Below the pieces are notes generated by a model that saw only the letters and a list, made by a program, of their open reading frames with translations, was not told the origin of the DNA and did no database searches. 64,000 nt of DNA, taken from positions 1 to 64,000 of the forward strand of contig JAJRRO010000081.1 of NCBI GenBank assembly GCA_024279425.1, in the 5' to 3' direction. A program made the position numbers and the translations under genes. This DNA comes from Bacteroidota bacterium (lineage in GTDB: Bacteria; Bacteroidota; Bacteroidia; Flavobacteriales; Flavobacteriaceae). This document shows positions 1-64,000 of this stretch, in pieces (the first letter of the stretch is position 1; the number at the start of each line of letters is the position of its first letter).

Positions 1-396
1 CGGGTGACTTTCCTATCATATTCTGCAAGGTTTTTACCTGAAGTTAACCATTTCCTTGCAATCAAAACCTCTGAAAACCATCTTTGTTTTAACAATAATG
101 ACTGGTTGACAGTATTTTACGGAATTGATAAGGAGCGACTAAATAAACATATAGGTAAAGTTTTTCGGTATCCGGAAATTGCCAAAAAAATGGGTATTGA
201 GGGGAAGGTCTACACTCAATTTACTATACAGAAAGATGGAAATATCTGGAATATCTTGCTTAGGGGGCCAGATAAGACTCTAGAAAAAGAAGCTGAACGT
301 ATCATCCGTAAATTGCCAAAAATGAGACCAGGAAAACAAAGAGAAAGAAATGTAAAGGTAGCCTTCACTATCCCCATTACTTTCAAACTGCAATAA
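1..396 (+). CDS. TonB C-terminal domain protein, 5' end cut by window edge
   Basis: The reading frame is open from the first base, so the gene probably starts upstream of the window; the GTG at 4 is only the first possible start visible. The last ~80 residues look like an energy-transducer TonB C-terminal domain: a YPEIAKKMGIEGKVY segment, then a strand-rich KDGNIWNILLRGPD part, a helix with RIIRKLPKMRPGK, and a closing VKVAFTIPITFKL strand. In Bacteroidota this domain sits at the end of TonB proteins or of BlaR/M56-type sensor peptidases, and the visible part cannot separate these. The gene ends at a hairpin it shares with the convergent hppA. Family assignment is good; the exact role is unknown. 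Confidence 0.7.
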   Translation, partial: RVTFLSYSARFLPEVNHFLAIKTSENHLCFNNNDWLTVFYGIDKERLNKHIGKVFRYPEIAKKMGIEGKVYTQFTIQKDGNIWNILLRGPDKTLEKEAERIIRKLPKMRPGKQRERNVKVAFTIPITFKLQ

Positions 397-417
397 TTTC
401 AAAGCCTATTGCAAACA

Positions 418-457
418 AAAAACCATCCCGCTATCCGAGGGATGGTTTTTTGTTTTA
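418..457. terminator. Bidirectional rho-independent terminator
   Basis: AACCATCCC and GGGATGGTT form a 9-bp stem around a 9-nt loop at 421-449. A-rich sequence lies on the left and a T run on the right, so it can end both the TonB-domain gene and the convergent hppA transcript. Confidence 0.8.
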
Positions 458-476
458 TACATACTTGTAAAATAAA

Positions 477-2867
477 TTACTTTCGAATATCTATTTTTTC
501 AATAGTAATCTCAGTTTCATTGCCATCAGTCTTAACGGTAGCATCTTCAAAAGCTTTTAATTGAGCTTCTACCTCAGCTTGGGTTCCTTTAAAAGTTTTT
601 TCTTCAGAAACTTTTTCACCATTGACCACGGTAGTATATAAGACGGTAGCTTTAGCCATGCCATCATTATTTTCAACGTTCATCGTAATCTCCTTAGAAA
701 TTTCCTCTGTAGTTGTATTTGCCATACCACTTTCTACAGTCAAAGCGATACTTGGTGCAATTACCAAAGCTACAACCGACATTAATTTTAAGAGAATGTT
801 CAAAGAAGGCCCAGAAGTATCTTTAAATGGATCACCAACGGTATCTCCAACAACGGCAGCTTTGTGAACATCTGTTCCTTTACGACCATCTTCTTCAATT
901 GTTTTCTTGGCGTTGTCCCAAGCACCACCTGCATTGGATTGGAAAATTGCCATTAGCACCCCACAAGTGGTAACACCCGCAAGAAGTCCACCCAGCATTT
1001 CCGCACCTCCAATAAAACCAACGGCAACAGGAACTACGATTGCCAATAATCCCGGCAATACCATTTCTTTTATAGATGCTTTTGTTGAAATGTCAATACA
1101 CTTGCCATAATCTGCAACTCCATCGGCCTCATCAAATATTTTTCTATCTTCCTCAGAAGCTTTGGACATATCGGAATCATATTTTCTCATGATTTCCAAA
1201 GCAGCCTTTAATTGAGGTATCTCTCTAAACTGACGACGAACTTCTTCGATCATTGCCATGGCCGCACGCCCTACTGCATTCATGGACAAAGCCGAGAATA
1301 CAAAAGGCAACATACCGCCCACTAACAATCCTGCCATAATTTTTGGCTGGGACACATCAATCGCAGTTACATTCGCAGTCTTCATAAAAGCAGCAAATAA
1401 TGCTAACGCTGTTAACGCTGCTGACGCAATGGCGAATCCTTTACCAACAGCTGCAGTTGTATTACCAACAGCATCTAATTTATCAGTACGTTCACGCACT
1501 TCTTTAGGTAATTCTGCCATTTCAGCAATACCACCAGCATTATCACAAATTGGTCCATAAGCATCGATAGCTAATTGAATTCCTGTATTTGCTAACATAC
1601 CTACAGCAGCAATAGCAATACCATATAGTCCAGCAAAATGATGAGATACTATAATAGCTGTAGCAATTATTAAAATTGGAAACATTGTTGACATCATACC
1701 AACACCTAAACCAGCAATAAGGTTTGTTGCCGCTCCTGTTTCAGATTGTTTAACAATAGACATTACAGGCTTCTTTCCTGTTGCTGTATAATATTCAGTT
1801 ATTTTACCAACTGCTAACCCAGCTGCTAATCCCGTAATGGTTGCCCAAAAAACTCCCATTGCAGTATATTCTATTCCATCAACTGTGAAAATTTCTGGCA
1901 TTAATTCTTGTATAATAAAATAAGATGCAATAACCATTAATATCGCTGAACCAAATTCTGCAATATTTAATGCAGTTTGAGGGTTTCCACCATCTTTTAC
2001 ACGAACAAAGAAAGTACCTAAAATAGACATTACAATTCCAACAGCAGCTAAAACCAATGGTAAATACACAGCTCCTAAACCATCAAAATTTGGTGTTAAG
2101 ATAAAAGCTCCTAAAACCATAGTACCAATAATTGAACCTACATAAGATTCAAATAAATCGGCTCCCATTCCTGCAACATCTCCAACATTATCACCAACAT
2201 TATCGGCAATAGTCGCTGGGTTTAAAGGATGATCTTCTGGAATACCAGCTTCTACTTTCCCTACAAGGTCAGCACCAACATCGGCAGCCTTGGTATAAAT
2301 ACCACCACCAACACGTGCAAATAATGCTATAGATGATGCTCCTAATGAGAATCCTGAAAGCACATTTAATACCATTGCTAGATTATCTGCTCCGGGCCAC
2401 ATTACTTGGTACAACATAAATAAGCCGCTCAATCCTAAAACACCTAGACCAACAACGCCCAATCCCATTACCGCACCACCGGCAAAAGCAACTTCCAATG
2501 CTCTTCCCAAGGAGGTTCTTGCTGCCTGGGTAGTTCTTACATTTGCTTTGGTTGCAACTTTCATTCCTATAAAACCTGCTAATGCTGAACAGATAGCACC
2601 TATTACAAATGATACGGCTACCATTCCATTAGATCCTACCTCAATATCACCCTTGAAATATAATAAGATTGCCACCACCAATACAAAAATTGCAAGAACC
2701 TTGTACTCCGCCTTTAGAAAGGACATGGCACCGTCGGCAATGTTCTTAGCAATTCTGGCCATTTTGGCATCGCCAACTTCCTGCTTGGAAACCCACATGT
2801 TCTTCACAAATACAAACAGTAGAGCCACGACTCCAAATACTGGTAATAATTGAATTATTAATTCCAT
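477..2867 (-). CDS. hppA: Membrane-bound ion-translocating pyrophosphatase, K+-dependent type, with C-terminal tail
   Basis: This integral inner-membrane enzyme hydrolyses pyrophosphate and pumps H+ and/or Na+. The family signature [11 protein letters not shown] is at about residues 196-206, followed by the acidic DNVGDNVGD stretch that binds Mg-PPi. The motif GNTTAA (about 468-473) has Ala where K+-independent enzymes have Lys, so a K+-dependent enzyme is inferred; H+ versus Na+ cannot be decided by eye. I start it at the ATG at 2867 ([10 protein letters not shown], 796 aa), which begins directly with the first membrane helix. An in-frame start upstream at 3026 would overlap ppa and add 53 residues of non-family sequence. 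The protein has an unusual tail of about 87 residues ([10 protein letters not shown] to the end), polar and Thr/Glu-rich, beyond the usual last helix. The soluble pyrophosphatase gene lies just upstream on the same strand. Confidence 0.95.
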
Positions 2868-2982
2868 TTCGTTTAGTTGTTTTAATTTTTTTTTAACGGC
2901 TGCTAAAGTAGTAAAAACCAATTGATAATAAAAGGCTACTTTCCAATATTGAAAAGCGGCCTTTTTTGTTGGTAGGTAATAC

Positions 2983-3510
2983 TTATATGGTAAAAGTTCT
3001 TTTTTTCTTGTGTTCGCTATTCTCATAACGCTCTACACATTTATGGTAAATTTCCAATGCTTCCTTAGCATCTCCCCATCCACCTACATCAACTTTTTTC
3101 TTTTCCAGGTCTTTATATACCTGAAAGAAATGTTCAATTTCTTTTAATCTATGTGGGTTTATATCACTTATATCATTTCGCCCACTCCAAATTGGGTCGG
3201 ATATAGGTACACAAATGATTTTTTCATCAGGACCTTTTTCGTCAGCCATAGGAAAAACCCCAATAGGCTTAACCTCAACCACAACCATAGGAAAAGTGGG
3301 TTCTGTACACAATATCAGAACATCCAAAGGATCTTTATCTAAAGCCAAGGTCTCAGGAATAAACCCATAATCGCCTGGATACATCATAGATGAAAACAAA
3401 GTTCTGTCAAAACGGATTTTATGTAATGTAAAATCGTATTCATACTTATTACGACTTCCTTTAGGTATTTCAATTAATACGTCAAATGTGGTATTGTTTT
3501 TTCCATTCAT
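2983..3510 (-). CDS. ppa: Inorganic pyrophosphatase (soluble, family I)
   Basis: A cytoplasmic family I pyrophosphatase of 175 aa, the usual length for bacteria. It hydrolyses PPi to phosphate and so drives biosynthetic reactions. Visible family features are [13 protein letters not shown] near the N-terminus, [11 protein letters not shown], and the metal-binding signature [10 protein letters not shown] (D-x-D-P-x-D). A lysine-rich C-terminus ([10 protein letters not shown]) follows. It lies 115 bp upstream of hppA on the same strand, so the cell has a soluble and an ion-pumping PPase side by side, probably sharing a transcript. Confidence 0.97.
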
Positions 3511-3584
3511 ATTATTATTTTTATTGGCCTCCTAAGATACCTGAAAAGATTGGATTCACTCCTTTTAGGCAATTACATACTTGT

Positions 3585-6080
3585 TTAAAAATAGAAACCA
3601 AAAGAACCCGTTACACCAAAAGGTCTTGCATTTGGATTGTCCAAATAGTTGCCCCTAAAATTAAAATCTACTCTAAAGAATTTGAATATATTGCCAACAC
3701 CAACTGAATATTCCCAATAAATCTGCTCGTTCGGGGCTTGCAATGGAATATTCGTAGGACTACTTAAGGCAATATTCTCTGGTGAAAGTTCTCCCCACAC
3801 TCCACGAAGGCCAATAAATTCCCTAAGGTTCCATTTTCGAATTAAAGGGATTCTTGAAAACAACCTTCCATTAAAATTATGTTCTAAATGCAAAGAAGCA
3901 TAGGTATCGGTAACGAACTCGTAAAAATCCAAGTTGGGAAATGCATTATATATTGAAAACAACGTTTGGTTACCTGGAACCACGTTCAACAATCCCAAAG
4001 GGACCTCACCAAATGTCTTCCCCAATTCAAGTGTACTATAAAGTCTTCCAAAACCTCCTACCTGCCACGGCTGACTATACGAAAACTGGAGTTTGCTATA
4101 ATTGAAATCGCTTTCCAAAACGCCATCAAGACCTTTGGTGTAATTTAACAAAAAAGTACTGTACTTATCATTTATATCGTAACGCTCTACGCCATAACCA
4201 ATGCTTCTTTTACCCGGGGTATATACGACCAATGCATTAACATCAAATTGTTTTATTTCCGAGGAAATACCCGTTGGGGATACCGGATCAATATACTCGA
4301 GGCTAAAATCATCAGGTAACGCAGATCTCAACGTTCGAAACGAACTGCCCAATCGAATCCTAAAGTTGGTGACAGGCTCCATTTCAATGTTAAACGTGCT
4401 TAGATTTATATTGGTCAGTCTATCATTTGAGCCCACGGTCAAAATCGAGGATGATGCAATACTTCGTCCCAACACATCATTGGTTGAAGTTAAGCTAAGA
4501 CCCAACTGCTCCACATCCCGCCGATTGCCTCCAGAGATAATTAATCTACTTTTTTTATCCAATAGCCATTTGGCGGAACAGCCATGTTTTACTTTTTTAT
4601 CCATAAAGCCATAGGCCATATAGCCCTCAAGCCTCCATGGATCATTTTGCCCAAAATAAGTTCTTGCCCCACCCCGCAAACGAATTCCTTCGGCGTCATT
4701 GTAACCAAATACACTATAGACATCACCAATGTCAAGGTTCCATTTATCAATTTCAATATAGCCCGAGCCTAAAATGCTAATGATATTATAAATTGATTTG
4801 AATTTTGGCACTGTCTTGAGCGTGTCCAATAGCTTGTAAATGCCTTGCTCATCTTTGTTCAAGGTTTCGAGTCTATTATTCTCCCAAAACACACCATCAC
4901 GATTCAAAACCAAAGGGTCATACGCATTTTTCTTGGTCTTGTAGAACTCCTTCGATTTTTCAATATCAAACTTATAATCTCCATAAACCGTGGTGCGTTT
5001 TCCGTAAACACCCCTGGACTCCTCTTTTTTCTTAAAACTAAAGTCGGTCAACATATAATCCCGTTTCAAAAGAAAGATCGAATCGTTTACCACATCGAAA
5101 TCCTGCTCAATGTAAACTTCCTTTACCCAGTTGATATTTGCACTTTTGGTGACCTCAAGATTTATATTCTTGATTGCATAGGTTGAATCGTTCACCCAAA
5201 AGTCTCCCTTAAAAGTCAACTCATTTTTACGACGCGGATAATAAGTGATATTGTAACACCATTTATTATCGATAAATGCACTATCCCTAAGTACATAGTT
5301 ATAGGTATCTATCCCAGTTTTTGATAACGGACTTGTGAAACTCTTGTCAAAAAATTTCAGATAATTGTTGTAGACGTCGTAATCTTGATACAAATCCTCT
5401 ACAAAAGCCACAATCGCTTGGTTATTGTCGAAACCGGAGTTCTTATTTCCTAGCACATCTTCTTTTTCCGTATTGGAAACATTATCACCATATACTTTAG
5501 AAAAGGTTTCATTCAAGAAGATCGGAAGATATGTCTTACCAGTTATTCGAGAGGTATCGAGATCCTGAAATACAAATTCAAGTCCTTTAAAAATCTTACG
5601 CTTCATAAAGGCGCTATCAATGGTATTTAGATCAAACTCTACCTTTTCATACTTGTCGTATTGATATTGCTTGAATTTTCTCAAGCCATTCTCCCTTTTT
5701 TTGGACCATATCTTGCGCAAGATGTCGATTGCAGGGTTGTTCTTTTTAGATTGTTTACCTGCATATATTACCACCTCTTTCAATTGCTGATTAGATTCTA
5801 GCAACACAACCTTCAAGTTATAGGTTACTTTACTGGTCAATGAAATCTCCTGTGATTCGTAACCGATAAAGGATACCACCAAGGTATCATAGGAGTCATC
5901 AGCCTCCATATAAAACCTGCCATTATCATTGGTAATGGTACCTTCCGTAGAATTTTTGAAAAACACATTGGCAAATGCGACGGGCTCACCAGATTCATCC
6001 ACAACAATACCTCCTACTTTTGACTGTGATAGTATTACCAAAGAAAAGAATGAAAATATAGGAAAGAGGAATTTCTTCAT
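3585..6080 (-). CDS. DUF5686 outer-membrane protein with N-terminal carboxypeptidase-regulatory-like domain
   Basis: An 831-aa exported protein. A signal peptide (MKKFLFPIFSFFSLVILSQS) is followed by a carboxypeptidase-D-regulatory-like beta-sandwich at about residues 22-100 (GGIVVDESGEPVAFANV, TNDNGRFYMEA, VVSFIGYESQEI). This domain is typical of Bacteroidota outer-membrane receptors. The remainder matches the DUF5686 type: NPAIDILRKIWSKK, YEKVEFDLN, a middle beta region and a C-terminal half of alternating strands that should form a barrel and ends in an aromatic residue (GSFGFYF). No TonB box or plug was seen, so it is not a classical TonB-dependent receptor. Function is unknown; involvement in envelope biogenesis is only inference. 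It is upstream of ppa with a 74-bp gap. Confidence 0.85.
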   Translation of the reverse strand: MKKFLFPIFSFFSLVILSQSKVGGIVVDESGEPVAFANVFFKNSTEGTITNDNGRFYMEADDSYDTLVVSFIGYESQEISLTSKVTYNLKVVLLESNQQLKEVVIYAGKQSKKNNPAIDILRKIWSKKRENGLRKFKQYQYDKYEKVEFDLNTIDSAFMKRKIFKGLEFVFQDLDTSRITGKTYLPIFLNETFSKVYGDNVSNTEKEDVLGNKNSGFDNNQAIVAFVEDLYQDYDVYNNYLKFFDKSFTSPLSKTGIDTYNYVLRDSAFIDNKWCYNITYYPRRKNELTFKGDFWVNDSTYAIKNINLEVTKSANINWVKEVYIEQDFDVVNDSIFLLKRDYMLTDFSFKKKEESRGVYGKRTTVYGDYKFDIEKSKEFYKTKKNAYDPLVLNRDGVFWENNRLETLNKDEQGIYKLLDTLKTVPKFKSIYNIISILGSGYIEIDKWNLDIGDVYSVFGYNDAEGIRLRGGARTYFGQNDPWRLEGYMAYGFMDKKVKHGCSAKWLLDKKSRLIISGGNRRDVEQLGLSLTSTNDVLGRSIASSSILTVGSNDRLTNINLSTFNIEMEPVTNFRIRLGSSFRTLRSALPDDFSLEYIDPVSPTGISSEIKQFDVNALVVYTPGKRSIGYGVERYDINDKYSTFLLNYTKGLDGVLESDFNYSKLQFSYSQPWQVGGFGRLYSTLELGKTFGEVPLGLLNVVPGNQTLFSIYNAFPNLDFYEFVTDTYASLHLEHNFNGRLFSRIPLIRKWNLREFIGLRGVWGELSPENIALSSPTNIPLQAPNEQIYWEYSVGVGNIFKFFRVDFNFRGNYLDNPNARPFGVTGSFGFYF

Positions 6081-6129
6081 TTATAACGGAATCTTCAAAA
6101 TACAATGACCATCAAATAATGTACCATTA

Positions 6130-6165
6130 AAATAAAAGCTTCGTCAACACTTGGTCGGCGAAGCT
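6130..6165 (-). terminator. Rho-independent terminator of pdhB
   Basis: AGCTTCG (6137-6143) pairs with CGAAGCT (6159-6165), with partial extra pairing in the loop. On the minus strand the hairpin is followed by TTTTATTTTAA. It lies just past the pdhB stop codon and before the DUF5686 gene. Confidence 0.65.
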
Positions 6166-6191
6166 AAATTACTTTTACAATTCGGTATTCC

Positions 6192-7169
6192 TTATTTATA
6201 TAACACTTTTTTAACGGCTTTTACCACATCTTTTTGATTTGGCAACCATTCCGCTAACAAAACAGGGGAATACGGCGCTGGAGTATCAGCGGTATTTATC
6301 TTTTCAATCGGAGCGTCTAAATAATCAAATGCATTCGACTGCACGTGAAAAGTAATTTCAGTAGCGACATTACCAAAAGGCCATGCTTCTTCTAAAATCA
6401 CCAATCTATTTGTTTTTTTTACAGAATTTAATACGGTATCATAATCCAATGGTTTAACCGTACGTAAGTCTATTATCTCACAGCTAATACCTTCTTTTGC
6501 CAATTCATCGGCAGCCTTATCCGCCTCTTTGATTATTTTTCCAAAAGAAACAATGGTAACGTCAGTCCCTTCCCTTCGTATATCAGCTACTCCTAAAGGA
6601 ATGGTAAACTCACCTTCTGGAACCTCACCTTTATCACCGTACATTTGCTCTGACTCCATAAATATAACAGGGTCATTATCTCTAATTGCTGATTTCAAAA
6701 GCCCCTTGGCATCAGCAGGATTAGAAGGGACTACTACCTTTAGGCCAGGACAGTTTGCAAACCAACTTTCAAAAGCTTGGGAGTGTGTTGCCCCCAATTG
6801 CCCGGCAGAGCCCGTTGGCCCCCTAAAAACAATCGGACAACTAAATTGGCCGCCAGACATTTGTCTTATTTTAGCCGCATTATTTATAATCTGATCGATA
6901 CCGACCAGAGCAAAATTAAAGGTCATGAACTCTATAATAGGTCTATTTCCCGTAAGTGTGGAACCAATTCCTATGCCAGCAAAACCCAATTCCGATATGG
7001 GAGTATCAATAACCCGCTCTGGACCAAACTCATCCAACATACCTTTTGAAGCCTTATAGGCACCATTATATTCAGCAACTTCCTCACCCATTAAATAAAT
7101 GGTTTCATCCCTCCTCATTTCCTCGGTCATTGCTTCCGCTATGGCTTGCCTAAACTGTAGTGTCTTCAT
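6192..7169 (-). CDS. pdhB: Pyruvate dehydrogenase E1 component, beta subunit
   Basis: A 325-aa transketolase-like beta subunit of the E1 heterotetramer, which decarboxylates pyruvate with thiamine diphosphate and passes the acetyl group to the E2 lipoyl domain. Visible features are MKTLQFRQAIAEAMTEEM, GEEVAEYNGAYKASKGM, the active-site segment RVIDTPISELGFAGIGIGS, FRGPTGSAGQLGATHSQ, and a transketolase C-terminal domain ending with EEAWPFGNVATEI and TADTPAPYSPVL. Length and motifs fit PdhB rather than a branched-chain enzyme, although the two are close relatives. The E1 alpha and E2 genes lie about 22 kb away at 28.3-31.0 kb, so the complex is encoded at split loci. It is divergent from etfB. 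Confidence 0.95.
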   Translation of the reverse strand: MKTLQFRQAIAEAMTEEMRRDETIYLMGEEVAEYNGAYKASKGMLDEFGPERVIDTPISELGFAGIGIGSTLTGNRPIIEFMTFNFALVGIDQIINNAAKIRQMSGGQFSCPIVFRGPTGSAGQLGATHSQAFESWFANCPGLKVVVPSNPADAKGLLKSAIRDNDPVIFMESEQMYGDKGEVPEGEFTIPLGVADIRREGTDVTIVSFGKIIKEADKAADELAKEGISCEIIDLRTVKPLDYDTVLNSVKKTNRLVILEEAWPFGNVATEITFHVQSNAFDYLDAPIEKINTADTPAPYSPVLLAEWLPNQKDVVKAVKKVLYK

Positions 7170-7350
7170 TAATAGCTATATTTTAAGTTCTCTTCAGATA
7201 AAAACGAAAGCAAAAATAGCAAAATATATATCAAATTATGGACTGACAGAACTAAAAAAAGTTACAAATTTTATTATGCATGCATAGTATTTTTTAAAAA
7301 GAATACCTATCTTAGCTGCATTCTTTTAATGACCTGTAAATATTACTTTT

Positions 7351-8097
7351 ATGAAGATATTGGTTTGCATTAGCAACGTCCCGGACACTACCTCAAAAAT
7401 CAATTTTACTGAGGGTGACACTAAGTTCGACACCAATGGCGTACAATTTGTTATTAACCCCAATGATGAATTTGGATTAACAAGGGCCATGTGGTTTAAA
7501 GAAAAGCAAGGTGGTACAGTACATGCTGCAACGGTTGGAGGGCCAAATTCGGAGTCTACCCTACGAAAAGCGCTGGCTATCGGGGCCGATGAGGCGATCC
7601 GTGTAAATGCAGAACCTCTTGATGGTTATTTTGTAGCACAGCAACTCGCCGAAGTTGTTAAAAATGGTGGATATGATTTGGTAATTGCTGGAAGGGAGTC
7701 CATAGATTATAATGGTGGTATGGTGCCTGGCATTCTAGCAACACTACTAAATATTAATTTCGTCAATACCTGCATTGATTTGCAGATTGATGGCGATAAT
7801 GTAACCGCCACTCGTGAAATAGATGGTGGAAAAGAAAAAATTACCACCTCATTGCCTTTGGTCATTGGAGGGCAAAAAGGATTGGTCGATGAGAGCGATT
7901 TACGCATCCCAAATATGCGTGGGATCATGATGGCGCGAAAAAAGCCCTTGAACGTTGTCGAGCCTATTGATGCCATCTGGGCCACTAATGATGTCAAGTT
8001 CGAAAAACCTGAACCGAGGGGAGCTGTGAAATTGGTTGACGCGGCCAATATCGAAGAATTAATCAACCTTTTACATAACGAAGCCAAGGTAATTTAG
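7351..8097 (+). CDS. etfB: Electron transfer flavoprotein, beta subunit
   Basis: A 248-aa EtfB. It forms a heterodimer with EtfA that carries electrons from acyl-CoA dehydrogenases to the quinone pool via ETF:quinone oxidoreductase. The start MKILVCISNVPDTTSKI is typical. Further family features are VINPNDEFGLTRAMWFKE, GADEAIRV, LVIAGRESIDYNGGMVPGILA and RIPNMRGIMMARKKPL. It is followed after 59 bp by etfA, so the two are co-transcribed. Flavobacterial etf operons commonly lie near pdhB, as here. Confidence 0.96.
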   Translation: MKILVCISNVPDTTSKINFTEGDTKFDTNGVQFVINPNDEFGLTRAMWFKEKQGGTVHAATVGGPNSESTLRKALAIGADEAIRVNAEPLDGYFVAQQLAEVVKNGGYDLVIAGRESIDYNGGMVPGILATLLNINFVNTCIDLQIDGDNVTATREIDGGKEKITTSLPLVIGGQKGLVDESDLRIPNMRGIMMARKKPLNVVEPIDAIWATNDVKFEKPEPRGAVKLVDAANIEELINLLHNEAKVI

Positions 8098-8156
8098 GAA
8101 GGCCCAAACCATAAGTTCTTGAAGTGCATTCAAGATATAAATCAAAGAAAATAATT

Positions 8157-9125
8157 ATGTCAGTCTTAGTATATACAGAATCAGATAACGGAAAATTCAA
8201 AAAAAATGCCTTAGAGGTGGCCTCCTACGCAAGTGAAGTAGCCAAGCAATTGGGCACCAACGTAACGGCTATTTCAATTAACGCCACGGAAAATGACAGT
8301 TTGGGCGCTTATGGGGTTTCAAAGATATTGAATGTAAACAATGACCAGCTTAAGGCCTTTAATGCCAAAGCCTACGCAAACGTAATCTCCGAGGCGGTTA
8401 AAAGTGAAGGAGCACAAGTCATCATTGTAAGTTCAAGTTCCGACACCAAGTATTTAGCCCCGATTTTGGTAGCAAAGTTAGGCGCTGGTTACGTTTCAAA
8501 TGTAGTGGCCATCCCAGAAAGCATCTCTCCATTCATAGTAAAACGTACTGTTTTTAGTAATAAGGGATTTGCCCATACACAAATCAATACCGATATCAAG
8601 GTGGTCGGAGTCTCTAACAATTCTTTTGGATTGGTTGAAAATAGTGGTACTGCACAAATTGAGGATATCAACCCTGCCGTAAATGATTCTGATTTTTCTA
8701 CAAAATCCATCGAAATAGATAAAGTGGTTGGCAAGACTACCATTGCCGATGCAGATATCGTGGTTTCGGGAGGTAGAGGATTAAAAGGTCCTGAGAATTG
8801 GGGTATGATAGAAGAATTGGCAAATGTGCTAGGTGCCGCTACTGCCTGTTCAAAACCAGTTTCAGACATGGGCTGGAGACCCCACAGCGAGCACGTAGGA
8901 CAAACGGGGAAACCTGTAGCGAGTAATCTCTATATTGCGATAGGAATTTCAGGTGCAATCCAGCACCTTGCTGGCGTAAGTGCCTCTAAAACAAAAGTGG
9001 TCATCAATACCGACCCAGAAGCTCCTTTTTTCAAAGCGGCTGACTACGGAATAGTCGGTGATGCTTTCGAAGTAGTACCTGCACTCATCGAAAAATTAAA
9101 GGAATTTAAAGCTCAAAACGCTTAA
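8157..9125 (+). CDS. etfA: Electron transfer flavoprotein, alpha subunit
   Basis: A 322-aa EtfA that binds FAD and pairs with EtfB. The FAD-binding C-terminal part is clear: VSGGRGLKGPENWGMIEELA, ACSKPVSDMGWRPHSEHVGQTG and YIAIGISGAIQHLAGVSAS. I chose the ATG at 8157 (MSVLVYTESDNGKFKK), the normal EtfA N-terminus; the in-frame ATG at 8124 adds 11 residues that do not fit the family. Probably the last gene of the etfBA operon, since a strong 15-bp inverted repeat follows. Confidence 0.96.
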   Translation: MSVLVYTESDNGKFKKNALEVASYASEVAKQLGTNVTAISINATENDSLGAYGVSKILNVNNDQLKAFNAKAYANVISEAVKSEGAQVIIVSSSSDTKYLAPILVAKLGAGYVSNVVAIPESISPFIVKRTVFSNKGFAHTQINTDIKVVGVSNNSFGLVENSGTAQIEDINPAVNDSDFSTKSIEIDKVVGKTTIADADIVVSGGRGLKGPENWGMIEELANVLGAATACSKPVSDMGWRPHSEHVGQTGKPVASNLYIAIGISGAIQHLAGVSASKTKVVINTDPEAPFFKAADYGIVGDAFEVVPALIEKLKEFKAQNA

Positions 9126-9146
9126 TTTTTGTTAATTTGTGGCCTT

Positions 9147-9196
9147 AAAGGGCTGTTCAAATAATTGGTCATCCCTTTTATTTTGAACAGCCCTTT
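9147..9196. terminator. Long inverted repeat after etfA
   Basis: AAAGGGCTGTTCAAA (9147-9161) and its exact complement TTTGAACAGCCCTTT (9182-9196) form a 15-bp stem around a 20-nt loop. No T run follows, so it may be a processed 3' end, an attenuator or a regulatory site rather than a standard terminator. It ends 17 bp before the next gene's ATG. Confidence 0.55.
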
Positions 9197-9213
9197 GAGG
9201 TTTACCATAGCCT

Positions 9214-9843
9214 ATGAGTTTAGTAAGATTAAAAATTAAGGGAATCTCGTATAGCCAGACCCAGAACGGAGCCTATGCCCTTATATTGAATGAAGTTGAC
9301 GGTGATCGCAAGCTCCCCATTGTTATTGGCGCTTTTGAAGCCCAGTCAATTGCCATAGCACTTGAGAAAGAGATCAAACCTCCAAGACCCTTGACCCATG
9401 ATCTTTTTAAAAATTTTGCCGATCGTTTCAATATTGTTGTAAAACAGGTGATTATACATAAATTGGTTGATGGTGTATTCTATTCAAGCATTATTTGTGA
9501 GCGCGACAAGATCGAGGAAATAATCGACGCCAGGACTAGCGATGCCATAGCTTTGGCCTTGCGATTTGGCGCCCCCATTTTTACCTATAAAACGATTCTG
9601 GATAAAGCGGGAATCTACCTGAAATTCTCTTCAAAAGAGAATGACAAAGAAAAAAATGACGACAGTATAATGGTCGATGAAATTTTACAAGAGGGGGAAA
9701 CCGTTGAAATAGACCAAGGGGCTTCGGATGCCTATAAGGAATTGACCATTAAGGAGTTGAATAAAGAACTAGAAAAAGCCGTTGCCAATGAAGACTACGA
9801 AAAAGCGGCCAAACTAAGGGATGAAATATCCAAACGAAATTAA
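9214..9843 (+). CDS. Bifunctional nuclease family (DUF151) protein with C-terminal UVR motif
   Basis: A 209-aa cytoplasmic protein. Residues ~1-135 are the DUF151/bifunctional nuclease domain: KGISYSQTQNGAYALILNE, LPIVIGAFEAQSIAIALE, PRPLTHDLFKN, and DARTSDAIALALRFGAPIF. A charged linker leads to a C-terminal UvrB/UvrC-type motif (ELNKELEKAVANEDYEKAAKLRDEI in two overlapping parts), a helical hairpin used for protein contacts. The domain pair is common in Bacteroidota, where its physiological role is unclear; nuclease activity was described for a plant and a few bacterial relatives. It is followed after 15 bp by the CNT transporter gene, so probably co-transcribed. Confidence 0.9.
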   Translation: MSLVRLKIKGISYSQTQNGAYALILNEVDGDRKLPIVIGAFEAQSIAIALEKEIKPPRPLTHDLFKNFADRFNIVVKQVIIHKLVDGVFYSSIICERDKIEEIIDARTSDAIALALRFGAPIFTYKTILDKAGIYLKFSSKENDKEKNDDSIMVDEILQEGETVEIDQGASDAYKELTIKELNKELEKAVANEDYEKAAKLRDEISKRN

Positions 9844-9858
9844 CTCTAAAGGCATTCT

Positions 9859-11319
9859 ATGAAGACAAAATATTGGATGCTTTTACTTCTTCTTGCCATA
9901 ACCTTCCCTTTACTATCCCAAAATTTAATCCCCCAGGATACTTTATCAACGATTTCCGAGACCACGATCATTAATGACATCGCCCCAAGTACACTCAATC
10001 AGATAATACCCAATCAAGGTTTCTCAACCAATAGTTTGTGGCGTGGAATTCTGGGTATGTTCGTGCTTGTCCTAATCTCCTATCTTTTTAGCGCCAATAG
10101 AAAGGCCATTAACTGGAAAACCGTGGGAATTGGTTTGGGCATTCAACTAATAATTGCCATAGGGGTATTAAAAGTTTCGTTTATTCAAAAAGCATTTGAA
10201 GGTGTAGGTCAGGTATTTGTTAGCATATTAGACTATACCAGGGCAGGAAGCCAATTTTTATTTGAAGGATTGGTTATTGATATGGATACCTTTGGGTTTA
10301 TCTTTGCTTTTCAAGTACTCCCAACCATAATCTTCTTTTCAGCCCTTACATCCGTTCTTTTTTACTTAGGGGCAATTCAAAAAACAGTGAAAGCATTTGC
10401 TTGGTTATTATCAAAATCCTTGGGTATCTCCGGTGCGGAGAGTTTGAGCGTAGCTGGTAATATTTTTTTAGGACAAACTGAAGCACCTTTGCTCATAAAA
10501 GCTTACCTAGAGAAAATGAACAAGTCTGAAATGCTTCTGGTGATGATCGGCGGCATGGCTACAGTGGCAGGAGCGGTTTTGGCAGCATACATAGGATTCC
10601 TCGGCGGTGACGATCCTGTTCTAAGAGTGCAATTTGCAAAGCATTTATTAGCCGCTTCGGTTATGGCAGCACCAGGGGCCATCGTAGTTTCGAAAATTTT
10701 ATACCCACAAACGGAAGCTGTGAATACAGAAGTTTCTGTTTCTTCTGAGAAAATAGGAGCCAATATCCTTGATGCTATTGCAAATGGAACCACAGAAGGA
10801 TTAAAATTAGCGGTGAATGTAGGCGCCATGCTTCTGGTATTTGTGGCCTTCATAGCTATGATCAATGGTATTCTGGGCTGGGCTGGGGAAATTACTTCTT
10901 TGAATGAATGGATTGCTACAAACTCCACTTATGATAAGTTTTCCTTAGAAGCTATCCTTGGGACTGTTTTTGCCCCCCTCATGTGGATTATTGGCGTTAA
11001 TACAGAGGATATTATGCAAATGGGGCAGCTGTTGGGAATTAAATTGGCGGCAAGTGAATTTGTGGGATATATACAATTGGCCGATTTAAAGGATATTGCC
11101 AATGCATCGCACTTTACATTCAACAAATCTGTGATAATGGCCACTTATATGTTGTGTGGCTTTGCCAACTTCGCGTCCATTGGCATTCAAATTGGTGGTA
11201 TAGGTTCCCTAGCCCCGGGGCAACGCAAAACACTTTCGGAATTTGGTATGCGAGCAGTTCTTGGGGGATCCATAGCTTCCCTACTTTCTGCCACCATTGC
11301 TGGAATGATACTGGGATAG
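9859..11319 (+). CDS. CNT-family nucleoside:cation symporter
   Basis: A 486-aa inner-membrane concentrative nucleoside transporter. Residues 1-21 look like a signal or first helix (WMLLLLLAITFPLLSQ), and residues ~65-485 contain the CNT fold. Characteristic stretches are GISGAESLSVAGNIFLGQTEAPLLI, GGMATVAGAVLAAY, APGAIVVSKI, a second-half segment PLMWIIGVNTED, and FANFASIGIQIGGIGSLAPGQR. The GQTEAP motif lines the nucleoside and cation site. The N-terminal extension of about 60 polar residues before the first core helix is commonly seen in Bacteroidota homologs. It probably takes up nucleosides for salvage; cdd and thyA in the same window fit nucleotide metabolism, but nothing here shows the exact substrate. 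Confidence 0.92.
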   Translation: MKTKYWMLLLLLAITFPLLSQNLIPQDTLSTISETTIINDIAPSTLNQIIPNQGFSTNSLWRGILGMFVLVLISYLFSANRKAINWKTVGIGLGIQLIIAIGVLKVSFIQKAFEGVGQVFVSILDYTRAGSQFLFEGLVIDMDTFGFIFAFQVLPTIIFFSALTSVLFYLGAIQKTVKAFAWLLSKSLGISGAESLSVAGNIFLGQTEAPLLIKAYLEKMNKSEMLLVMIGGMATVAGAVLAAYIGFLGGDDPVLRVQFAKHLLAASVMAAPGAIVVSKILYPQTEAVNTEVSVSSEKIGANILDAIANGTTEGLKLAVNVGAMLLVFVAFIAMINGILGWAGEITSLNEWIATNSTYDKFSLEAILGTVFAPLMWIIGVNTEDIMQMGQLLGIKLAASEFVGYIQLADLKDIANASHFTFNKSVIMATYMLCGFANFASIGIQIGGIGSLAPGQRKTLSEFGMRAVLGGSIASLLSATIAGMILG

Positions 11320-11325
11320 CCAAGG

Positions 11326-11753
11326 TTAAGGGTTAAAAGAAAAAAAAGAAGATTAAGACTCAAGTATAGTAGATGAGAAATTTTAGGGAACTTGAAGTTT
11401 GGAAGGACGCTAGAAAATTAGTCAAAGAAGTTTATTTACTTACCAAATCATTACCAGAAACAGAAAAATACGGACTGATTTCTCAAATCAACAGATGTGC
11501 CGTATCAATACCTGCAAACATCGCAGAAGGCTCTGCAAAGTATTCACAAAAAGATTTTGTACGCTTTATACAAATAAGTCTTGGTTCAGCATACGAATTG
11601 GAATCCCATTTAGTACTCTGTGCTGATTTAGAATTTATTGAAGTTGGTACCGCTTCAGCAACCATCAAAAATACTCAGGTTTTACAAAAGAGAATTGCCT
11701 AGTTAATAAAATATAATAACTCAAAAGACTAGGCATTGAACTTTTACCCTTAA
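11326..11753. repeat. Imperfect inverted repeats flanking the S23-type gene
   Basis: TTAAGGGTTAAAAG (11326-11339) lies just upstream of the four-helix-bundle gene and CTTTTACCCTTAA (11741-11753) just downstream. They are complementary except for one missing base. The arrangement suggests the gene and its flanks form a discrete inserted cassette between the CNT transporter and thyA. Confidence 0.4.
11373..11702 (+). CDS. Four-helix-bundle protein (S23/IVP family), C-terminus probably truncated
   Basis: A 109-aa protein of the S23 / 23S-rRNA intervening-sequence family, related to the Avd protein of diversity-generating retroelements. Helix signatures are FRELEVWKDARKLVKEVY, YGLISQINRCAVSIPANIAEG, and FIQISLGSAYELESHLVLC. 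Members are found as isolated genes in many Bacteroidota; their cell role is unknown. The frame ends at a TAG (11700-11702) directly after LQKRIA. Reading past it in the same frame gives LIKYNNSKD and a TAG at 11730-11732, for a total close to the family's usual ~118 residues, so the TAG looks like a nonsense change at the very end. It may still be functional. The gene is flanked by imperfect inverted repeats. Confidence 0.85.
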   Translation: MRNFRELEVWKDARKLVKEVYLLTKSLPETEKYGLISQINRCAVSIPANIAEGSAKYSQKDFVRFIQISLGSAYELESHLVLCADLEFIEVGTASATIKNTQVLQKRIA

Positions 11754-11775
11754 ACTTTTACCTTTGACTCCTACT

Positions 11776-12600
11776 ATGAAACAATACCACGATTTATTAA
11801 AACATGTCTTAGCAAAAGGAAACCAAAAAGGAGATAGAACCGGAACTGGGACCATTAGTGTCTTTGGGCACCAAATGCGGTTTGGCCTTAGTGAAGGATT
11901 TCCTATGGTCACTACCAAGAAATTACATTTAAAATCGATTGTGCATGAGTTATTATGGTTCCTAAAAGGAGAAACCAATATTGCCTACTTGCAAGAAAAT
12001 GGAGTGCGTATTTGGAACGCATGGGCCGATGAAAATGGGGATTTAGGCCCCGTATATGGACACCAATGGCGCAATTGGAACAGTAAGGATATTGACCAAA
12101 TTAAAGAGGTTGTACAAACACTAAAGAACAATCCCAATAGTAGAAGAATGCTGGTTTCTGCCTGGAACCCTAGCGTATTACCAGATACATCCAAATCTTT
12201 TTCTGAAAATGTTGCGAATGGCAAGGCTGCGCTTCCCCCCTGTCATGCTTTCTTCCAATTTTATGTAGCTAATGGCAAACTATCCTGCCAATTGTATCAA
12301 CGAAGTGCGGATATATTTTTAGGAGTTCCCTTTAATATTGCTTCCTATGCCTTGTTTACTTTGATGATGGCCCAAGTGTGCGGTTATCAACTGGGAGAAT
12401 TCATACATACTTTTGGGGATGCACATATTTACAACAACCACATGGAACAAGTGGAACTGCAATTAAGCCGTGAACCCAGGCCTTTGCCAAAAATGGTATT
12501 AAACCCTGAGATCAAGGACATCTTCGATTTTAAATTCGAGGATTTCACCTTGGTCGATTATAACCCACATCCACATATTAAGGGTGTTGTAGCGGTTTAA
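11776..12600 (+). CDS. thyA: Thymidylate synthase
   Basis: A 274-aa ThyA that converts dUMP and methylene-tetrahydrofolate to dTMP and dihydrofolate. It shows [18 protein letters not shown] near the start, [22 protein letters not shown], the catalytic Cys in [29 protein letters not shown] and [10 protein letters not shown], all diagnostic. I start it at the ATG at 11776 ([12 protein letters not shown]); an in-frame TTG at 11764 gives only four unconvincing extra residues. DHFR, which recycles its dihydrofolate product, is encoded 4.5 kb downstream (folA), but not in the same operon. Confidence 0.97.
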
Positions 12601-12667
12601 CACTATCTAGGATTTAACCGATATCCAAGGCAATCAATTTTCTGTATCTTTAAGTAAAATTGCCTAA

Positions 12668-13828
12668 ATGATACTGACCAATACCCTCTTGGATTTCTTT
12701 TTGGAAACCCGAAAACGCACTGAGGACATTTGTTTTCCTTTAGAGATTGAAGATTATGTGGTTCAACCCATCATGGACGTTTCCCCACCTAAATGGCACT
12801 TGGGCCATACGACTTGGTTCTTTGAGGAGTTCATTTTAAAACCTCATTTGAAAGATTATCAAGTTTATGATTCAGATTTCTCCTTTGTTTTTAATAGTTA
12901 TTATGAAACTGTAGGGAAGCGTGTAGTGCGCTCAGATAGGGGCAATCTTTCAAGACCCTCGGTACAAAAAGTGTACAATTATAGAAGTTATGTAACCAAC
13001 AAAATCAAACTCCTTTTTCAAGAGAATCAAAACAATGAACTTCTCGATCTTTTAGAAACCGGAATTCACCATGAAAAACAACATCAGGAACTACTTTTGA
13101 CCGATATCAAATATATATTGGGAAATAATCCCTTGCTTCCAATTTATTCAGATGTTATAGAGGAGCATAAAAGTGAAAACCACCAACAGGAATGGATTTC
13201 TATGGAAGAAGGCATTTATGAAATCGGCCATAATTCAAACGACTTCTGCTACGACAATGAATTAGGAAGGCATAAGGTATATTTACAATCCTATGCAATA
13301 TCCAACAAATTGGTGACCAACCGTGACTTCATTGAATTTATAGATGCCGGAGGGTATCAAAAATTTGATTTTTGGCATTCCGAAGGTTGGGATTGGGTAA
13401 ATCAAAACCAGATATCAGTGCCTTTGTACTGGCATCAAATTGATGGCATTTGGCATAATTATACCTTTAACGGATTACAAAGAGTTTTACCTGAATCACC
13501 TGTTACACACATATCCTATTTTGAGGCCTTTGCTTATGCACAATGGAGAGACTATAGATTGCCAACTGAGTTTGAATGGGAAGCAGCCCAACAATTCTTC
13601 CCGTGGGGGAAACGCTGGGAATGGACAGAAAGTGCTTACCTACCATATCCACATTATACAAAAGCCGATGGCGCACTTGGAGAATATAACGGTAAGTTCA
13701 TGGTAAATCAAAAAGTACTTAGAGGTGGATCTATAGCCACTCCCGAAAAACACACAAGACCCACCTATCGCAATTTTTTTCAAACAAATCTTAGATGGCA
13801 ATTCACAGGGTTAAGGTTGGCTAAATAA
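12668..13828 (+). CDS. egtB: Ergothioneine biosynthesis protein EgtB (sulfoxide synthase)
   Basis: A 386-aa non-haem iron enzyme that joins hercynine to a cysteine-containing thiol through oxygen-dependent C-S bond formation. Residues ~1-150 form a DinB-like four-helix domain with the probable iron ligands: His47 in WHLGHTTW and the HExxH-type pair in HHEKQHQE (135-139). Residues ~170-386 form the formylglycine-generating-enzyme-like domain (MEEGIYEIGHNSNDFCYDNE, RLPTEFEWEAA, WGKRWEWTES, VLRGGSIAT, RNFFQTNLRWQFTGLRLA). It lies 16 bp upstream of egtD, in a probable operon. An ovothiol synthase is less likely because OvoA usually has the methyltransferase fused and no separate EgtD. Whether it uses gamma-Glu-Cys or free Cys cannot be read off. 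Confidence 0.92.
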   Translation: MILTNTLLDFFLETRKRTEDICFPLEIEDYVVQPIMDVSPPKWHLGHTTWFFEEFILKPHLKDYQVYDSDFSFVFNSYYETVGKRVVRSDRGNLSRPSVQKVYNYRSYVTNKIKLLFQENQNNELLDLLETGIHHEKQHQELLLTDIKYILGNNPLLPIYSDVIEEHKSENHQQEWISMEEGIYEIGHNSNDFCYDNELGRHKVYLQSYAISNKLVTNRDFIEFIDAGGYQKFDFWHSEGWDWVNQNQISVPLYWHQIDGIWHNYTFNGLQRVLPESPVTHISYFEAFAYAQWRDYRLPTEFEWEAAQQFFPWGKRWEWTESAYLPYPHYTKADGALGEYNGKFMVNQKVLRGGSIATPEKHTRPTYRNFFQTNLRWQFTGLRLAK

Positions 13829-13844
13829 TTACGACATAAAATTC

Positions 13845-14822
13845 ATGCAAGAAGAACCAAAGACCATTTTACGAACCAAATTCGAAGAAGAAGTACATCA
13901 AGGCCTAACCGATTTCCCAAAGCATTTGTCCTCAAAATATTTTTATGATGAGCTGGGAGATAAGCTATTTCAGGATATCATGAACATGCCCGAGTACTAC
14001 CTGACTAATGCCGAACATGACATATTCGAAGTACATAGGGCTGAAATTTCAGACTTGTTTAGAGAAGGAAGTGAAAAATTCAAGCTAATCGAATTGGGTG
14101 CTGGTGATGGTAGAAAAACCAAAATTTTATTGGAACATTTGGTAAAAACCAAGGCAGATTTCAAATACCAACCCATAGATATTAGCCAGAATGTTCTGAA
14201 TCAATTGGAAGAGTCAATCAACATTGAACTTCCAGATGTTCATATTGAGCCCCTTCAAGGCACTTATTTTGAAATTCTAAATCGTATAAACATTGAAAAT
14301 GGCACTAAAAAAGTCATCCTCTTTTTAGGTTCGAACATTGGTAATCTCTTGCATCATCAAGCCATTGATTTTTTAAAACATGTTCGTGATTTTATGCACG
14401 ATGATGATCTGTTATTTATTGGCTTTGACCAAAAAAAGAACCCACAGACTGTCTTGAATGCCTATAACGACACTTCAGGGATAACCTCGGACTTTAATAA
14501 AAACATCTTGGTACGTATAAACCGAGAGCTTCGGGCTAATTTTGATTTGGACAAATTTGTGCATTGGGAAGTTTATGATCCTGAAACGGGAACTGCTAAA
14601 AGCTATTTGGTTTCCAAGGAGCGGCAATCGGTGTTCATCGGCAATCTTAATTTACAAATTGAATTTGAACCTTGGGAAACCATTCATACAGAGATATCTC
14701 AAAAATATGATGATAAGACAGTATCATGGCTAGCCCAAAAATCCAGATTGCAAATAGTGACCGAATTCAGAGATCCAAAACAGCAATTTAAAAATTACGC
14801 ATTTAAAAAACAGTCATTATGA
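13845..14822 (+). CDS. egtD: L-histidine N-alpha-methyltransferase EgtD
   Basis: A 325-aa SAM-dependent enzyme that trimethylates histidine to hercynine, the first step to ergothioneine. Family features are HLSSKYFYDELGDKLFQDIM, MPEYYLTNAEHDIF, the SAM loop ELGAGDGRKT (about residues 83-92), YQPIDISQNVL, LFLGSNIGNL, and FIGFDQKKNPQTVLNAYND. Length equals that of characterised EgtD proteins. It follows egtB by 16 bp and overlaps the next gene by 4 bp (ATGA), so the three are translated from one message. Confidence 0.95.
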   Translation: MQEEPKTILRTKFEEEVHQGLTDFPKHLSSKYFYDELGDKLFQDIMNMPEYYLTNAEHDIFEVHRAEISDLFREGSEKFKLIELGAGDGRKTKILLEHLVKTKADFKYQPIDISQNVLNQLEESINIELPDVHIEPLQGTYFEILNRINIENGTKKVILFLGSNIGNLLHHQAIDFLKHVRDFMHDDDLLFIGFDQKKNPQTVLNAYNDTSGITSDFNKNILVRINRELRANFDLDKFVHWEVYDPETGTAKSYLVSKERQSVFIGNLNLQIEFEPWETIHTEISQKYDDKTVSWLAQKSRLQIVTEFRDPKQQFKNYAFKKQSL

Positions 14823-15100
14823 AAGCAATATGGAACGACACAGTAATAGCGGAAAGTGATGATACTGTTGTTGTAGAAAACAATCACTATTTCCCAGCTA
14901 ACAGTATTAAAAAAGAATATTTTAAAAATAGTGATTGGCACACCACTTGCCCTTGGAAAGGAGTAGCATCATATTACACCATAACAGTTGATGGTGAAGA
15001 AAACAAAGATGCGGCTTGGTATTATCCTGAGGTCAGTGAATTGGCCAGAACTATAAAAGGCAGAATAGCCTTTTGGAAAGGTGTGCAAATAGAAAAATAA
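14819..15100 (+). CDS. DUF427 domain protein in the ergothioneine operon
   Basis: A 93-aa single-domain DUF427 protein. Visible signatures are AIWNDTVIAESDDTVVVENNHYFPA, the CPWKGVASYYTI core with conserved Cys-Pro-Trp-Lys-Gly, and DAAWYYPEVSE. DUF427 proteins form a small beta fold with unknown biochemical function. The start overlaps the egtD stop (ATGA), which implies translational coupling and a role linked to hercynine or ergothioneine, though this is inference. Its stop codon lies inside a long perfect terminator hairpin. Confidence 0.9.
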   Translation: MKAIWNDTVIAESDDTVVVENNHYFPANSIKKEYFKNSDWHTTCPWKGVASYYTITVDGEENKDAAWYYPEVSELARTIKGRIAFWKGVQIEK

Positions 15101-15140
15101 GAGGGTTGGAAAGTTTTAAACTTTCCAACCCTCTTATTTT
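15094..15140. terminator. Perfect 23-bp bidirectional terminator hairpin
   Basis: The arms 15094-15116 and 15118-15140 are exact complements around a 1-nt centre (core GAGGGTTGGAAAGTTT). An A run precedes and a T-rich stretch (TTATTTTAATTTTT) follows, so it can end both the egt operon and the convergent CBM48 gene. Confidence 0.88.
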
Positions 15141-15151
15141 AATTTTTCTTA

Positions 15152-15448
15152 CTAAAGATCTAGAACCGCGTTTTCAGTTCCCGCATAATCGTTCCATTGG
15201 TAACGATCAGCTTCAGTCTCATTTACATAATTACCATCAACCAAATATCTGAACTCGTAAGTACTTTCTTTTGGAAGGTCAAACGTTCCTTTAAAAGTTC
15301 CGTTTTTTAATTTTTTCAATGTACTTCTTTTTGAGTCCCAGTTGTTAAAATCTCCAACAACGGCAACCTTTTTAGCATCTTCAGCAGGTACCGTAAAAGT
15401 AACTTTACATACCGGTTTTGTTTTCAAATATTGTTTTGCAATTCCCAT
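15152..15448 (-). CDS. Isoamylase-N/CBM48-like glycogen-binding domain protein
   Basis: A 98-aa cytoplasmic protein made of one early-set domain of the AMPK-beta/CBM48 type. Diagnostic stretches are VAVVGDFNNWDSKRSTLKKL, GTFKGTFDLPKESTYEFRYLVDG and the final NDYAGTENAVLDL. Such stand-alone domains are frequent in Flavobacteria. They presumably bind alpha-glucans or act as adaptors, but no catalytic part is present. It is convergent with the egt operon and lies downstream of the class V PLP gene on the same strand, with 151 bp between them. Confidence 0.88.
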   Translation of the reverse strand: MGIAKQYLKTKPVCKVTFTVPAEDAKKVAVVGDFNNWDSKRSTLKKLKNGTFKGTFDLPKESTYEFRYLVDGNYVNETEADRYQWNDYAGTENAVLDL

Positions 15449-15599
15449 GACATTACCTATTTAAATTTTAGGCAAAATTAATACATTAAGTGCCTCATTT
15501 ACAATGATTAATATCATTTTTATCAATTTCATAATATATAGATGACATTTAGGTCAGCTTCTTAAAAATAGAGCTGAGTATTTTCCATGTAGGTAAAAT

Positions 15600-16685
15600 C
15601 TACAACACTTTATTAAGAATTTCTATAATGTGTTCTATATCTTCATAGGTATTGTAAAAATGAAAACTAAATCTTATACCGTTGCCCTTTTGAGAACAAA
15701 GAATTCTAGTATTGGTCAAATGACCAAACACTGCATCATCTCCTTTAATATTGAATATGGTACTATGATCTTTTCTTAGCAATACTACATCTTCCAACAA
15801 GCCCAATGCTGAAAATTCTTCTTTGGCTCTTATAGATAAATTTTTCAACTTCTGGGTAATGTTATCTTGGCCAATTGCATTTAGCAAACCCAGCGAATGC
15901 CTTAAGGAACCAAAATTCAAAGTATCCAAATGCCCAGGTTCAAAATGTTTTGCAAACCTAATTTCATTCCGTCCGTTAGGGTCTACATTTGCAGCATTAA
16001 AACCAATTGTCTCAATCCGGGATATTTCTTTGACCTTGTCCTTAAAAAGCATAAATCCATTGCCATAACCTGCCAAAAGCCACTTATAAGAACTTGACCC
16101 CAAGACATCCAGTCCCGATTCCTCGAAATTGAATTTGGTAGTACCACAAAACTGAGTGCCATCTGCTATAATCAGAACCTCTGGATGCTCCTTTTTTAGT
16201 TGCTTTAGAAAATCCAAATCGATTTTGACCCCGTTTACCCATTGGATCAAACTAAGGGCAAGAATAGAAATAGTATCGAACTTTATTTTTTTAAGGATAT
16301 TTTCCTCTAAATCTTCATTGATCTTGCAATAGGAAATAGGAAAACCTCTATTCTCAAAAGCCCAGTTAACCGATGGATAATCATTTTCCAGGAGTAGCAC
16401 CCTTTTACTTTTATCAATGCCTTCCAATAACATATTCAAACCCAAAGAGAAATTCTGGACCAAAGCCACATTTTCATATCTACAACCAAAAAAGGCACCT
16501 ACTGCACTCCTTGTTTCAGTTATTATCTTTGAACTGTCCATTCGCATAGTACTGGCTCCATCAAGAAAGTCGCGGTCATGCTGTTTTCTCCATTCAATGG
16601 TGCTTTCATTTATTAATCCGGAGGACGCGCTATTGGCATAAATATATTTATCCAATATTGGAAATCCCTCTCTGTAATTATGCAT
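15600..16685 (-). CDS. Class V aminotransferase-fold PLP enzyme (candidate EgtE-like lyase)
   Basis: A 361-aa fold-type I PLP protein of the class V aminotransferase/cysteine desulfurase superfamily. The N-terminus YANSASSGLINEST, the PLP aspartate segment IIADGTQFCGT and the Schiff-base lysine in LGSSSYKWLLAGYGNG are visible, as is the C-terminal GIRFSFHFYNTYEDIEHI. I use the ATG at 16685 (MHNYREGFPILDKY), which matches the family start; an ATG eight codons upstream is possible. The substrate is not recognisable. Its place about 500 bp from the egtB-egtD operon makes it a candidate for the C-S lyase step of ergothioneine synthesis, but it is on the opposite strand and could equally be a desulfurase or selenocysteine-lyase-like enzyme. 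Confidence 0.8.
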   Translation of the reverse strand: MHNYREGFPILDKYIYANSASSGLINESTIEWRKQHDRDFLDGASTMRMDSSKIITETRSAVGAFFGCRYENVALVQNFSLGLNMLLEGIDKSKRVLLLENDYPSVNWAFENRGFPISYCKINEDLEENILKKIKFDTISILALSLIQWVNGVKIDLDFLKQLKKEHPEVLIIADGTQFCGTTKFNFEESGLDVLGSSSYKWLLAGYGNGFMLFKDKVKEISRIETIGFNAANVDPNGRNEIRFAKHFEPGHLDTLNFGSLRHSLGLLNAIGQDNITQKLKNLSIRAKEEFSALGLLEDVVLLRKDHSTIFNIKGDDAVFGHLTNTRILCSQKGNGIRFSFHFYNTYEDIEHIIEILNKVL

Positions 16686-16715
16686 GTCTTGAATTTTATT
16701 ATGTGTCAAATCTGC

Positions 16716-16723
16716 TATCTTTG
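16716..16723 (+). promoter_or_regulatory. Putative Bacteroidota -7 element upstream of the 2TM gene
   Basis: TATCTTTG matches the Bacteroidota -7 consensus TAnnTTTG and lies 21 bp before the ATG of the 2TM gene. A TTG about 24 bp upstream (16689-16691) could be the -33 element, slightly farther than usual. Pattern match only. Confidence 0.4.
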
Positions 16724-16744
16724 TGCTTAAAGATAGCCATTAGC

Positions 16745-17131
16745 ATGTTCTCCAAAAGCAAAAATAAATCTGAATTGAATTTGGAACAACACGAGTTGTT
16801 GGAAACTGCCCAGGACCGTATTAGACAGAGGAAAAGGCTATATACCCACTTTGTTGTCTTTTTGATAGGAAGCGTTTTCCTTGTGTTGATCAATAAAATC
16901 CTAAAATATGGGGAACGTTACGATTGGTTCATTTGGGCGATTACCTTTTGGGCTTTTTTATTCGTAATCCACATATTCAATGTTTTTGTGACCCAAAGGT
17001 TCATGGGAAAAGAATGGGAGAGGCAGCAACGCGAAAAACTGGTATTTAAACAAAAAGAAAGAATCGCGGAATTACAGAAGGAAATAGAGACTGACTTTCC
17101 GCTTTCCAACATTAATAAAAAAAAACTTTAG
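16745..17131 (+). CDS. 2TM domain protein
   Basis: A 128-aa inner-membrane protein. A cytoplasmic N-terminal helix (LETAQDRIRQRKRLYTHFVV) runs into two transmembrane helices (VFLIGSVFLVLINKIL and FIWAITFWAFLFVIHIFNVFV), followed by a basic, coiled C-terminal helix (GKEWERQQREKLVFKQKERIAELQKEIE). This is the 2TM domain layout, also seen in some LytTR regulators; function is unknown. I start at 16745 (MFSKSKNKSE), not at the upstream in-frame ATG at 16658. The stop codon shares a base with the folA start (TAGTG), and this gene pair is a recurring one in Flavobacteriaceae. Confidence 0.88.
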   Translation: MFSKSKNKSELNLEQHELLETAQDRIRQRKRLYTHFVVFLIGSVFLVLINKILKYGERYDWFIWAITFWAFLFVIHIFNVFVTQRFMGKEWERQQREKLVFKQKERIAELQKEIETDFPLSNINKKKL

Positions 17132-17625
17132 TGCAGACCATAACTATGATAGCCGCCATCAGCAAGAACAATGCCATTGGCAAGGACAACGATTTGCTTT
17201 GGCATTTGCCAGATGATTTTAAAAGGTTTAAGCAATTAACTACTGGACACCATATTATTATGGGACGTAAGACCTTTGAAAGCTTCCCAAAACCTTTACC
17301 CAATAGGACCCATATTATAATCACGCGAGATAAAAACTACACCATTGAACATCCCGATTGTGTTGTTGTTCATTCTATCGAAGATGCCATAGAGTTAACC
17401 TCTGAAGATGAATTTCCATTTATAATCGGAGGTGGTGAGATCTACAAACAAGGTGAGGCGTTAGCCAATAAACTGGAAATAACCAGGGTCCATGAAGACT
17501 TTGAAGCGGATACTTTTTTTCCTGAAGTAAATGAGACCATATGGAAACTTGTTGCCTCTGAATATCATCCTAAAGATGATAGGCACAAATTTGATTTTAC
17601 CTATCTCACCTATTTGAGAGCATAG
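17131..17625 (+). CDS. folA: Dihydrofolate reductase
   Basis: A 164-aa DHFR that reduces dihydrofolate with NADPH. It shows MIAAISKNNAIGKDNDLLWHLPDDF with the catalytic acidic residue, GHHIIMGRKTFESFPKPLPNR, and FPFIIGGGEIYKQ with the NADPH-binding glycines. The chosen start is the GTG at 17131, overlapping the previous stop by one base (TAGTG) and giving M-QTIT before MIAAIS. An ATG at 17146 is the alternative and would remove the usual short lead. It is translationally coupled to the 2TM gene. Confidence 0.95.
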   Translation: MQTITMIAAISKNNAIGKDNDLLWHLPDDFKRFKQLTTGHHIIMGRKTFESFPKPLPNRTHIIITRDKNYTIEHPDCVVVHSIEDAIELTSEDEFPFIIGGGEIYKQGEALANKLEITRVHEDFEADTFFPEVNETIWKLVASEYHPKDDRHKFDFTYLTYLRA

Positions 17626-17679
17626 TTTTTCAAAAAAATAACGCCCCCCTGAATGATTTCCAGTTGGGAAACGATTGTT

Positions 17680-18468
17680 TCAAAAATCCATGTATGATAT
17701 ATCAAGGAGCGTATCGCAATCATTTAAAAAACTTTCAAGAATGGCAACCTCGGTATTCGTAAAGAATGTATGCCCTCCTTTAGTTTTTGAATTATTTAGC
17801 AATCCATTTTGATTCAAAATCACCTTGGTCTGCCGTGCCACCGCTTCCCCAGAATCTATTATTTTTATATGTTCGGGAAGCAATTCTTTTAAAACAGGTA
17901 TCAAATATGGGTAATGGGTACAACCCAATACCAAATGATCCATACCTGCATCCAACATGGGTTTCAAATATTTCTCTAGCAATACTTTAGTCTCGGATGA
18001 GTTCACTTTTGCACCTTCAATCAAAGGTACTAATCCAGTACCCACCTGCTCAACTATTTTGATTCCGTTTGCGTGATTTTCCGAGGTACTATGAAAAAGG
18101 CCACTTGACAATGTGCCTTTTGTAGCCAATACCCCAACAGTTTTTGATTGTGATTGCAGTGCAGCTGGCTTAATTGCAGGTTCAATCCCAATAAAAGGAA
18201 TCCTGTAATTCTTTCGCAAATGACTGATAGCATTAGTGGTTGCGGTATTACAGGCCACCACCACAAGCTTACAGCCCTTTTCCAATAAAAGTTCCGTATT
18301 TTTTATGCTATATTGAACAATCTGCTCTTCTGACTTACTGCCATAAGGCGCATTCTTACTATCAGCTAGATAAATGGTCTTTTAATTTGGCAGCAATTCA
18401 TTGATTTCTTTCCAAATGGATGTGCCACCGACTCCTGAATCAAATATACCGATGGGATGATTGTTCAT
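17680..18468 (-). pseudogene. murI: Glutamate racemase, interrupted by an in-frame TAA
   Basis: The reading frame from ATG 18468 encodes MNNHPIGIFDSGVGGTSIWK and reaches a TAA at codon 29 (18384-18382). It then continues in the same frame as KTIYLADSKNAPYGSKSEEQ and the remainder of a normal racemase to 17680. Without the stop it would be 262 aa, the usual MurI length. The DSG catalytic motif is before the stop; both catalytic Cys motifs (ACNTATTNA and LGCTHYP) are after it. The stop most simply derives from GAA or AAA by one substitution. MurI supplies D-glutamate for peptidoglycan and is normally essential, so this is a real nonsense mutation with backup elsewhere, a sequencing error, or a gene rescued in translation. 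An internal ATG at 18285 would give a 201-aa protein lacking the N-terminal active-site half. Confidence 0.9.
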
Positions 18469-18480
18469 GTATTAATTCGG

Positions 18481-20163
18481 TTATTTTAAAGCTTTTGCTA
18501 TCGGTGTGCCAGTGGTCCCACTTGGGAAAGCTACTCCCAATAATACGGATATTGTGGGCGCTATATCAGGAATTTCGGTCTTTTCAGAAGTACTCCCTTT
18601 CTGAATACCCTTTCCATAAAATAGTAAAGGAACATGGGTATCATAAATCTGCGGAGACCCATGGGTTGAACCTGTTTTGGAATAACTTATGGTTCCTGGT
18701 TTCAATACCATTAATATATCACCAGAACGCTTTTGATTGTACCCATTTTGCAAAATATAGGGAATGCCCTCTCTATACTCATTTTGCCACATTTGTTCTG
18801 CCGTATAAACCCTGTCCACATCTTTATAGTTCAGTAATTCCCTTGCTAGGTCTTTTTGTACGTCTCCTAATTCCAAATCTAGATTATTGATAACATCATG
18901 GTCCAAGAACAATTGATAGTTAGACCTGTTCTTTACCAAATCGGTCGTGCCATATTTATACTTTATGTAATCATTCAACTTAGTTGGCAAATCTTCAGCC
19001 TCAATATATCCTGCAGGGATCTTTTGGTCCTTTAGATAAGCCGGCACATGTATAGCCGCATGATCAGCTGATAAAAAAACCGTATACTCATTTTCGCCTA
19101 CTTTTTTATCCAATGCCTTAAAAAGCCTGGCCAAATCCCTGTCCAATCTAATATAGACATCTTGCACTTCTTTGGAGTTTACACCATACTTATGGCCTAC
19201 ATAATCCGTACTTGAATAGCTTATCGCTAAAAAGTCGGTAATAGCATCGGCTCCCAAGCTTTCCCCTTCCAAGGCGGCTAGGGCAAAATCTGTAATAATA
19301 CTGTTTCCATAAGGAGTTGCTTTAATCATATCATACTTACCATTACCATCCCAGAGGCTGGGTAAATTATGTGGGAAAGTTGGAGAAGCTTGGCCTTTAA
19401 ACAATCCTTCATACGTGTTATTGTCCAATCCGCTTTCCACATATGTTTCAATCTCCTTTAAGGTTGTCCATGGTTTTTTATATTTCTCTGCGATATTGGA
19501 CGCGTTAAAATCATTGACCCATTTTGGTAGATTGTCCATATAAAAAGAGCTTGTGATCCAATTACCAGCTCCCCCACCTTCAAACCAATATGCCGCATTT
19601 GCTGTATGACCTCCAGGTAAAACCGCTCCCCTATCTTTTAATGAAATGGCAATAGTCTTATTTCTCATTTGCCAATGCAATCGCAATTGATCGGTTACTG
19701 TGGTGACCATCAATCTATGCGGTGACATTTTGCCAGCACTAGTCTTCGTACCCACCGAATCATAATCGTCATCAGAGGCGCAATACACTTCTGCATCCGT
19801 TTCTTTATCGTACCAATTGTTTCCAATAATACCATGGGTGGCAGGTGTGGTTCCAGTATATACTGAAGCATGCCCAGGGCCTGTACTCGTAGGCGCATAA
19901 TTAAAGTGATTATTCTTACAATTGAAACCTTGGTTTACCAAGCGTCTAAATCCACCTTGCTCGTAATGATCCCAAAAACGGGTCAAATAATCATACCGCA
20001 TTTGATCCACAACAATCCCAACAACCAATTTGGGAGTAGCTCTAAGATGGCTTGAATTTTCGACGTTTTGGTCATTTTTGGACTTCCTTTGGCCTATTGC
20101 TTCGAAGGTATTGAAAGTAAGAAGAATCACAATTAGAAGAAGGGTGAATTTACTCTTGTGCAT
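18481..20163 (-). CDS. pafA: PafA-type alkaline phosphatase
   Basis: A 560-aa exported phosphomonoesterase of the alkaline phosphatase superfamily. A signal peptide (FTLLLIVILLTFNTFEAIGQ) is followed by the metal-binding start VVGIVVDQMRYDYLTRF, the nucleophile-threonine region YAPTSTGPGHASVYTG, and SLKDRGAVLPGGHTA. The Lys176/Arg178 pair in SLKDRGA matches the phosphate-binding pair that marks PafA-like monoesterases rather than NPP diesterases. Later metal ligands are in SSTDYVGHKYG and FLSADHAA. It would release phosphate from organic phosphates in the periplasm. It lies immediately upstream (12 bp) of the broken murI on the same strand. Confidence 0.92.
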   Translation of the reverse strand: MHKSKFTLLLIVILLTFNTFEAIGQRKSKNDQNVENSSHLRATPKLVVGIVVDQMRYDYLTRFWDHYEQGGFRRLVNQGFNCKNNHFNYAPTSTGPGHASVYTGTTPATHGIIGNNWYDKETDAEVYCASDDDYDSVGTKTSAGKMSPHRLMVTTVTDQLRLHWQMRNKTIAISLKDRGAVLPGGHTANAAYWFEGGGAGNWITSSFYMDNLPKWVNDFNASNIAEKYKKPWTTLKEIETYVESGLDNNTYEGLFKGQASPTFPHNLPSLWDGNGKYDMIKATPYGNSIITDFALAALEGESLGADAITDFLAISYSSTDYVGHKYGVNSKEVQDVYIRLDRDLARLFKALDKKVGENEYTVFLSADHAAIHVPAYLKDQKIPAGYIEAEDLPTKLNDYIKYKYGTTDLVKNRSNYQLFLDHDVINNLDLELGDVQKDLARELLNYKDVDRVYTAEQMWQNEYREGIPYILQNGYNQKRSGDILMVLKPGTISYSKTGSTHGSPQIYDTHVPLLFYGKGIQKGSTSEKTEIPDIAPTISVLLGVAFPSGTTGTPIAKALK

Positions 20164-20275
20164 GTTTAGTTTATTGGTTATGCAAAAATATAGAAATAAA
20201 CCTTTAAAAGATTAAATGAAGGTTAAAAGACATTCATTATTGCTATTTTTACAACCATAAGTCTATTTTTATTCT

Positions 20276-21013
20276 ATGAATTACTTAGCGTCAATTGGCA
20301 GTTATGCTATTATGATAAAAGAGGTTTTTAGAAAACCTACCAAATGGAGCATAATGAGGGCGTTGATTCTTAAGGAGATAGATGAGCTCATATTTGGATC
20401 ATTGGGTATTCTCATATTCATATCTTTCTTTATTGGTGGGGTTGTTGCCATACAGACCGCCTTGAACATGACCAATGAACTTATACCAAAAAACTTGGTC
20501 GGATTTGCCACTAGACAATCCATTATATTGGAATTCGCTCCTACTTTCTGCTCAATTATCATGGCTGGTAAGGTTGGTTCTTTTATTACCTCAAGCATAG
20601 GTACGATGCGGGTTACCGAGCAAATTGATGCACTTGAAGTCATGGGTGTGAATGCTTTAAATTATTTGGTTTTCCCAAAGATAATTGCATTAATGTTATA
20701 TCCCTTTTTAATTGCCATTTCAATGTACGTTGGTATACTCGGTGGTTGGATCGCCGGCGTTTTTGGTGGTTTTAGCACGAGTGCCGATTTTATTGAGGGA
20801 ATTCAGCTTGATTTTATTCCATTTCACGTGACCTATTCCTTTATAAAAACTTTGGTATTTGCTTTTATCCTCGCTACAATACCCTCTTATCATGGGTTTT
20901 TTATGAAAGGTGGTGCTTTGGAAGTTGGTAAGGCAGCGACAACTTCCTTTGTATGGACCAGTGTGGTCATTATTATTTTAAATTATTTACTAACACAACT
21001 ATTACTGGGCTGA
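20276..21013 (+). CDS. mlaE: MlaE-type ABC transporter permease
   Basis: A 245-aa inner-membrane permease of the MlaE/TTG2B family, part of an ABC system that moves phospholipids between inner and outer membranes. Residues ~1-40 form the interfacial helix (MIKEVFRKPTKWSIMRALILKEI), followed by helices with FISFFIGGVVAIQTALNM, EFAPTFCSIIMAGKVGSFITSSIGTMRVTEQIDALEVMGVN and several C-terminal helices. The EQIDALEVMG motif is the ATPase coupling element of the family. Its TGA overlaps the ATG of mlaF (TGATG). No MlaD gene follows here. Confidence 0.93.
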   Translation: MNYLASIGSYAIMIKEVFRKPTKWSIMRALILKEIDELIFGSLGILIFISFFIGGVVAIQTALNMTNELIPKNLVGFATRQSIILEFAPTFCSIIMAGKVGSFITSSIGTMRVTEQIDALEVMGVNALNYLVFPKIIALMLYPFLIAISMYVGILGGWIAGVFGGFSTSADFIEGIQLDFIPFHVTYSFIKTLVFAFILATIPSYHGFFMKGGALEVGKAATTSFVWTSVVIIILNYLLTQLLLG

Positions 21014-21780
21014 TGATAGAGGTTAATGACATATACAAGTCATTCGGAGACACTCATGTATTAAAGGGCATTTCTACCTGTTTTGACAAGGGGAAGACCA
21101 ATTTGGTCATAGGACAAAGTGGCTCAGGAAAGACGGTTTTCTTGAAATGTCTTTTAGGCTTATTAAGTCCTGATAAAGGCACCATAAGCCATGACGGAAA
21201 AATATATTCCCAATTATCTGGGGATGAGCAGCGCAATCTAAAGCAGGAAATGGGCATGGTATTTCAAGGAAGTGCCTTGTTCGATTCTTTGACGGTCGAG
21301 GGCAACGTCATGTTCCCATTGGAGATGTTCACCAAGCAATCGCTATCGGAAATGCAAGATAGGGTTGATTTTGTACTCAAAAGAGTGAATCTTGTTGATG
21401 CACACAAAAAATATCCTTCGGAAATTTCAGGTGGCATGCAAAAAAGAGTTGCCATTGCTAGAGCCATAGTAATGAATCCAAAATATCTGTTCTGCGACGA
21501 GCCTAACTCTGGCCTAGATCCTAAGACGGCAATTCTTATAGATAATCTTATTCAGGAAATAACCCAGGAATATGATATAACAACCGTAGTAAATACACAC
21601 GACATGAATTCGGTCATGGAGATTGGCGAGAAAATTATTTTCCTTAAAAACGGTATCAAAGAATGGGAGGGTACCAAAAATGAAATCTTTAAGACCGATA
21701 ATGAGGCCGTGACCAATTTTGTATATTCTTCCGAACTCTTCAAGAAGGTAAGGCAAATGTATATCGAAGAACGCAACTAG
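21013..21780 (+). CDS. mlaF: MlaF-type ABC transporter ATP-binding protein
   Basis: A 255-aa ATPase paired with the MlaE permease. Walker A is GQSGSGKT, the signature is ISGGMQKRVAIARA, Walker B is LFCDEPNSGLDP, and the H-loop is in VVNTHDMNSV. I start at 21013 (MIEVNDIYKSFGD), overlapping the permease stop; the in-frame ATG at 20953 would lie inside mlaE. The pair points to lipid-asymmetry maintenance of the outer membrane. The substrate-binding MCE subunit must be encoded elsewhere. Confidence 0.94.
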   Translation: MIEVNDIYKSFGDTHVLKGISTCFDKGKTNLVIGQSGSGKTVFLKCLLGLLSPDKGTISHDGKIYSQLSGDEQRNLKQEMGMVFQGSALFDSLTVEGNVMFPLEMFTKQSLSEMQDRVDFVLKRVNLVDAHKKYPSEISGGMQKRVAIARAIVMNPKYLFCDEPNSGLDPKTAILIDNLIQEITQEYDITTVVNTHDMNSVMEIGEKIIFLKNGIKEWEGTKNEIFKTDNEAVTNFVYSSELFKKVRQMYIEERN

Positions 21781-22197
21781 TCCTGAACCACTTCCTTAAG
21801 TTGTATAGTACTATCCTTCAGTCTTAGTTTTAACCACTCATGTAGTTTTTTGCTGTCGGCCACAGTTTGGAATTGTTCGGCATCATGCTTCCATTTTACC
21901 TCAAAAACAGGAATCGTATCCAGCGTATTGAAATCTGTTAGTCTAGTTGGGAGAGAACCCAAGGATTGTGGGTTTTCGTAATTAGTCTTTGCCTCAGTAC
22001 TTATATCCGCAAAAGGAATATCGGCTATAATAGCCTCTTTGGTTGCCTCTTGATCCGTATTTTTACGGATGTCTTAAAAGTTAGGAAATAAATTTTTTGG
22101 TACTTCCAAGTAAACCGTGAATATCCTTTTTTACTTCTTCGCCACTATCTCCTTCACTTAGTGGAACATTATTGTCACCATTTAAATTTTTACTCAT
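21777..22197 (-). pseudogene. Decayed DUF389 membrane protein gene
   Basis: From ATG 22197 the frame gives MSKNLNGDNNVPLSEGDSGE and reaches KKFIS before a TAA (22083-22081). After a one-base shift the family-like text resumes as DIRKNTDQEATKEAIIADIPF, then jumps to ISTEAKTNYENPQSLGSLP and a C-terminal KLHEWLKLRLKDSTIQL. The first part resembles the start of flavobacterial DUF389 proteins, and the last part resembles their soluble C-terminus. The whole transmembrane core, normally several hundred residues, is missing. So I see one nonsense codon, one frameshift and a large internal deletion. The DUF389 assignment is from memory of the family and is moderately sure. Confidence 0.65.
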
Positions 22198-22200
22198 AAT

Positions 22201-22351
22201 TAGAGCCTGTTTAAATTTGTTATACGCTGCTTTTTAGTCAATTGAGGCCTCAAAAACGCGGTTTGGCAGTGTCAAATGAGTATTTTGTCAACGAAAAGTG
22301 GTGGAAAAAGAGCCCTAACAAAACCGAAGGATGAAAATTAAACAGGCTCTA
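22201..22351. mobile_element. Candidate MITE with 14-bp terminal inverted repeats
   Basis: TAGAGCCTGTTTAA (22201-22214) and its exact complement TTAAACAGGCTCTA (22338-22351) enclose about 120 bp without a coding frame. The element begins 3 bp from the start of the DUF389 remnant, and its right end supplies the TAG stop codon of manC. The termini look like those of a non-autonomous transposon with TA ends. No transposase was found in the window. Confidence 0.55.
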
Positions 22352-23428
22352 AGCATACCGGTCCCCAAATTTATCTTTTACTTTGCCTAACACCTGTTTT
22401 ATATCCTGTTCCTTTGATTTGGGATAAATAAGTAATACCTCTTCTTTATCAACGATAATGTAATCGTCAAGACCATCAATAACAACAATTTTATCCTTAG
22501 GTGATCGAATCATATTTCGGTGGGAATCTTGGCTGATTACTTGGCTGTTTACAACTGCATTGTCATCAACATCCTTATCCAATTTGTCATACAAAGAACC
22601 CCATGTACCCAAATCGTTCCAATCAAAAGTTGCGGGAAGCACATAAATAGAATTGGACTGTTCTAAGATGGCATAATCTATCGATATGTTTTCTGCCTTG
22701 GGGTAGTTCTCCGCTATAAATGCTTTTTCCGCAGGTATATTATACTGGGCAATTCCAGAATGAAATAGCTCATATTGTACCGATTGATGGTTCTTAAATG
22801 CATTGACAATCGTATTCACTCCCCACATAAATATGCCAGCATTCCATAGAAAATTACCTTGGACCAAAAACTCCCGGGCGGTCTCATAATCTGGTTTTTC
22901 ACGGAATTGGTGTACTTTCTTCAATTCAGAAGTACTCTCTTTTTCAAATTCAATATACCCGAACCCGGTGTTGGGGAACGTTGGTTTTATGCCCAAAGTG
23001 CAAAGTACTTCTTCCTTCTCACACCTATCAAAACAGGTCGTAACATCTCTGGCAAAGGCATCTTCATCTTCAATCCAATGATCACTGGGCGCAACGATCA
23101 TTACACCATCGGGGTTCATTTTTTGAATTTTCAATGCCGCATACAAAATGCATGGTGCGGTATTGCGCATAGCAGGTTCCAAAACAACTTGTTCTTGGGT
23201 TACCATAGGCAATTGTTCCAAAACAAGTTCATTATACCTTTCATTTGTAAGAATCAGGATATTCTTGGTAGGTACAAATTTATTTAGCCTTTGAAAAGTT
23301 TTTTGAATCAGGCTGTCACCCGTGCCCAACATATCATGGAACTGCTTTGGATAGGACGAGGTGCTTATGGGCCAAAACCGTGATCCTACACCACCAGCCA
23401 TTAAAACTGCATAATAATTTTTATTCAT
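22349..23428 (-). CDS. manC: Mannose-1-phosphate guanylyltransferase
   Basis: A 359-aa cytoplasmic nucleotidyltransferase that makes GDP-mannose from GTP and mannose-1-phosphate, for surface polysaccharide and glycan synthesis. It starts MNKNYYAVLMAGGVGSRFWPIS (GTP-binding signature) and has YPKQFHDMLG, LEPAMRNTAPCI, VAPSDHWI, FREKPDYETAREFL, FLWNAGIFMW and FDWNDLGTWGSL. It lacks the cupin isomerase domain found in bifunctional enzymes. The last codons run into the terminal repeat of the adjacent 151-bp element, which provides its stop. Four bases separate its start from the upstream sprT-like gene. Confidence 0.95.
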   Translation of the reverse strand: MNKNYYAVLMAGGVGSRFWPISTSSYPKQFHDMLGTGDSLIQKTFQRLNKFVPTKNILILTNERYNELVLEQLPMVTQEQVVLEPAMRNTAPCILYAALKIQKMNPDGVMIVAPSDHWIEDEDAFARDVTTCFDRCEKEEVLCTLGIKPTFPNTGFGYIEFEKESTSELKKVHQFREKPDYETAREFLVQGNFLWNAGIFMWGVNTIVNAFKNHQSVQYELFHSGIAQYNIPAEKAFIAENYPKAENISIDYAILEQSNSIYVLPATFDWNDLGTWGSLYDKLDKDVDDNAVVNSQVISQDSHRNMIRSPKDKIVVIDGLDDYIIVDKEEVLLIYPKSKEQDIKQVLGKVKDKFGDRYA

Positions 23429-23431
23429 GTC

Positions 23432-24034
23432 TTAATTACTTATTAATTCTACTTCCGCATTGGGCTGAAACAAGTACACTTTTCCAGATGCAACCTCAAT
23501 ACATTCGTAACGTTTTACACGCTTATTGCCTTTTTTAAAAAGTTTTCCATTATAAATCCTGAAAACACTTCCCAAAGGTAATTCAAAAACGAAGGTCTGA
23601 TGGGCATTTTGTGCGTCAAATTGTTTTAAGGTCATCGATAGAAGGGCATCTGTATCACTACTGGCTCTGGGGTTTTTAAAATGCCGTGCCAAAAGTGGTA
23701 ATAATTTAGACGGAAACACTTCTGGCCTAATAAAAGGCAACATTAAATGTTGAAACGTTTTTTTCCATTCCAACCCATGGGGTTTAATCCGCCGTCCATA
23801 TTTTTCAAAAGCGACAAGGTGGGCGATTTCATGAACCAAAGTAATCAAAAACCGATATTTGTTCAAAGTGGCATTAACGGTTATTTGATGCATTCCGTTT
23901 GGCAACCTTCTATAGTCTCCATGCCTGGTGACCCTTTTATTTACAATTTTTAGGTTAACACCAGAGTCCTTGATCAAACGCAAACAAGGTCCTACCGCCC
24001 GCTCTGGAAGGTAATTTTGAAGAATGTTATCCAT
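23432..24034 (-). CDS. SprT-like zinc metalloprotein
   Basis: A 200-aa protein with a SprT-like domain. The zinc-binding motif HEIAHLVAFEKYGRRIKPHGLEWKKTF carries HExxH and a downstream His. The C-terminal half contains a short beta region (FELPLGSVFRIYNGKLFKKGNKRVKRYECIEV) typical of flavobacterial members. Some family members are DNA-protein crosslink proteases, but its own target is unknown. It is immediately upstream of manC, so probably co-transcribed. Confidence 0.88.
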   Translation of the reverse strand: MDNILQNYLPERAVGPCLRLIKDSGVNLKIVNKRVTRHGDYRRLPNGMHQITVNATLNKYRFLITLVHEIAHLVAFEKYGRRIKPHGLEWKKTFQHLMLPFIRPEVFPSKLLPLLARHFKNPRASSDTDALLSMTLKQFDAQNAHQTFVFELPLGSVFRIYNGKLFKKGNKRVKRYECIEVASGKVYLFQPNAEVELISN

Positions 24035-24245
24035 TAAAACAAAAATAGGGTTTTTGAGCTTCCCGGTATATAGACCTTTATCTTAAAATCCATATTTCTT
24101 GGAATATTGACTTAACTCCTTGTTTGGCACAAAATCATGGTATTAAAAAATGTGCTTTATCATCACAGTCCATTAAAATATCCAAAAATCAATACCTTGT
24201 GGTCACAAATACCATTATGCGCATTTTTAATGATCTTAAATATCT

Positions 24246-24593
24246 ATGTCTAGACTAATATACCGCGTTTACGTAATAGAATTATCCAAGCGGGTATTTA
24301 GTGAAAATGCCAAGTTCAGGGTGGCCAACCCCCAATTCAATGGAGTGCTACAGTGCCTATATGTTGGTATGACCAGCAAGTCTCCCAAAGAACGATTTGA
24401 ACAACATAAAACGGGATACAGGAATAAGAAAGGTCATAAACTCTCTTCCAACATTGTTCGAAAATATGGTATGTATCTTCGTCCAAGTCTATACAATCAC
24501 ATAGAGTCCATGACCCGAAGTGATGCTCTCAAAATGGAGGAACAGCTAGCTTTGGAATTGAGGAGGCAAAAATATGCTGTCTGGTTCAATTAA
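24246..24593 (+). CDS. Small GIY-YIG-like protein
   Basis: A 115-aa protein. The N-terminal strand (IYRVYVIEL), the CLYVGMTSKSPKERFEQHKTGYR core and a helix with an acidic residue (ALKMEEQLALELRRQKYAVW) resemble the GIY-YIG fold. These short relatives are often annotated merely as hypothetical or, wrongly, as ribose-5-phosphate isomerase. Whether it is an active nuclease is not clear because the motif is degenerate. It stands alone, with 211 bp of unannotated AT-rich sequence before it. Confidence 0.65.
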   Translation: MSRLIYRVYVIELSKRVFSENAKFRVANPQFNGVLQCLYVGMTSKSPKERFEQHKTGYRNKKGHKLSSNIVRKYGMYLRPSLYNHIESMTRSDALKMEEQLALELRRQKYAVWFN

Positions 24594-24709
24594 AATAGGG
24601 GGATTGAAAAGTTATAAGGGGCCTGAAAAGTTATTTTTCGGAATATGGTTTCCCACTAAAATTGTTCCTATTTATACCTGGATTCCTTTGATTATACTTA
24701 AATTCAGGT

Positions 24710-25597
24710 ATGAAGATTAACATTAGGACTGTTTTACTTTTACTTCTTTTTCAAATAATCGGTGAAACCAATGCCCAAGAAGTGTACGGGCTTTGGGAGG
24801 GGGAAGAAATTCCATATCACAAAGAAAATAACCTTCAAGAACATGAGAAGGAAGCTTGGGGTACCATGTGTGTTTTTAATATTACCGAACCTACCCTGAC
24901 CATCTATAGCGCTGAAGGCCATAATACGGGCAAAGCCGTACTAATAATTCCCGGTGGCGGCTATGAGCTTGTGGCCATGTACCATGAAGGATATGATCTG
25001 GCAGCGGCATTGTCAAAACACGGAATTACAGCTGCTGTTTTAAAATATAGACTTCCAAATCCAAAATCATCTGATCAGCCCCATTTGGTTCCTATCACAG
25101 ATGCCCGAAGAGCACTCAAATTAATACGTGAAAAATCTCCCGCCTATAACATTGAAACTAACAAAGTGGGAGTTCTGGGTTTTTCGGCCGGGAGCCATTT
25201 AGCTACCGTTCTCAGTTTATGGAAGAGTCCGGACTCTAATGAAAACCCTGATTTTTCAGGGCTAATATATGGAGTCACCAATCTTTCCGATGCCAACTTA
25301 AAATGGCTTGAAAAAAGTCTTTACCATAGAAAACTGACTTCGGCCGAAATTAAACAAAACACATTGCTGAACCTAGTATCCCATAGTTCTCCACCTGCTT
25401 TTTTGGTCCATGCCTATGATGATGAGATATGCCAAGTGGAGGAGACCACTCTTTATGCACAAAAATTAAGGGAACATGAGGTTTTGACCGAAATGCATAT
25501 TTTCCCCAAAGGAGGTCATGGGTTCGGAATGGGAAGAGAATCTGACGGTACAGACCAATGGGTACCTTTATTTGTAAATTGGATTAAAACACTTTGA
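24710..25597 (+). CDS. Alpha/beta hydrolase, acetylxylan-esterase/BD-FAE-like
   Basis: A 295-aa exported hydrolase. A signal peptide (VLLLLLFQIIGETNAQ) precedes an alpha/beta-hydrolase domain. The oxyanion region is VLIIPGGGYELVAMYHEG, the nucleophile Ser lies in GVLGFSAGSHLA, the acid in HAYDDEICQVEET and the His in FPKGGHGFGMG. It resembles the esterases called endo-1,4-beta-xylanase B or BD-FAE in polysaccharide utilisation, which remove acetyl or feruloyl groups. No other polysaccharide gene is adjacent, so the substrate is unknown. Confidence 0.85.
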   Translation: MKINIRTVLLLLLFQIIGETNAQEVYGLWEGEEIPYHKENNLQEHEKEAWGTMCVFNITEPTLTIYSAEGHNTGKAVLIIPGGGYELVAMYHEGYDLAAALSKHGITAAVLKYRLPNPKSSDQPHLVPITDARRALKLIREKSPAYNIETNKVGVLGFSAGSHLATVLSLWKSPDSNENPDFSGLIYGVTNLSDANLKWLEKSLYHRKLTSAEIKQNTLLNLVSHSSPPAFLVHAYDDEICQVEETTLYAQKLREHEVLTEMHIFPKGGHGFGMGRESDGTDQWVPLFVNWIKTL

Positions 25598-25616
25598 TTT
25601 TTAAATATTAAAAAAA

Positions 25617-26249
25617 ATGGAAGAAAACATTGATCTATCGAAAGCATTTCCACAATTTGGGCCAGAACTTGTTTCACAAATCAACAAAGCTTCAATAATA
25701 AAGGAGATACCCAAAGGCATTGAGATTTTAAGGGAAGGGCAATTTGTGAAAATCATTCCTATTGTTTTAAGCGGACTGATCAAAGTAAGTACAAGACACA
25801 ACGATAAAGAATTGCTGTTATATTACATACGCCCCTATGAAAGTTGTGCCATGTCATTTGCGGCTTCCCTAAAGAACGGCCCGAGTAAAATATTCGCCTT
25901 GACAGAAGAAGACACTACTGTCTTACTACTGCCAGTTGACAAAGTCTCTGAATGGATAAAGCAATTTCCAAGTTTCAACGTTTTGTTTTATCAGCAATAC
26001 GACCTCAGGTATTGTGAACTTCTAGATACCATACATCATGTGCTTTTTGAAAAAATGGATATGCGTTTGTTTGAATACTTGAAGGAAAAAAGCAACCTCA
26101 CCCATAAAAACCCCATGAACATTTCACACAGACAGATAGCCAATGAGTTGGGTACTGCAAGAGAGGTTATCAGCAGGGTTATGAAGAAACTTGAAAGCGA
26201 AGGCAAGGTAAAACAGCATTCCACCAGTATTGAAGTACTCGAGCAGTGA
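25617..26249 (+). CDS. Crp/Fnr family transcriptional regulator
   Basis: A 210-aa regulator with an N-terminal cyclic-nucleotide-binding-like sensor (residues ~20-130, ILREGQFVKIIPIVLSGLIKVS) and a C-terminal winged helix (~140-205) with the recognition helix ISHRQIANELGTAREVISRVMKKLESEGKV. The sensor has a few cysteines (YESCAMSF, RYCEL) but no FNR-type cluster of four. It probably senses a redox or small-molecule signal. A rhodanese-type YgaP-like membrane gene follows, which is a common partner in Bacteroidota. Confidence 0.9.
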   Translation: MEENIDLSKAFPQFGPELVSQINKASIIKEIPKGIEILREGQFVKIIPIVLSGLIKVSTRHNDKELLLYYIRPYESCAMSFAASLKNGPSKIFALTEEDTTVLLLPVDKVSEWIKQFPSFNVLFYQQYDLRYCELLDTIHHVLFEKMDMRLFEYLKEKSNLTHKNPMNISHRQIANELGTAREVISRVMKKLESEGKVKQHSTSIEVLEQ

Positions 26250-26351
26250 CCTTGGTCACTGCACAACCAATTCTTCCTGTTTATCTTTGACTGAAGAATC
26301 AATGGTATAAATTGATTTTTCTCTGTTAGTCTATTTTAAACTTTATATATT

Positions 26352-26564
26352 ATGAAAAAGAATATGGGTTCGGCGGATCGAATTATTCGCTTAATTATTG
26401 CTGCTCTTGTCGCGGTACTTTACTTTACAAATATAATCTCTGGGACCTTAGGAATAGTTCTCATAATCTTATCAGGAATCTTTGTACTTACCAGCCTGAT
26501 TAGTTTTTGTCCTCTTTATAAACCGTTCGGCTTAAGTACTTGTGCAATAAAAGAAAAAAAATAA
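26352..26564 (+). CDS. DUF2892 (YgaP-like) membrane protein
   Basis: A 70-aa protein with two hydrophobic helices: SADRIIRLIIAALVAVLYFTN and GTLGIVLIILSGIFVLTSLISF, followed by CPLYKPFGLSTC. The start MKKNMGSADRIIRL and the CPLY...C ending are typical of the DUF2892 inner-membrane domain found at the end of YgaP rhodaneses. Stand-alone members are common near Crp/Fnr regulators, as here. Function is not established. Confidence 0.9.
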   Translation: MKKNMGSADRIIRLIIAALVAVLYFTNIISGTLGIVLIILSGIFVLTSLISFCPLYKPFGLSTCAIKEKK

Positions 26565-26641
26565 TTATTTCGATAGCAGCGACCTTTATCAGCCGGGGCG
26601 GGTTAAAAGAATTTAATCCGCTCTTTTGTTGTTAGTAGAGT

Positions 26642-27319
26642 TTATGGCATGCTGCTTGAAACTTGCATGAGTTTCCCATTGTAGAATTTATGCCCAGTTA
26701 ATGCAAAATCCTTAATATAGGTGGCCATTTCAAGAGCAGAAATTGGTGCTTGATAACCAGGAAAAGCCTCCTCCAACATTTCAGTTTGTACAGCGCCTAG
26801 CGCCAAAACATTAAAAGATGGACCTGTTTCCTTGAATTCCTCGGCCCATAATTCGGTCAATGTAATTACAGCTCCTTTACTTGAACTGTATGCCGAAAGT
26901 CCCGGGAATTTCATGCTGCCCTGTACGCCTCCCACTGAGCTTACCGATACCACATGTCCCTTTTTTAGCATTTTTGGTAACACCAACTTGGTTAATTTAG
27001 CCACTCCGAATACATTGACCTTGTAAATTTCCTCAAAGTCCTTGTCATCTGTTTCCAAAAATGGCTTGTTCAAGAGTTTTCCTGCATTATTGATCAAAAT
27101 ATCAACTGTTTTCCAATGTTCAAGATATGCTTCCAGCTTTTCAAAATCCAAGCTATTGGAAAGGTCAAAAGGAAAGGAAATGATATTCCTGTGCTGCAAT
27201 TCAGTTATTGACGCATTGTTTCGTGACAATGCCAATACCTGATGACCCTCATCTGCAAAAAGCTTTGCCAATTCAAAACCAATGCCCCTACTTGTACCTG
27301 TTATGATTACATTTGCCAT
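26642..27319 (-). CDS. SDR family oxidoreductase
   Basis: A 225-aa classical short-chain dehydrogenase. The NAD(P)-binding glycine motif is TGTSRGIGFELA, followed by NNAG at about residue 80, the active-site Ser in VSSVGG, and YSSSKGA with Tyr and Lys of the catalytic set. The substrate cannot be inferred. Its ATG overlaps the TAA of the upstream M28 peptidase by one base, so it is translationally coupled to that gene. Confidence 0.92.
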   Translation of the reverse strand: MANVIITGTSRGIGFELAKLFADEGHQVLALSRNNASITELQHRNIISFPFDLSNSLDFEKLEAYLEHWKTVDILINNAGKLLNKPFLETDDKDFEEIYKVNVFGVAKLTKLVLPKMLKKGHVVSVSSVGGVQGSMKFPGLSAYSSSKGAVITLTELWAEEFKETGPSFNVLALGAVQTEMLEEAFPGYQAPISALEMATYIKDFALTGHKFYNGKLMQVSSSMP

Positions 27320-28248
27320 TACTTATATTTTATTTCTTGCTGGGAGGCATTGGCAATTCCCTCAATTACAGGGATGAATTTGTTTGCAAGGGTCGCCATA
27401 TGTCCGAAATCCATTAAAGAAACTTCATCTCCTACTTTATGATACTGATCAAAATTTGTGAAATCAAAAGTAGAAAATGTCTGTGAAGGCACTTCAAACT
27501 CGGTATGGAAAGGAAAGTTATCTGAACGCATGAATAAATCAAATTCCTTTGCCGTAGGAAGAAAACCCACAAGCTTCTCTTTCGCATAGCCATTACAGAC
27601 TTCGGCCAAATTTGAACGTTCATAACCAGTGGCATAAGTCAAATAATCCCTGCCGACCAATGGCACACCCAGCATCTCAAAATTTAGCATCGTATACAAA
27701 TTGAAATTCTGCTCTTTTAATTTTTTCGCCAAGTGCTTAGACCCCAAAAGTCCTTTTTCCTCAGCACTAAAAAGCGCAAAGACCAAACTTCGCTTATTGC
27801 TCCTGGCCTTCCCAAAATAACGAGCCAACTCTAAAACGGTAGTGGTTCCCGCTGCATTATCATTTGCTCCATTGGCTATGGTGTCACCATTAACCGCATT
27901 TCTTATACCTATATGATCATAATGTGCTCCTATTACTATAAACTCATTTTTCAACTGCTCATCATTACCTTCTATGAAGCCAACAATATTATAAGCGATT
28001 TTTTGAGAATTAGAAAGCGTATCTCTATAGGATTGGAAATAAGGTTTTATTCGATTCGCTTCAAATATTTTTTCAATAAACCCGGCAGCCTTCTCAATTC
28101 CCTCGCTACCCGAATCACGTCCTTGTAGTTCATCGGATGCCAAAAAGCTCATTATCCTCCCAACTTTGGCCTTATCGGTTTTTATAGAATTTGAAGAACC
28201 ACAGCTTATTATAATACAAACAAATACTGCTAGGTAAAAATTTTTCAT
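27319..28248 (-). CDS. M28 family metallopeptidase lipoprotein
   Basis: A 309-aa exported peptidase. The lipobox IIISCGSS indicates a lipoprotein. The zinc-peptidase domain has IGAHYDHIG, GANDNAAGTTTVLEL and FALFSAEEKGLLGS, giving the usual His-Asp-Glu set, and DNFPFHTEFEVPS farther on. M28 enzymes are aminopeptidases or glutaminyl cyclases; the subtype is unclear. The gene is downstream of the pdh operon behind a terminator and leads directly into the SDR gene. Confidence 0.9.
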   Translation of the reverse strand: MKNFYLAVFVCIIISCGSSNSIKTDKAKVGRIMSFLASDELQGRDSGSEGIEKAAGFIEKIFEANRIKPYFQSYRDTLSNSQKIAYNIVGFIEGNDEQLKNEFIVIGAHYDHIGIRNAVNGDTIANGANDNAAGTTTVLELARYFGKARSNKRSLVFALFSAEEKGLLGSKHLAKKLKEQNFNLYTMLNFEMLGVPLVGRDYLTYATGYERSNLAEVCNGYAKEKLVGFLPTAKEFDLFMRSDNFPFHTEFEVPSQTFSTFDFTNFDQYHKVGDEVSLMDFGHMATLANKFIPVIEGIANASQQEIKYK

Positions 28249-28272
28249 TCAGAGCTCATTTGGATTTAAAGG

Positions 28273-28300
28273 TAAAAAAACATCCGCCTTTGGCGGATGC
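28273..28300 (-). terminator. Rho-independent terminator after pdhC
   Basis: On the minus strand GCATCCGCC-AAA-GGCGGATG forms a GC-rich hairpin followed by TTTTTTT. It lies just past the E2 stop codon and before the M28 start. Confidence 0.85.
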
Positions 28301-28328
28301 ATTCTATGATATATTTATTGTACCAAAA

Positions 28329-29972
28329 CTAAGCCAGCATGGTTACCGGGTTTTCCATGTACGCCCTTAGTGTCTGTAGAAATTGTGCTCCCGTAGCTCC
28401 ATCAACCGTTCTATGGTCGCAAGCCAATGAAAGTTTCATTGTACTACCAACAACAATTTCGCCGTTTTTGACTATCGGTTTTTCAACAATGGCCCCTACC
28501 GATAAGATTGCGGAATTGGGTTGGTTTATTATTGAAGTAAACTCCAAAATACCAAACATTCCCAAGTTGGAAACCGTAAAAGTGCTTCCTTCCATCTCGG
28601 CTGGCGTCAATTTTTTAATTCTTGCCCTGCCCGCTAAATCTTTTACCGAAGCTCCTATCTGTGTTAGACTCAATTGGTCTGTAAACTTTACAACGGGTAC
28701 AACCAATCCTTCTTCAACTGCCACGGCCACACCAACATGTACATGATGGTTATACCTTGTCGTATCCCCATTCCATGTAGTGTTAACCTGTGGGTGCTTT
28801 TTCAAAGCCATGGCGCAAGCTTTTACAACCATGTCATTAAAAGACACTTTAGTGTCAGGTAAATTGTTTATCTGTAATCTTGACGCTTTGGCATTATCCA
28901 TACCAACCTCAATGGTCAAATAGTAATGCGGTGCTGTAAACTTTGATTCGGCCAATCTTTTGGTAATGATTTTTCGCATTTGCGAATTTTTCATCTCTTC
29001 TGAGCTTTCTTCACCAACAGGTAAAATTATTGGTGCACTGCTACTTGAAGCAGTGGATAATTCCACTGGGGCCACCGCTGGTTGTAATCGCTCTGGGGAT
29101 GGTACATAGCCTTCAATATCTTTCTTCACGATTCTACCATGTTCTCCCGTACCTTTTACATCTTTAAGGTCAATTCCTTTTTCCTTGGCAATTCTCTTTG
29201 CCAATGGGGATGCAAAAATGCGTTTTCCGTCATAAACTGAAATCGTATTCATTTCCTCTACGGTTTCAGTGACTTTGCTATCTTTTTTCTCAACTTCTGA
29301 AACGTCTTCGCTTTTATCTGAAGAAGATTTTGCATTCAATATTGCATTCACATCGGTGCCGACAGGCCCAATAACAGCAAGAACAGCGTCGACTGGGGAT
29401 GATTCCCCTTCTTGAATACCAATATATAATAATGTACCTGAGTAGAATGATTCAAATTCCATTGTAGCTTTGTCAGTTTCAATCTCGGCTAAAATATCGC
29501 CTTCCTCCACTACATCACCAACCTTTTTCAACCAAGTGGCTACCGTACCTTCCTCCATGGTATCACTTAAACGGGGCATCTTGATTATCTCAACTTCATC
29601 GGGAATTTTAACAGGTTCGGAGCCACCATCAGATGCATTTGTTGCAGCCTCAGGAATTTCAGAAATTGCTTCATCAGAACGTTCTTCCTTACTTTCAGCA
29701 GAAGTACCATTCAATAAACCCGAAATATCTTCACCTTCTTCTCCTACAATGGCCAAAAGTGAATCGACTGGGGCACCGTTTCCTTCCGCAATCCCGATAT
29801 AAAGCAAAGTGCCTTCATGAAATGATTCAAATTCCATTGTGGCCTTATCAGTTTCTATTTCTGCCAGTATATCCCCTTCCTCAATCTTATCTCCAACTTT
29901 CTTCAGCCATTTGGCTACGGTACCTTCTTCCATGGTATCGCTAAGCCTAGGCATATTTATCACTTCTGCCAT
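28329..29972 (-). CDS. pdhC: Dihydrolipoamide acetyltransferase (E2) of pyruvate dehydrogenase
   Basis: A 547-aa E2 core that moves acetyl groups from E1 to CoA. It has two lipoyl domains (about residues 1-80 and 130-205), each with a modified Lys in ETDKATMEFES. An acidic linker follows, then the E3/E1-binding domain ASPLAKRIAKEKGIDLKDVKG (~255-290) and the catalytic domain (~320-547). That domain shows RKIITKRLAESKFTAPHYY and the active-site His in ACDHRTVDGATGAQFL. Seven bases separate its start from the E1 alpha stop, so they form an operon pdhA-pdhC. The E1 beta subunit is encoded apart at 6.2-7.2 kb. Confidence 0.96.
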   Translation of the reverse strand: MAEVINMPRLSDTMEEGTVAKWLKKVGDKIEEGDILAEIETDKATMEFESFHEGTLLYIGIAEGNGAPVDSLLAIVGEEGEDISGLLNGTSAESKEERSDEAISEIPEAATNASDGGSEPVKIPDEVEIIKMPRLSDTMEEGTVATWLKKVGDVVEEGDILAEIETDKATMEFESFYSGTLLYIGIQEGESSPVDAVLAVIGPVGTDVNAILNAKSSSDKSEDVSEVEKKDSKVTETVEEMNTISVYDGKRIFASPLAKRIAKEKGIDLKDVKGTGEHGRIVKKDIEGYVPSPERLQPAVAPVELSTASSSSAPIILPVGEESSEEMKNSQMRKIITKRLAESKFTAPHYYLTIEVGMDNAKASRLQINNLPDTKVSFNDMVVKACAMALKKHPQVNTTWNGDTTRYNHHVHVGVAVAVEEGLVVPVVKFTDQLSLTQIGASVKDLAGRARIKKLTPAEMEGSTFTVSNLGMFGILEFTSIINQPNSAILSVGAIVEKPIVKNGEIVVGSTMKLSLACDHRTVDGATGAQFLQTLRAYMENPVTMLA

Positions 29973-29979
29973 TTATCTA

Positions 29980-30975
29980 TTATTTATGTTGTACAAATGG
30001 AAAATCCTCTTGATCATAAACCACATCATATAACTGGTTAATCGGCGGATAATCTGAATCCTCAGCAAATTTTTCACACTCTAAGACTTTTGCCTTTACA
30101 GCACCGTTTATTTCTTTGATTTCGTCTTCAGATGCATAATTCTTATCTCTAATAACTTCCAAGACCTGTGAAATAGGGTCTATTTTTTTGTACTCCTCAA
30201 CCTCATCCTTAGTTCTATAATGTTGGGCATCTGACATCGAGTGACCTCTATAACGGTAGGTCTTCATTTCCAAGAAAGTTGGTCCGCCACCACTTCTGGC
30301 ACGTTCTATCGCCTTGCTCATTTCCTTGGCAACTGTAACAGGATCCATTCCGTCAACAGGTCCACAAGGCATTTCATAGCCAAGTCCAAGTTTCCATATT
30401 TCAGTGGAATGCGATGTTCTTGCCACAGAAGTCCCCATGGCATACCCATTGTTTTCACATACAAAGACAACGGGTAATTGCCAAAGCATAGCCAGGTTAA
30501 AACTCTCATGTAGCGAACCTTGTCTAACGGCTCCGTCGCCCATATAACATAACGTGACAGAATCTCTTTTGAAGTATTTATCGGCGAATGCCAGACCAGC
30601 ACCTAATGGAATTTGGCCGCCCACGATTCCATGACCGCCATAAAAACGATGTTCTTTGGAAAATATGTGCATAGACCCTCCCATACCCTTAGAAGTACCT
30701 GTTACTTTTCCATAAAGTTCCGCCATCACCCTTTTGGGATCCACTCCCATCCCAATTGGTTGTACATGGTTTCTATAGGCGGTTAGCATTCTATCTTTCG
30801 TAAGGTCCATGGCATGTAGCGCTCCTGCCAAAACAGCCTCTTGTCCATTGTATAAATGGAGAAACCCTCTTACTTTCTGTTGAATATAAACAGCTGCAAG
30901 CTTGTCCTCAAACTTTCTCCAGAACAGCATGTCTTCGTACCACTTTAGATATGTTTCTTTGGTGATTTTTTCCAT
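29980..30975 (-). CDS. pdhA: Pyruvate dehydrogenase E1 component, alpha subunit
   Basis: A 331-aa thiamine-diphosphate-binding alpha subunit. It shows KVRGFLHLYNGQEAVLAG, YRNHVQPIGMG, KGMGGSMHIFSKEHRFYGGHGIVGGQIPLG, the TPP motif GDGAVRQGSLHESFNLAMLWQLPVVFVCEN and the phosphorylation-loop-like YRYRGHSMSDAQHYRTKDEV. It lies directly before the E2 gene and after cdd on the same strand. Confidence 0.96.
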   Translation of the reverse strand: MEKITKETYLKWYEDMLFWRKFEDKLAAVYIQQKVRGFLHLYNGQEAVLAGALHAMDLTKDRMLTAYRNHVQPIGMGVDPKRVMAELYGKVTGTSKGMGGSMHIFSKEHRFYGGHGIVGGQIPLGAGLAFADKYFKRDSVTLCYMGDGAVRQGSLHESFNLAMLWQLPVVFVCENNGYAMGTSVARTSHSTEIWKLGLGYEMPCGPVDGMDPVTVAKEMSKAIERARSGGGPTFLEMKTYRYRGHSMSDAQHYRTKDEVEEYKKIDPISQVLEVIRDKNYASEDEIKEINGAVKAKVLECEKFAEDSDYPPINQLYDVVYDQEDFPFVQHK

Positions 30976-31187
30976 TAATCCATTTTTAATTAAAAATTCG
31001 CATTTTCCTCAGGGCCCGGTAATCCATAATATGCTAAGAAAACGGAAAGACAAAAATACACATATTAATCAATCGGTAAAAAAATAAAGGGAAAAGCTTA
31101 CTGTAAAAACCGGTGATCATTGGCATACTAACAAAACCATCCTTTTTGATTAAATCTATAACCAAAACCTCCAAGAAAAAGAGAAAC

Positions 31188-31670
31188 CTATACATACGTA
31201 TTGTTGAAAGCCAAAGGAAGAATATCGGCAAGCGAATGGCATTTTATCACCTGACCGCTCTCACCCATCAAAATCAATTCAATAGGGCTTTTTTGCCTGA
31301 ATTCGTATTCAGAAATAGATTGCCTACAATTACCACAAGGAGCGACTGGTTTGTCAACCAAATGATTTTTTGACCTAGCCGTAATGGCTATAGACTTGAT
31401 TTTAATTCCAGGATATTTAGCGCCAGCCTGAAAAACAGCTACGCGCTCTGCACATAAACCAGAAGGATAAGATGCATTCTCTTGATTGTTACCGATCACA
31501 ACTTCATTGTTATCCAATAATACGGCCGCCCCCACTTGAAAGTTCGAATAGGGAGCATACGCATCTTTTCTGGCATCAATGGCCAAAAGCATCAAATCTC
31601 GATCCCACCGATTTAACTCTTCCAAGGATTCAAACACCAGAAGTTCAAAAGCGACATTTCGTTTTTTCAT
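31188..31670 (-). CDS. cdd: Cytidine deaminase
   Basis: A 160-aa CDA that deaminates cytidine and deoxycytidine. Zinc ligands and the catalytic Glu lie in SGLCAERVAVF (C-A-E) and PCGNCRQSISEYEF (P-C-x-x-C). The substrate loop is YAPYSNFQVGAAVL. The gene sits between porV and pdhA, which is its common place in Flavobacteriaceae, and probably leads the pdh operon after a terminator. Confidence 0.95.
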   Translation of the reverse strand: MKKRNVAFELLVFESLEELNRWDRDLMLLAIDARKDAYAPYSNFQVGAAVLLDNNEVVIGNNQENASYPSGLCAERVAVFQAGAKYPGIKIKSIAITARSKNHLVDKPVAPCGNCRQSISEYEFRQKSPIELILMGESGQVIKCHSLADILPLAFNNTYV

Positions 31671-31694
31671 ATTTTGAGTACATGCTAGCCTAAA

Positions 31695-31730
31695 AATAAC
31701 AAAACCTGCACAAATGCAGGTTTTGTTATT
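31695..31730. terminator. Perfect 16-bp hairpin terminator between porV and cdd
   Basis: AATAACAAAACCTGCA (31695-31710) and its exact complement (31715-31730) enclose a CAAA loop. The minus-strand hairpin leads into T-rich sequence, so it ends the porV transcript. Confidence 0.85.
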
Positions 31731-31757
31731 GATATTCTTACTTGTTAATTATTCTCC

Positions 31758-32900
31758 TTAATTAAAAAGTTCTTCCCCCAAGTTAAAAGTAAGCGCAAAA
31801 CGCAATGTGTTTTCCAAAGGATTCTTGATCTGGGATGTAGAGAACAGATAAGAAAAGTCTATTTGGGCAGCTTTAAATTTGAACCCTGCTCCCATGGTAA
31901 AAAACTTTCGAGAACCTTTTTCCTCACTTTCATTAAAATAACCAGTCCTAATCATAAAGGCATCCTGATACGTATACTCAGCTCCCAAGGCCCATGTGAA
32001 CTCTTTAAGCTCTTCACCAAAACCATCCGGGGCATCGCCAAAGGATTTAAAGATTCCATTAAAGAAACCTATTTGCTGATACTCGTCATTATCTACAGAA
32101 TCAATAACCCCATCCTCATTAAAATCCTTCGGTGTAGGCACCAACAACTTATTAAACTCAGTTGTTATACCCAAGACATTATCCTGATCTAAAATAAAAT
32201 CAAATCCAGCACCGAATTTCAGGTTTACAGGTAAAAAATTCTCCTGCCCGCCTTCATCGTATTTTATTTTCCCACCAAGATTGGATAGATTAAACCCAGC
32301 TCTCCATCTACCGTCAAAGCTGTTATATGCAATTTCACGAGAACGATAATATCCTGCCACATCCACGGCAAAAGTGCTAGCTGCCTGTGAATCCTCGGAT
32401 CCATTTTGTGGTAGTTTCAAATTAGACCTTATAAATCTACCTCCCACCGCCATTGAGAAAGTTGGACTCAATTTCATAGAATAAGAGCCATCCAAAGCCA
32501 ATTCGTTTGGTTTTGCCAAAGTACCTGGGTCGTTGGCAAACTGTCTTAATTCAATCTCTCCAAGAGTAAAATATCTCAAACTGACCGCAAAAGCACTTTG
32601 ATCATCAAGTTTATTATAAAAACTGGCGTTTAACAGTGATATATCTGTAATAATGCTTTCCAAGTAGGGAGTATAACTTAACCCTATACCTATTTTACGC
32701 TCAGCAAAAGCAAATTTTGCAGGATTCCATTGTTGGGAAAAAGCATCAGTTGAAGTTGCCACACCCATATCTCCCATACCCCCAGCCCTTGCATCCGCAG
32801 CTATGGTCAAAAAAGGCACTGCAGTTGTTATGACTCTATCATCTTGAGCCGATAATTCCACAATAAAGGCCAATAGAATAAGTAATGATAATTTTCTCAT
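31758..32900 (-). CDS. porV: Type IX secretion system outer-membrane protein PorV (LptO)
   Basis: A 380-aa FadL-like outer-membrane beta-barrel. A signal peptide (MRKLSLLILLAFIVELSAQDD) is followed by the PorV hallmark VPFLTIAADARAGGMGDMGVATSTDAFSQQWNPAKFAFA. The rest is made of alternating strands, with a DFNEDGVIDSVDNDE calcium-like loop. PorV carries substrates to the PorU sortase and is needed for secretion of many CTD proteins. In flavobacteria porU normally lies just upstream, but here the next gene is gldJ, 476 bp away and divergent. Confidence 0.95.
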   Translation of the reverse strand: MRKLSLLILLAFIVELSAQDDRVITTAVPFLTIAADARAGGMGDMGVATSTDAFSQQWNPAKFAFAERKIGIGLSYTPYLESIITDISLLNASFYNKLDDQSAFAVSLRYFTLGEIELRQFANDPGTLAKPNELALDGSYSMKLSPTFSMAVGGRFIRSNLKLPQNGSEDSQAASTFAVDVAGYYRSREIAYNSFDGRWRAGFNLSNLGGKIKYDEGGQENFLPVNLKFGAGFDFILDQDNVLGITTEFNKLLVPTPKDFNEDGVIDSVDNDEYQQIGFFNGIFKSFGDAPDGFGEELKEFTWALGAEYTYQDAFMIRTGYFNESEEKGSRKFFTMGAGFKFKAAQIDFSYLFSTSQIKNPLENTLRFALTFNLGEELFN

Positions 32901-33376
32901 TTTTCAAGCTTATTATAATTCCGAGGCAAATCTAATATTAGAATCTTAATATTAAAAATAAACACCGCCATCTTTTAAATATATTAGTTGTACTACATGT
33001 AAACGAGCATTTTAATGATATCTTATATTGTAGGATAAAAATATTTGTGAAAATTCATTCTTTTTTTGAGCTATTAATCCCGAAACTTATTTCAATTATT
33101 GTCAAAACCCGTTCTTAATTTTAAAAATAGTTTAAGGTAGCCTGTTCATAAAGAAAAATAATCGCCCATACTATTATGGCAATTATCACGTTATATTTTT
33201 TGTATCACAACGTCTTTAAGCGTTTTAAAGCATTAAGGGTTTGCAAATATTTTTATTCGGTAAAATATTATAGCTAAATCATCGTTTTAATTGCCAAAGT
33301 GACACCAAATTAAATCAAAATACGAATTTCAAACCATCTAAACAGTGGTTTAAACATTTGAACTCAAGTCCAAATT
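32901..33376. other. AT-rich divergent intergenic region porV/gldJ
   Basis: These 476 bp hold no convincing gene in any frame. I see AT-rich sequence, two nearby copies of TAATATTA (around 32934-32952) and stretches such as TTAAACATTTGAACTC before gldJ. The promoters of both genes must lie here. There is no recognisable part of a porU gene. Confidence 0.6.
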
Positions 33377-35047
33377 ATGAAAAAACAGTTTATCAAAATT
33401 GTACTTTCTTGTGCAGTGATTGCGGGAAGTTTTACAATTTCAAGTTGTAGCAAGAAGTCTTCATCTTCCAAAAACGTCTCTAGGGCTACAGGTTGGAAAA
33501 TCAATGCCAAGGAAGGTGGTTTTCAATTTAATACAGACTTTAAAGAGCAGGAAACGGGTCCAGGTCTTGTTTTTGTTGAGGGAGGCACTTTTACAAAAGG
33601 TAAAGTACAGGATGATGTAATGCGTGACTGGAACAATACCCCTACTTCCCAACATGTGCAATCTTTTTACATGGATGAAACGGAAGTCACCAATGTGATG
33701 TACTTGGAATACTTGGACTATTTAAAGAGTGTTTATCCTCCTGAAAATCCCAAATACGCCAACATCTACAAAGGTGCCTTACCAGATACCTTGGTTTGGA
33801 GGAACCGCTTAGGCTTTAACGAGACTATGACCAATAACTATTTGAGACATCCTGCTTATGCGGAATATCCAGTTGTTGGTGTTAATTGGATTCAAGCTAC
33901 CCAATTTGCTGAATGGAGAACAGACCGTGTCAATGAGGTAATGCTCGAAAGGGAAGGTTATCTTTCCGAAGACGCAAAATATCATGCAGCTACTGGTGAG
34001 GTGGCGGGAACTTTTAGTACTGAGGCTTATCTTAACAGGCCTGAATCTGTTTATAATGGACAAATAGATTCGCTACAAGGCAAGATGAAAAAAGATAGTG
34101 TCAACACGTATGCCAAAAGAAGCAGTGGTATTATTATGCCCGAGTACAGACTACCTACGGAAACTGAATGGGAATATGCAGCTCAAGCCCAAGTTGGCTC
34201 AAGAGAGTATAATAATTATAGGGGTAGAAAAAAATATCCATGGGAAGGGAGTTATACCAGAAACGGGCAGCGCGTCGGCCGAGGTGATCAACTTGCAAAC
34301 TTTAAACAAGGAAAAGGCGACTATGGGGGAATTGCTGGATGGTCAGATGATGGAGCCGATATTACAGCTGAAGTGATGTCATACAAACCAAACGACCTAG
34401 GCCTATATGATATGGCTGGCAATGTTGCCGAATGGGTAGCAGACGTTTATCGACCCATTGTTGATGATGAAATAAGCGACTTTAACTATTACCGTGGTAA
34501 CATCTATATGAAAACCGCAATTGGGGAAGATGGTAAAGTAACCATTTTGAAAGATGAAATTGTATATGACACCTTACCAAATGGCAAGATAATAGCCGTT
34601 AATCTTCCTGGGGAAATCAAAATGGTTCCGGTAGATGAGCAAGAAACCTATTTAAGAACAAATTTCTCTTCAAGCGATAATAGGGGTTACAGAGATGGCG
34701 ATCCAAGTTCTTCTCGATTCTTTGATAGATTTAGTGATGAAGAAGACGAAAGTACCGCCCGAAAAATGTATGATTCGCCTAAACATAAAGTGGAAAGAGA
34801 TGAAGACGGAAAATTGATTCGTCAGTACGACGAATCAAACAATAGAACTACCTTGATCAATGACGAAGTTCGGGTGTACAAAGGAGGATCTTGGAGAGAC
34901 AGGGCTTATTGGTTAGATCCTGCACAACGAAGATACTTACCTCAATACATGGCAACTGACTATATTGGTTTCAGATGCGCTATGTCTAGAGTAGGTTCTA
35001 AATCAAAAACAAAGAACAAAACCATAAGAGGCAAAAAAGCCAAATAG
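33377..35047 (+). CDS. gldJ: Gliding motility lipoprotein GldJ
   Basis: A 556-aa lipoprotein (lipobox in FTISSCSKK) of the GldJ type. It consists of a formylglycine-generating-enzyme/SUMF1-like domain: GPGLVFVEGGTFTKGKVQDDVM, MDETEVTNVMYLEYLDYLK, VGVNWIQATQFAEWRTDRVNE, YRLPTETEWEYAAQ, LYDMAGNVAEWVADVY and VYKGGSWRDRAYWLDPAQRRY. GldJ is a structural part of the gliding and type IX secretion machinery rather than an enzyme. It is divergent from porV and followed by a terminator and murF. Confidence 0.95.
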   Translation: MKKQFIKIVLSCAVIAGSFTISSCSKKSSSSKNVSRATGWKINAKEGGFQFNTDFKEQETGPGLVFVEGGTFTKGKVQDDVMRDWNNTPTSQHVQSFYMDETEVTNVMYLEYLDYLKSVYPPENPKYANIYKGALPDTLVWRNRLGFNETMTNNYLRHPAYAEYPVVGVNWIQATQFAEWRTDRVNEVMLEREGYLSEDAKYHAATGEVAGTFSTEAYLNRPESVYNGQIDSLQGKMKKDSVNTYAKRSSGIIMPEYRLPTETEWEYAAQAQVGSREYNNYRGRKKYPWEGSYTRNGQRVGRGDQLANFKQGKGDYGGIAGWSDDGADITAEVMSYKPNDLGLYDMAGNVAEWVADVYRPIVDDEISDFNYYRGNIYMKTAIGEDGKVTILKDEIVYDTLPNGKIIAVNLPGEIKMVPVDEQETYLRTNFSSSDNRGYRDGDPSSSRFFDRFSDEEDESTARKMYDSPKHKVERDEDGKLIRQYDESNNRTTLINDEVRVYKGGSWRDRAYWLDPAQRRYLPQYMATDYIGFRCAMSRVGSKSKTKNKTIRGKKAK

Positions 35048-35068
35048 TTTTAATATAGACCGAGTTGA

Positions 35069-35103
35069 AGCCCTGACAGTATCACCGTCAGGGCTTTTTT
35101 TTA
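35069..35103 (+). terminator. Rho-independent terminator of gldJ
   Basis: AGCCCTGAC (35069-35077) pairs with GTCAGGGCT (35087-35095) and is followed by eight T residues. It lies about 20 bp after the gldJ stop codon. Confidence 0.9.
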
Positions 35104-35114
35104 TCTTTGTTTTT

Positions 35115-36392
35115 ATGACAATAGAAAAAATACACCAAATCTTTTTAAAATTCCCCAATGTCTGCACTGATACTCGAAAAATAGAGAAAAACTGCATTTT
35201 CTTTGCCTTAAAAGGAGACAACTTCAATGGAAATGAATTTGCTCCTGAAGCCCTTAAAAAAGGGGCATCTTATGCCATCGTTGATGAAGAGGAATATGTT
35301 CTCAACACTAAGACCATATTAGTAGAAGACGTTTTGCAATCGCTTCAGGAACTCGCAAAGTATCATAGGAATCAATGCAACGCCAAAGTTATAGCCCTTA
35401 CCGGAAGCAATGGAAAAACAACTACCAAAGAATTGGTCAATGCCATCCTTTCAAAGAAATATAGAACCATTGCCACAAAGGGTAATCTCAACAACCATAT
35501 TGGTGTACCCTTGACATTACTGTCCATTACAAAAAATACTGAATTGGCCATTGTAGAAATGGGAGCGAATCATTTAAAGGAAATTGAATTTCTTTGTTCT
35601 ATTGCCCAGCCTGATTTTGGCTACATCACGAACTTTGGAAAAGCCCATCTCGAAGGGTTTGGCAGCCCCGAAGGAGTTATTCAAGGAAAAAGTGAACTTT
35701 ATGATTATCTAATCTCCAATGACAAGTCCATTTTTTTAAACGCTGATGACCCGACCCAATTGAAAAAACTGAGCGGCTATATGAAAAAGTATGGCTTCGC
35801 CATAACTAAAAATGAGTACTATAGCATTATACTTATTGAAGCTGACCCCTTTGTCAAAATAAAAGTCGAAGGCCTATGTATTACTTCCAATTTAATTGGA
35901 AAATACAATTTCACTAATTGTTGTGCGGCCATACTCATGGGCAAATATTTTAACATACCCCTTATTGACATAAAGATTGCCCTTGAACAGTACATCCCCT
36001 CCAACAACCGCTCTCAAATAATTGAAAAAAATGGAAAACAAATAATCTTGGACGCCTATAATGCCAACCCTACGAGTATGGAAGTGGCTCTTGAGAATTT
36101 CAGCACCCTTAGTAGTGAACGCAAATTTGCTTTTTTGGGAGACATGTTCGAGTTAGGCAAAACAGCTACCGATGAACATCAAAAAATCGCCGATTTGGCT
36201 TCTCGATTAGATTTTGAAAAGGTGTTTCTCATAGGAGAGAACTTTGATAAAACCGACACTTATTTAAAAAAATTCGCGGCATTCAAAGATGTTGCCTCCT
36301 TCTTAGAAGAAAATCCATTGCCACCCAACTGCAGCGTTATGATAAAGGGCTCAAGAGGAATGGTTTTGGAACGTCTGGTTGATTTGTTATAA
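35115..36392 (+). CDS. murF: UDP-N-acetylmuramoyl-tripeptide--D-alanyl-D-alanine ligase
   Basis: A 425-aa Mur ligase that adds D-Ala-D-Ala to the UDP-MurNAc-tripeptide in peptidoglycan synthesis. It has an N-terminal substrate domain (CTDTRKIEKNCIFFALKGDNFNG), the ATP-binding P-loop ALTGSNGKTTTKE, MGANHLKEIEFL, the central LGKYNF-like segment LIGKYNFTNCCAAI, and a C-terminal domain with DAYNANPTSMEVALE and MIKGSRGMVLE. A TATCTTTG motif lies 5 bp before the ATG, too close to be a normal promoter for this start. It is downstream of gldJ, a usual flavobacterial order. Confidence 0.96.
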   Translation: MTIEKIHQIFLKFPNVCTDTRKIEKNCIFFALKGDNFNGNEFAPEALKKGASYAIVDEEEYVLNTKTILVEDVLQSLQELAKYHRNQCNAKVIALTGSNGKTTTKELVNAILSKKYRTIATKGNLNNHIGVPLTLLSITKNTELAIVEMGANHLKEIEFLCSIAQPDFGYITNFGKAHLEGFGSPEGVIQGKSELYDYLISNDKSIFLNADDPTQLKKLSGYMKKYGFAITKNEYYSIILIEADPFVKIKVEGLCITSNLIGKYNFTNCCAAILMGKYFNIPLIDIKIALEQYIPSNNRSQIIEKNGKQIILDAYNANPTSMEVALENFSTLSSERKFAFLGDMFELGKTATDEHQKIADLASRLDFEKVFLIGENFDKTDTYLKKFAAFKDVASFLEENPLPPNCSVMIKGSRGMVLERLVDLL

Positions 36393-36429
36393 TCCAGAAT
36401 CAGTGAAAGAATATCTACATTATAGATTG

Positions 36430-36504
36430 TGGGACATACTGGATTCGAACCAGTGACCTCTGCCCTGTCAAGGCAGCGCTCTAAACCAACTGAGCTAATA
36501 TCCC
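36430..36504 (-). tRNA. tRNA-Val (GAC)
   Basis: A 75-nt cloverleaf on the minus strand: acceptor GGGATAT/ATGTCCC with one G-T pair, D arm TAGCTCAGTTGG, anticodon stem CTGCC/GGCAG with loop TTGACAG (anticodon GAC), and T arm with GGTTCGAATCC. The discriminator base is A and the CCA is not encoded. Confidence 0.95.
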
Positions 36505-36712
36505 TTCTGAATTTCAAAGCGCTAAGGTATAACTAATTTTTATTTCAAAAAACTTATCTATTCATCACCGAAATCTGAAAGGAAAATCATAAACCTTGCA
36601 CCTTTTTTATTTGCGGAATATCATTTTATTAATATATTTTGTTACCCAATTTCAATTCATTCCGTTTTAATTTTAAAAAATGTATTTTTAAAGTTCTCAT
36701 TCATAGTTTCCA

Positions 36713-39700
36713 ATGAATTTTGCAAAATTTGTAGTACTGGTATTGACATTGGTAACCGCTTCCTGTTCACTAAGCGTTCCCCATGAGGTTGAAATTGCAT
36801 ACGAAGGGCTCCCTAAAACAATAGATTTCAACTTTCACGTAAAACCAATTTTGTCCGATCGTTGCTACGCCTGTCACGGACCTGATAAGAATACACGTAA
36901 AGCAGACTTGAGGTTGGATTTGGAAAAAGATGCATTTTCAAAATTGAGTAGTGGCAATTACGCATTTGTTTCCAAGAATCCTTCTAAAAGTGAAGGTCTT
37001 CAAAGAATACTAAATGATGATCCAGAGCTTACAATGCCTCCTCCGGAATCACATTTAACGCTGTCGGCAACTGAAAAAGCCACAATTCTAAAATGGATAG
37101 AACAGGGGGCAGAATGGAAAAATCACTGGGCATTTATAAAACCTGAAAAATCCGACTTACCCGAAGTTTCAGAAACAACATGGAAATCCAACAATCCAAT
37201 CGACAATTTTATCCAAAAAAAATTAATTGAAAAAAATCTAAAACCTTCCAAGGAAACCAATAAAGAAAGATTACTTCGTAGGGTAACTATGGATTTGACA
37301 GGTTTACCTCCTACAATAGACGAAATTGAGAATTTTCTAAAAGATAAGGGCGGAGATGCTTATGAGAGCGTTGTAGACAAATTATTGGCAACTGATGCTT
37401 ATTCCGAAAGATTGACCGTAGACTGGATGGATTTATCCAGATATGCGGACTCCCATGGTCTACATGCAGATGGTTGGCGGTTAATGTGGCCCTGGCGTGA
37501 CTGGGTAATCAAATCTTTTAAAGATAATATGCCCTATGACCAGTTTGTAACTTGGCAACTCGCTGGTGATCTTATACCAAATGCAAGCAAAGAACAAAAA
37601 TTGGCCACCGCTTTTAATCGTAACCATCCCATGACTGCGGAAGGTGGTGCCATAGAAGAGGAATTTCGTTTAAATTATGTATGGGATCGAACGGAGACCG
37701 TTGGTACTGCTCTTCTAGGACTTACGGTGGCCTGCGCAAGGTGTCACGACCATAAATTTGATCCTATTTCCCAAAAAGACTACTTCCAAATGGCAGCTTT
37801 TTTTAATAATGTCAAAGAACTTGGAATGACTGGTGACGATGGGAATTATGGCCCAATGCTCGCCTTACCGGATCAACCTACTGAAGACAAGCTCAACACC
37901 CTTGAACAAGCCATAGAAAAGAAAGAAAGGGAGCTTCAGCTTACCACGAATGAACTCAAGAAATTGGATGAATATATTGCCCAATTGCCGAACAGTTTCA
38001 ATACCGAAGGCCGATTGGGGTATTATCCTATGGACAACATCGTCAAAAAGGGAAAAACTATTTTGATTGATGAAAACACGAACTCGACAGCCAATCTCGC
38101 CCCGAAAGTGGTGGAAGGTAAAATAGGCAATGCCTTGGAATTTACTGGTGAATATGACCAGGCTTATCTGAAAAATTTACCAAATTTTGAGTATACCGAT
38201 ACTTTTTCCCTTGGTCTATGGATGAACACTACCAAAAGACAAGCGGGTCGGACCCAAACCTTATTGGGCACTACTGGAGTAAAAAATAATTTTTGGAGAG
38301 GATGGGATTTTTATTTAGATAGCCTTAATCATTTGAATGCTAGATTAGTACACTCGCTCCCTCACAATTACATACATATAAGATCTAGAGATTCAATCAA
38401 GGTCAAGGAATGGAAACATGTCGCATTTACCTACAATGGATCGGGCAAGGCCAAAGGGCTATCATTATTCATAGACGGCGACGAAGTTTCCACTTCGATT
38501 TCTTATGACAATCTTTACAAATCAATAAAAACAGTATCCAATTCCTTACATGTTATAGAAAATCGTTCTGTAATGGTAGCCAAGAGCTATAGGGCATTTA
38601 CTGGGGAAAATGGAATATTTAAAGGAAAAATAGATGATATAAATGTCTATTCCAGGGAGCTTAGCCCCATCGAAATTTCCCATCTTGCAGGAAAAAGCGA
38701 TACCAAAAAATCAGATAGCGAAAAAGGTGTCACCGATTATTGGGTCAATAAATCTCCCAAGAAGTTAAAAATACAAAAGGAGCTTCAGCAACTAAGAAAT
38801 GAATGGCTAGCTGCCATGACACCTGTAATGGAAGTCATGGTTATGGAAGAAATGTCTAATAAAAGAGCGGCTTATGCCTATAATCGAGGAGATTATGAAC
38901 AACCCATTTACGAGGTTAAGGCCACAACGCCAGAGATGTTACCAAAATTTCCTGACGATTATCCAAAAAACCGGCTAGGTTTTGCCAAATGGATATTTTC
39001 GTCAGACAATCCTTTAACAGCAAGGGTAACAGTAAATAGATATTGGCAAATGCTTTTCGGACAAGGCTTGGTCACTACGCCCCAGGACTTTGGCGTACAA
39101 GGTGCATTACCGACCCACCCTCAACTATTGGATTGGTTGGCTACCTCGTTCATCGAAAGTGGATGGGATGTTAAAAAGCTCCTTAAAACCATGGTAATGT
39201 CACATACCTATAGACAATCTTCCAAGGCCTCCCAGGAATTACAGGAAATAGACCCAACAAACAAGTATTTGGCAAAAAGTAACACGTATAGGCTTCCTGC
39301 TGAAATGATAAGGGACAATGCCCTAGCTGCAAGTGGGCTTTTAGTTAAGCATGTAGGTGGTGAAAGTGTGAAGCCATACCAACCCGGAAAATTATGGATT
39401 GAGAAAAACAGCTTTTCACATATCTTATTAAATTATGTGGAATCGAAAGGAGATAGTCTCTATAGAAGAGGGTTATATACCTTTATCAGGCGTACGGCAC
39501 CCCACCCCGCAATGACCGCTTTTGATGCCCCATCACGGGAGGTCTGTATTATCAAAAGAGAAAATACAAACACTCCGTTACAGGCCTTGGTGCTTATGAA
39601 CGACACTCAATTTGTTGAAGCATCCAAAGTCTTGGCGCAACGAATGCAAAAAGAAGGCGGGGATTCGTTGGAAGAACAGATAAACTATGGTTTTAGACTG

Positions 39701-39919
39701 GCCGTTAGTCGAAATCCCAAAGCAAAGGAAACCTTGGTCTTAAAGGAATTATATGACAGCCAGAAAGAACGTTTCAGCAAAAACCCCAAAGAAGCAATTG
39801 ATTTGTTAGCTGTTGGAGACAAAATATTGGATAGGTCATTGGATAAAACCAAGACAGCCGCTCTCACCATGGTTGCAAATACAATTCTCAACCATGATGA
39901 GACTTATATGAAAAGATGA
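36713..39919 (+). CDS. Cytochrome-type DUF1549/LamG/DUF1553 lipoprotein
   Basis: A 1068-aa exported protein with a lipobox (LVTASCS). Domain order: a planctomycete-type cytochrome c domain with haem motif CYACHGPD (residues 51-55) and a PPPESH segment; DUF1549 (~155-360, LLRRVTMDLTGLPPTIDEIENF) containing a second CxxCH in ACARCHDHKFDPIS; a coiled stretch; a LamG/concanavalin-like domain (~430-670, EYTDTFSLGLWMNTTKRQ, GIFKGKIDDINVYSREL); and DUF1553 (~745-1060, NPLTARVTVNRYWQMLFGQG, HPQLLDWLATSF, REVCIIKRENTNTPLQALVLMND). The arrangement is known from Planctomycetes and Verrucomicrobia, where it accompanies sulfated-polysaccharide degradation; its chemistry is unknown. It is 12 bp upstream of a DUF1501 gene, its usual partner. 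Confidence 0.9.
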   Translation: MNFAKFVVLVLTLVTASCSLSVPHEVEIAYEGLPKTIDFNFHVKPILSDRCYACHGPDKNTRKADLRLDLEKDAFSKLSSGNYAFVSKNPSKSEGLQRILNDDPELTMPPPESHLTLSATEKATILKWIEQGAEWKNHWAFIKPEKSDLPEVSETTWKSNNPIDNFIQKKLIEKNLKPSKETNKERLLRRVTMDLTGLPPTIDEIENFLKDKGGDAYESVVDKLLATDAYSERLTVDWMDLSRYADSHGLHADGWRLMWPWRDWVIKSFKDNMPYDQFVTWQLAGDLIPNASKEQKLATAFNRNHPMTAEGGAIEEEFRLNYVWDRTETVGTALLGLTVACARCHDHKFDPISQKDYFQMAAFFNNVKELGMTGDDGNYGPMLALPDQPTEDKLNTLEQAIEKKERELQLTTNELKKLDEYIAQLPNSFNTEGRLGYYPMDNIVKKGKTILIDENTNSTANLAPKVVEGKIGNALEFTGEYDQAYLKNLPNFEYTDTFSLGLWMNTTKRQAGRTQTLLGTTGVKNNFWRGWDFYLDSLNHLNARLVHSLPHNYIHIRSRDSIKVKEWKHVAFTYNGSGKAKGLSLFIDGDEVSTSISYDNLYKSIKTVSNSLHVIENRSVMVAKSYRAFTGENGIFKGKIDDINVYSRELSPIEISHLAGKSDTKKSDSEKGVTDYWVNKSPKKLKIQKELQQLRNEWLAAMTPVMEVMVMEEMSNKRAAYAYNRGDYEQPIYEVKATTPEMLPKFPDDYPKNRLGFAKWIFSSDNPLTARVTVNRYWQMLFGQGLVTTPQDFGVQGALPTHPQLLDWLATSFIESGWDVKKLLKTMVMSHTYRQSSKASQELQEIDPTNKYLAKSNTYRLPAEMIRDNALAASGLLVKHVGGESVKPYQPGKLWIEKNSFSHILLNYVESKGDSLYRRGLYTFIRRTAPHPAMTAFDAPSREVCIIKRENTNTPLQALVLMNDTQFVEASKVLAQRMQKEGGDSLEEQINYGFRLAVSRNPKAKETLVLKELYDSQKERFSKNPKEAIDLLAVGDKILDRSLDKTKTAALTMVANTILNHDETYMKR

Positions 39920-39931
39920 TAACCAAAAGCA

Positions 39932-41389
39932 ATGTGCACACACCATAATAAAAATTATACAAGACGTGATTTCCTTACCAAAACATCTTTGGGAATGGGA
40001 GCGCTTTCAATGGCATCAATGTTAGACCCCATGGATCTCTTTGCCAAAGAAAAACCTCTGATGTCTTCCCAGATCAATGGCGGAATTTTGGGAAAACCAC
40101 ATTTTCCGGCAAAGGTAAAACGGGTCATCTATTTATTTCAAAGTGGCGCACCCTCACAGTTGGATCTATTCGACTACAAACCACTTCTTAACAAAATGAA
40201 CGGCCAAGACCTGCCTGACAGTGTTCAACAGGGTCAGCGCCTTACCGGAATGTCGGCCGGGCAGGCATCATTACCTATTGCAGGCACTGTCTTTGATTTT
40301 AAACAACATGGAGATAGTGGTGCATGGATGAGTGACCTTATGCCACATACTTCAAAAATTGTTGATGATCTCTGTTTTATAAAATCTATGCACACCGAGG
40401 CTATCAATCATGATCCTGCTGTTACTTTTATACAAACGGGATCTCAATTACCAGGAAGACCTTCTATTGGTTCATGGCTAAGTTATGGGCTTGGATCTGA
40501 CAATAAGAACCTTCCGGAGTTTGTTGTTTTGGTTACCAAAGACAAATATGGCCAACCCTTATACTCAAGATCATGGGGTAATGGGTTTTTACCCTCCCAG
40601 CATCAAGGCGTACAATTTCGATCAGGAAAAGACCCCGTTCTCTATTTAACAAATCCACCTGGGGTTGATAACAATAGTCGAAGGGAGCAATTGGATCATT
40701 TACAGCGTCTGGAAAAAATAAATTATCAGGATGTTGGTGACCCTGAGATCTTGGCAAGAATGGCGCAATATGAAATGGCTTTTAGAATGCAGACCTCGGT
40801 TCCTGAAATAATGGATACCAAGGATGAATCTGACTATATTTATGATATGTATGGTGAGGACAGCCGAAAGCCAGGCACATATGCGGCCAATTGTATTTTG
40901 GCTAGGAGACTAGCTGAACGTGATGTGAAGTTTATACAACTGTATCACCAAGGTTGGGATCAACACGGTAATTTGCCAAAGGCCATCAAAGTACAATGTA
41001 AAGAAACCGATCAAGCAACTGCGGCTTTAATCACCGATTTGAAACAACGGGGGATGCTTGAAGACACCTTGGTAATCTGGGGTGGTGAATTTGGAAGGAC
41101 AAATTATTCCCAGGGCAAACTCACTCCCGATAATTTTGGTAGGGACCATCATCCAAAATGCTTCACTATATTCATGGCAGGGGCAGGAATCAAAAAAGGA
41201 TTCACACTTGGAGCCACCGATGATTTTGGGTATAATGTGGTTCAAAGGCCTGTTCATATTCATGACTTTCAAGCCACTTTAATGCACCTTTTAGGCGTTG
41301 ATCACGAACGATTGACTTTTAAATTTCAGGGAAGGAGATATAGGCTTACCGATGTTCATGGAGAAGTGGTCAGCGAAATTTTAGCCTAA
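39932..41389 (+). CDS. DUF1501 protein, Tat-exported
   Basis: A 485-aa protein of the DUF1501 family, related to the alkaline phosphatase/sulfatase superfamily. A twin-arginine signal is seen at TRRDFLTKTSLGMGALSMASML. Family features are KRVIYLFQSGAPSQLDLFDYKP, HTSKIVDDLCFIKSMHTEAINHDPA, GRPSIGSWLSYGLG, and a metal-ligand-like DTLVIWGGEFGRTNYSQ plus GRDHHPKCFTIFMAGAGIK. No activity is established for the family. It almost always follows a DUF1549/DUF1553 gene, as here, and likely works with it in the periplasm. Confidence 0.92.
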   Translation: MCTHHNKNYTRRDFLTKTSLGMGALSMASMLDPMDLFAKEKPLMSSQINGGILGKPHFPAKVKRVIYLFQSGAPSQLDLFDYKPLLNKMNGQDLPDSVQQGQRLTGMSAGQASLPIAGTVFDFKQHGDSGAWMSDLMPHTSKIVDDLCFIKSMHTEAINHDPAVTFIQTGSQLPGRPSIGSWLSYGLGSDNKNLPEFVVLVTKDKYGQPLYSRSWGNGFLPSQHQGVQFRSGKDPVLYLTNPPGVDNNSRREQLDHLQRLEKINYQDVGDPEILARMAQYEMAFRMQTSVPEIMDTKDESDYIYDMYGEDSRKPGTYAANCILARRLAERDVKFIQLYHQGWDQHGNLPKAIKVQCKETDQATAALITDLKQRGMLEDTLVIWGGEFGRTNYSQGKLTPDNFGRDHHPKCFTIFMAGAGIKKGFTLGATDDFGYNVVQRPVHIHDFQATLMHLLGVDHERLTFKFQGRRYRLTDVHGEVVSEILA

Positions 41390-41453
41390 ATAACTTAGTA
41401 CTGGAACAAAATGAAAAATAAAACTTACATAGATTTAAAACTGAGTTGATCAT

Positions 41454-42821
41454 ATGGTTGCACTAGAATTTTCAACTTTTTTGGGCAGATTTCATCCCCT
41501 TTTTGTTCATCTGCCTATTGGGTTTTTAGTATTGGCCATCCTTTTAGAATGGCTAGAAAATCGTAAAAAGAACAGGGAAAACAATAAAATCATAGCCATT
41601 TCATGGTTGATAGGGGGTATAAGTGCATTTGCCGCGGCATTCTGCGGCTGGTTTTTAGGCGATAGTGGTAGTTACTCGGAAGATAATCTTTTTATACACA
41701 AATGGTTGGGCATTGCCTTGGTGGTGGTTGCCTTTGCTGGATGGTGGATTAAGAAAAATCATGGCAAGTACTCAAAAACAATACACAATTCAGTGAACAT
41801 AGTTTTATTGATAATGTTAATGGTCGAAGGCCATAAAGGCGGTAATCTTACGCATGGCGAAAACTATCTTGTTGAACATGCCCCTGCTCCCATCCAGAAT
41901 TTGTTAGGGCTATCAAATAAAATAGAAAGACTTCCCCAATACAATTCACCAGATTCGGTAGTGGTGTACTCTGATTTGATCCATCCCATATTAGAAAGCA
42001 AATGCTTGACTTGTCACAGCAATGATATACAGCGGGGGGGGCTCAACCTGGCCAGTCAGCAATTGTTTCAGGACGGCGGTGAAAACGGGCCCGTTTTGGC
42101 ACCGGGAGATCCAGAAGAAAGCGAAATATTCCAGCGGGTGACCACCTCACAAGAAAGCATCAAATTCATGCCTCCAAAAGGCAATCCGATGACCTATGAT
42201 GAAATTAAGGTGTTGGAATGGTGGATTAACAGTGGAGCGGACTTTGACAAAAAGGTATCAGACATTGAATTGAATGAATCAATAAAACCAGTTCTAATAC
42301 GTCTATATGGTTTAGACACAGATCACAAACCATGGTACGAATCTGTGATGGTCAGTCCTATTGATACAACTCAATTGGAAGTTTTATCGTCTAATGGTTT
42401 TTTGGTGAAATCTTTGGGTGACGAGAATAATTTGTTGGATATTAAATATTCAAAATCTGAATTGACCCAAGACCACCTAAAAGCCTTAAACGGAGCAAAA
42501 GATCACGTTACGTGGCTTTCCCTTGCGCAAAGCAATGTTGAAGATGAATGGCTTTCGGATATAGGGAACTTGTCTAACCTAACGCGATTACAATTGGAAA
42601 AAACAGCAATATCTGATTTGGGAACTTCAGCGCTTACTAATCTTGAGCACCTGGAAGTCTTAAACTTATACGATACCAAAGTAACAGATTCTTGCTTGCA
42701 AAACCTTGTGAACATAAAAAGTCTCAGGCGGGTCTATCTCTGGAAAACCGGAGTTACCAAAGAAGCAGTTGCTTCTATACAGGAAGACAACCCCGATTTG
42801 GAATTCATTTTGGGAAACTAA
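41454..42821 (+). CDS. DUF2231 membrane protein with cytochrome c and leucine-rich repeat domains
   Basis: A 455-aa protein in three parts. Residues ~1-135 are a DUF2231-type four-helix membrane domain (FHPLFVHLPIGFLVLAILLEWL). Residues ~170-270 form a planctomycete-type cytochrome c domain with haem motif CLTCHSND and GGLNLASQQLFQDGGENGP, KFMPPKG. Residues ~320-455 carry leucine-rich repeats (HVTWLSLAQSNVEDEWL, NLTRLQLEKTAISDLGTSAL, HLEVLNLYDTKVTDSCL). It follows the DUF1501 gene by 64 bp. It would anchor a haem domain at the membrane and may pass electrons to or from the soluble cytochrome-bearing neighbour. Confidence 0.9.
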   Translation: MVALEFSTFLGRFHPLFVHLPIGFLVLAILLEWLENRKKNRENNKIIAISWLIGGISAFAAAFCGWFLGDSGSYSEDNLFIHKWLGIALVVVAFAGWWIKKNHGKYSKTIHNSVNIVLLIMLMVEGHKGGNLTHGENYLVEHAPAPIQNLLGLSNKIERLPQYNSPDSVVVYSDLIHPILESKCLTCHSNDIQRGGLNLASQQLFQDGGENGPVLAPGDPEESEIFQRVTTSQESIKFMPPKGNPMTYDEIKVLEWWINSGADFDKKVSDIELNESIKPVLIRLYGLDTDHKPWYESVMVSPIDTTQLEVLSSNGFLVKSLGDENNLLDIKYSKSELTQDHLKALNGAKDHVTWLSLAQSNVEDEWLSDIGNLSNLTRLQLEKTAISDLGTSALTNLEHLEVLNLYDTKVTDSCLQNLVNIKSLRRVYLWKTGVTKEAVASIQEDNPDLEFILGN

Positions 42822-42836
42822 TTGATAATTTAAAAT

Positions 42837-44003
42837 ATGTCAAGAAACAATAGTGCAAAACAATTTGACTCTCGATACCCCTCTATCGAAGATCTAAGGA
42901 ACAAGGCCAAAAAACGTATTCCCCGATTTGCCTTTGAATATTTGGACAGCGGTTGCAATGAGGAAGTCAATTTAAGACGCAACACAAGGGAAGTTCGTGA
43001 AGTTCAGCTTACTCCGAACTATTTGGACAATTTTGCGAGTGCCAGCTTAAAAACAGAGTTGTTCGGACATGTCTATGATGCTCCCTTTGGTGTTGCTCCA
43101 ATAGGGTTGCAAGGACTAATATGGCCAAATGCCTCAGAAATATTGGCCAAAGCCGCTTTTGAAAATAACATCCCGTTTGTACTCAGTACCGTTTCAACAA
43201 GCAGTATTGAACGAATAGCGGAACTCACAGAAGGGAAAGCCTGGTTTCAACTATACCACCCAGTCGAAGACAGTATTAGAAATGATATCCTTAAAAGAGC
43301 AGAAGCTGCACAATGCCCTGTTCTGGTCTTGCTTTGTGATACACCCGCCTTTGGCTTTAGACCAAAGGAAATCAAAAACGGACTTTCAATGCCTCCCAAG
43401 ATGGGTATTAACAATATTCTTCAAGTTTTCGGCAAACCCAATTGGGCAGTACAGACCCTAAGACATGGACAGCCCAACTTTGAAGTTCTTAAGCCTTATA
43501 TGCCGAAAGGACTTGATTTAACACAATTGGGTAAGTTTATGGATCAGACCTTTTCCAAACGTATGAGTATGGAAAAAATAGCACCTATTCGTGATTTATG
43601 GAAGGGTAAAATTGTTCTAAAGGGTGTTTCTACAGAAGCAGATACTGAAAAGGCCATACAACTGGGATTGGATGGGATTATTGTCTCCAATCATGGCGGT
43701 AGACAATTGGATGCGGGAGAATCCACAATCAAACCAACGACTCGAATTGCCCAAAAATATGGAAATCAAATTAAGGTAATGATGGATAGTGGTCTCCGTT
43801 CGGGACCTGATCTTGCCCGTACATTGGCAAGTGGAGCCGAATTCACCTTTATGGGTCGCTCTTTTATGTATGGTGTTGCGGCGATGGGCAAACGTGGAGG
43901 AAATCATACCATTTCACTGCTAAAAACACAATTGCTACAGGTTATGGAGCAAATAGGTTGCGAAAAAGTGGAAGATTTTCCTAACTATTTGAATACCCAA
44001 TAA
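42837..44003 (+). CDS. FMN-dependent alpha-hydroxy-acid oxidase (LldD-like)
   Basis: A 388-aa FMN enzyme of the lactate dehydrogenase/glycolate oxidase family that oxidises an alpha-hydroxy acid. Visible features: YPSIEDLRNKAKKRIPRFAFEYLDSGCNEE, FGVAPIGLQGLIWPNASE, STVSTSSIERIAE, WFQLYHPVED, IVLKGVSTEADTEKAI, and the catalytic His in IIVSNHGGRQLD with MMDSGLRSGPDLARTLA. Substrate may be L-lactate or a sugar-derived hydroxy acid. It lies 15 bp behind the cytochrome-LRR gene, so it is probably part of that operon, with a haem protein as plausible electron acceptor. Confidence 0.93.
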   Translation: MSRNNSAKQFDSRYPSIEDLRNKAKKRIPRFAFEYLDSGCNEEVNLRRNTREVREVQLTPNYLDNFASASLKTELFGHVYDAPFGVAPIGLQGLIWPNASEILAKAAFENNIPFVLSTVSTSSIERIAELTEGKAWFQLYHPVEDSIRNDILKRAEAAQCPVLVLLCDTPAFGFRPKEIKNGLSMPPKMGINNILQVFGKPNWAVQTLRHGQPNFEVLKPYMPKGLDLTQLGKFMDQTFSKRMSMEKIAPIRDLWKGKIVLKGVSTEADTEKAIQLGLDGIIVSNHGGRQLDAGESTIKPTTRIAQKYGNQIKVMMDSGLRSGPDLARTLASGAEFTFMGRSFMYGVAAMGKRGGNHTISLLKTQLLQVMEQIGCEKVEDFPNYLNTQ

Positions 44004-44047
44004 ACATTTTTGACTACTCTATTTCCTAACAAACAACCCATACCCAA

Positions 44048-45445
44048 ATGCTTACAAAACTAGGCGAGAAATTAACGGATTTTTTTCAGAAAAATATGCC
44101 GAATGCCTTTGTTTTTGCATTGATTTTGACAATAATAACGGGTATAATCGCTATTGTTTGGGTAGATGTAACGCCCTTAGAAGTAGTACAATCCTGGTAT
44201 GGTGGGTTTTGGAATTTATTGGAATTTGGAATGCAAATGGTACTCTTGGTCATTACTGGGTATAGTATCGCCTTATCGCCACTTATTAAAAATGCCATAG
44301 ATCACTTAACACGTTTTATCAAAACACCAAAACAGGTCTATTTTTTTTCAGTGTTTATTGGCATCGTACTATCTATGGTAAGTTGGGGGTGGATAGTTAT
44401 CGCGGCAGTTTTGGCAAGAGAACTGGCCTTAAGGGTCAAAGGGGTAAACTATCCTTTTCTTATTGCTTGTGTTTATTTTTCCAACGGAAGCTGGGTCACT
44501 GGCTTATCCAGTTCAATACCCCTTTTGCTCAATACCGAAAACAATTATATGATCGAGGCAGGTTTTCTCACCGATACCATTCCCACATCATACACATTGG
44601 GGTCTTATCTTAATATTGGGATGATCATATTGTTCGTCGTCGTATCGCCATTGATTATGCTATTACTGGTTCCGAAAATAAAAAAAGGAACGGAATTAAA
44701 AGATATGCTTGGGCTTAAGGATGATAACAAGGAACAAACAATAAAAGAAGAAGCTATAGGTTTAAAATTGCCATTTAAAGCGGCCTCAGATTCATTGAAC
44801 AACAGTATTATTTTGCAAATGGTAATAGCCGTTTTAGGACTCGTCTATATTGTCAATCATTTTAAAATAAATGGCTTGGATTTAAATCTGAATATCATGA
44901 TTTTTATTTTCCTCATAATAGGATTGATTCTACATAAAACTCCCATTAGGTATACTATTTCAATGAAACGTGCCAGTTCAAATGTATCTGGAATTCTTTT
45001 TCAGTTCCCCTTTTACGCTGGTATAATGGGCATAATGACATATACTGGTTTAGGAGAACAACTGGCTCAGGTCATGGCATCTTTGGCAACCATAGATACA
45101 TTTCCTTTTTTCGCCTTCGTGCTAGGAGGTGTCGTTAATTTTGCCATTCCTTCAGGAGGTGGGGAATTTGCGGTTATAGGCCCAAGTGTCATTGAAGCTC
45201 TGAACAATATTGCCCCCGGCTTATCTACCCAAGAAATGATGGAACTGAATTCACGGGCAGCACTTTCGATTGCCTACGGCGAAAGCTTGACAAACCTTTT
45301 ACAGCCATTTTATCTATTATTGGTCTTGCCCGTTATGGGTGCAGGAATCAATATACAGGCAAGAGATGTAATGGGATATTTGGTAATTCCCTTCATCCTG
45401 TATTTCATTATACAATCGATAATGGTGGTATGGATGCCCATTTAG
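44048..45445 (+). CDS. Short-chain fatty acid transporter (AtoE family)
   Basis: A 465-aa inner-membrane transporter with about 12 helices. Characteristic text: KNMPNAFVFALILTIITGIIAIVW, VQSWYGGFWNLLEFGMQMVLLVITGYSIALSP, the YFSNGSWVTGLSSSIPLL segment and GGVVNFAIPSGGGEFAVIGPSVIEA. AtoE proteins import short-chain fatty acids such as butyrate or acetoacetate. Downstream of the hydroxy-acid oxidase, it may carry a monocarboxylate used or made by this operon; that is inference. Confidence 0.9.
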   Translation: MLTKLGEKLTDFFQKNMPNAFVFALILTIITGIIAIVWVDVTPLEVVQSWYGGFWNLLEFGMQMVLLVITGYSIALSPLIKNAIDHLTRFIKTPKQVYFFSVFIGIVLSMVSWGWIVIAAVLARELALRVKGVNYPFLIACVYFSNGSWVTGLSSSIPLLLNTENNYMIEAGFLTDTIPTSYTLGSYLNIGMIILFVVVSPLIMLLLVPKIKKGTELKDMLGLKDDNKEQTIKEEAIGLKLPFKAASDSLNNSIILQMVIAVLGLVYIVNHFKINGLDLNLNIMIFIFLIIGLILHKTPIRYTISMKRASSNVSGILFQFPFYAGIMGIMTYTGLGEQLAQVMASLATIDTFPFFAFVLGGVVNFAIPSGGGEFAVIGPSVIEALNNIAPGLSTQEMMELNSRAALSIAYGESLTNLLQPFYLLLVLPVMGAGINIQARDVMGYLVIPFILYFIIQSIMVVWMPI

Positions 45446-45532
45446 CCCAGGTCATGGGTCAATCCATATTCTCTATGATGCTAAAAATCCTCAATACAAT
45501 ACCCGTATAAAAGCATCCCTAAAAATGCACTA

Positions 45533-48142
45533 TCACCTATTCTTATCCTTAAAAATTAAACTAAAAACATACCCAAAACCAAAACAGGAAACTACACCTA
45601 GAAAAGAATACATCAAAAAGTTAATATCGGTATAGACACTTACATACCAGATTAATAAAGCACTAATGACCAAGCCAATTAAGGTTCCTGTAGCATTTGC
45701 CCTTTTGGTAAGCATCCCCAGAAGGAACATGCCCCCCAATCCTCCCGTGAACAGCCCCAAAAATCTATAAAATTGATCCCAAAGTGATTTTATATTGGAG
45801 CTAGCCATCCAAAGCGCCAAAAGAACACCCAAAATACCAGTTGCTATGGTCGCAATCCTTGCAATCCGTAGCAATTTTTTGTCCTTGACTTTGGGTTTAA
45901 AATGCGAATAAAAATCGTTGCAATAGGCTGTTGAAACCGAATTTAAGCTACTACTAATACTTGACATGGCCGCAGAGAAAATACCAGCTACCAATAGGCC
46001 TGAAACCCCTATAGGTAATTCCCTTACGATATACCATGGAAAAATAGAATCATTATTGGAAATAGACGGAGAGAGCCCATTGGGCATTTCAGTGTAAAAA
46101 ATGAACAAAAGTGTTCCCAAACCAAAAAATATGATAGTTGCCGGAAGTGTAAGAACGGCATTGGTATAGAGCGTTTTTTGGGAATCCTTGACATTGGCAC
46201 TAGTCAAATACCGTTGTACAATAGTTTGATCCGTGCCTTGTGTAACCATAGCTGAGGCCAAACCACCAATAAAGACCACCCAAAACGTGGAATCGGTAAA
46301 ATTAAAATCCATATTGGCTATGTTGAATTTATCCCGTTCGGAGGCATATGTCACCATATCTCCAAACGAAGTCTCGGTATGAAGCAGTATCCATATGACT
46401 GCTAAAATACTTCCACCTAAAAGCACGATTACTTGCATCACATCTGTCCAAATCACAGCTTCTATGCCCCCGAAAGTCGTATAGAGAATACAGAGCACCC
46501 CCATAATCAAAATACTAGTTTCCACGGGTATTCCCGTTACAATAGAAATCGCCAATGAGGGCAATAACAAGACAATTCCAATTCGACCCAACTGAAATAA
46601 AATAAAGGACAAACTCCCAAAAGCGCGTGCCAGATAATTAAACCTATCCTCAAGGTATTCATAGGCCGTTTTAATACGTAGTTTATTGAAAAATGGAATG
46701 AAAATAAAAGCAATTACAGGTGCTATGAGAATGGCCGTGATGTTCAGAAAAAAATAAGACCAATCCGTTATAAAAGCTTTGGCGGGTATGGCCATAAAAG
46801 TTATGGCACTAAGCAGGGTTCCAAAAACACTTAATCCCGAAGCCCACCAAGGAATGCGTCCTCCTCCTGTAAAATAATCGGTAGTGGACTTTTGTTTACG
46901 GGCAAAATAAACCCCGATCATGAGTGAAATCAAAAGGTATAGTACTAATACCGTATAATTTAAAAACCCAAATGAATGGGCGGCCTCCGCTATGACAAAC
47001 TTTTGGACTTTTGGGGTTCTGATACCTGGAGAAACCTCCCCGGAAACAATAAAAAAGTCATCGTCATCCATAAATGCCAATGCCGTAACTGGCACTTTGG
47101 TTGAAAGACTATCATATACAAACCATTTTTTGGTTATCGTATTATAGGCCAGAATATCCTTGGAAAAGCCTTGATGGTTATTTAAGATATCATTTCTTCT
47201 TTTAACCAAATTGTCCACTATAGAATCATTACGTTCTTTGCCCAACTGTATGGATAGGTTTTCCAATGCATTAAAAAGAACCTCATCAGAGCCCCCGTAT
47301 ACCATTAGGTGCATTGAACCCATTGTTTGAGCCGATGCCCCCATGAGTACCCTCGGTTTGGAATCAATTAAAATCTTCCCTTCGTCTTGCCAATTTTCAG
47401 TGGTTAAATCGTAGGACAAATAGGTGGTTAAGGGCTGAGATTTTTCTCCTGCAATTTGATTTCGACCCCCTAGTACGAAAAGTTTTTTTGAATCCTTAGT
47501 TTCCTGAATGGCAATGGTATGCACGGCTCGGGGAGGACCTGGGAAACCTTTTAGTTTTTCCCAAGCTTTCTTTTCCTCCAAATGCAGCCTGTAAAATGAA
47601 TTTGTACTGTTTTTAGTGTTTTTGCCCCCAACCACATATACATAGTCCTGGTCAATAACAGCACTGGTGTAAGCTAGTGGTTCTGGTAAAGAAGGATAGT
47701 CGGTAATTTGTACTTCTTTATTCGTTGGGTCATAACTTAAAAGAAAAACAGCACTACTGGTCGTTTTTTCGTTTTCTCCCCCAATACATAAAATGCCATC
47801 ATTAGTAGAAACAGATGCACCATAGGCCAAATTTTCAGGCAGTTTCTTTGTTGATTTTCTCCATGCATTCCCCTCCAGAATGTAAATGGCATCGCTCCAA
47901 ACTTTTTTACCACTTTCCCAGGGCAAGGCATAGGGAAAATTGGCGCCTCCTGCAACTATGACCACCTCATCTTGAACTCCGCCCAACATTCCAGCATAAC
48001 CCAGTGATTTTAGACCTTCTTGTTTTGCAGGTAAATCTGGCAAATCGGTTATACTTAGCTTAGGAATTTCTTGTCCTGAAATGGTCAAAGCAAATAATAT
48101 CGCAATAACCAATGAACAAAAAGTGATGGTTTTAAGTCTCAT
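45533..48142 (-). CDS. Fusion: NanM-like Kelch mutarotase domain and sodium:solute symporter
   Basis: An 869-aa protein joining two functions. After a signal peptide (FCSLVIAILFALTISGQ), residues ~30-380 form a Kelch propeller (YAGMLGGVQDEVVIVAGGANFP, GASVSTNDGILCIGGEN, YVYVVGGKNTKNS, LFVLGGRNQIAG, LMVYGGSDEVLF) of the cyclically permuted mutarotase type related to sialic acid mutarotase NanM. Residues ~385-869 are an SSS-family transporter (FTGGGRIPWWASGLSVFGTLLSAITFMAIPAKAF, FGGIEAVIWTDVMQVIVLLGG, SSISSSLNSVSTAYCNDFY). This would convert alpha- to beta-sialic acid at the entry to its own Na+-driven importer. Last gene of the sialic acid operon. Confidence 0.92.
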   Translation of the reverse strand: MRLKTITFCSLVIAILFALTISGQEIPKLSITDLPDLPAKQEGLKSLGYAGMLGGVQDEVVIVAGGANFPYALPWESGKKVWSDAIYILEGNAWRKSTKKLPENLAYGASVSTNDGILCIGGENEKTTSSAVFLLSYDPTNKEVQITDYPSLPEPLAYTSAVIDQDYVYVVGGKNTKNSTNSFYRLHLEEKKAWEKLKGFPGPPRAVHTIAIQETKDSKKLFVLGGRNQIAGEKSQPLTTYLSYDLTTENWQDEGKILIDSKPRVLMGASAQTMGSMHLMVYGGSDEVLFNALENLSIQLGKERNDSIVDNLVKRRNDILNNHQGFSKDILAYNTITKKWFVYDSLSTKVPVTALAFMDDDDFFIVSGEVSPGIRTPKVQKFVIAEAAHSFGFLNYTVLVLYLLISLMIGVYFARKQKSTTDYFTGGGRIPWWASGLSVFGTLLSAITFMAIPAKAFITDWSYFFLNITAILIAPVIAFIFIPFFNKLRIKTAYEYLEDRFNYLARAFGSLSFILFQLGRIGIVLLLPSLAISIVTGIPVETSILIMGVLCILYTTFGGIEAVIWTDVMQVIVLLGGSILAVIWILLHTETSFGDMVTYASERDKFNIANMDFNFTDSTFWVVFIGGLASAMVTQGTDQTIVQRYLTSANVKDSQKTLYTNAVLTLPATIIFFGLGTLLFIFYTEMPNGLSPSISNNDSIFPWYIVRELPIGVSGLLVAGIFSAAMSSISSSLNSVSTAYCNDFYSHFKPKVKDKKLLRIARIATIATGILGVLLALWMASSNIKSLWDQFYRFLGLFTGGLGGMFLLGMLTKRANATGTLIGLVISALLIWYVSVYTDINFLMYSFLGVVSCFGFGYVFSLIFKDKNR

Positions 48143-48164
48143 CTATTACTCATGAAATTATAAA

Positions 48165-49298
48165 TTATTGCTTTTTCCTTGGACCTTTATACTCGTCAGT
48201 TTTATCGGTTAGCCATTTTAAGGAGAATTTGACAAATACATTTTCGGTATAATCGTCCTTTTCAAAAAACAAACCTATCTCTCCGTTATCCAGAACAGTT
48301 AGGGATGAATATGCCGAACTGCCTTCATATATGGTTTTTCCTTCACTCCATGTTTCTCCTTCGTCATAGCTTATGCGAACGGTCATGTTTGTTCGGCTCT
48401 TTTCAGATTTGGTATTTGAGAATAGCAGTCGATTTTTTCTATGTCCGTCTTCAATAGAAGTGTATCGGATAATACTGCCATTGCAACTTGGGTCAATAAG
48501 TGTTGAATCTGCTTTTGATTGCCAAGTCTTTCCCTCGTCTTTTGATAAATGTATGTACCTCAACCCACTCTTCTGAACACGAGAATTGACCATCCAGCTT
48601 CCATTGGCCAATTCGACTATTTTTGATTCATTGGCTGGGGATATCGCGGCATCAATTAAAAACCAAGTCTTGCCATGGTCATTACTCCCAAACACATGCA
48701 TTCCACTGTCCAAGTTCACCATACAATGCAAGAGCTTGCCCGTACTTGTTTGGATTCCACGCCCTGAGGTAATAAACTTAAAGTCCTTATGCCATTCTGG
48801 CTTGGCTATTTGAGAAGTTATATCTTCAGGCCTGCTCCAAGTTTTGCCATTGTCCCTACTTTTCATTACATGTAAATAATAGATATCTTTCTCCGCATCC
48901 AAATTCATATAATTATAAAATAGAAAGATTTCTTTGGTAATTTCATCAACAATCATGGAAGGGTCCGAAGCTGATTTACCAAGAGGAAAATCAACAATGG
49001 TTTCAATTGGAGACCAAGTCTTACCATTGTCATCACTTCTACGAATTACAATATTGATATCCTTGCTCCATTTTAAGTCCCCACAGGAAGGCACTCGTTC
49101 GTCAATGGCCGCAATTAAATCCCCATTGGGAGCGGTTACAATTGCAGGGATTCGATAACAAGACACCGAATCGTTCATTGATTTGTTGAACAAAACCCGA
49201 TATTCTTCCATGCCATCGGCTATTTGATGTTCTCTTTCTTGGGCGTTTATGGCAATTGCAAAAAAGAAAGCTAAGATAATTGTAATCTTATTTTTCAT
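48165..49298 (-). CDS. Exo-alpha-sialidase
   Basis: A 377-aa exported neuraminidase (signal MKNKITIILAFFFAIAINAQ). It shows the arginine-triad start YRIPAIVTAPNGDLIAAIDER and at least five Asp boxes of S-x-D-x-G-x-T-W type (SDDNGKTWS, SRDNGKTWS, SNDHGKTWF, SKDEGKTWQ, SYDEGETWS), the hallmark of the six-bladed sialidase fold. It removes terminal sialic acid from glycans. It lies between the epimerase and the NanM-symporter fusion with short gaps, so it belongs to the same operon and supplies its substrate. Confidence 0.93.
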   Translation of the reverse strand: MKNKITIILAFFFAIAINAQEREHQIADGMEEYRVLFNKSMNDSVSCYRIPAIVTAPNGDLIAAIDERVPSCGDLKWSKDINIVIRRSDDNGKTWSPIETIVDFPLGKSASDPSMIVDEITKEIFLFYNYMNLDAEKDIYYLHVMKSRDNGKTWSRPEDITSQIAKPEWHKDFKFITSGRGIQTSTGKLLHCMVNLDSGMHVFGSNDHGKTWFLIDAAISPANESKIVELANGSWMVNSRVQKSGLRYIHLSKDEGKTWQSKADSTLIDPSCNGSIIRYTSIEDGHRKNRLLFSNTKSEKSRTNMTVRISYDEGETWSEGKTIYEGSSAYSSLTVLDNGEIGLFFEKDDYTENVFVKFSLKWLTDKTDEYKGPRKKQ

Positions 49299-49345
49299 AA
49301 TTGATTGAGTTTAAAATGATGTTAATAATCCGAGCGCAATTTAAT

Positions 49346-50545
49346 TTATAATCTGCCCGGTCGAGAGTTTGCCGAATAGGACTTATCCTCGGCCGCTTCT
49401 ATTTTTTCAAACGATTTCCGGCATTGATACATGGCTCTTGGCACGTGAAAGCAACCTTTCCATTTACCTCCTTTTAAATCGAGCAACACCTTTCCTTCCC
49501 GACTTAAATATCCGTACCATTCACCATTTTTTGGGTCTGAAAAATGAGCCCAAGCATAGTCATGTACTTTTTTATACCATTGATATATCTGTTCATTTTT
49601 GGTATGTTCATATGCCTTGGCAAGAGCTACCAACGCTTCTAAATGAACCCACCAAAGTTTTTGGTCCCACTCCAGTTGTTGGGGAGGATGCCCTTTGGCG
49701 TCCATAAAATAAAAAATACCTCCGTATTTGGTGTCCCAGCTATATTCCAAGATATTAATAATTACCTCAATCGCCTTGCTTATTAAAGTCTTATCCTTTC
49801 TTCTAATACCTATGTCAATCATAAACCACATAGCCTCAATACCATGACCAGGGTTTATAAGACGACCTTCAAAACTATCATGATGGCCTCCATCGGGCAA
49901 TACGTTTTCATAAATTAAACCAGAATTTTGGTCCAGAAATACATTCATCACTTCATTGACACTATAATCTATGGTCTTTTTAACTTCTTTGGATTCAAGA
50001 ACATCTTCAAGTTCCAAAACCAAATTGGATAGTATCATAGGCAATGAAAATCCTTTCAATGGTCTAACGTCTGTATTTTTGTTATACAACCCTTTCGGAT
50101 TGTCTTTCCTTTTAAGAATATTAAAATAGGTCTGCTTAGCCAATGCTTTAGCCGATTCGTCACCTGAGGCTTTGGCATATTGACTAAAGGCCATTGCCGC
50201 AAAACAATCAGAGAAAATATTGTAAGGCTGTACCAATGGTTTCCCTTCCTGAGTAGTTGAGAAGTAGAATTTCCCGTTTTTATCCATCCCAAATTTTCGA
50301 AGAAAATCAACACCATGTTGGGCAATGGCCAACCATTTTTCATTTTTTTCTACGTTATTGTAGAGCATAGAAAATGTCCACGCCTGCCTACCTTGTAACC
50401 ACAGAAACTTATCCGTGTCATATACCTTTCCATTAACATCTAGACATGTATAATATCCCCCATTATCTTTATCCAAAGAATTATTTTCCCAGAAAGGGAT
50501 TATATCCTGTAGAAGGGTATTTTTGTATACTTCCGAGTATTTCAT
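49346..50545 (-). CDS. AGE family epimerase (N-acylglucosamine 2-epimerase)
   Basis: A 399-aa (alpha/alpha)6-barrel epimerase. It shows [108 protein letters not shown] and WYGYLSREG. The usual catalytic His residues lie in NPGHGIEA and WWVHLEA. In this setting it would convert ManNAc, released by the lyase, to GlcNAc, as in the Bacteroides-type sialic acid pathway that uses an AGE-type enzyme instead of NanK plus NanE. Confidence 0.93.
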
Positions 50546-50597
50546 TTGTGATTCAAGTTTGGAAAGCTATAAATTAGAGTTTAATGAAAAATCAATG

Positions 50598-51509
50598 TTA
50601 CTTGCTCAAGTAAGAAGAAATACCCATATATTCCAATTCCTTGACAATTCCCTCATAGTCCTTATCTGTTAATGTAGTGTGCGGAAACCTACTAGGACCA
50701 CAATCGACTCCCAGTGTTTTCATAAATCCCTTGGCAACCCCATTAAAGCCTCCTCTACCGTCTAAAATGTCAACAAAAAGCATTGATTTCGCCTGTAATG
50801 TGGCAGCAACCTCATGATCATTACGCTCAAATGCCGTCCTAATTTCAGTATATAATGGAGCCAAATGATTATATGTGCTACCCACCCAGCCCTTGGCTCC
50901 TAAAGCTAAGCTAGAGATGAAAATCTCATCAAAACCAAAGAGCACATCATATGCATTATCCTCAAAATCAAGACAATATTTAAAATCGATCAAATCGTTT
51001 TTTGTGAATTTCAATCCAGCGAAATTGGGAATTTCCTTGGAAGCAATCTTGAGAAAATCAATCATCTTAAAATGCGCACCAGACAAATCAGGTATATGAT
51101 AGTAATAAAAGGGTAATTGTGGTGCACTAGAGGCAATTTTCTTGCAGTATTCAACCAATTTCCCCATTTCATTCAATCTAAAATAAAAGGGAGCCAAGGT
51201 GGCAATGGCATCCACTTTTTCGGCCGAGTGTTTTGTTAGGTCTATAGCAATCTCAAGGCTAGTGTGCCCAACGTGATTTATAAGATAAAAATCATCGGGT
51301 TTATTGTTAGACCATGCATCAACTATGAATTTTCGTTCAAGGACCGTCAAGGACGTAAAATCTCCTGTGGTTCCATTGACAAAAGCCCCTGCGACTTCAT
51401 TTCTTTTTAAAAATTCACCATAATCCCCTGTGATATCAAGATTCAAGGTATTGTCCTTCTTCAATGGGGCATAGGTGGCTGCAATAATATCTTTTATAGG
51501 CATAAGCAT
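50598..51509 (-). CDS. nanA: N-acetylneuraminate lyase (DHDPS superfamily)
   Basis: A 303-aa TIM-barrel class I aldolase that splits sialic acid into ManNAc and pyruvate. Visible: IAATYAPLKKDN, VNGTTGDFTSLTVLERK (pyruvate-binding GTTG), YYYHIPDLSGAHFKM with the catalytic Tyr, and the Schiff-base Lys in FAGLKFTKND. YYYHIP and GLKFT distinguish neuraminate lyases from dihydrodipicolinate synthases. The start may also be the second ATG, two codons in (51503). It is 52 bp upstream of the epimerase gene. Confidence 0.93.
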   Translation of the reverse strand: MLMPIKDIIAATYAPLKKDNTLNLDITGDYGEFLKRNEVAGAFVNGTTGDFTSLTVLERKFIVDAWSNNKPDDFYLINHVGHTSLEIAIDLTKHSAEKVDAIATLAPFYFRLNEMGKLVEYCKKIASSAPQLPFYYYHIPDLSGAHFKMIDFLKIASKEIPNFAGLKFTKNDLIDFKYCLDFEDNAYDVLFGFDEIFISSLALGAKGWVGSTYNHLAPLYTEIRTAFERNDHEVAATLQAKSMLFVDILDGRGGFNGVAKGFMKTLGVDCGPSRFPHTTLTDKDYEGIVKELEYMGISSYLSK

Positions 51510-51580
51510 TCCGTTTGGTATATTTATATTACAAATGTGAATAGTTAAGAATATTCAGCTTCAACCTTTCGAGTACACGA

Positions 51581-53626
51581 TTATTTTAAAAGTTCATTGA
51601 AATTTATGGAATGTCCTTGTCCCTGTGGAAGTTCCTTTTTATAAACGGATTTACCAGAACCATCCAAGATTTCAACACCGATCATACTCTTATTCCGCAG
51701 TACTTTCATATCCCATTTCATTCCAAAAGCATGAATGTTTTTTAGATTCATTTTACCCCATTTATCTGGCAAATTAGGCGTGCATTCCAAACTGGAAAAC
51801 CCTATGGGTCTAATCCCAAAAATACCTTCTATGAATATTCTACAGTAAAGTGCACTCTCAGCTGACAAATGACTTTGATTCTGCTCTGGAAAAGCTTCAA
51901 TTACATAAGGCACATGATCACCCAGAAGGCGAGTTTTGGAAAAAGCTTCCAATTTCTCCAAACCCCGATCCGTATATCCTGCTTGAAAAACACCACGTAG
52001 GGCATATAAGGTTGACCTATCCCATACCGTCGTAGTCCCGGATTGAGTGAGTAAGCCACTTTTTGTCCATAATTTGGGTGAAAACAAAGCATCGACAGTT
52101 CCTTCTGCCCTATCATATATTCCAACAGTTAGTGGAAAACAAATCCAACTGCGTAATTTTTTATTTCCATCAAAGTACTGGTACGTATCAAACCCTTCCA
52201 CTTTGGACTCAAAATTTTTACGTATTGCTTTTTTAAGACCCTTTGCCTGCTTTCTATATTTTTGGACAAGTTTTTCATCCTTTCCCAATTCTTCAGCTAA
52301 AAAACTCGATGAAATCAAAGCATCATAGTACAACGAAATTGTACTTAAATTGGCATTTCCTGCAGGAAATCTGCCCTCCAATTCATCTGAATCTGAAGCT
52401 ATTGACCCATTGGCAAGTTGTTTTCTTTCCGAAAACTCCAAACACCAAGAAATTAAAGGCCAAAGCTCTTCTCCGTATTCCTTATTCCCAGAAGCCAATA
52501 CAAACCTTGATGCGCCATAGGCAATCATTGCCATATCCCCTCTGTCCCCAGCGCCATTCCAAAATCCGCGTCCCTCGGCGACAATGGAACTCGGTATCGG
52601 TTTATACTCCGGATTAATATACCTTGCAAAATGTCTAAAACTATTTAGTGCACTTTCATTACCAGCAGGGTCTCCTAAAAAAGGGAAGAAAGGATTAACA
52701 TATTCGGCTTGATCATTGGCCCAAATAGCAGCGAGGTACTTATTATATCCCCCGGGACCATGCATTAAGCCCCCCCTTGTGGAAAAAATACTTTCCGAAG
52801 CTCTTATCTTAGAAAAATCGAACAATCTATTAAGAGCTAGATCAGGTGTTTCCAATACCAGATTCTTAGAAGAATTTCTAATAAATTCTTCTCGAGCTGC
52901 CCACTCGGTCAAAGAGTTTCCAAAATAGGGTGCATCCGAAGATTTTCTGGCGGCCCGTACTACGGCATAGGTCATACTTTCTCCCGCAGCAAGTTTAAAC
53001 GTACCATCCCCAACCACAAATTCACTAATTATATAAACCCCGGACAAGCCTTTCTCTGCGGCGGTCTGTTCTTCTTTTTTCCAAGCAGGAACCATAATCT
53101 CCATTGGGTGATCACTCGTATTAGTCCATTTTATCCGATCAATTATTACGGGATTGAGTACGCTGGGAAATATGGTTATTTCAGATTTCAAACCCTCTGC
53201 ATGCTCGCTCACGACGGAAAGAAAACCATGGATATTAATTTTTTCGACCTTACCCGAAGAGACAATATTTCCATTTACCCTTGGCCTTGACAATACGGCA
53301 TCCCCAAGTTTACGTTGCAAACTGGCATGGGTATCATCGGGCAATGTCCTCAACATAGGCCACCTGATAAGACGGTCTGCATAAAACCCACCAGATTCAT
53401 CCAAGCCCCATTCTAAAATCATATCCACGAATTGCCCGCTCATGGCTATATGGTCTTTATGGGGTACATCATTGGATTCCACGTTCCATACTATTTCGCC
53501 TGTTTCCCCTAATTGCCAATTGTAATTGTCTTCCCCTTCTTGTGCGTTTAATGAAAAGGCCGTATTTACAATCAGCAAAAGGATTGTGAAAATTGTGCTG
53601 TTCCCGCTATACATTTTTGATCTCAT
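51581..53626 (-). CDS. Exported six-hairpin glycosidase-like protein
   Basis: A 681-aa protein with a signal peptide (STIFTILLLIVNTAFSLNAQ). An N-terminal beta region (residues ~25-240) precedes an (alpha/alpha)6-type domain (~250-600) with GPGGYNKYLAAIWANDQAEYV, RGFWNGAGDRGDMAMIAYGASRFV, SGTTTVWDRSTLYALRGVFQAGY and HLSAESALYCRIFIEGIFGI. A C-terminal beta domain closes it. This is the layout of alpha-rhamnosidase- or trehalase-like clans, but I cannot name the family. It is the first gene of the sialic acid operon, so it may trim glycans exposed or capped by sialic acid. Confidence 0.75.
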   Translation of the reverse strand: MRSKMYSGNSTIFTILLLIVNTAFSLNAQEGEDNYNWQLGETGEIVWNVESNDVPHKDHIAMSGQFVDMILEWGLDESGGFYADRLIRWPMLRTLPDDTHASLQRKLGDAVLSRPRVNGNIVSSGKVEKINIHGFLSVVSEHAEGLKSEITIFPSVLNPVIIDRIKWTNTSDHPMEIMVPAWKKEEQTAAEKGLSGVYIISEFVVGDGTFKLAAGESMTYAVVRAARKSSDAPYFGNSLTEWAAREEFIRNSSKNLVLETPDLALNRLFDFSKIRASESIFSTRGGLMHGPGGYNKYLAAIWANDQAEYVNPFFPFLGDPAGNESALNSFRHFARYINPEYKPIPSSIVAEGRGFWNGAGDRGDMAMIAYGASRFVLASGNKEYGEELWPLISWCLEFSERKQLANGSIASDSDELEGRFPAGNANLSTISLYYDALISSSFLAEELGKDEKLVQKYRKQAKGLKKAIRKNFESKVEGFDTYQYFDGNKKLRSWICFPLTVGIYDRAEGTVDALFSPKLWTKSGLLTQSGTTTVWDRSTLYALRGVFQAGYTDRGLEKLEAFSKTRLLGDHVPYVIEAFPEQNQSHLSAESALYCRIFIEGIFGIRPIGFSSLECTPNLPDKWGKMNLKNIHAFGMKWDMKVLRNKSMIGVEILDGSGKSVYKKELPQGQGHSINFNELLK

Positions 53627-54043
53627 AAGAACTCTGGATTAATGATTGTTGAACTCGACTTAAGTTAAAGCAAATATATTAAGCGTAATGGATATTTGTA
53701 TGGCAAAACCTAATATGCATAAATATTACCTTGAACTGGCACTAATAAATACGTATTGAAATTGGATATATTCTATACATGGCGATAGGAAAACAAAGAA
53801 CAGTACTGGTTCGCACCCTAGGTGATAGCCCTATGAAATTTAACACTTTACCTCTAACACGTCATCTTTGCGACCTATATTTGAGAACAAAACAACCGCA
53901 TTTAAAGATTATTTTTCTAACATATAGTTATATGATTTCATTATATTCCCGTAGAAAATGTAGCATGAAACCCACCCCCCAAGTATTGAAACGTCGAGTT
54001 CGGTATTTGATGGCCATGGAGAATCGAAAAAATTAATACCATT
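53627..54043. other. Divergent intergenic region, no supported gene
   Basis: These 417 bp separate the sialic acid operon from the sulfatase gene. One plus-strand frame (53779-54036) is open for 85 codons but its text is basic, of low coding quality and unlike any family I know. The region should contain both divergent promoters; TATATTTG at 53876-53883 resembles the -7 consensus TAnnTTTG. Confidence 0.5.
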
Positions 54044-55546
54044 ATGACAAAAGAGTTGATTATAATCTTACTAATTTGTACACTATTCTTCGGTTGTACT
54101 ACGGAAAGTGTTGATGACATGCCGAACATTATTCTTCTAATGGGAGACGATCATGGCTGGGAGGAAACTGCGTATAATGGTCATGAATATCTCCAAACCC
54201 CAATACTCGATGACATGGCCTCAACAGGCCTTCGCTTGAATCGTTTCTATTCCGCTGCACCCACATGCTCTCCGACCAGAGGAAGCATCATAACAGGACG
54301 TCACCCCAATAGATATGGTACATTTACCCCCAACTGGTCGATAAGACCTGAGGAAATTTCAATTGCCCATATTCTCAATACTGCTGGATATACATCCGGT
54401 CATTTTGGTAAATGGCATTTGGGTCCAGTTAAAGCCAACTCACCTACCAATCCCGGTGCGATGGGTTTTGACACTTGGCTTTCACATGACAATTTTTTTG
54501 AAACTGATCCTTCCCTATCGCGCGATGGGCAAGCCCCAATTCAAATCTTTGGTGAGAGCTCTGAAGTTTTGATTAAAGAGACCATACGTTTTATAGAAAA
54601 GGCCAAACTCGAAGGTAAACCTTTCTTTGCAGTAGTATGGTTTGGTTCTCCACATGAACCGTATAGTGGACTTGAAAAAGATCTTGACCTTTATCAGAAC
54701 TTACCAGACAGTCTTGGTCAGCACTTTGTTTCTCTTACTTCGATGGAAACGGGGCTTCAGGTTAAGCGACCCCTTGACTCCGTTTTACGAGAGCGGTATG
54801 CGGAAATCACTGCAATGGATAGAGCTATAGGACAATTGCGCGCACATTTGGCCAACAATGGCCTTCGCCAAAACACTGTGCTTTGGTATTGCGGAGATAA
54901 TGGCGTACCTACAAGTGGTTTGTTGAACACACCTTTTAGAGGTAAGAAGGGATTGCTTTATGAGGGTGGCTTGCGTGTTCCCGGAATCATAGAATGGCCA
55001 AAAAAAATCCAGAACCAACGCACGTCAGATGTGAATTCGGTCACAAGCGATATATTTCCCACACTCTGCGACTTGGTCGGGCAACCTACCCCTAAGCTTC
55101 CTTTGGATGGCATCAGTCTTGCACCCCTGATCAATGGGGACATGAAGGAAAGACCCGAACCGATCTTTTTCTGGAACTATGAGACCAAACATGAATTGGA
55201 GGGCGAACCAAAACCTTACATTGATCCCCAACTTCAGGTCGGGACCACTGCCCTTGTCAAGGTTATGAACGGAAAATATACCCGAACTTTTCGAAATGTT
55301 CATCACACTAATATTACAGAAGCAGACTATGATGGGCCAAAGGCTGTATTGGACAATCGTTACAAACTGGTTGTCGATGGTCAAAAAGACACATCCTCAA
55401 AGGAGTTATTCGATATTATTAAAGATCCCGCTGAAAAGAATGATTTAATCAACATTCATCCGGACATAGCTCAACAACTTGAAATGGACCTGTTAAACTG
55501 GCAACAATCTGTTCTTCACAGTTTAAAAGGTTCCAATTACCAATAG
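54044..55546 (+). CDS. Sulfatase lipoprotein (Cys-type, S1 family)
   Basis: A 500-aa sulfatase. The lipobox in LLICTLFFGCTTE indicates a lipoprotein. The metal-binding start is NIILLMGDDHGW. The formylglycine site is CSPTRGSIITGRHPNR (C-x-P-x-R), followed by SGHFGKWHLG with catalytic Lys and His. Later motifs are WFGSPHEPY and WYCGDNGVPTSGLLNTPFRGKKGLLYEGGLRVPG. It removes sulfate esters from an algal or animal glycan; the exact substrate is unclear. It needs a formylglycine maturase (FGE or anSME), not found in this window apart from the GldJ and EgtB FGE-like domains, which are not maturases. Confidence 0.92.
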   Translation: MTKELIIILLICTLFFGCTTESVDDMPNIILLMGDDHGWEETAYNGHEYLQTPILDDMASTGLRLNRFYSAAPTCSPTRGSIITGRHPNRYGTFTPNWSIRPEEISIAHILNTAGYTSGHFGKWHLGPVKANSPTNPGAMGFDTWLSHDNFFETDPSLSRDGQAPIQIFGESSEVLIKETIRFIEKAKLEGKPFFAVVWFGSPHEPYSGLEKDLDLYQNLPDSLGQHFVSLTSMETGLQVKRPLDSVLRERYAEITAMDRAIGQLRAHLANNGLRQNTVLWYCGDNGVPTSGLLNTPFRGKKGLLYEGGLRVPGIIEWPKKIQNQRTSDVNSVTSDIFPTLCDLVGQPTPKLPLDGISLAPLINGDMKERPEPIFFWNYETKHELEGEPKPYIDPQLQVGTTALVKVMNGKYTRTFRNVHHTNITEADYDGPKAVLDNRYKLVVDGQKDTSSKELFDIIKDPAEKNDLINIHPDIAQQLEMDLLNWQQSVLHSLKGSNYQ

Positions 55547-55573
55547 AAAAGGCCAGATTCTCAGTTTGCCGTG

Positions 55574-56860
55574 TTAAGTAATAATAAGCGGTTCTCCTTC
55601 GATAAACTGTTTGTAGTTCGGCGAAAGTCTCACTCCCCAACCTGGGGCGTCGGGTATAAACCACTTGCCATCATCAAATAAGTAACTATTGGCCATTAAT
55701 ACATGTTCCATATATCTCGAATCCTCTACAAATGGTATATTGGATTGTATCTTAGAAGCATGTAAACTCATCAAAAGCCCCATTTGACTTTGCCATACAT
55801 GAGGTATTAATTTTACATGGGCATATTTTTCCGCAGCCTTTGCCGTACGTACTATATTTGAAAAACCACATGTTGGCATATCTGGCTGAACATAGTTATA
55901 CACTCCCGTTTCAAAATACGAATTAAAAGTATCCATATTTTGAATGTTCTCACCTTCACCAATAGGAACAAAAGTGTTCTCTTCAAGAAGGATATCCCGC
56001 AATTTTAAATAGTGTACGGCATTATCCGGAAAGAGTTCTTCCATGAAGTACATAGTATAGGGGGCACATTCTTTCATTAATTTTACTGCCCAATCAAATT
56101 TATTACGATAGCCATTATTTGCGTCGGCCATAATATTAAAGTTACTCCCTACGGCCTCTCTTAGGGCAATAAATGCCTCAATATCACGCTCCACACCAGC
56201 CTCTCCGGGAAGCCACTTGTCAGGCCTTCCTAATTTTATTTTAATAGCTCGATAGCCATCGTGTTTAATTTGTTTACCAATAGTCCCTATGATACTTGCA
56301 TCCGTATTGTTGGCTATATCCTCAAAATACAAAGTGCCATCATACGGATCTATTCCATGGCGAACGCTAGTACCCATTAGTTGCCAAACCGGTAGATTCT
56401 TTAGCTTGCCAAGGGCATCTAATATTGCACTTTCAACCCATTCATAATTAGCGTCATAAAAATACTTCTCTATACTCTTTTCAACCCCAGTAATCTTTTC
56501 GGCATCCCACTGATACAATGAAAATATGTCTTTCCCAATAAGCGCCCTGATCGTACGAACAACATCATCCTTAATGGGTCGATATCCATGGGTACCGATA
56601 CCTATGGTGCCATCGGAAAGTTCTATTAACACGGTCCTTCGGCTGCCCATAATTCCTTTGGGCTTTTTGTCATAGGCATTCATGCCAATAAACCGATAGA
56701 AAGACCCTCCTGATGTAAAAACAGTAATTTTATGTATTGTGGGGCCCTTTTCCATTCTTTTTGCGAACACATCATTTGCTTTTGATCCTGAAACTCCTCC
56801 AACTGCCAATGCAGTCGAAGCTAGCCCAACATTCCTTAGAAAACCTCTTCTTGATGACAT
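55574..56860 (-). CDS. Mandelate-racemase-type enolase superfamily enzyme, Tat-exported
   Basis: A 428-aa enzyme with a twin-arginine signal (SSRRGFLRNVGLASTALAVGG). The C-terminal barrel shows the MR-subgroup pattern: KxK in AIKIKLGRP, metal ligands in MADANNGY, YFMEELFP and PIGEGENI, and the His base in LIPHVWQSQMG. These enzymes abstract a proton alpha to a carboxylate, mostly as sugar-acid dehydratases or racemases. The substrate is unknown. It is convergent with the sulfatase gene and belongs to the sugar-acid set up to 63 kb. Confidence 0.85.
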   Translation of the reverse strand: MSSRRGFLRNVGLASTALAVGGVSGSKANDVFAKRMEKGPTIHKITVFTSGGSFYRFIGMNAYDKKPKGIMGSRRTVLIELSDGTIGIGTHGYRPIKDDVVRTIRALIGKDIFSLYQWDAEKITGVEKSIEKYFYDANYEWVESAILDALGKLKNLPVWQLMGTSVRHGIDPYDGTLYFEDIANNTDASIIGTIGKQIKHDGYRAIKIKLGRPDKWLPGEAGVERDIEAFIALREAVGSNFNIMADANNGYRNKFDWAVKLMKECAPYTMYFMEELFPDNAVHYLKLRDILLEENTFVPIGEGENIQNMDTFNSYFETGVYNYVQPDMPTCGFSNIVRTAKAAEKYAHVKLIPHVWQSQMGLLMSLHASKIQSNIPFVEDSRYMEHVLMANSYLFDDGKWFIPDAPGWGVRLSPNYKQFIEGEPLIIT

Positions 56861-57028
56861 ATTCGATTGTTTTAGATTCTATTTTAAGTATTTGAATTGG
56901 ATTTCGGCGTATTAACCAAGGTGGTACAGTGAGTCAGAGATCCCTAATCTGTTCAGCAGCTACAGGAGTTCCCGTTGGGAGACTAAGTTAACAACTACTT
57001 ATTTAAATTAATGTGTATCAAAATCCTA

Positions 57029-58078
57029 TTATTTGGGTACATAATGATACGATTCTCCCCAAGCAAGTACTAAAAATGGTGTTAACGATCCTTTTAGTCT
57101 TGTGTATGTCAGCCAATTGGATTCCCTGTGATCTATGGTATGTCCCATCTCATTTTCATGGCCTGTAATTACCAATTGAGGCTGAAAGCCTTCGATCATT
57201 CTATGAATATCTGGGGTCCAGCAATTTGGAAAAAGGACATCCACAGGATTTTGAGCTCCTATTGTGTCTATCCAATCCCAATCTCCCATTGGGCCTGATT
57301 GATCACCGGTTTGTGCAAAGGACATTCCCTCTGGAGTAAAGACCAAAGGCACGTTATTTTCAATATCACTACCTTGATGTCCTGGATTATTGATGACCTT
57401 TAATTGTTGTTTACCCTTTTGTATTTTTAAAGCGTGAATCTTATTTGACACTCTTTCGAGATGGGTTATTTTTTTATGAATGGACTCATCTTTCCAAACC
57501 TCTGGTGCAGCAACAACCGGTTTCCCTTGGTCAAGAAATGATTGGGCTACCCACAAATCTGCATGGTCACGGTGTCTATGACTTATGAACAATGCATCAC
57601 ATTGGTCAATCATCATTGCCATTGATTTGTTATCTATGAGAAAACCATCAGCTTTCGCGGAGTGCGCCCGAACAAGATCAAACCCAAAAGTAACACTGGC
57701 AGTACGAACAATAAAACCGTGGTTGTACAATTTCCAAATCATGGCTCCCTTTCCAACATCCGTTTGCTGAAGTTCTTTTATTGCCAATGCTATTCTTTTG
57801 CGCAAAAAATCCTGGACAGAAGGTCTAAATGCGGCTAGCCTCTCATGTAGAACACCGTCCAACATAAGCATTGCCATTCTACGCTCCAAAGGTTCTTCAT
57901 ACGATGGCGGATATTTAGAAAGTGCTTCTTCAACAAGGCCTAAGGTGATTTTATCCTGTTGATTCATAAACCCCTCAATATCTCCCCACCAGTTTAATTT
58001 TTCACTATTTTCGTTTTGCGCAAGTATAGCACTATGGGCCATAAGAAATAAAACAACGCATAAGATAAGTTGTTTCAT
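57029..58078 (-). CDS. MBL-fold metallo-hydrolase, exported
   Basis: A 349-aa protein with a signal peptide (LILCVVLFLMAHSAILAQ). The metallo-beta-lactamase fold carries the zinc motif in FISHRHRDHADLWVAQ (HxHxDH), plus NNPGHQGSD, FAQTGDQSG and VITGHENEMGHTID. I start at 58078 (MKQLILCV), where the signal begins; an in-frame start at 58243 adds 55 residues lacking signal character. It is similar in layout to UlaG-like lactonases, so a lactone-opening role in sugar-acid breakdown is possible but unproven. Confidence 0.85.
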   Translation of the reverse strand: MKQLILCVVLFLMAHSAILAQNENSEKLNWWGDIEGFMNQQDKITLGLVEEALSKYPPSYEEPLERRMAMLMLDGVLHERLAAFRPSVQDFLRKRIALAIKELQQTDVGKGAMIWKLYNHGFIVRTASVTFGFDLVRAHSAKADGFLIDNKSMAMMIDQCDALFISHRHRDHADLWVAQSFLDQGKPVVAAPEVWKDESIHKKITHLERVSNKIHALKIQKGKQQLKVINNPGHQGSDIENNVPLVFTPEGMSFAQTGDQSGPMGDWDWIDTIGAQNPVDVLFPNCWTPDIHRMIEGFQPQLVITGHENEMGHTIDHRESNWLTYTRLKGSLTPFLVLAWGESYHYVPK

Positions 58079-58199
58079 AACAACAAGGTTTATTGGTGGA
58101 TATGTTCTCCAAATTCTAAAAAACTTCTTGTCTTGGCAAAGGCATTTCCTAAATTTTGTATGAATATTTATTCTTTTCAAAACACTATTTTTAAAATTT

Positions 58200-58682
58200 T
58201 CAAAGCTTGTATGCTTGACGAGAGAGTAATTTCCATTCTGCACCAGTTTGTTTTTGATAAATCTGAATACAGCCCAAACTTAGGGCAATGGGCTTGCCAT
58301 CATCTAGGGCTTCCACTACAAAAATATGCCTGACTACCGCTGTATTGCCAGAAAGATAAATGGTCTGGTTTTCAGGAGATATTGACAAATAATCAAAGGT
58401 GCCGAGTGTCACATCATCAATAAATTGCTTTTTATTTTCAATTCTGCCACTTGAATGTCCGTATGTAAGTTGATTTGAACACAAATTTTCTAATAGTTCT
58501 TTATTTCTATCAATCATTGCATCATAAAGTTCAGTCACTATACTTGCCACTTCATCTTCGTTAGGTACTTCAGCAATCTCTATAGTTTTAATTTCTACGG
58601 TTGACGATTTTTCCTTTTTATCTTTGCATCCTGTCATGCATAAAAAGGCCACTAAAAGGGAAATATGTAAATATTGTTTCAT
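58200..58682 (-). CDS. NTF2-like (DUF4440-type) lipoprotein
   Basis: A 160-aa exported protein with lipobox FLCMTGCKD. The remaining domain (ELYDAMIDRNKELLENLCSNQLTYGHSSGRIENKKQFIDDV and IYLSGNTAVVRHIFVVEALDDGKPIALSLGCIQIYQKQTGAEWKLLSRQA) is an NTF2/SnoaL-like cone fold. Proteins of this type are small binding or hydrolytic domains; no function can be given. It lies 27 bp downstream of the mutarotase-fold gene and before the MBL gene on the same strand. Confidence 0.85.
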   Translation of the reverse strand: MKQYLHISLLVAFLCMTGCKDKKEKSSTVEIKTIEIAEVPNEDEVASIVTELYDAMIDRNKELLENLCSNQLTYGHSSGRIENKKQFIDDVTLGTFDYLSISPENQTIYLSGNTAVVRHIFVVEALDDGKPIALSLGCIQIYQKQTGAEWKLLSRQAYKL

Positions 58683-58709
58683 TTTGAAATGATTATTAAT
58701 TAATGTTTA

Positions 58710-59684
58710 TCAGAAGGTTATACTATAAAATTCGTATTTAATTTTCCATTTGGCCGTTTCACCTGGGGCCACACTAAGATTTATGTATGGCTCAGGACAA
58801 ACTGTTTTTTGCGCCGACCAAAAGACCATACGAGACAAGGGTCTGTCACAGCTAATTTTCACGCCGGCACCTGAAATTCTATTTTCAACCCAAATTTTAT
58901 ATCCATTTTCATTTTCATCAAAACCGGTTATATCACTCATATAAACATGACTGTCTTCATTCAAATTTTTTATAAAAACAATTTCGTTCTTTTTTATCTC
59001 AGCGAATTCTCCAATTCCTTTACCATTTCCGACAATTTTAAACGGGAATTTAATCGTGTAACCTGGCCCAATGTTCATACTGTCAACGAAAAAGAAGTTA
59101 TGATTGTAGAACTCTGTATCAATTGTATGATCTCCTTTATTCGTAAATATATGTTCCAAAACCAATTCGGATTTACCCTTAGATAGACTAATGATTTTTT
59201 CATATTCATATGCATAATCTCTATTCTTCAAATCATGAATGAATACTATTTGAGAAGGTGATTCTTGAATTTTCCATTCTCCTGCATTTTGTATTTCATA
59301 TGTTTTGAATCTGGAATATTTTGGTTCTTCCGGTTTTAAGAGGGCACCAACACCGATTTTGACAAAGCTGCCTCCTATTTCCGCTTCTTCATATCCTAAC
59401 GGATTAAATTCTTCCACAGGGCCCATAACCGATTCGTGTACTTTTGGGTCGTACTTTTTAAACCATTTTCCAAAATACGAGTGTCCATCATGTTCGAGAA
59501 CCGGAATAATTCCAGACCAATCAAAACGTGTGGCTCGATAATAGCCTTTTTGTTGGTCGGGCAAATATATGGTTGCGTTAATCAAACCATTTGAAATATT
59601 GGCTTGAGGAACCTCTTGGCCGATGCCTCGGCTTAAAAAAAATAGATAAAATACAGCGCTTAGCCAGTTCTTTACTTTCTTCAT
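58710..59684 (-). CDS. Exported galactose-mutarotase-fold protein
   Basis: A 324-aa protein with a signal peptide (WLSAVFYLFFLSRGIGQ). Strand-rich text with NGLINATIYLPDQQKGYYRATRFDWSGIIPVLEHDGHSYFGKWF, HIFTNKGDHTIDTEFYNHNFFFVD and AQKTVCPEPYINLSVAPGETAKWKIKYEF resembles aldose 1-epimerase-like proteins of the galactose mutarotase superfamily. No close family name is recognisable, and the catalytic His/Glu pair is not certain. In context it may convert sugar anomers in the periplasm. Confidence 0.7.
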   Translation of the reverse strand: MKKVKNWLSAVFYLFFLSRGIGQEVPQANISNGLINATIYLPDQQKGYYRATRFDWSGIIPVLEHDGHSYFGKWFKKYDPKVHESVMGPVEEFNPLGYEEAEIGGSFVKIGVGALLKPEEPKYSRFKTYEIQNAGEWKIQESPSQIVFIHDLKNRDYAYEYEKIISLSKGKSELVLEHIFTNKGDHTIDTEFYNHNFFFVDSMNIGPGYTIKFPFKIVGNGKGIGEFAEIKKNEIVFIKNLNEDSHVYMSDITGFDENENGYKIWVENRISGAGVKISCDRPLSRMVFWSAQKTVCPEPYINLSVAPGETAKWKIKYEFYSITF

Positions 59685-59709
59685 CTCAGTGTTTTTAATT
59701 CTATATTAA

Positions 59710-59862
59710 TCAGGTAATGAGCATGACCATGGCGTTTTCACAAACAATCCCGGGGTTCGAAGAGGCAATACCCAAATCTTGAACCTCCTTATCCTGATTA
59801 ACCGAATGTCTCATATAAAGGTCAACGATTCCATTTTCTCCAAATTCTTTGACTGCTGAAAA
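59710..59862 (-). pseudogene. Unidentified C-terminal gene fragment
   Basis: The minus-strand frame is open for 50 codons from a TAA at 59865-59863 to a TGA at 59712-59710 but has no suitable start. The text (AVKEFGENGIVDLYMRHSV, later NPGIVCENAMVMLIT) reads like a real protein tail. The FGENGIVDL part is weakly reminiscent of carboxymuconolactone-decarboxylase-like proteins, but I cannot assign it. It lies directly downstream of the ManD-like gene and is probably what remains of a deleted gene. Confidence 0.4.
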
Positions 59863-59871
59863 TTAATAGTG

Positions 59872-61245
59872 TTAAGGTCGATTGGGTGTGCCATCCTTTC
59901 CTCGTACTTGTGTCCAATTGTAATTATATTTTACAGGAGGATATTTTTTCGCCAACTTTTCGTCAATGTCAATGCCCAGACCTGGCGCTTCATTAACCGA
60001 CATATATCCGTTTGCTACAGTGGGCATTCCCGGAAATACTTCAAGTACCTTGTCTTCTGGGGTTCTTATGACTTTGGCAGCCTCTTGAATACCAAAATTC
60101 CAAATGGCATAATCGATATGGGCATTGGCTGCGTGCCCTACAGGGGAAGTATCACCTGGGCCATGCCATGCCGTTCTTACGTTGAACCATTCACCCAATC
60201 TAGCCACTTTCATGGCTGGAGTGATTCCTCCGATTTGTGAAATATGTATCCTGATATAATCATAGAGTCTGTTTTTCATAGGTTCAAGCCATTCATGCGG
60301 ATTGTTCAATAATTCGCCCATGGCGATCGGTACACTCGTATTTTCCCTTAACAGGTCAAACCAGCCCATATTCTCTGGAGAGAAAGGGTCTTCTATAAAA
60401 AAGGGTCTGTATTCTTCTACTTTTTTTATCATGTCAATGGCATCCATGGGCTGAAGACGTTCGTGCATATCATGAAGTAATTCTAGGTCGTCCCCAAACT
60501 TTTCACGTACCTTTTTGAACATTTCAACCGTACCACGTTTGTAAGCTTGCGGATCTATGGTCGGGTCATTCTGACTTCCAAAACCAGCCTTCTTCCAATC
60601 AGGATCGGTTGCCAAATGTGTAGATCCATAGCCCCCTAACTGAATCCGAATATTCCGGTAACCTTCTTCTTTATACTTTGCAACACTATCGATAACTTCG
60701 CTTACGGATCTACCTGAGGCATGGGTATAGGTATCCACGGCAAACCTCACTTTGCCACCCAATAAATCATAAACAGGCATTCCAGCCATTTTACCCTTAA
60801 TATCCCAGAGCGCTTGATCAAGACCACTTAGCGCATTGTTCAATACCGGTCCGTTTCGCCAATACGAACTTTGATACGCGGTTTGCCACATGTCTTCAAT
60901 ATTGGAAACATTTTTGCCTTTACAAAAAGGATCTAGATACTCTTCAATTGCCGATACTACGGTATGTGCCCTTTGTGTAAATGTGGCACAACCCAATCCG
61001 TACAGGCCATCTTGATTGGTTTCAACCTTTACAATGACCAGATTTATCCCATAGGGCGCGGTCAAAATGGCGCGAACCTTTGTAATCTTAACTTGTAACC
61101 CTTTTTCGTAAGAGGACGTTGTAGCTGTATGGGTGGCTGCATGGGCATCTGAGCTTCCGAAAAGACCCAATACGCTGGCTGTAGAACCCAATCCTATTGT
61201 TTTAAGAACGTTCCTTCGGTTTAGTTGATTTCCTTCATTTTTCAT
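59872..61245 (-). CDS. ManD-type enolase superfamily dehydratase, Tat-type N-terminus
   Basis: A 457-aa protein of the D-mannonate/D-gluconate dehydratase group. A twin-arginine-like signal (NRRNVLKTIGLGSTASVLGLFG) precedes the enolase fold. Family text: TQRAHTVVSAIEEYLDPFCKGK, ALWDIKGKMAGMPVYDLLGG, the metal ligand and base in LLHDMHERL (Asp and His), IEDPFSPE, GELLNNPHEW, HISQIGG, and the hallmark HGPGDTSPVGHAANAHID. It would dehydrate a six-carbon sugar acid to a 2-keto-3-deoxy acid. Export of such an enzyme is unusual compared with the cytoplasmic versions. Confidence 0.9.
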   Translation of the reverse strand: MKNEGNQLNRRNVLKTIGLGSTASVLGLFGSSDAHAATHTATTSSYEKGLQVKITKVRAILTAPYGINLVIVKVETNQDGLYGLGCATFTQRAHTVVSAIEEYLDPFCKGKNVSNIEDMWQTAYQSSYWRNGPVLNNALSGLDQALWDIKGKMAGMPVYDLLGGKVRFAVDTYTHASGRSVSEVIDSVAKYKEEGYRNIRIQLGGYGSTHLATDPDWKKAGFGSQNDPTIDPQAYKRGTVEMFKKVREKFGDDLELLHDMHERLQPMDAIDMIKKVEEYRPFFIEDPFSPENMGWFDLLRENTSVPIAMGELLNNPHEWLEPMKNRLYDYIRIHISQIGGITPAMKVARLGEWFNVRTAWHGPGDTSPVGHAANAHIDYAIWNFGIQEAAKVIRTPEDKVLEVFPGMPTVANGYMSVNEAPGLGIDIDEKLAKKYPPVKYNYNWTQVRGKDGTPNRP

Positions 61246-61295
61246 AATAGATATTTAAGTTAGAGCCTTCTATAAAAAGCATATTTCTATTTAAA

Positions 61296-61537
61296 TCAGT
61301 TTATTTTTGAGCGAATTCTCCCAAAGACTCGGGTTCTTCTTTCCAATAAAAAATTTCCTATGACCAGATAATCTATCTCGGTCTTTTTAAATGTCGAATA
61401 GGCATCCTCTAGGCTACAAACCAAGCGTTCCCCTCTTATGTTGAAAGAAGTGTTTACTAATATTCCATAACCCGTCAATTTTTAAACTCCGTAATTAATT
61501 GCCAAAAAGGTGGATTGGATTCTTTTTGCTCAAATCC
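61296..61537 (-). pseudogene. C-terminal remnant of a carbamoyltransferase, frameshifted
   Basis: Two frames join to a carbamoyltransferase (NodU/CmcH-type) C-terminus. QKESNPPFWQLITEFK comes first; a missing A in a poly-A run (five instead of six, 61479-61483) shifts the frame; then LTGYGILVNTSFNIRGERLVC and EIDYLVIGNFLLE follow. NTSFN-RGE and the DYLVIGNF ending are family hallmarks. Only about 80 of roughly 580 residues remain, with a stop (TGA) before the start of the visible part. Inactive. Confidence 0.8.
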
Positions 61538-61663
61538 TCACCTAAATGGGCTTACTCGTCAAAATGCTTACTGATTTCAGAAGTAGTCTTACCCATATCC
61601 TGATTTATGTACTCAGTAAAAAAAAACAAAAGTTCCTTGAGACCTCAACCCGGTTTCAAAAAT

Positions 61664-61855
61664 TCAGTCACTAAGAAGTCTTCTTGCCTTTTTTTTGGTG
61701 TAGTAGAACCCAAATGCACTTATTATCAGTATTGGAATTATCGACCAAGCCCATTCGTCAATTATCGAACCGTGCAAATGACTGGTAACACTAGGGTGGG
61801 CATTCATGATTTTGGTGCCAATTGCCAAAAATAGAATTGAGAATACTTTTTTCAT
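61664..61855 (-). CDS. Small membrane protein of unknown function
   Basis: A 63-aa protein with a signal-like helix (MKKVFSILFLAIGTKIMNA), a His-containing stretch (HPSVTSHLHGSIIDEW) and a second hydrophobic helix (WSIIPILIISAFGFYYT), ending in KKKARRLL. The layout is plausible for a genuine short exported membrane protein. It stands between two gene remnants, downstream of the LarC fragment, and could itself be left over from an older operon. Confidence 0.6.
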   Translation of the reverse strand: MKKVFSILFLAIGTKIMNAHPSVTSHLHGSIIDEWAWSIIPILIISAFGFYYTKKKARRLLSD

Positions 61856-61858
61856 TGT

Positions 61859-62032
61859 TTAAAAATTTAAAAAATTATTACTTATTTTACTATATACCTG
61901 ATATGGAGGTTGATTGTTCTCTTTAGCCAATTTCTTGACATCTTTATATTCGGGTTTCACTTTTAAATTATCGGTAGGAGTTAGTGTCTCTTTGACATGA
62001 ATCTCTCCTAAAGGCATATTCTTTACTTTCAT
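61859..62032 (-). pseudogene. LarC C-terminal fragment (nickel chelatase of the lactate racemase cofactor)
   Basis: A 57-codon frame: MPLGEIHVKETLTP, then KVKPEYKDVKKLAKENNQPPYQVY. These match the C-terminal end of LarC/DUF111 proteins, which insert nickel into the pincer cofactor of lactate racemase-like enzymes. Intact LarC has roughly 400 residues. The ATG overlaps the aldo/keto reductase stop (TAATG), so the fragment could still be translated, but it lacks the catalytic parts. Confidence 0.7.
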
Positions 62033-63054
62033 TAAGCAAATATCCTTTTGTAATTTTCAACAATAAGGCCTGCGTAAGGTCTAGCATAGTTGACCAACCT
62101 ATCCATATCTTCAACTGAAAGTTTCTTGAATTCCTTTAACACCTTTACATTCGCTTCAAGCTCATGGGTAAATCTGCAACCGCTACATAAAGTTGATACC
62201 GGCAACGAGTACACATATTCATGTAAATTTGCATGTGAGAGCTTGGTTTTTGCTACAACATCAGGAATGTCCTTTGTTCGTATGTCCTGAGGTGTAGTAT
62301 CGATTCTTCCTCCCATCATACTTCCTCCAGCCATGGTTTTCATTGCTATAACACCATACCCTTTTTTGTTCAAAACAGGCAATAGTTCATGTTGAAAAGA
62401 TTCGAAAGAAGGGTCACAAACGTTCAACGGCATTTGGCATGTATCAAATTCAATACCCAATTCGTCAAGTTTACTAAGGAAATATAGGTGTGTTTTTGGG
62501 TTTTGATGACCCGTGAACCCTAAATAACGCGTTTTCCCTTTTTCTTTTGCCTCTAGGAAAACATCAAGAACGCCATCACGAAGGCGATTATCTACGTCTT
62601 TTGGTGTGGTAAAGGTGTGTATTTGCCAAAGATCCAAATAATCTGTCTTTAAGGCTTTTAACGATTCATCCAATTGTTGTTGTACACCTTTACCCGTTTT
62701 AGCAGGAGCCTTTGACATTAGAAAAATTTCATCTCGATATTTAGGCGTAAGAAATTTGCCCATGTACTCTTCTGAACGCCCATTATGATAACGCCTTGCA
62801 TTATCGAAAAAGCGCACTCCCAGTTCCATAGAACGTTCCACCATTCTCTCTGCCTCTTTTGGATTTTCAGTAGAGCCCAAATGATAGCCCCCCAAGCAAA
62901 ATGCGGTTACTTTTTCTCCATTGCGAATTAGTTGTCTTTGAGGCAGTGTTTCGCCTAATTTATCATACGTTGGCATAGCAGAGGCCCAATCGGCGACTAA
63001 ACCAAATGCCGCTGCAGAAGCAGATTTCTTGAGAAAATTTCTACGGTTTTCCAT
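62032..63054 (-). CDS. Aldo/keto reductase with Tat-type N-terminus
   Basis: A 340-aa AKR. A twin-arginine-like start (ENRRNFLKKSASAAAFGLVAD) precedes the barrel. Family features: GSTENPKEAERMVERSMELGVRFFDNARRYHNGRSEEYMGKFL with the catalytic Asp and Tyr, FLMSKAPAKTGKG with Lys, and YLDLWQIHTFTT. A C-terminal SLPVSTLCSGCRFTHELEANVKVLKEF part follows the usual end. It likely reduces or oxidises a sugar in the same pathway as the enolase-superfamily enzymes. First gene of this minus-strand set. Confidence 0.88.
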   Translation of the reverse strand: MENRRNFLKKSASAAAFGLVADWASAMPTYDKLGETLPQRQLIRNGEKVTAFCLGGYHLGSTENPKEAERMVERSMELGVRFFDNARRYHNGRSEEYMGKFLTPKYRDEIFLMSKAPAKTGKGVQQQLDESLKALKTDYLDLWQIHTFTTPKDVDNRLRDGVLDVFLEAKEKGKTRYLGFTGHQNPKTHLYFLSKLDELGIEFDTCQMPLNVCDPSFESFQHELLPVLNKKGYGVIAMKTMAGGSMMGGRIDTTPQDIRTKDIPDVVAKTKLSHANLHEYVYSLPVSTLCSGCRFTHELEANVKVLKEFKKLSVEDMDRLVNYARPYAGLIVENYKRIFA

Positions 63055-63392
63055 ATCTATGTTTCAATTTTAAATCATGTTATACTTCTGTCGAAAAGAA
63101 GTATTGAATTTGTTTTAAATCAAATAGGTATTACAAAATATCCAAGTAAATTAATAAATAAGGCGTTAATTATTGACTAATAACCTATTAATATAAGTAT
63201 CCTTTCTGTTGTTTGGTCTTTTTTAACATTTTCAAGTGTTTGCTTTTGAATAATTTTTAGGCATTATAATTCCATTATCGTTAACCCCAGTCAAAGGGAA
63301 CCGAAACACATCCATTGCAGTTCGGAACATTTATAAAACTATGACATCATAGAGGAGACTTGGCAAGGAGGAGATTTAGCAATTTTAATTGC

Positions 63393-63442
63393 CAATTGTG
63401 TTCAATTGTGTTCAATTGTGTTCAATTGTGTTCAATTGTGTT
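63393..63442. repeat. Five perfect tandem copies of a 10-bp unit
   Basis: CAATTGTGTT is repeated five times without a mismatch. It lies in a gene-free stretch (63055-63822) that also contains a longer tandem duplication; no gene is seen there. Confidence 0.95.
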
Positions 63443-63546
63443 AAAAAATATCAAAGTATTGGTTAAACTTTTAAAAGTGTGAAGTTTTTTAAATCGAAAA
63501 AGCCTTCGATTTCTCAAAGGCCCTATGTTTACCAGATGAGCCCTAC

Positions 63547-63752
63547 TGGATTGAATATCCATTAAGTAAACCACTTTTGCAAACCTGCCTGCCAATGGCA
63601 TGGTAGAAAATCACAAAACACCTCTGTGCCTTGCTTTTTTTATTCCCTCAACTTCAAAACTGGATTACATATCCATTGGACAGCCATACTTGCAAATAGA
63701 AAATCACAAAGCACCTCTGTGCTCTGCTATTTTTATTCCCTCAACTTCGCCA
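63547..63752. repeat. Tandem duplication of a ~93-113-bp unit
   Basis: Two diverged copies start with CTGGATT-n-ATATCCATT and share TAGAAAATCACAAA, CACCTCTGTG and TATTCCCTCAACTTC. The second halves begin at 63604 and 63697. The first copy starts 7 bp inside a 13-bp match to the 3' end of the adjacent tRNA-Val gene. Confidence 0.8.
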
Positions 63753-63781
63753 AAAGTAAACTTTGGTTCATTTTCGGGAAT

Positions 63782-63812
63782 AAAAAAATCCGCATTATCT
63801 AATGCGGATTTT
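63782..63812 (-). terminator. Terminator downstream of tRNA-Val
   Basis: AAAATCCGCATT (63785-63796) pairs with AATGCGGATTTT (63801-63812) around a 4-nt loop. On the minus strand the hairpin is followed by TTTTTTTA. It lies 10 bp past the tRNA 3' end. Confidence 0.85.
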
Positions 63813-63822
63813 CTGCTTGATG

Positions 63823-63897
63823 TGGGCCCTACTGGATTCGAACCAGTGACCCCCTGGGTGTAAACCAGGTGCTCTGAACCAACTGAGCTAAGAGCCC
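63823..63897 (-). tRNA. tRNA-Val (TAC)
   Basis: A 75-nt cloverleaf on the minus strand: acceptor GGGCTCT/AGGGCCC with one G-T pair, D arm TAGCTCAGTTGG, anticodon stem CCTGG/CCAGG with loop TTTACAC (anticodon TAC), T arm GGTTCGAATCC, discriminator A. CCA is not encoded. A terminator hairpin follows. Confidence 0.95.
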
Positions 63898-63956
63898 GTA
63901 ACGGGGTGCAAATATAGAATAGTTTTCTTTTACCCAAAAGAAAAGATTAAAAAAAT

Positions 63957-64000
63957 TTAAACCACTTCTGCAACCGTAAATGTACTGCCTCCAACAAAGA
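63957..64000 (-). CDS. folC: C-terminal end of a probable folC, cut by window edge
   Basis: The last 44 bases hold, on the minus strand, an open frame ending FVGGSTFTVAEVV and a TAA at 63959-63957. GGSTFxVAE is the usual end of folylpolyglutamate/dihydrofolate synthases (FolC) in Bacteroidota. Only 13 complete codons are visible, so the assignment is tentative. Confidence 0.45.
   Translation of the reverse strand, partial: FVGGSTFTVAEVV

Follow-up and report, generated by a model that had tools for sequence, protein, structure and literature searches.

A single in-frame TAA in the otherwise intact glutamate racemase gene of a draft Flavobacteriaceae genome

Glutamate racemase (MurI) is normally essential for the cell wall; D-glutamate is used by the MurD/MurF pathway, and murI is reportedly essential in Escherichia coli (Doublet 1993). 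The catalytic residues of MurI presumably lie within the motifs DSG, ACNTA and GCTHY. The need of the pathway for D-glutamate is covered by an excerpt of PMC8788868. According to an excerpt of PMC5885031, DapF of Chlamydia trachomatis makes D-Glu, and the same excerpt describes that organism as having no murI annotated at all. Aspartate/glutamate racemase-type enzymes are present in E. coli strains, where, as excerpted from PMC8142540, EcL-DER converts L-Asp irreversibly to D-Asp and YgeA is a slow homoserine racemase.

Here we present the analysis of a gene that resembles MurI (TIGR00067; PF01177) in its full-length frame, motifs and score, but differs in carrying one in-frame TAA at codon 29. 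The window (64,000 nucleotides, the whole stretch of DNA analysed) is contained in a contig of 82,912 bases (C102) of a draft genome of 140 contigs and 5.27 Mb, coded G000, with a listed completeness of 100% and contamination of 1.35. The closest named protein matches belong to Flavobacteriaceae, including Maribacter and Pelagihabitans, with 70-72% identity. The sister genome is coded G002, and the relatives G005, G007 and G008 served as controls. If the stop is real, the group would be able to dispense with MurI and a replacement enzyme would be indicated; if it is not, the case is a reminder that biological conclusions from an isolated stop codon in an essential gene should wait for the reads when the genome is a draft.

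The murI frame and its relatives

Apart from the TAA, by which the single uninterrupted frame is lost, murI is open throughout and shows no second defect. Read through, it encodes 262 residues, the same length as in the sister genome, and scores 225.8 bits in a profile search against a TIGR00067 cut-off of 146.65. DSG lies 5' of the stop, and ACNTA and GCTHY lie 3' of it. The earlier note had described murI as broken by a single in-frame TAA at codon 29, with DSG before the stop, both catalytic cysteines after it and the remainder intact and full length; its coordinates, strand, stop and codon number were all right, and the motifs are seen in the read-through protein. The first in-frame ATG, GTG or TTG after the stop is the TTG that opens the longest downstream ORF (Table 1). 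murI stands between genes for a dihydrofolate reductase (PF00186) and a member of the phosphodiesterase family (PF01663), and has the same neighbours in G007 and G008.

Table 1. Coordinates of murI, its stop and other features mentioned in the text (positions in the window unless a contig or locus is named)
Feature	Position	Strand	Remarks
murI (glutamate racemase) frame	17680..18468	minus	starts with ATG at 18468 and ends at the natural TGA (17682-17680)
In-frame TAA, codon 29 of murI	18382..18384	minus	Glu at other aligned loci
Longest ORF 3' of the murI stop	17680..18285	minus	TTG start at 18285; the 201 residues lack the parts with DSG and ADSKNAPYG
DUF389 gene remnant	21777-22197	minus	about 1 kb of the middle gone relative to G007 and G008
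Histidine kinase gene with adjoining LytTR-type gene	C102, ~79595-81563		outside the window; kinase with in-frame TGA and frame change near its start
Frameshift candidate	C115, ~30169		looks true by eye
Frameshift candidate	C94, ~120215		looks true by eye
Insert in G002	L123, 8115-11901		murI on one side, the dihydrofolate reductase gene on the other

No second glutamate racemase exceeds the TIGR00067 cut-off elsewhere in the 5.27 Mb draft. A plasmid collection was also searched, with no match. Among 60 genomes, G000 included, MurI passes the cut-off in 56, with an internal stop in G000 alone; in the 59 others it is uninterrupted in 55, and four have no match. Of 395 Flavobacteriaceae genomes searched, 377 pass the cut-off and 17 lack a match, and among the matches listed only the MurI of G000 has a stop. 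Of 118 aligned murI loci, two are G000 itself; the remaining 116, among which some genomes are represented more than once, all have Glu at codon 29. The sister genome, with 93% DNA identity to G000 over 2.4 kb, likewise has Glu at this codon, a single-base difference from the TAA; the comparison with close strains proposed in the earlier note thus gave Glu in the sister and at all the other loci.

Between G000 and G002, codons 1-200 of murI show a dN of 0.033, a dS of 0.197 and a dN/dS of 0.17, inside the range of 0.029-0.276 for 19 other ORFs, one of which lies antisense inside another gene; the 3' part is strongly divergent, and the whole-gene dN/dS is 0.37. The gene looks constrained relative to G002, so that the stop should be recent or not real. 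G000 has one changed base in its sole, otherwise intact and constrained murI.

In G002, about 3.8 kb missing from G000 separate murI from the dihydrofolate reductase gene. This insert carries ORFs of 320 and 711 aa and adjoins the divergent 3' end of the G002 murI.

D-glutamate need and candidate sources

G000 has one MurD over its cut-off, and the window contains an intact MurF gene; the cell should therefore require D-glutamate. The earlier note had suggested a nonsense mutation covered by a D-amino-acid transaminase or a second racemase, and a genome-wide search for a second murI or dat; neither was found over its cut-off. The best protein of G000 for the transaminase (TIGR01121) reaches 84 bits against a cut-off of 277.45; its highest score is as an aminodeoxychorismate lyase, at 139.9 bits and again under the cut-off (176.85). 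None of the 60 genomes has a TIGR01121 member over the cut-off. What stood of the suggestion is a racemase of another subfamily. An intact ORF of 250 aa on contig C4 matches the aspartate/glutamate racemases of TIGR00035 with 219.7 bits (cut-off 93.1), a separate subfamily to which the murI of G000 does not belong, and matches the aspartate/glutamate racemase PRK10200 with 256.2 bits, under its cut-off of 417. The TAA counted in this ORF is the one that terminates it. Residues 20-248 align with the solved chains 3ojc and 5hqt, both named aspartate/glutamate racemase, with CTNTMH and GCTEI in common; 5hqt we take to be EcL-DER. TIGR00035 members over the cut-off occur in eight of the 12 genomes of the genus. 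Judged by its sequence, the C4 enzyme is the best candidate cover for murI, with a predicted supply of D-Glu.

A MurI match is missing from 17 genomes of the family (G031, G083, G094, G156, G187, G194, G213, G220, G250, G306, G312, G338, G351, G354, G363, G372 and G417) and from two of the order (G044 and G057). These 19 genomes span 1.2-3.0 Mb, compared with 5.27 Mb for G000. None has a TIGR00035 match, so a TIGR00035 racemase is not the replacement of MurI in them. MurD is over its cut-off in 13, and 12 of these 13 also have DapF over its cut-off; both cysteine motifs are present in eight of ten DapF proteins. DapF may therefore be regarded as a lead for the D-glutamate source of the MurI-less genomes. 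It is also over the cut-off in G000, and equally in both genus relatives searched, so that its presence in G000 says little. With C. trachomatis, for which the excerpted report gives a MurI-free route to D-Glu through a bifunctional DapF, G000 shares a DapF; it differs in keeping an interrupted murI where none is annotated in C. trachomatis, and the racemase activity of its DapF is putative.

Other interrupted genes in the genome

Parts of nine G000 contigs, 1.125 Mb in all, and 1.332 Mb from the controls G005, G007 and G008 were scanned by composition; raw stops inside coding-like sequence numbered 25 in G000 versus 14 in the controls (P = 0.024 on raw counts). Under a uniform rule requiring a Pfam match that exceeds its gathering score and extends across the stop, with no preset minimum overlap, 5 of the 25 G000 candidates and 0 of the 14 control candidates pass (P = 0.020; 4 versus 0, P = 0.044, without murI, whose Pfam match begins only 9 residues 5' of the stop). 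The five are murI, a GH18 gene, a pseudouridine synthase, an M19 dipeptidase and a non-specific endonuclease. An AAA ATPase of the control G005 looks broken by eye and fails the rule; if it is counted, the comparison becomes 5 versus 1 (P = 0.10), and if Pfam matches below the cut-off are allowed, 6 versus 1 (two-sided P = 0.053). Two control candidates clipped by piece edges were rerun uncut, and neither passes. Among seven read-through proteins, one has no match at all and a LuxR-type one has its domain wholly after the stop. In six genes with an aligned relative the stop is one base off a sense codon. The excess of single-stop genes in G000 over its relatives is suggestive, a fragile hint, and would fit either a noisy consensus or real decay.

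A comparison with the ORFs of relatives showed no excess when unfiltered (20 and 17 stops in G000 versus 19, 17, 9 and 26 in control comparisons); by eye, these stops lie mostly in ORFs antisense to genes. With ORFs chosen by coding score there were 8 stops in G000 (1 + 3 + 4, murI counted three times) versus 6 in the controls. Three genes of G000 appeared true by eye, namely murI, the GH18 gene and one that is DUF1579-like (named by eye); in the controls none did. The DUF1579-like gene has stops in the sister genome as well. Split matches, a sign of frameshifts, numbered 0 in nine comparisons. Scanned by composition for frameshifts, G000 yielded 35 raw candidates over 1.125 Mb and the controls 32 over 1.332 Mb; 7 of the former and 0 of the latter were viewed, and three looked true by eye (a LytTR-type gene and the two candidates of Table 1). 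In a test for an excess of radical residue changes, these amounted to 17 of 283 in G000, 11 of 246 in G007 and 6 of 149 in G008. A count of 11 single-stop genes in G000 versus 1 in the controls (P = 0.0019) was withdrawn, as it had been sorted by eye with the genome known and with shifting methods and thresholds.

The LytTR-type gene, also named by eye, adjoins the interrupted histidine kinase gene on the murI contig and contains a 7-base tandem duplication where the G002 frame is open. The pair is broken several times, the duplication included, so that some of the decay is real.

Readings of the stop

The likeliest single reading, to which we assign a probability of about 0.42, is a wrong base or a transient variant. 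The TAA would be a wrong consensus base, or would belong to a variant that is in the minority or at a dead end, and would not be fixed in a living lineage; the actual codon 29 of the organism would be Glu, and MurI would function normally, supplying D-glutamate to MurD. That the base is wrong we infer from the single-base difference from the sister and the constraint over codons 1-200, from the standing of MurI as the sole one over the cut-off in a genome with MurD and MurF, from the absence of the stop in every relative among the genomes and loci examined, from the reported essentiality of murI in E. coli and from the suggestive excess of single-stop genes. Against it stand the fragility of that excess once the G005 ATPase is counted, the stops of the DUF1579-like gene in the sister, and the kinase pair, which proved broken more than once and for that reason lowered our estimate from 0.45. 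If all 11 cases picked by eye were errors, moreover, the rate would be 2.4e-4 per base, which we judge high for contigs of 28-331 kb. Of the alternatives named in the earlier note, sequencing error and real mutation thus both stand, and three biological rescues, when combined, have somewhat better than an even chance and are likelier than a wrong base.

Each of these rescues is unlikely by itself. The foremost is a real and recent nonsense mutation with D-glutamate supplied by the C4 racemase, which is intact, over its cut-off, alignable with solved enzymes and of a kind common in the genus; yet E. coli strains have EcL-DER and YgeA, with the excerpted activities given above, and murI there is called essential all the same, and the MurI-less genomes have no such racemase. 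Ranked directly behind it, and likewise unlikely, is a real mutation in a gene-losing genome that obtains D-glutamate through DapF, an unrecognised enzyme or from outside the cell. The MurI-less genomes of the family and order, most of them with MurD and nearly all of those with DapF, the chlamydial precedent as excerpted, and a DapF together with real gene decay in G000 argue for it, but the MurI-less genomes are much smaller, and DapF is shared with the genus relatives and is a putative racemase in G000. Improbable, too, is a real stop that marks the ongoing loss of MurI from a flavobacterium with a large genome, in which another racemase or epimerase would already make D-glutamate; as part of the same improbable reading, G000 would stand at an early stage of a loss that several genera of the family with smaller genomes have already completed. 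Least probable is a real stop with enough MurI made through rare TAA readthrough or restart after the stop. The intact and constrained remainder of the frame is consistent with it, but all 36 tRNAs found in G000 read sense codons and none has a suppressor anticodon, though scoring covered 150 of 362 first-look candidates and the list may be incomplete; the gene directly upstream of murI itself terminates at TAA, and a restart product would begin at a TTG and lack the N-terminal part. Readthrough or an internal start, as offered in the earlier note, is weakened accordingly.

Also in the window is the remnant of a DUF389 gene (Table 1). The sister genome has a remnant of similar length with 88% identity, so that the loss is probably older than the split between G000 and G002.
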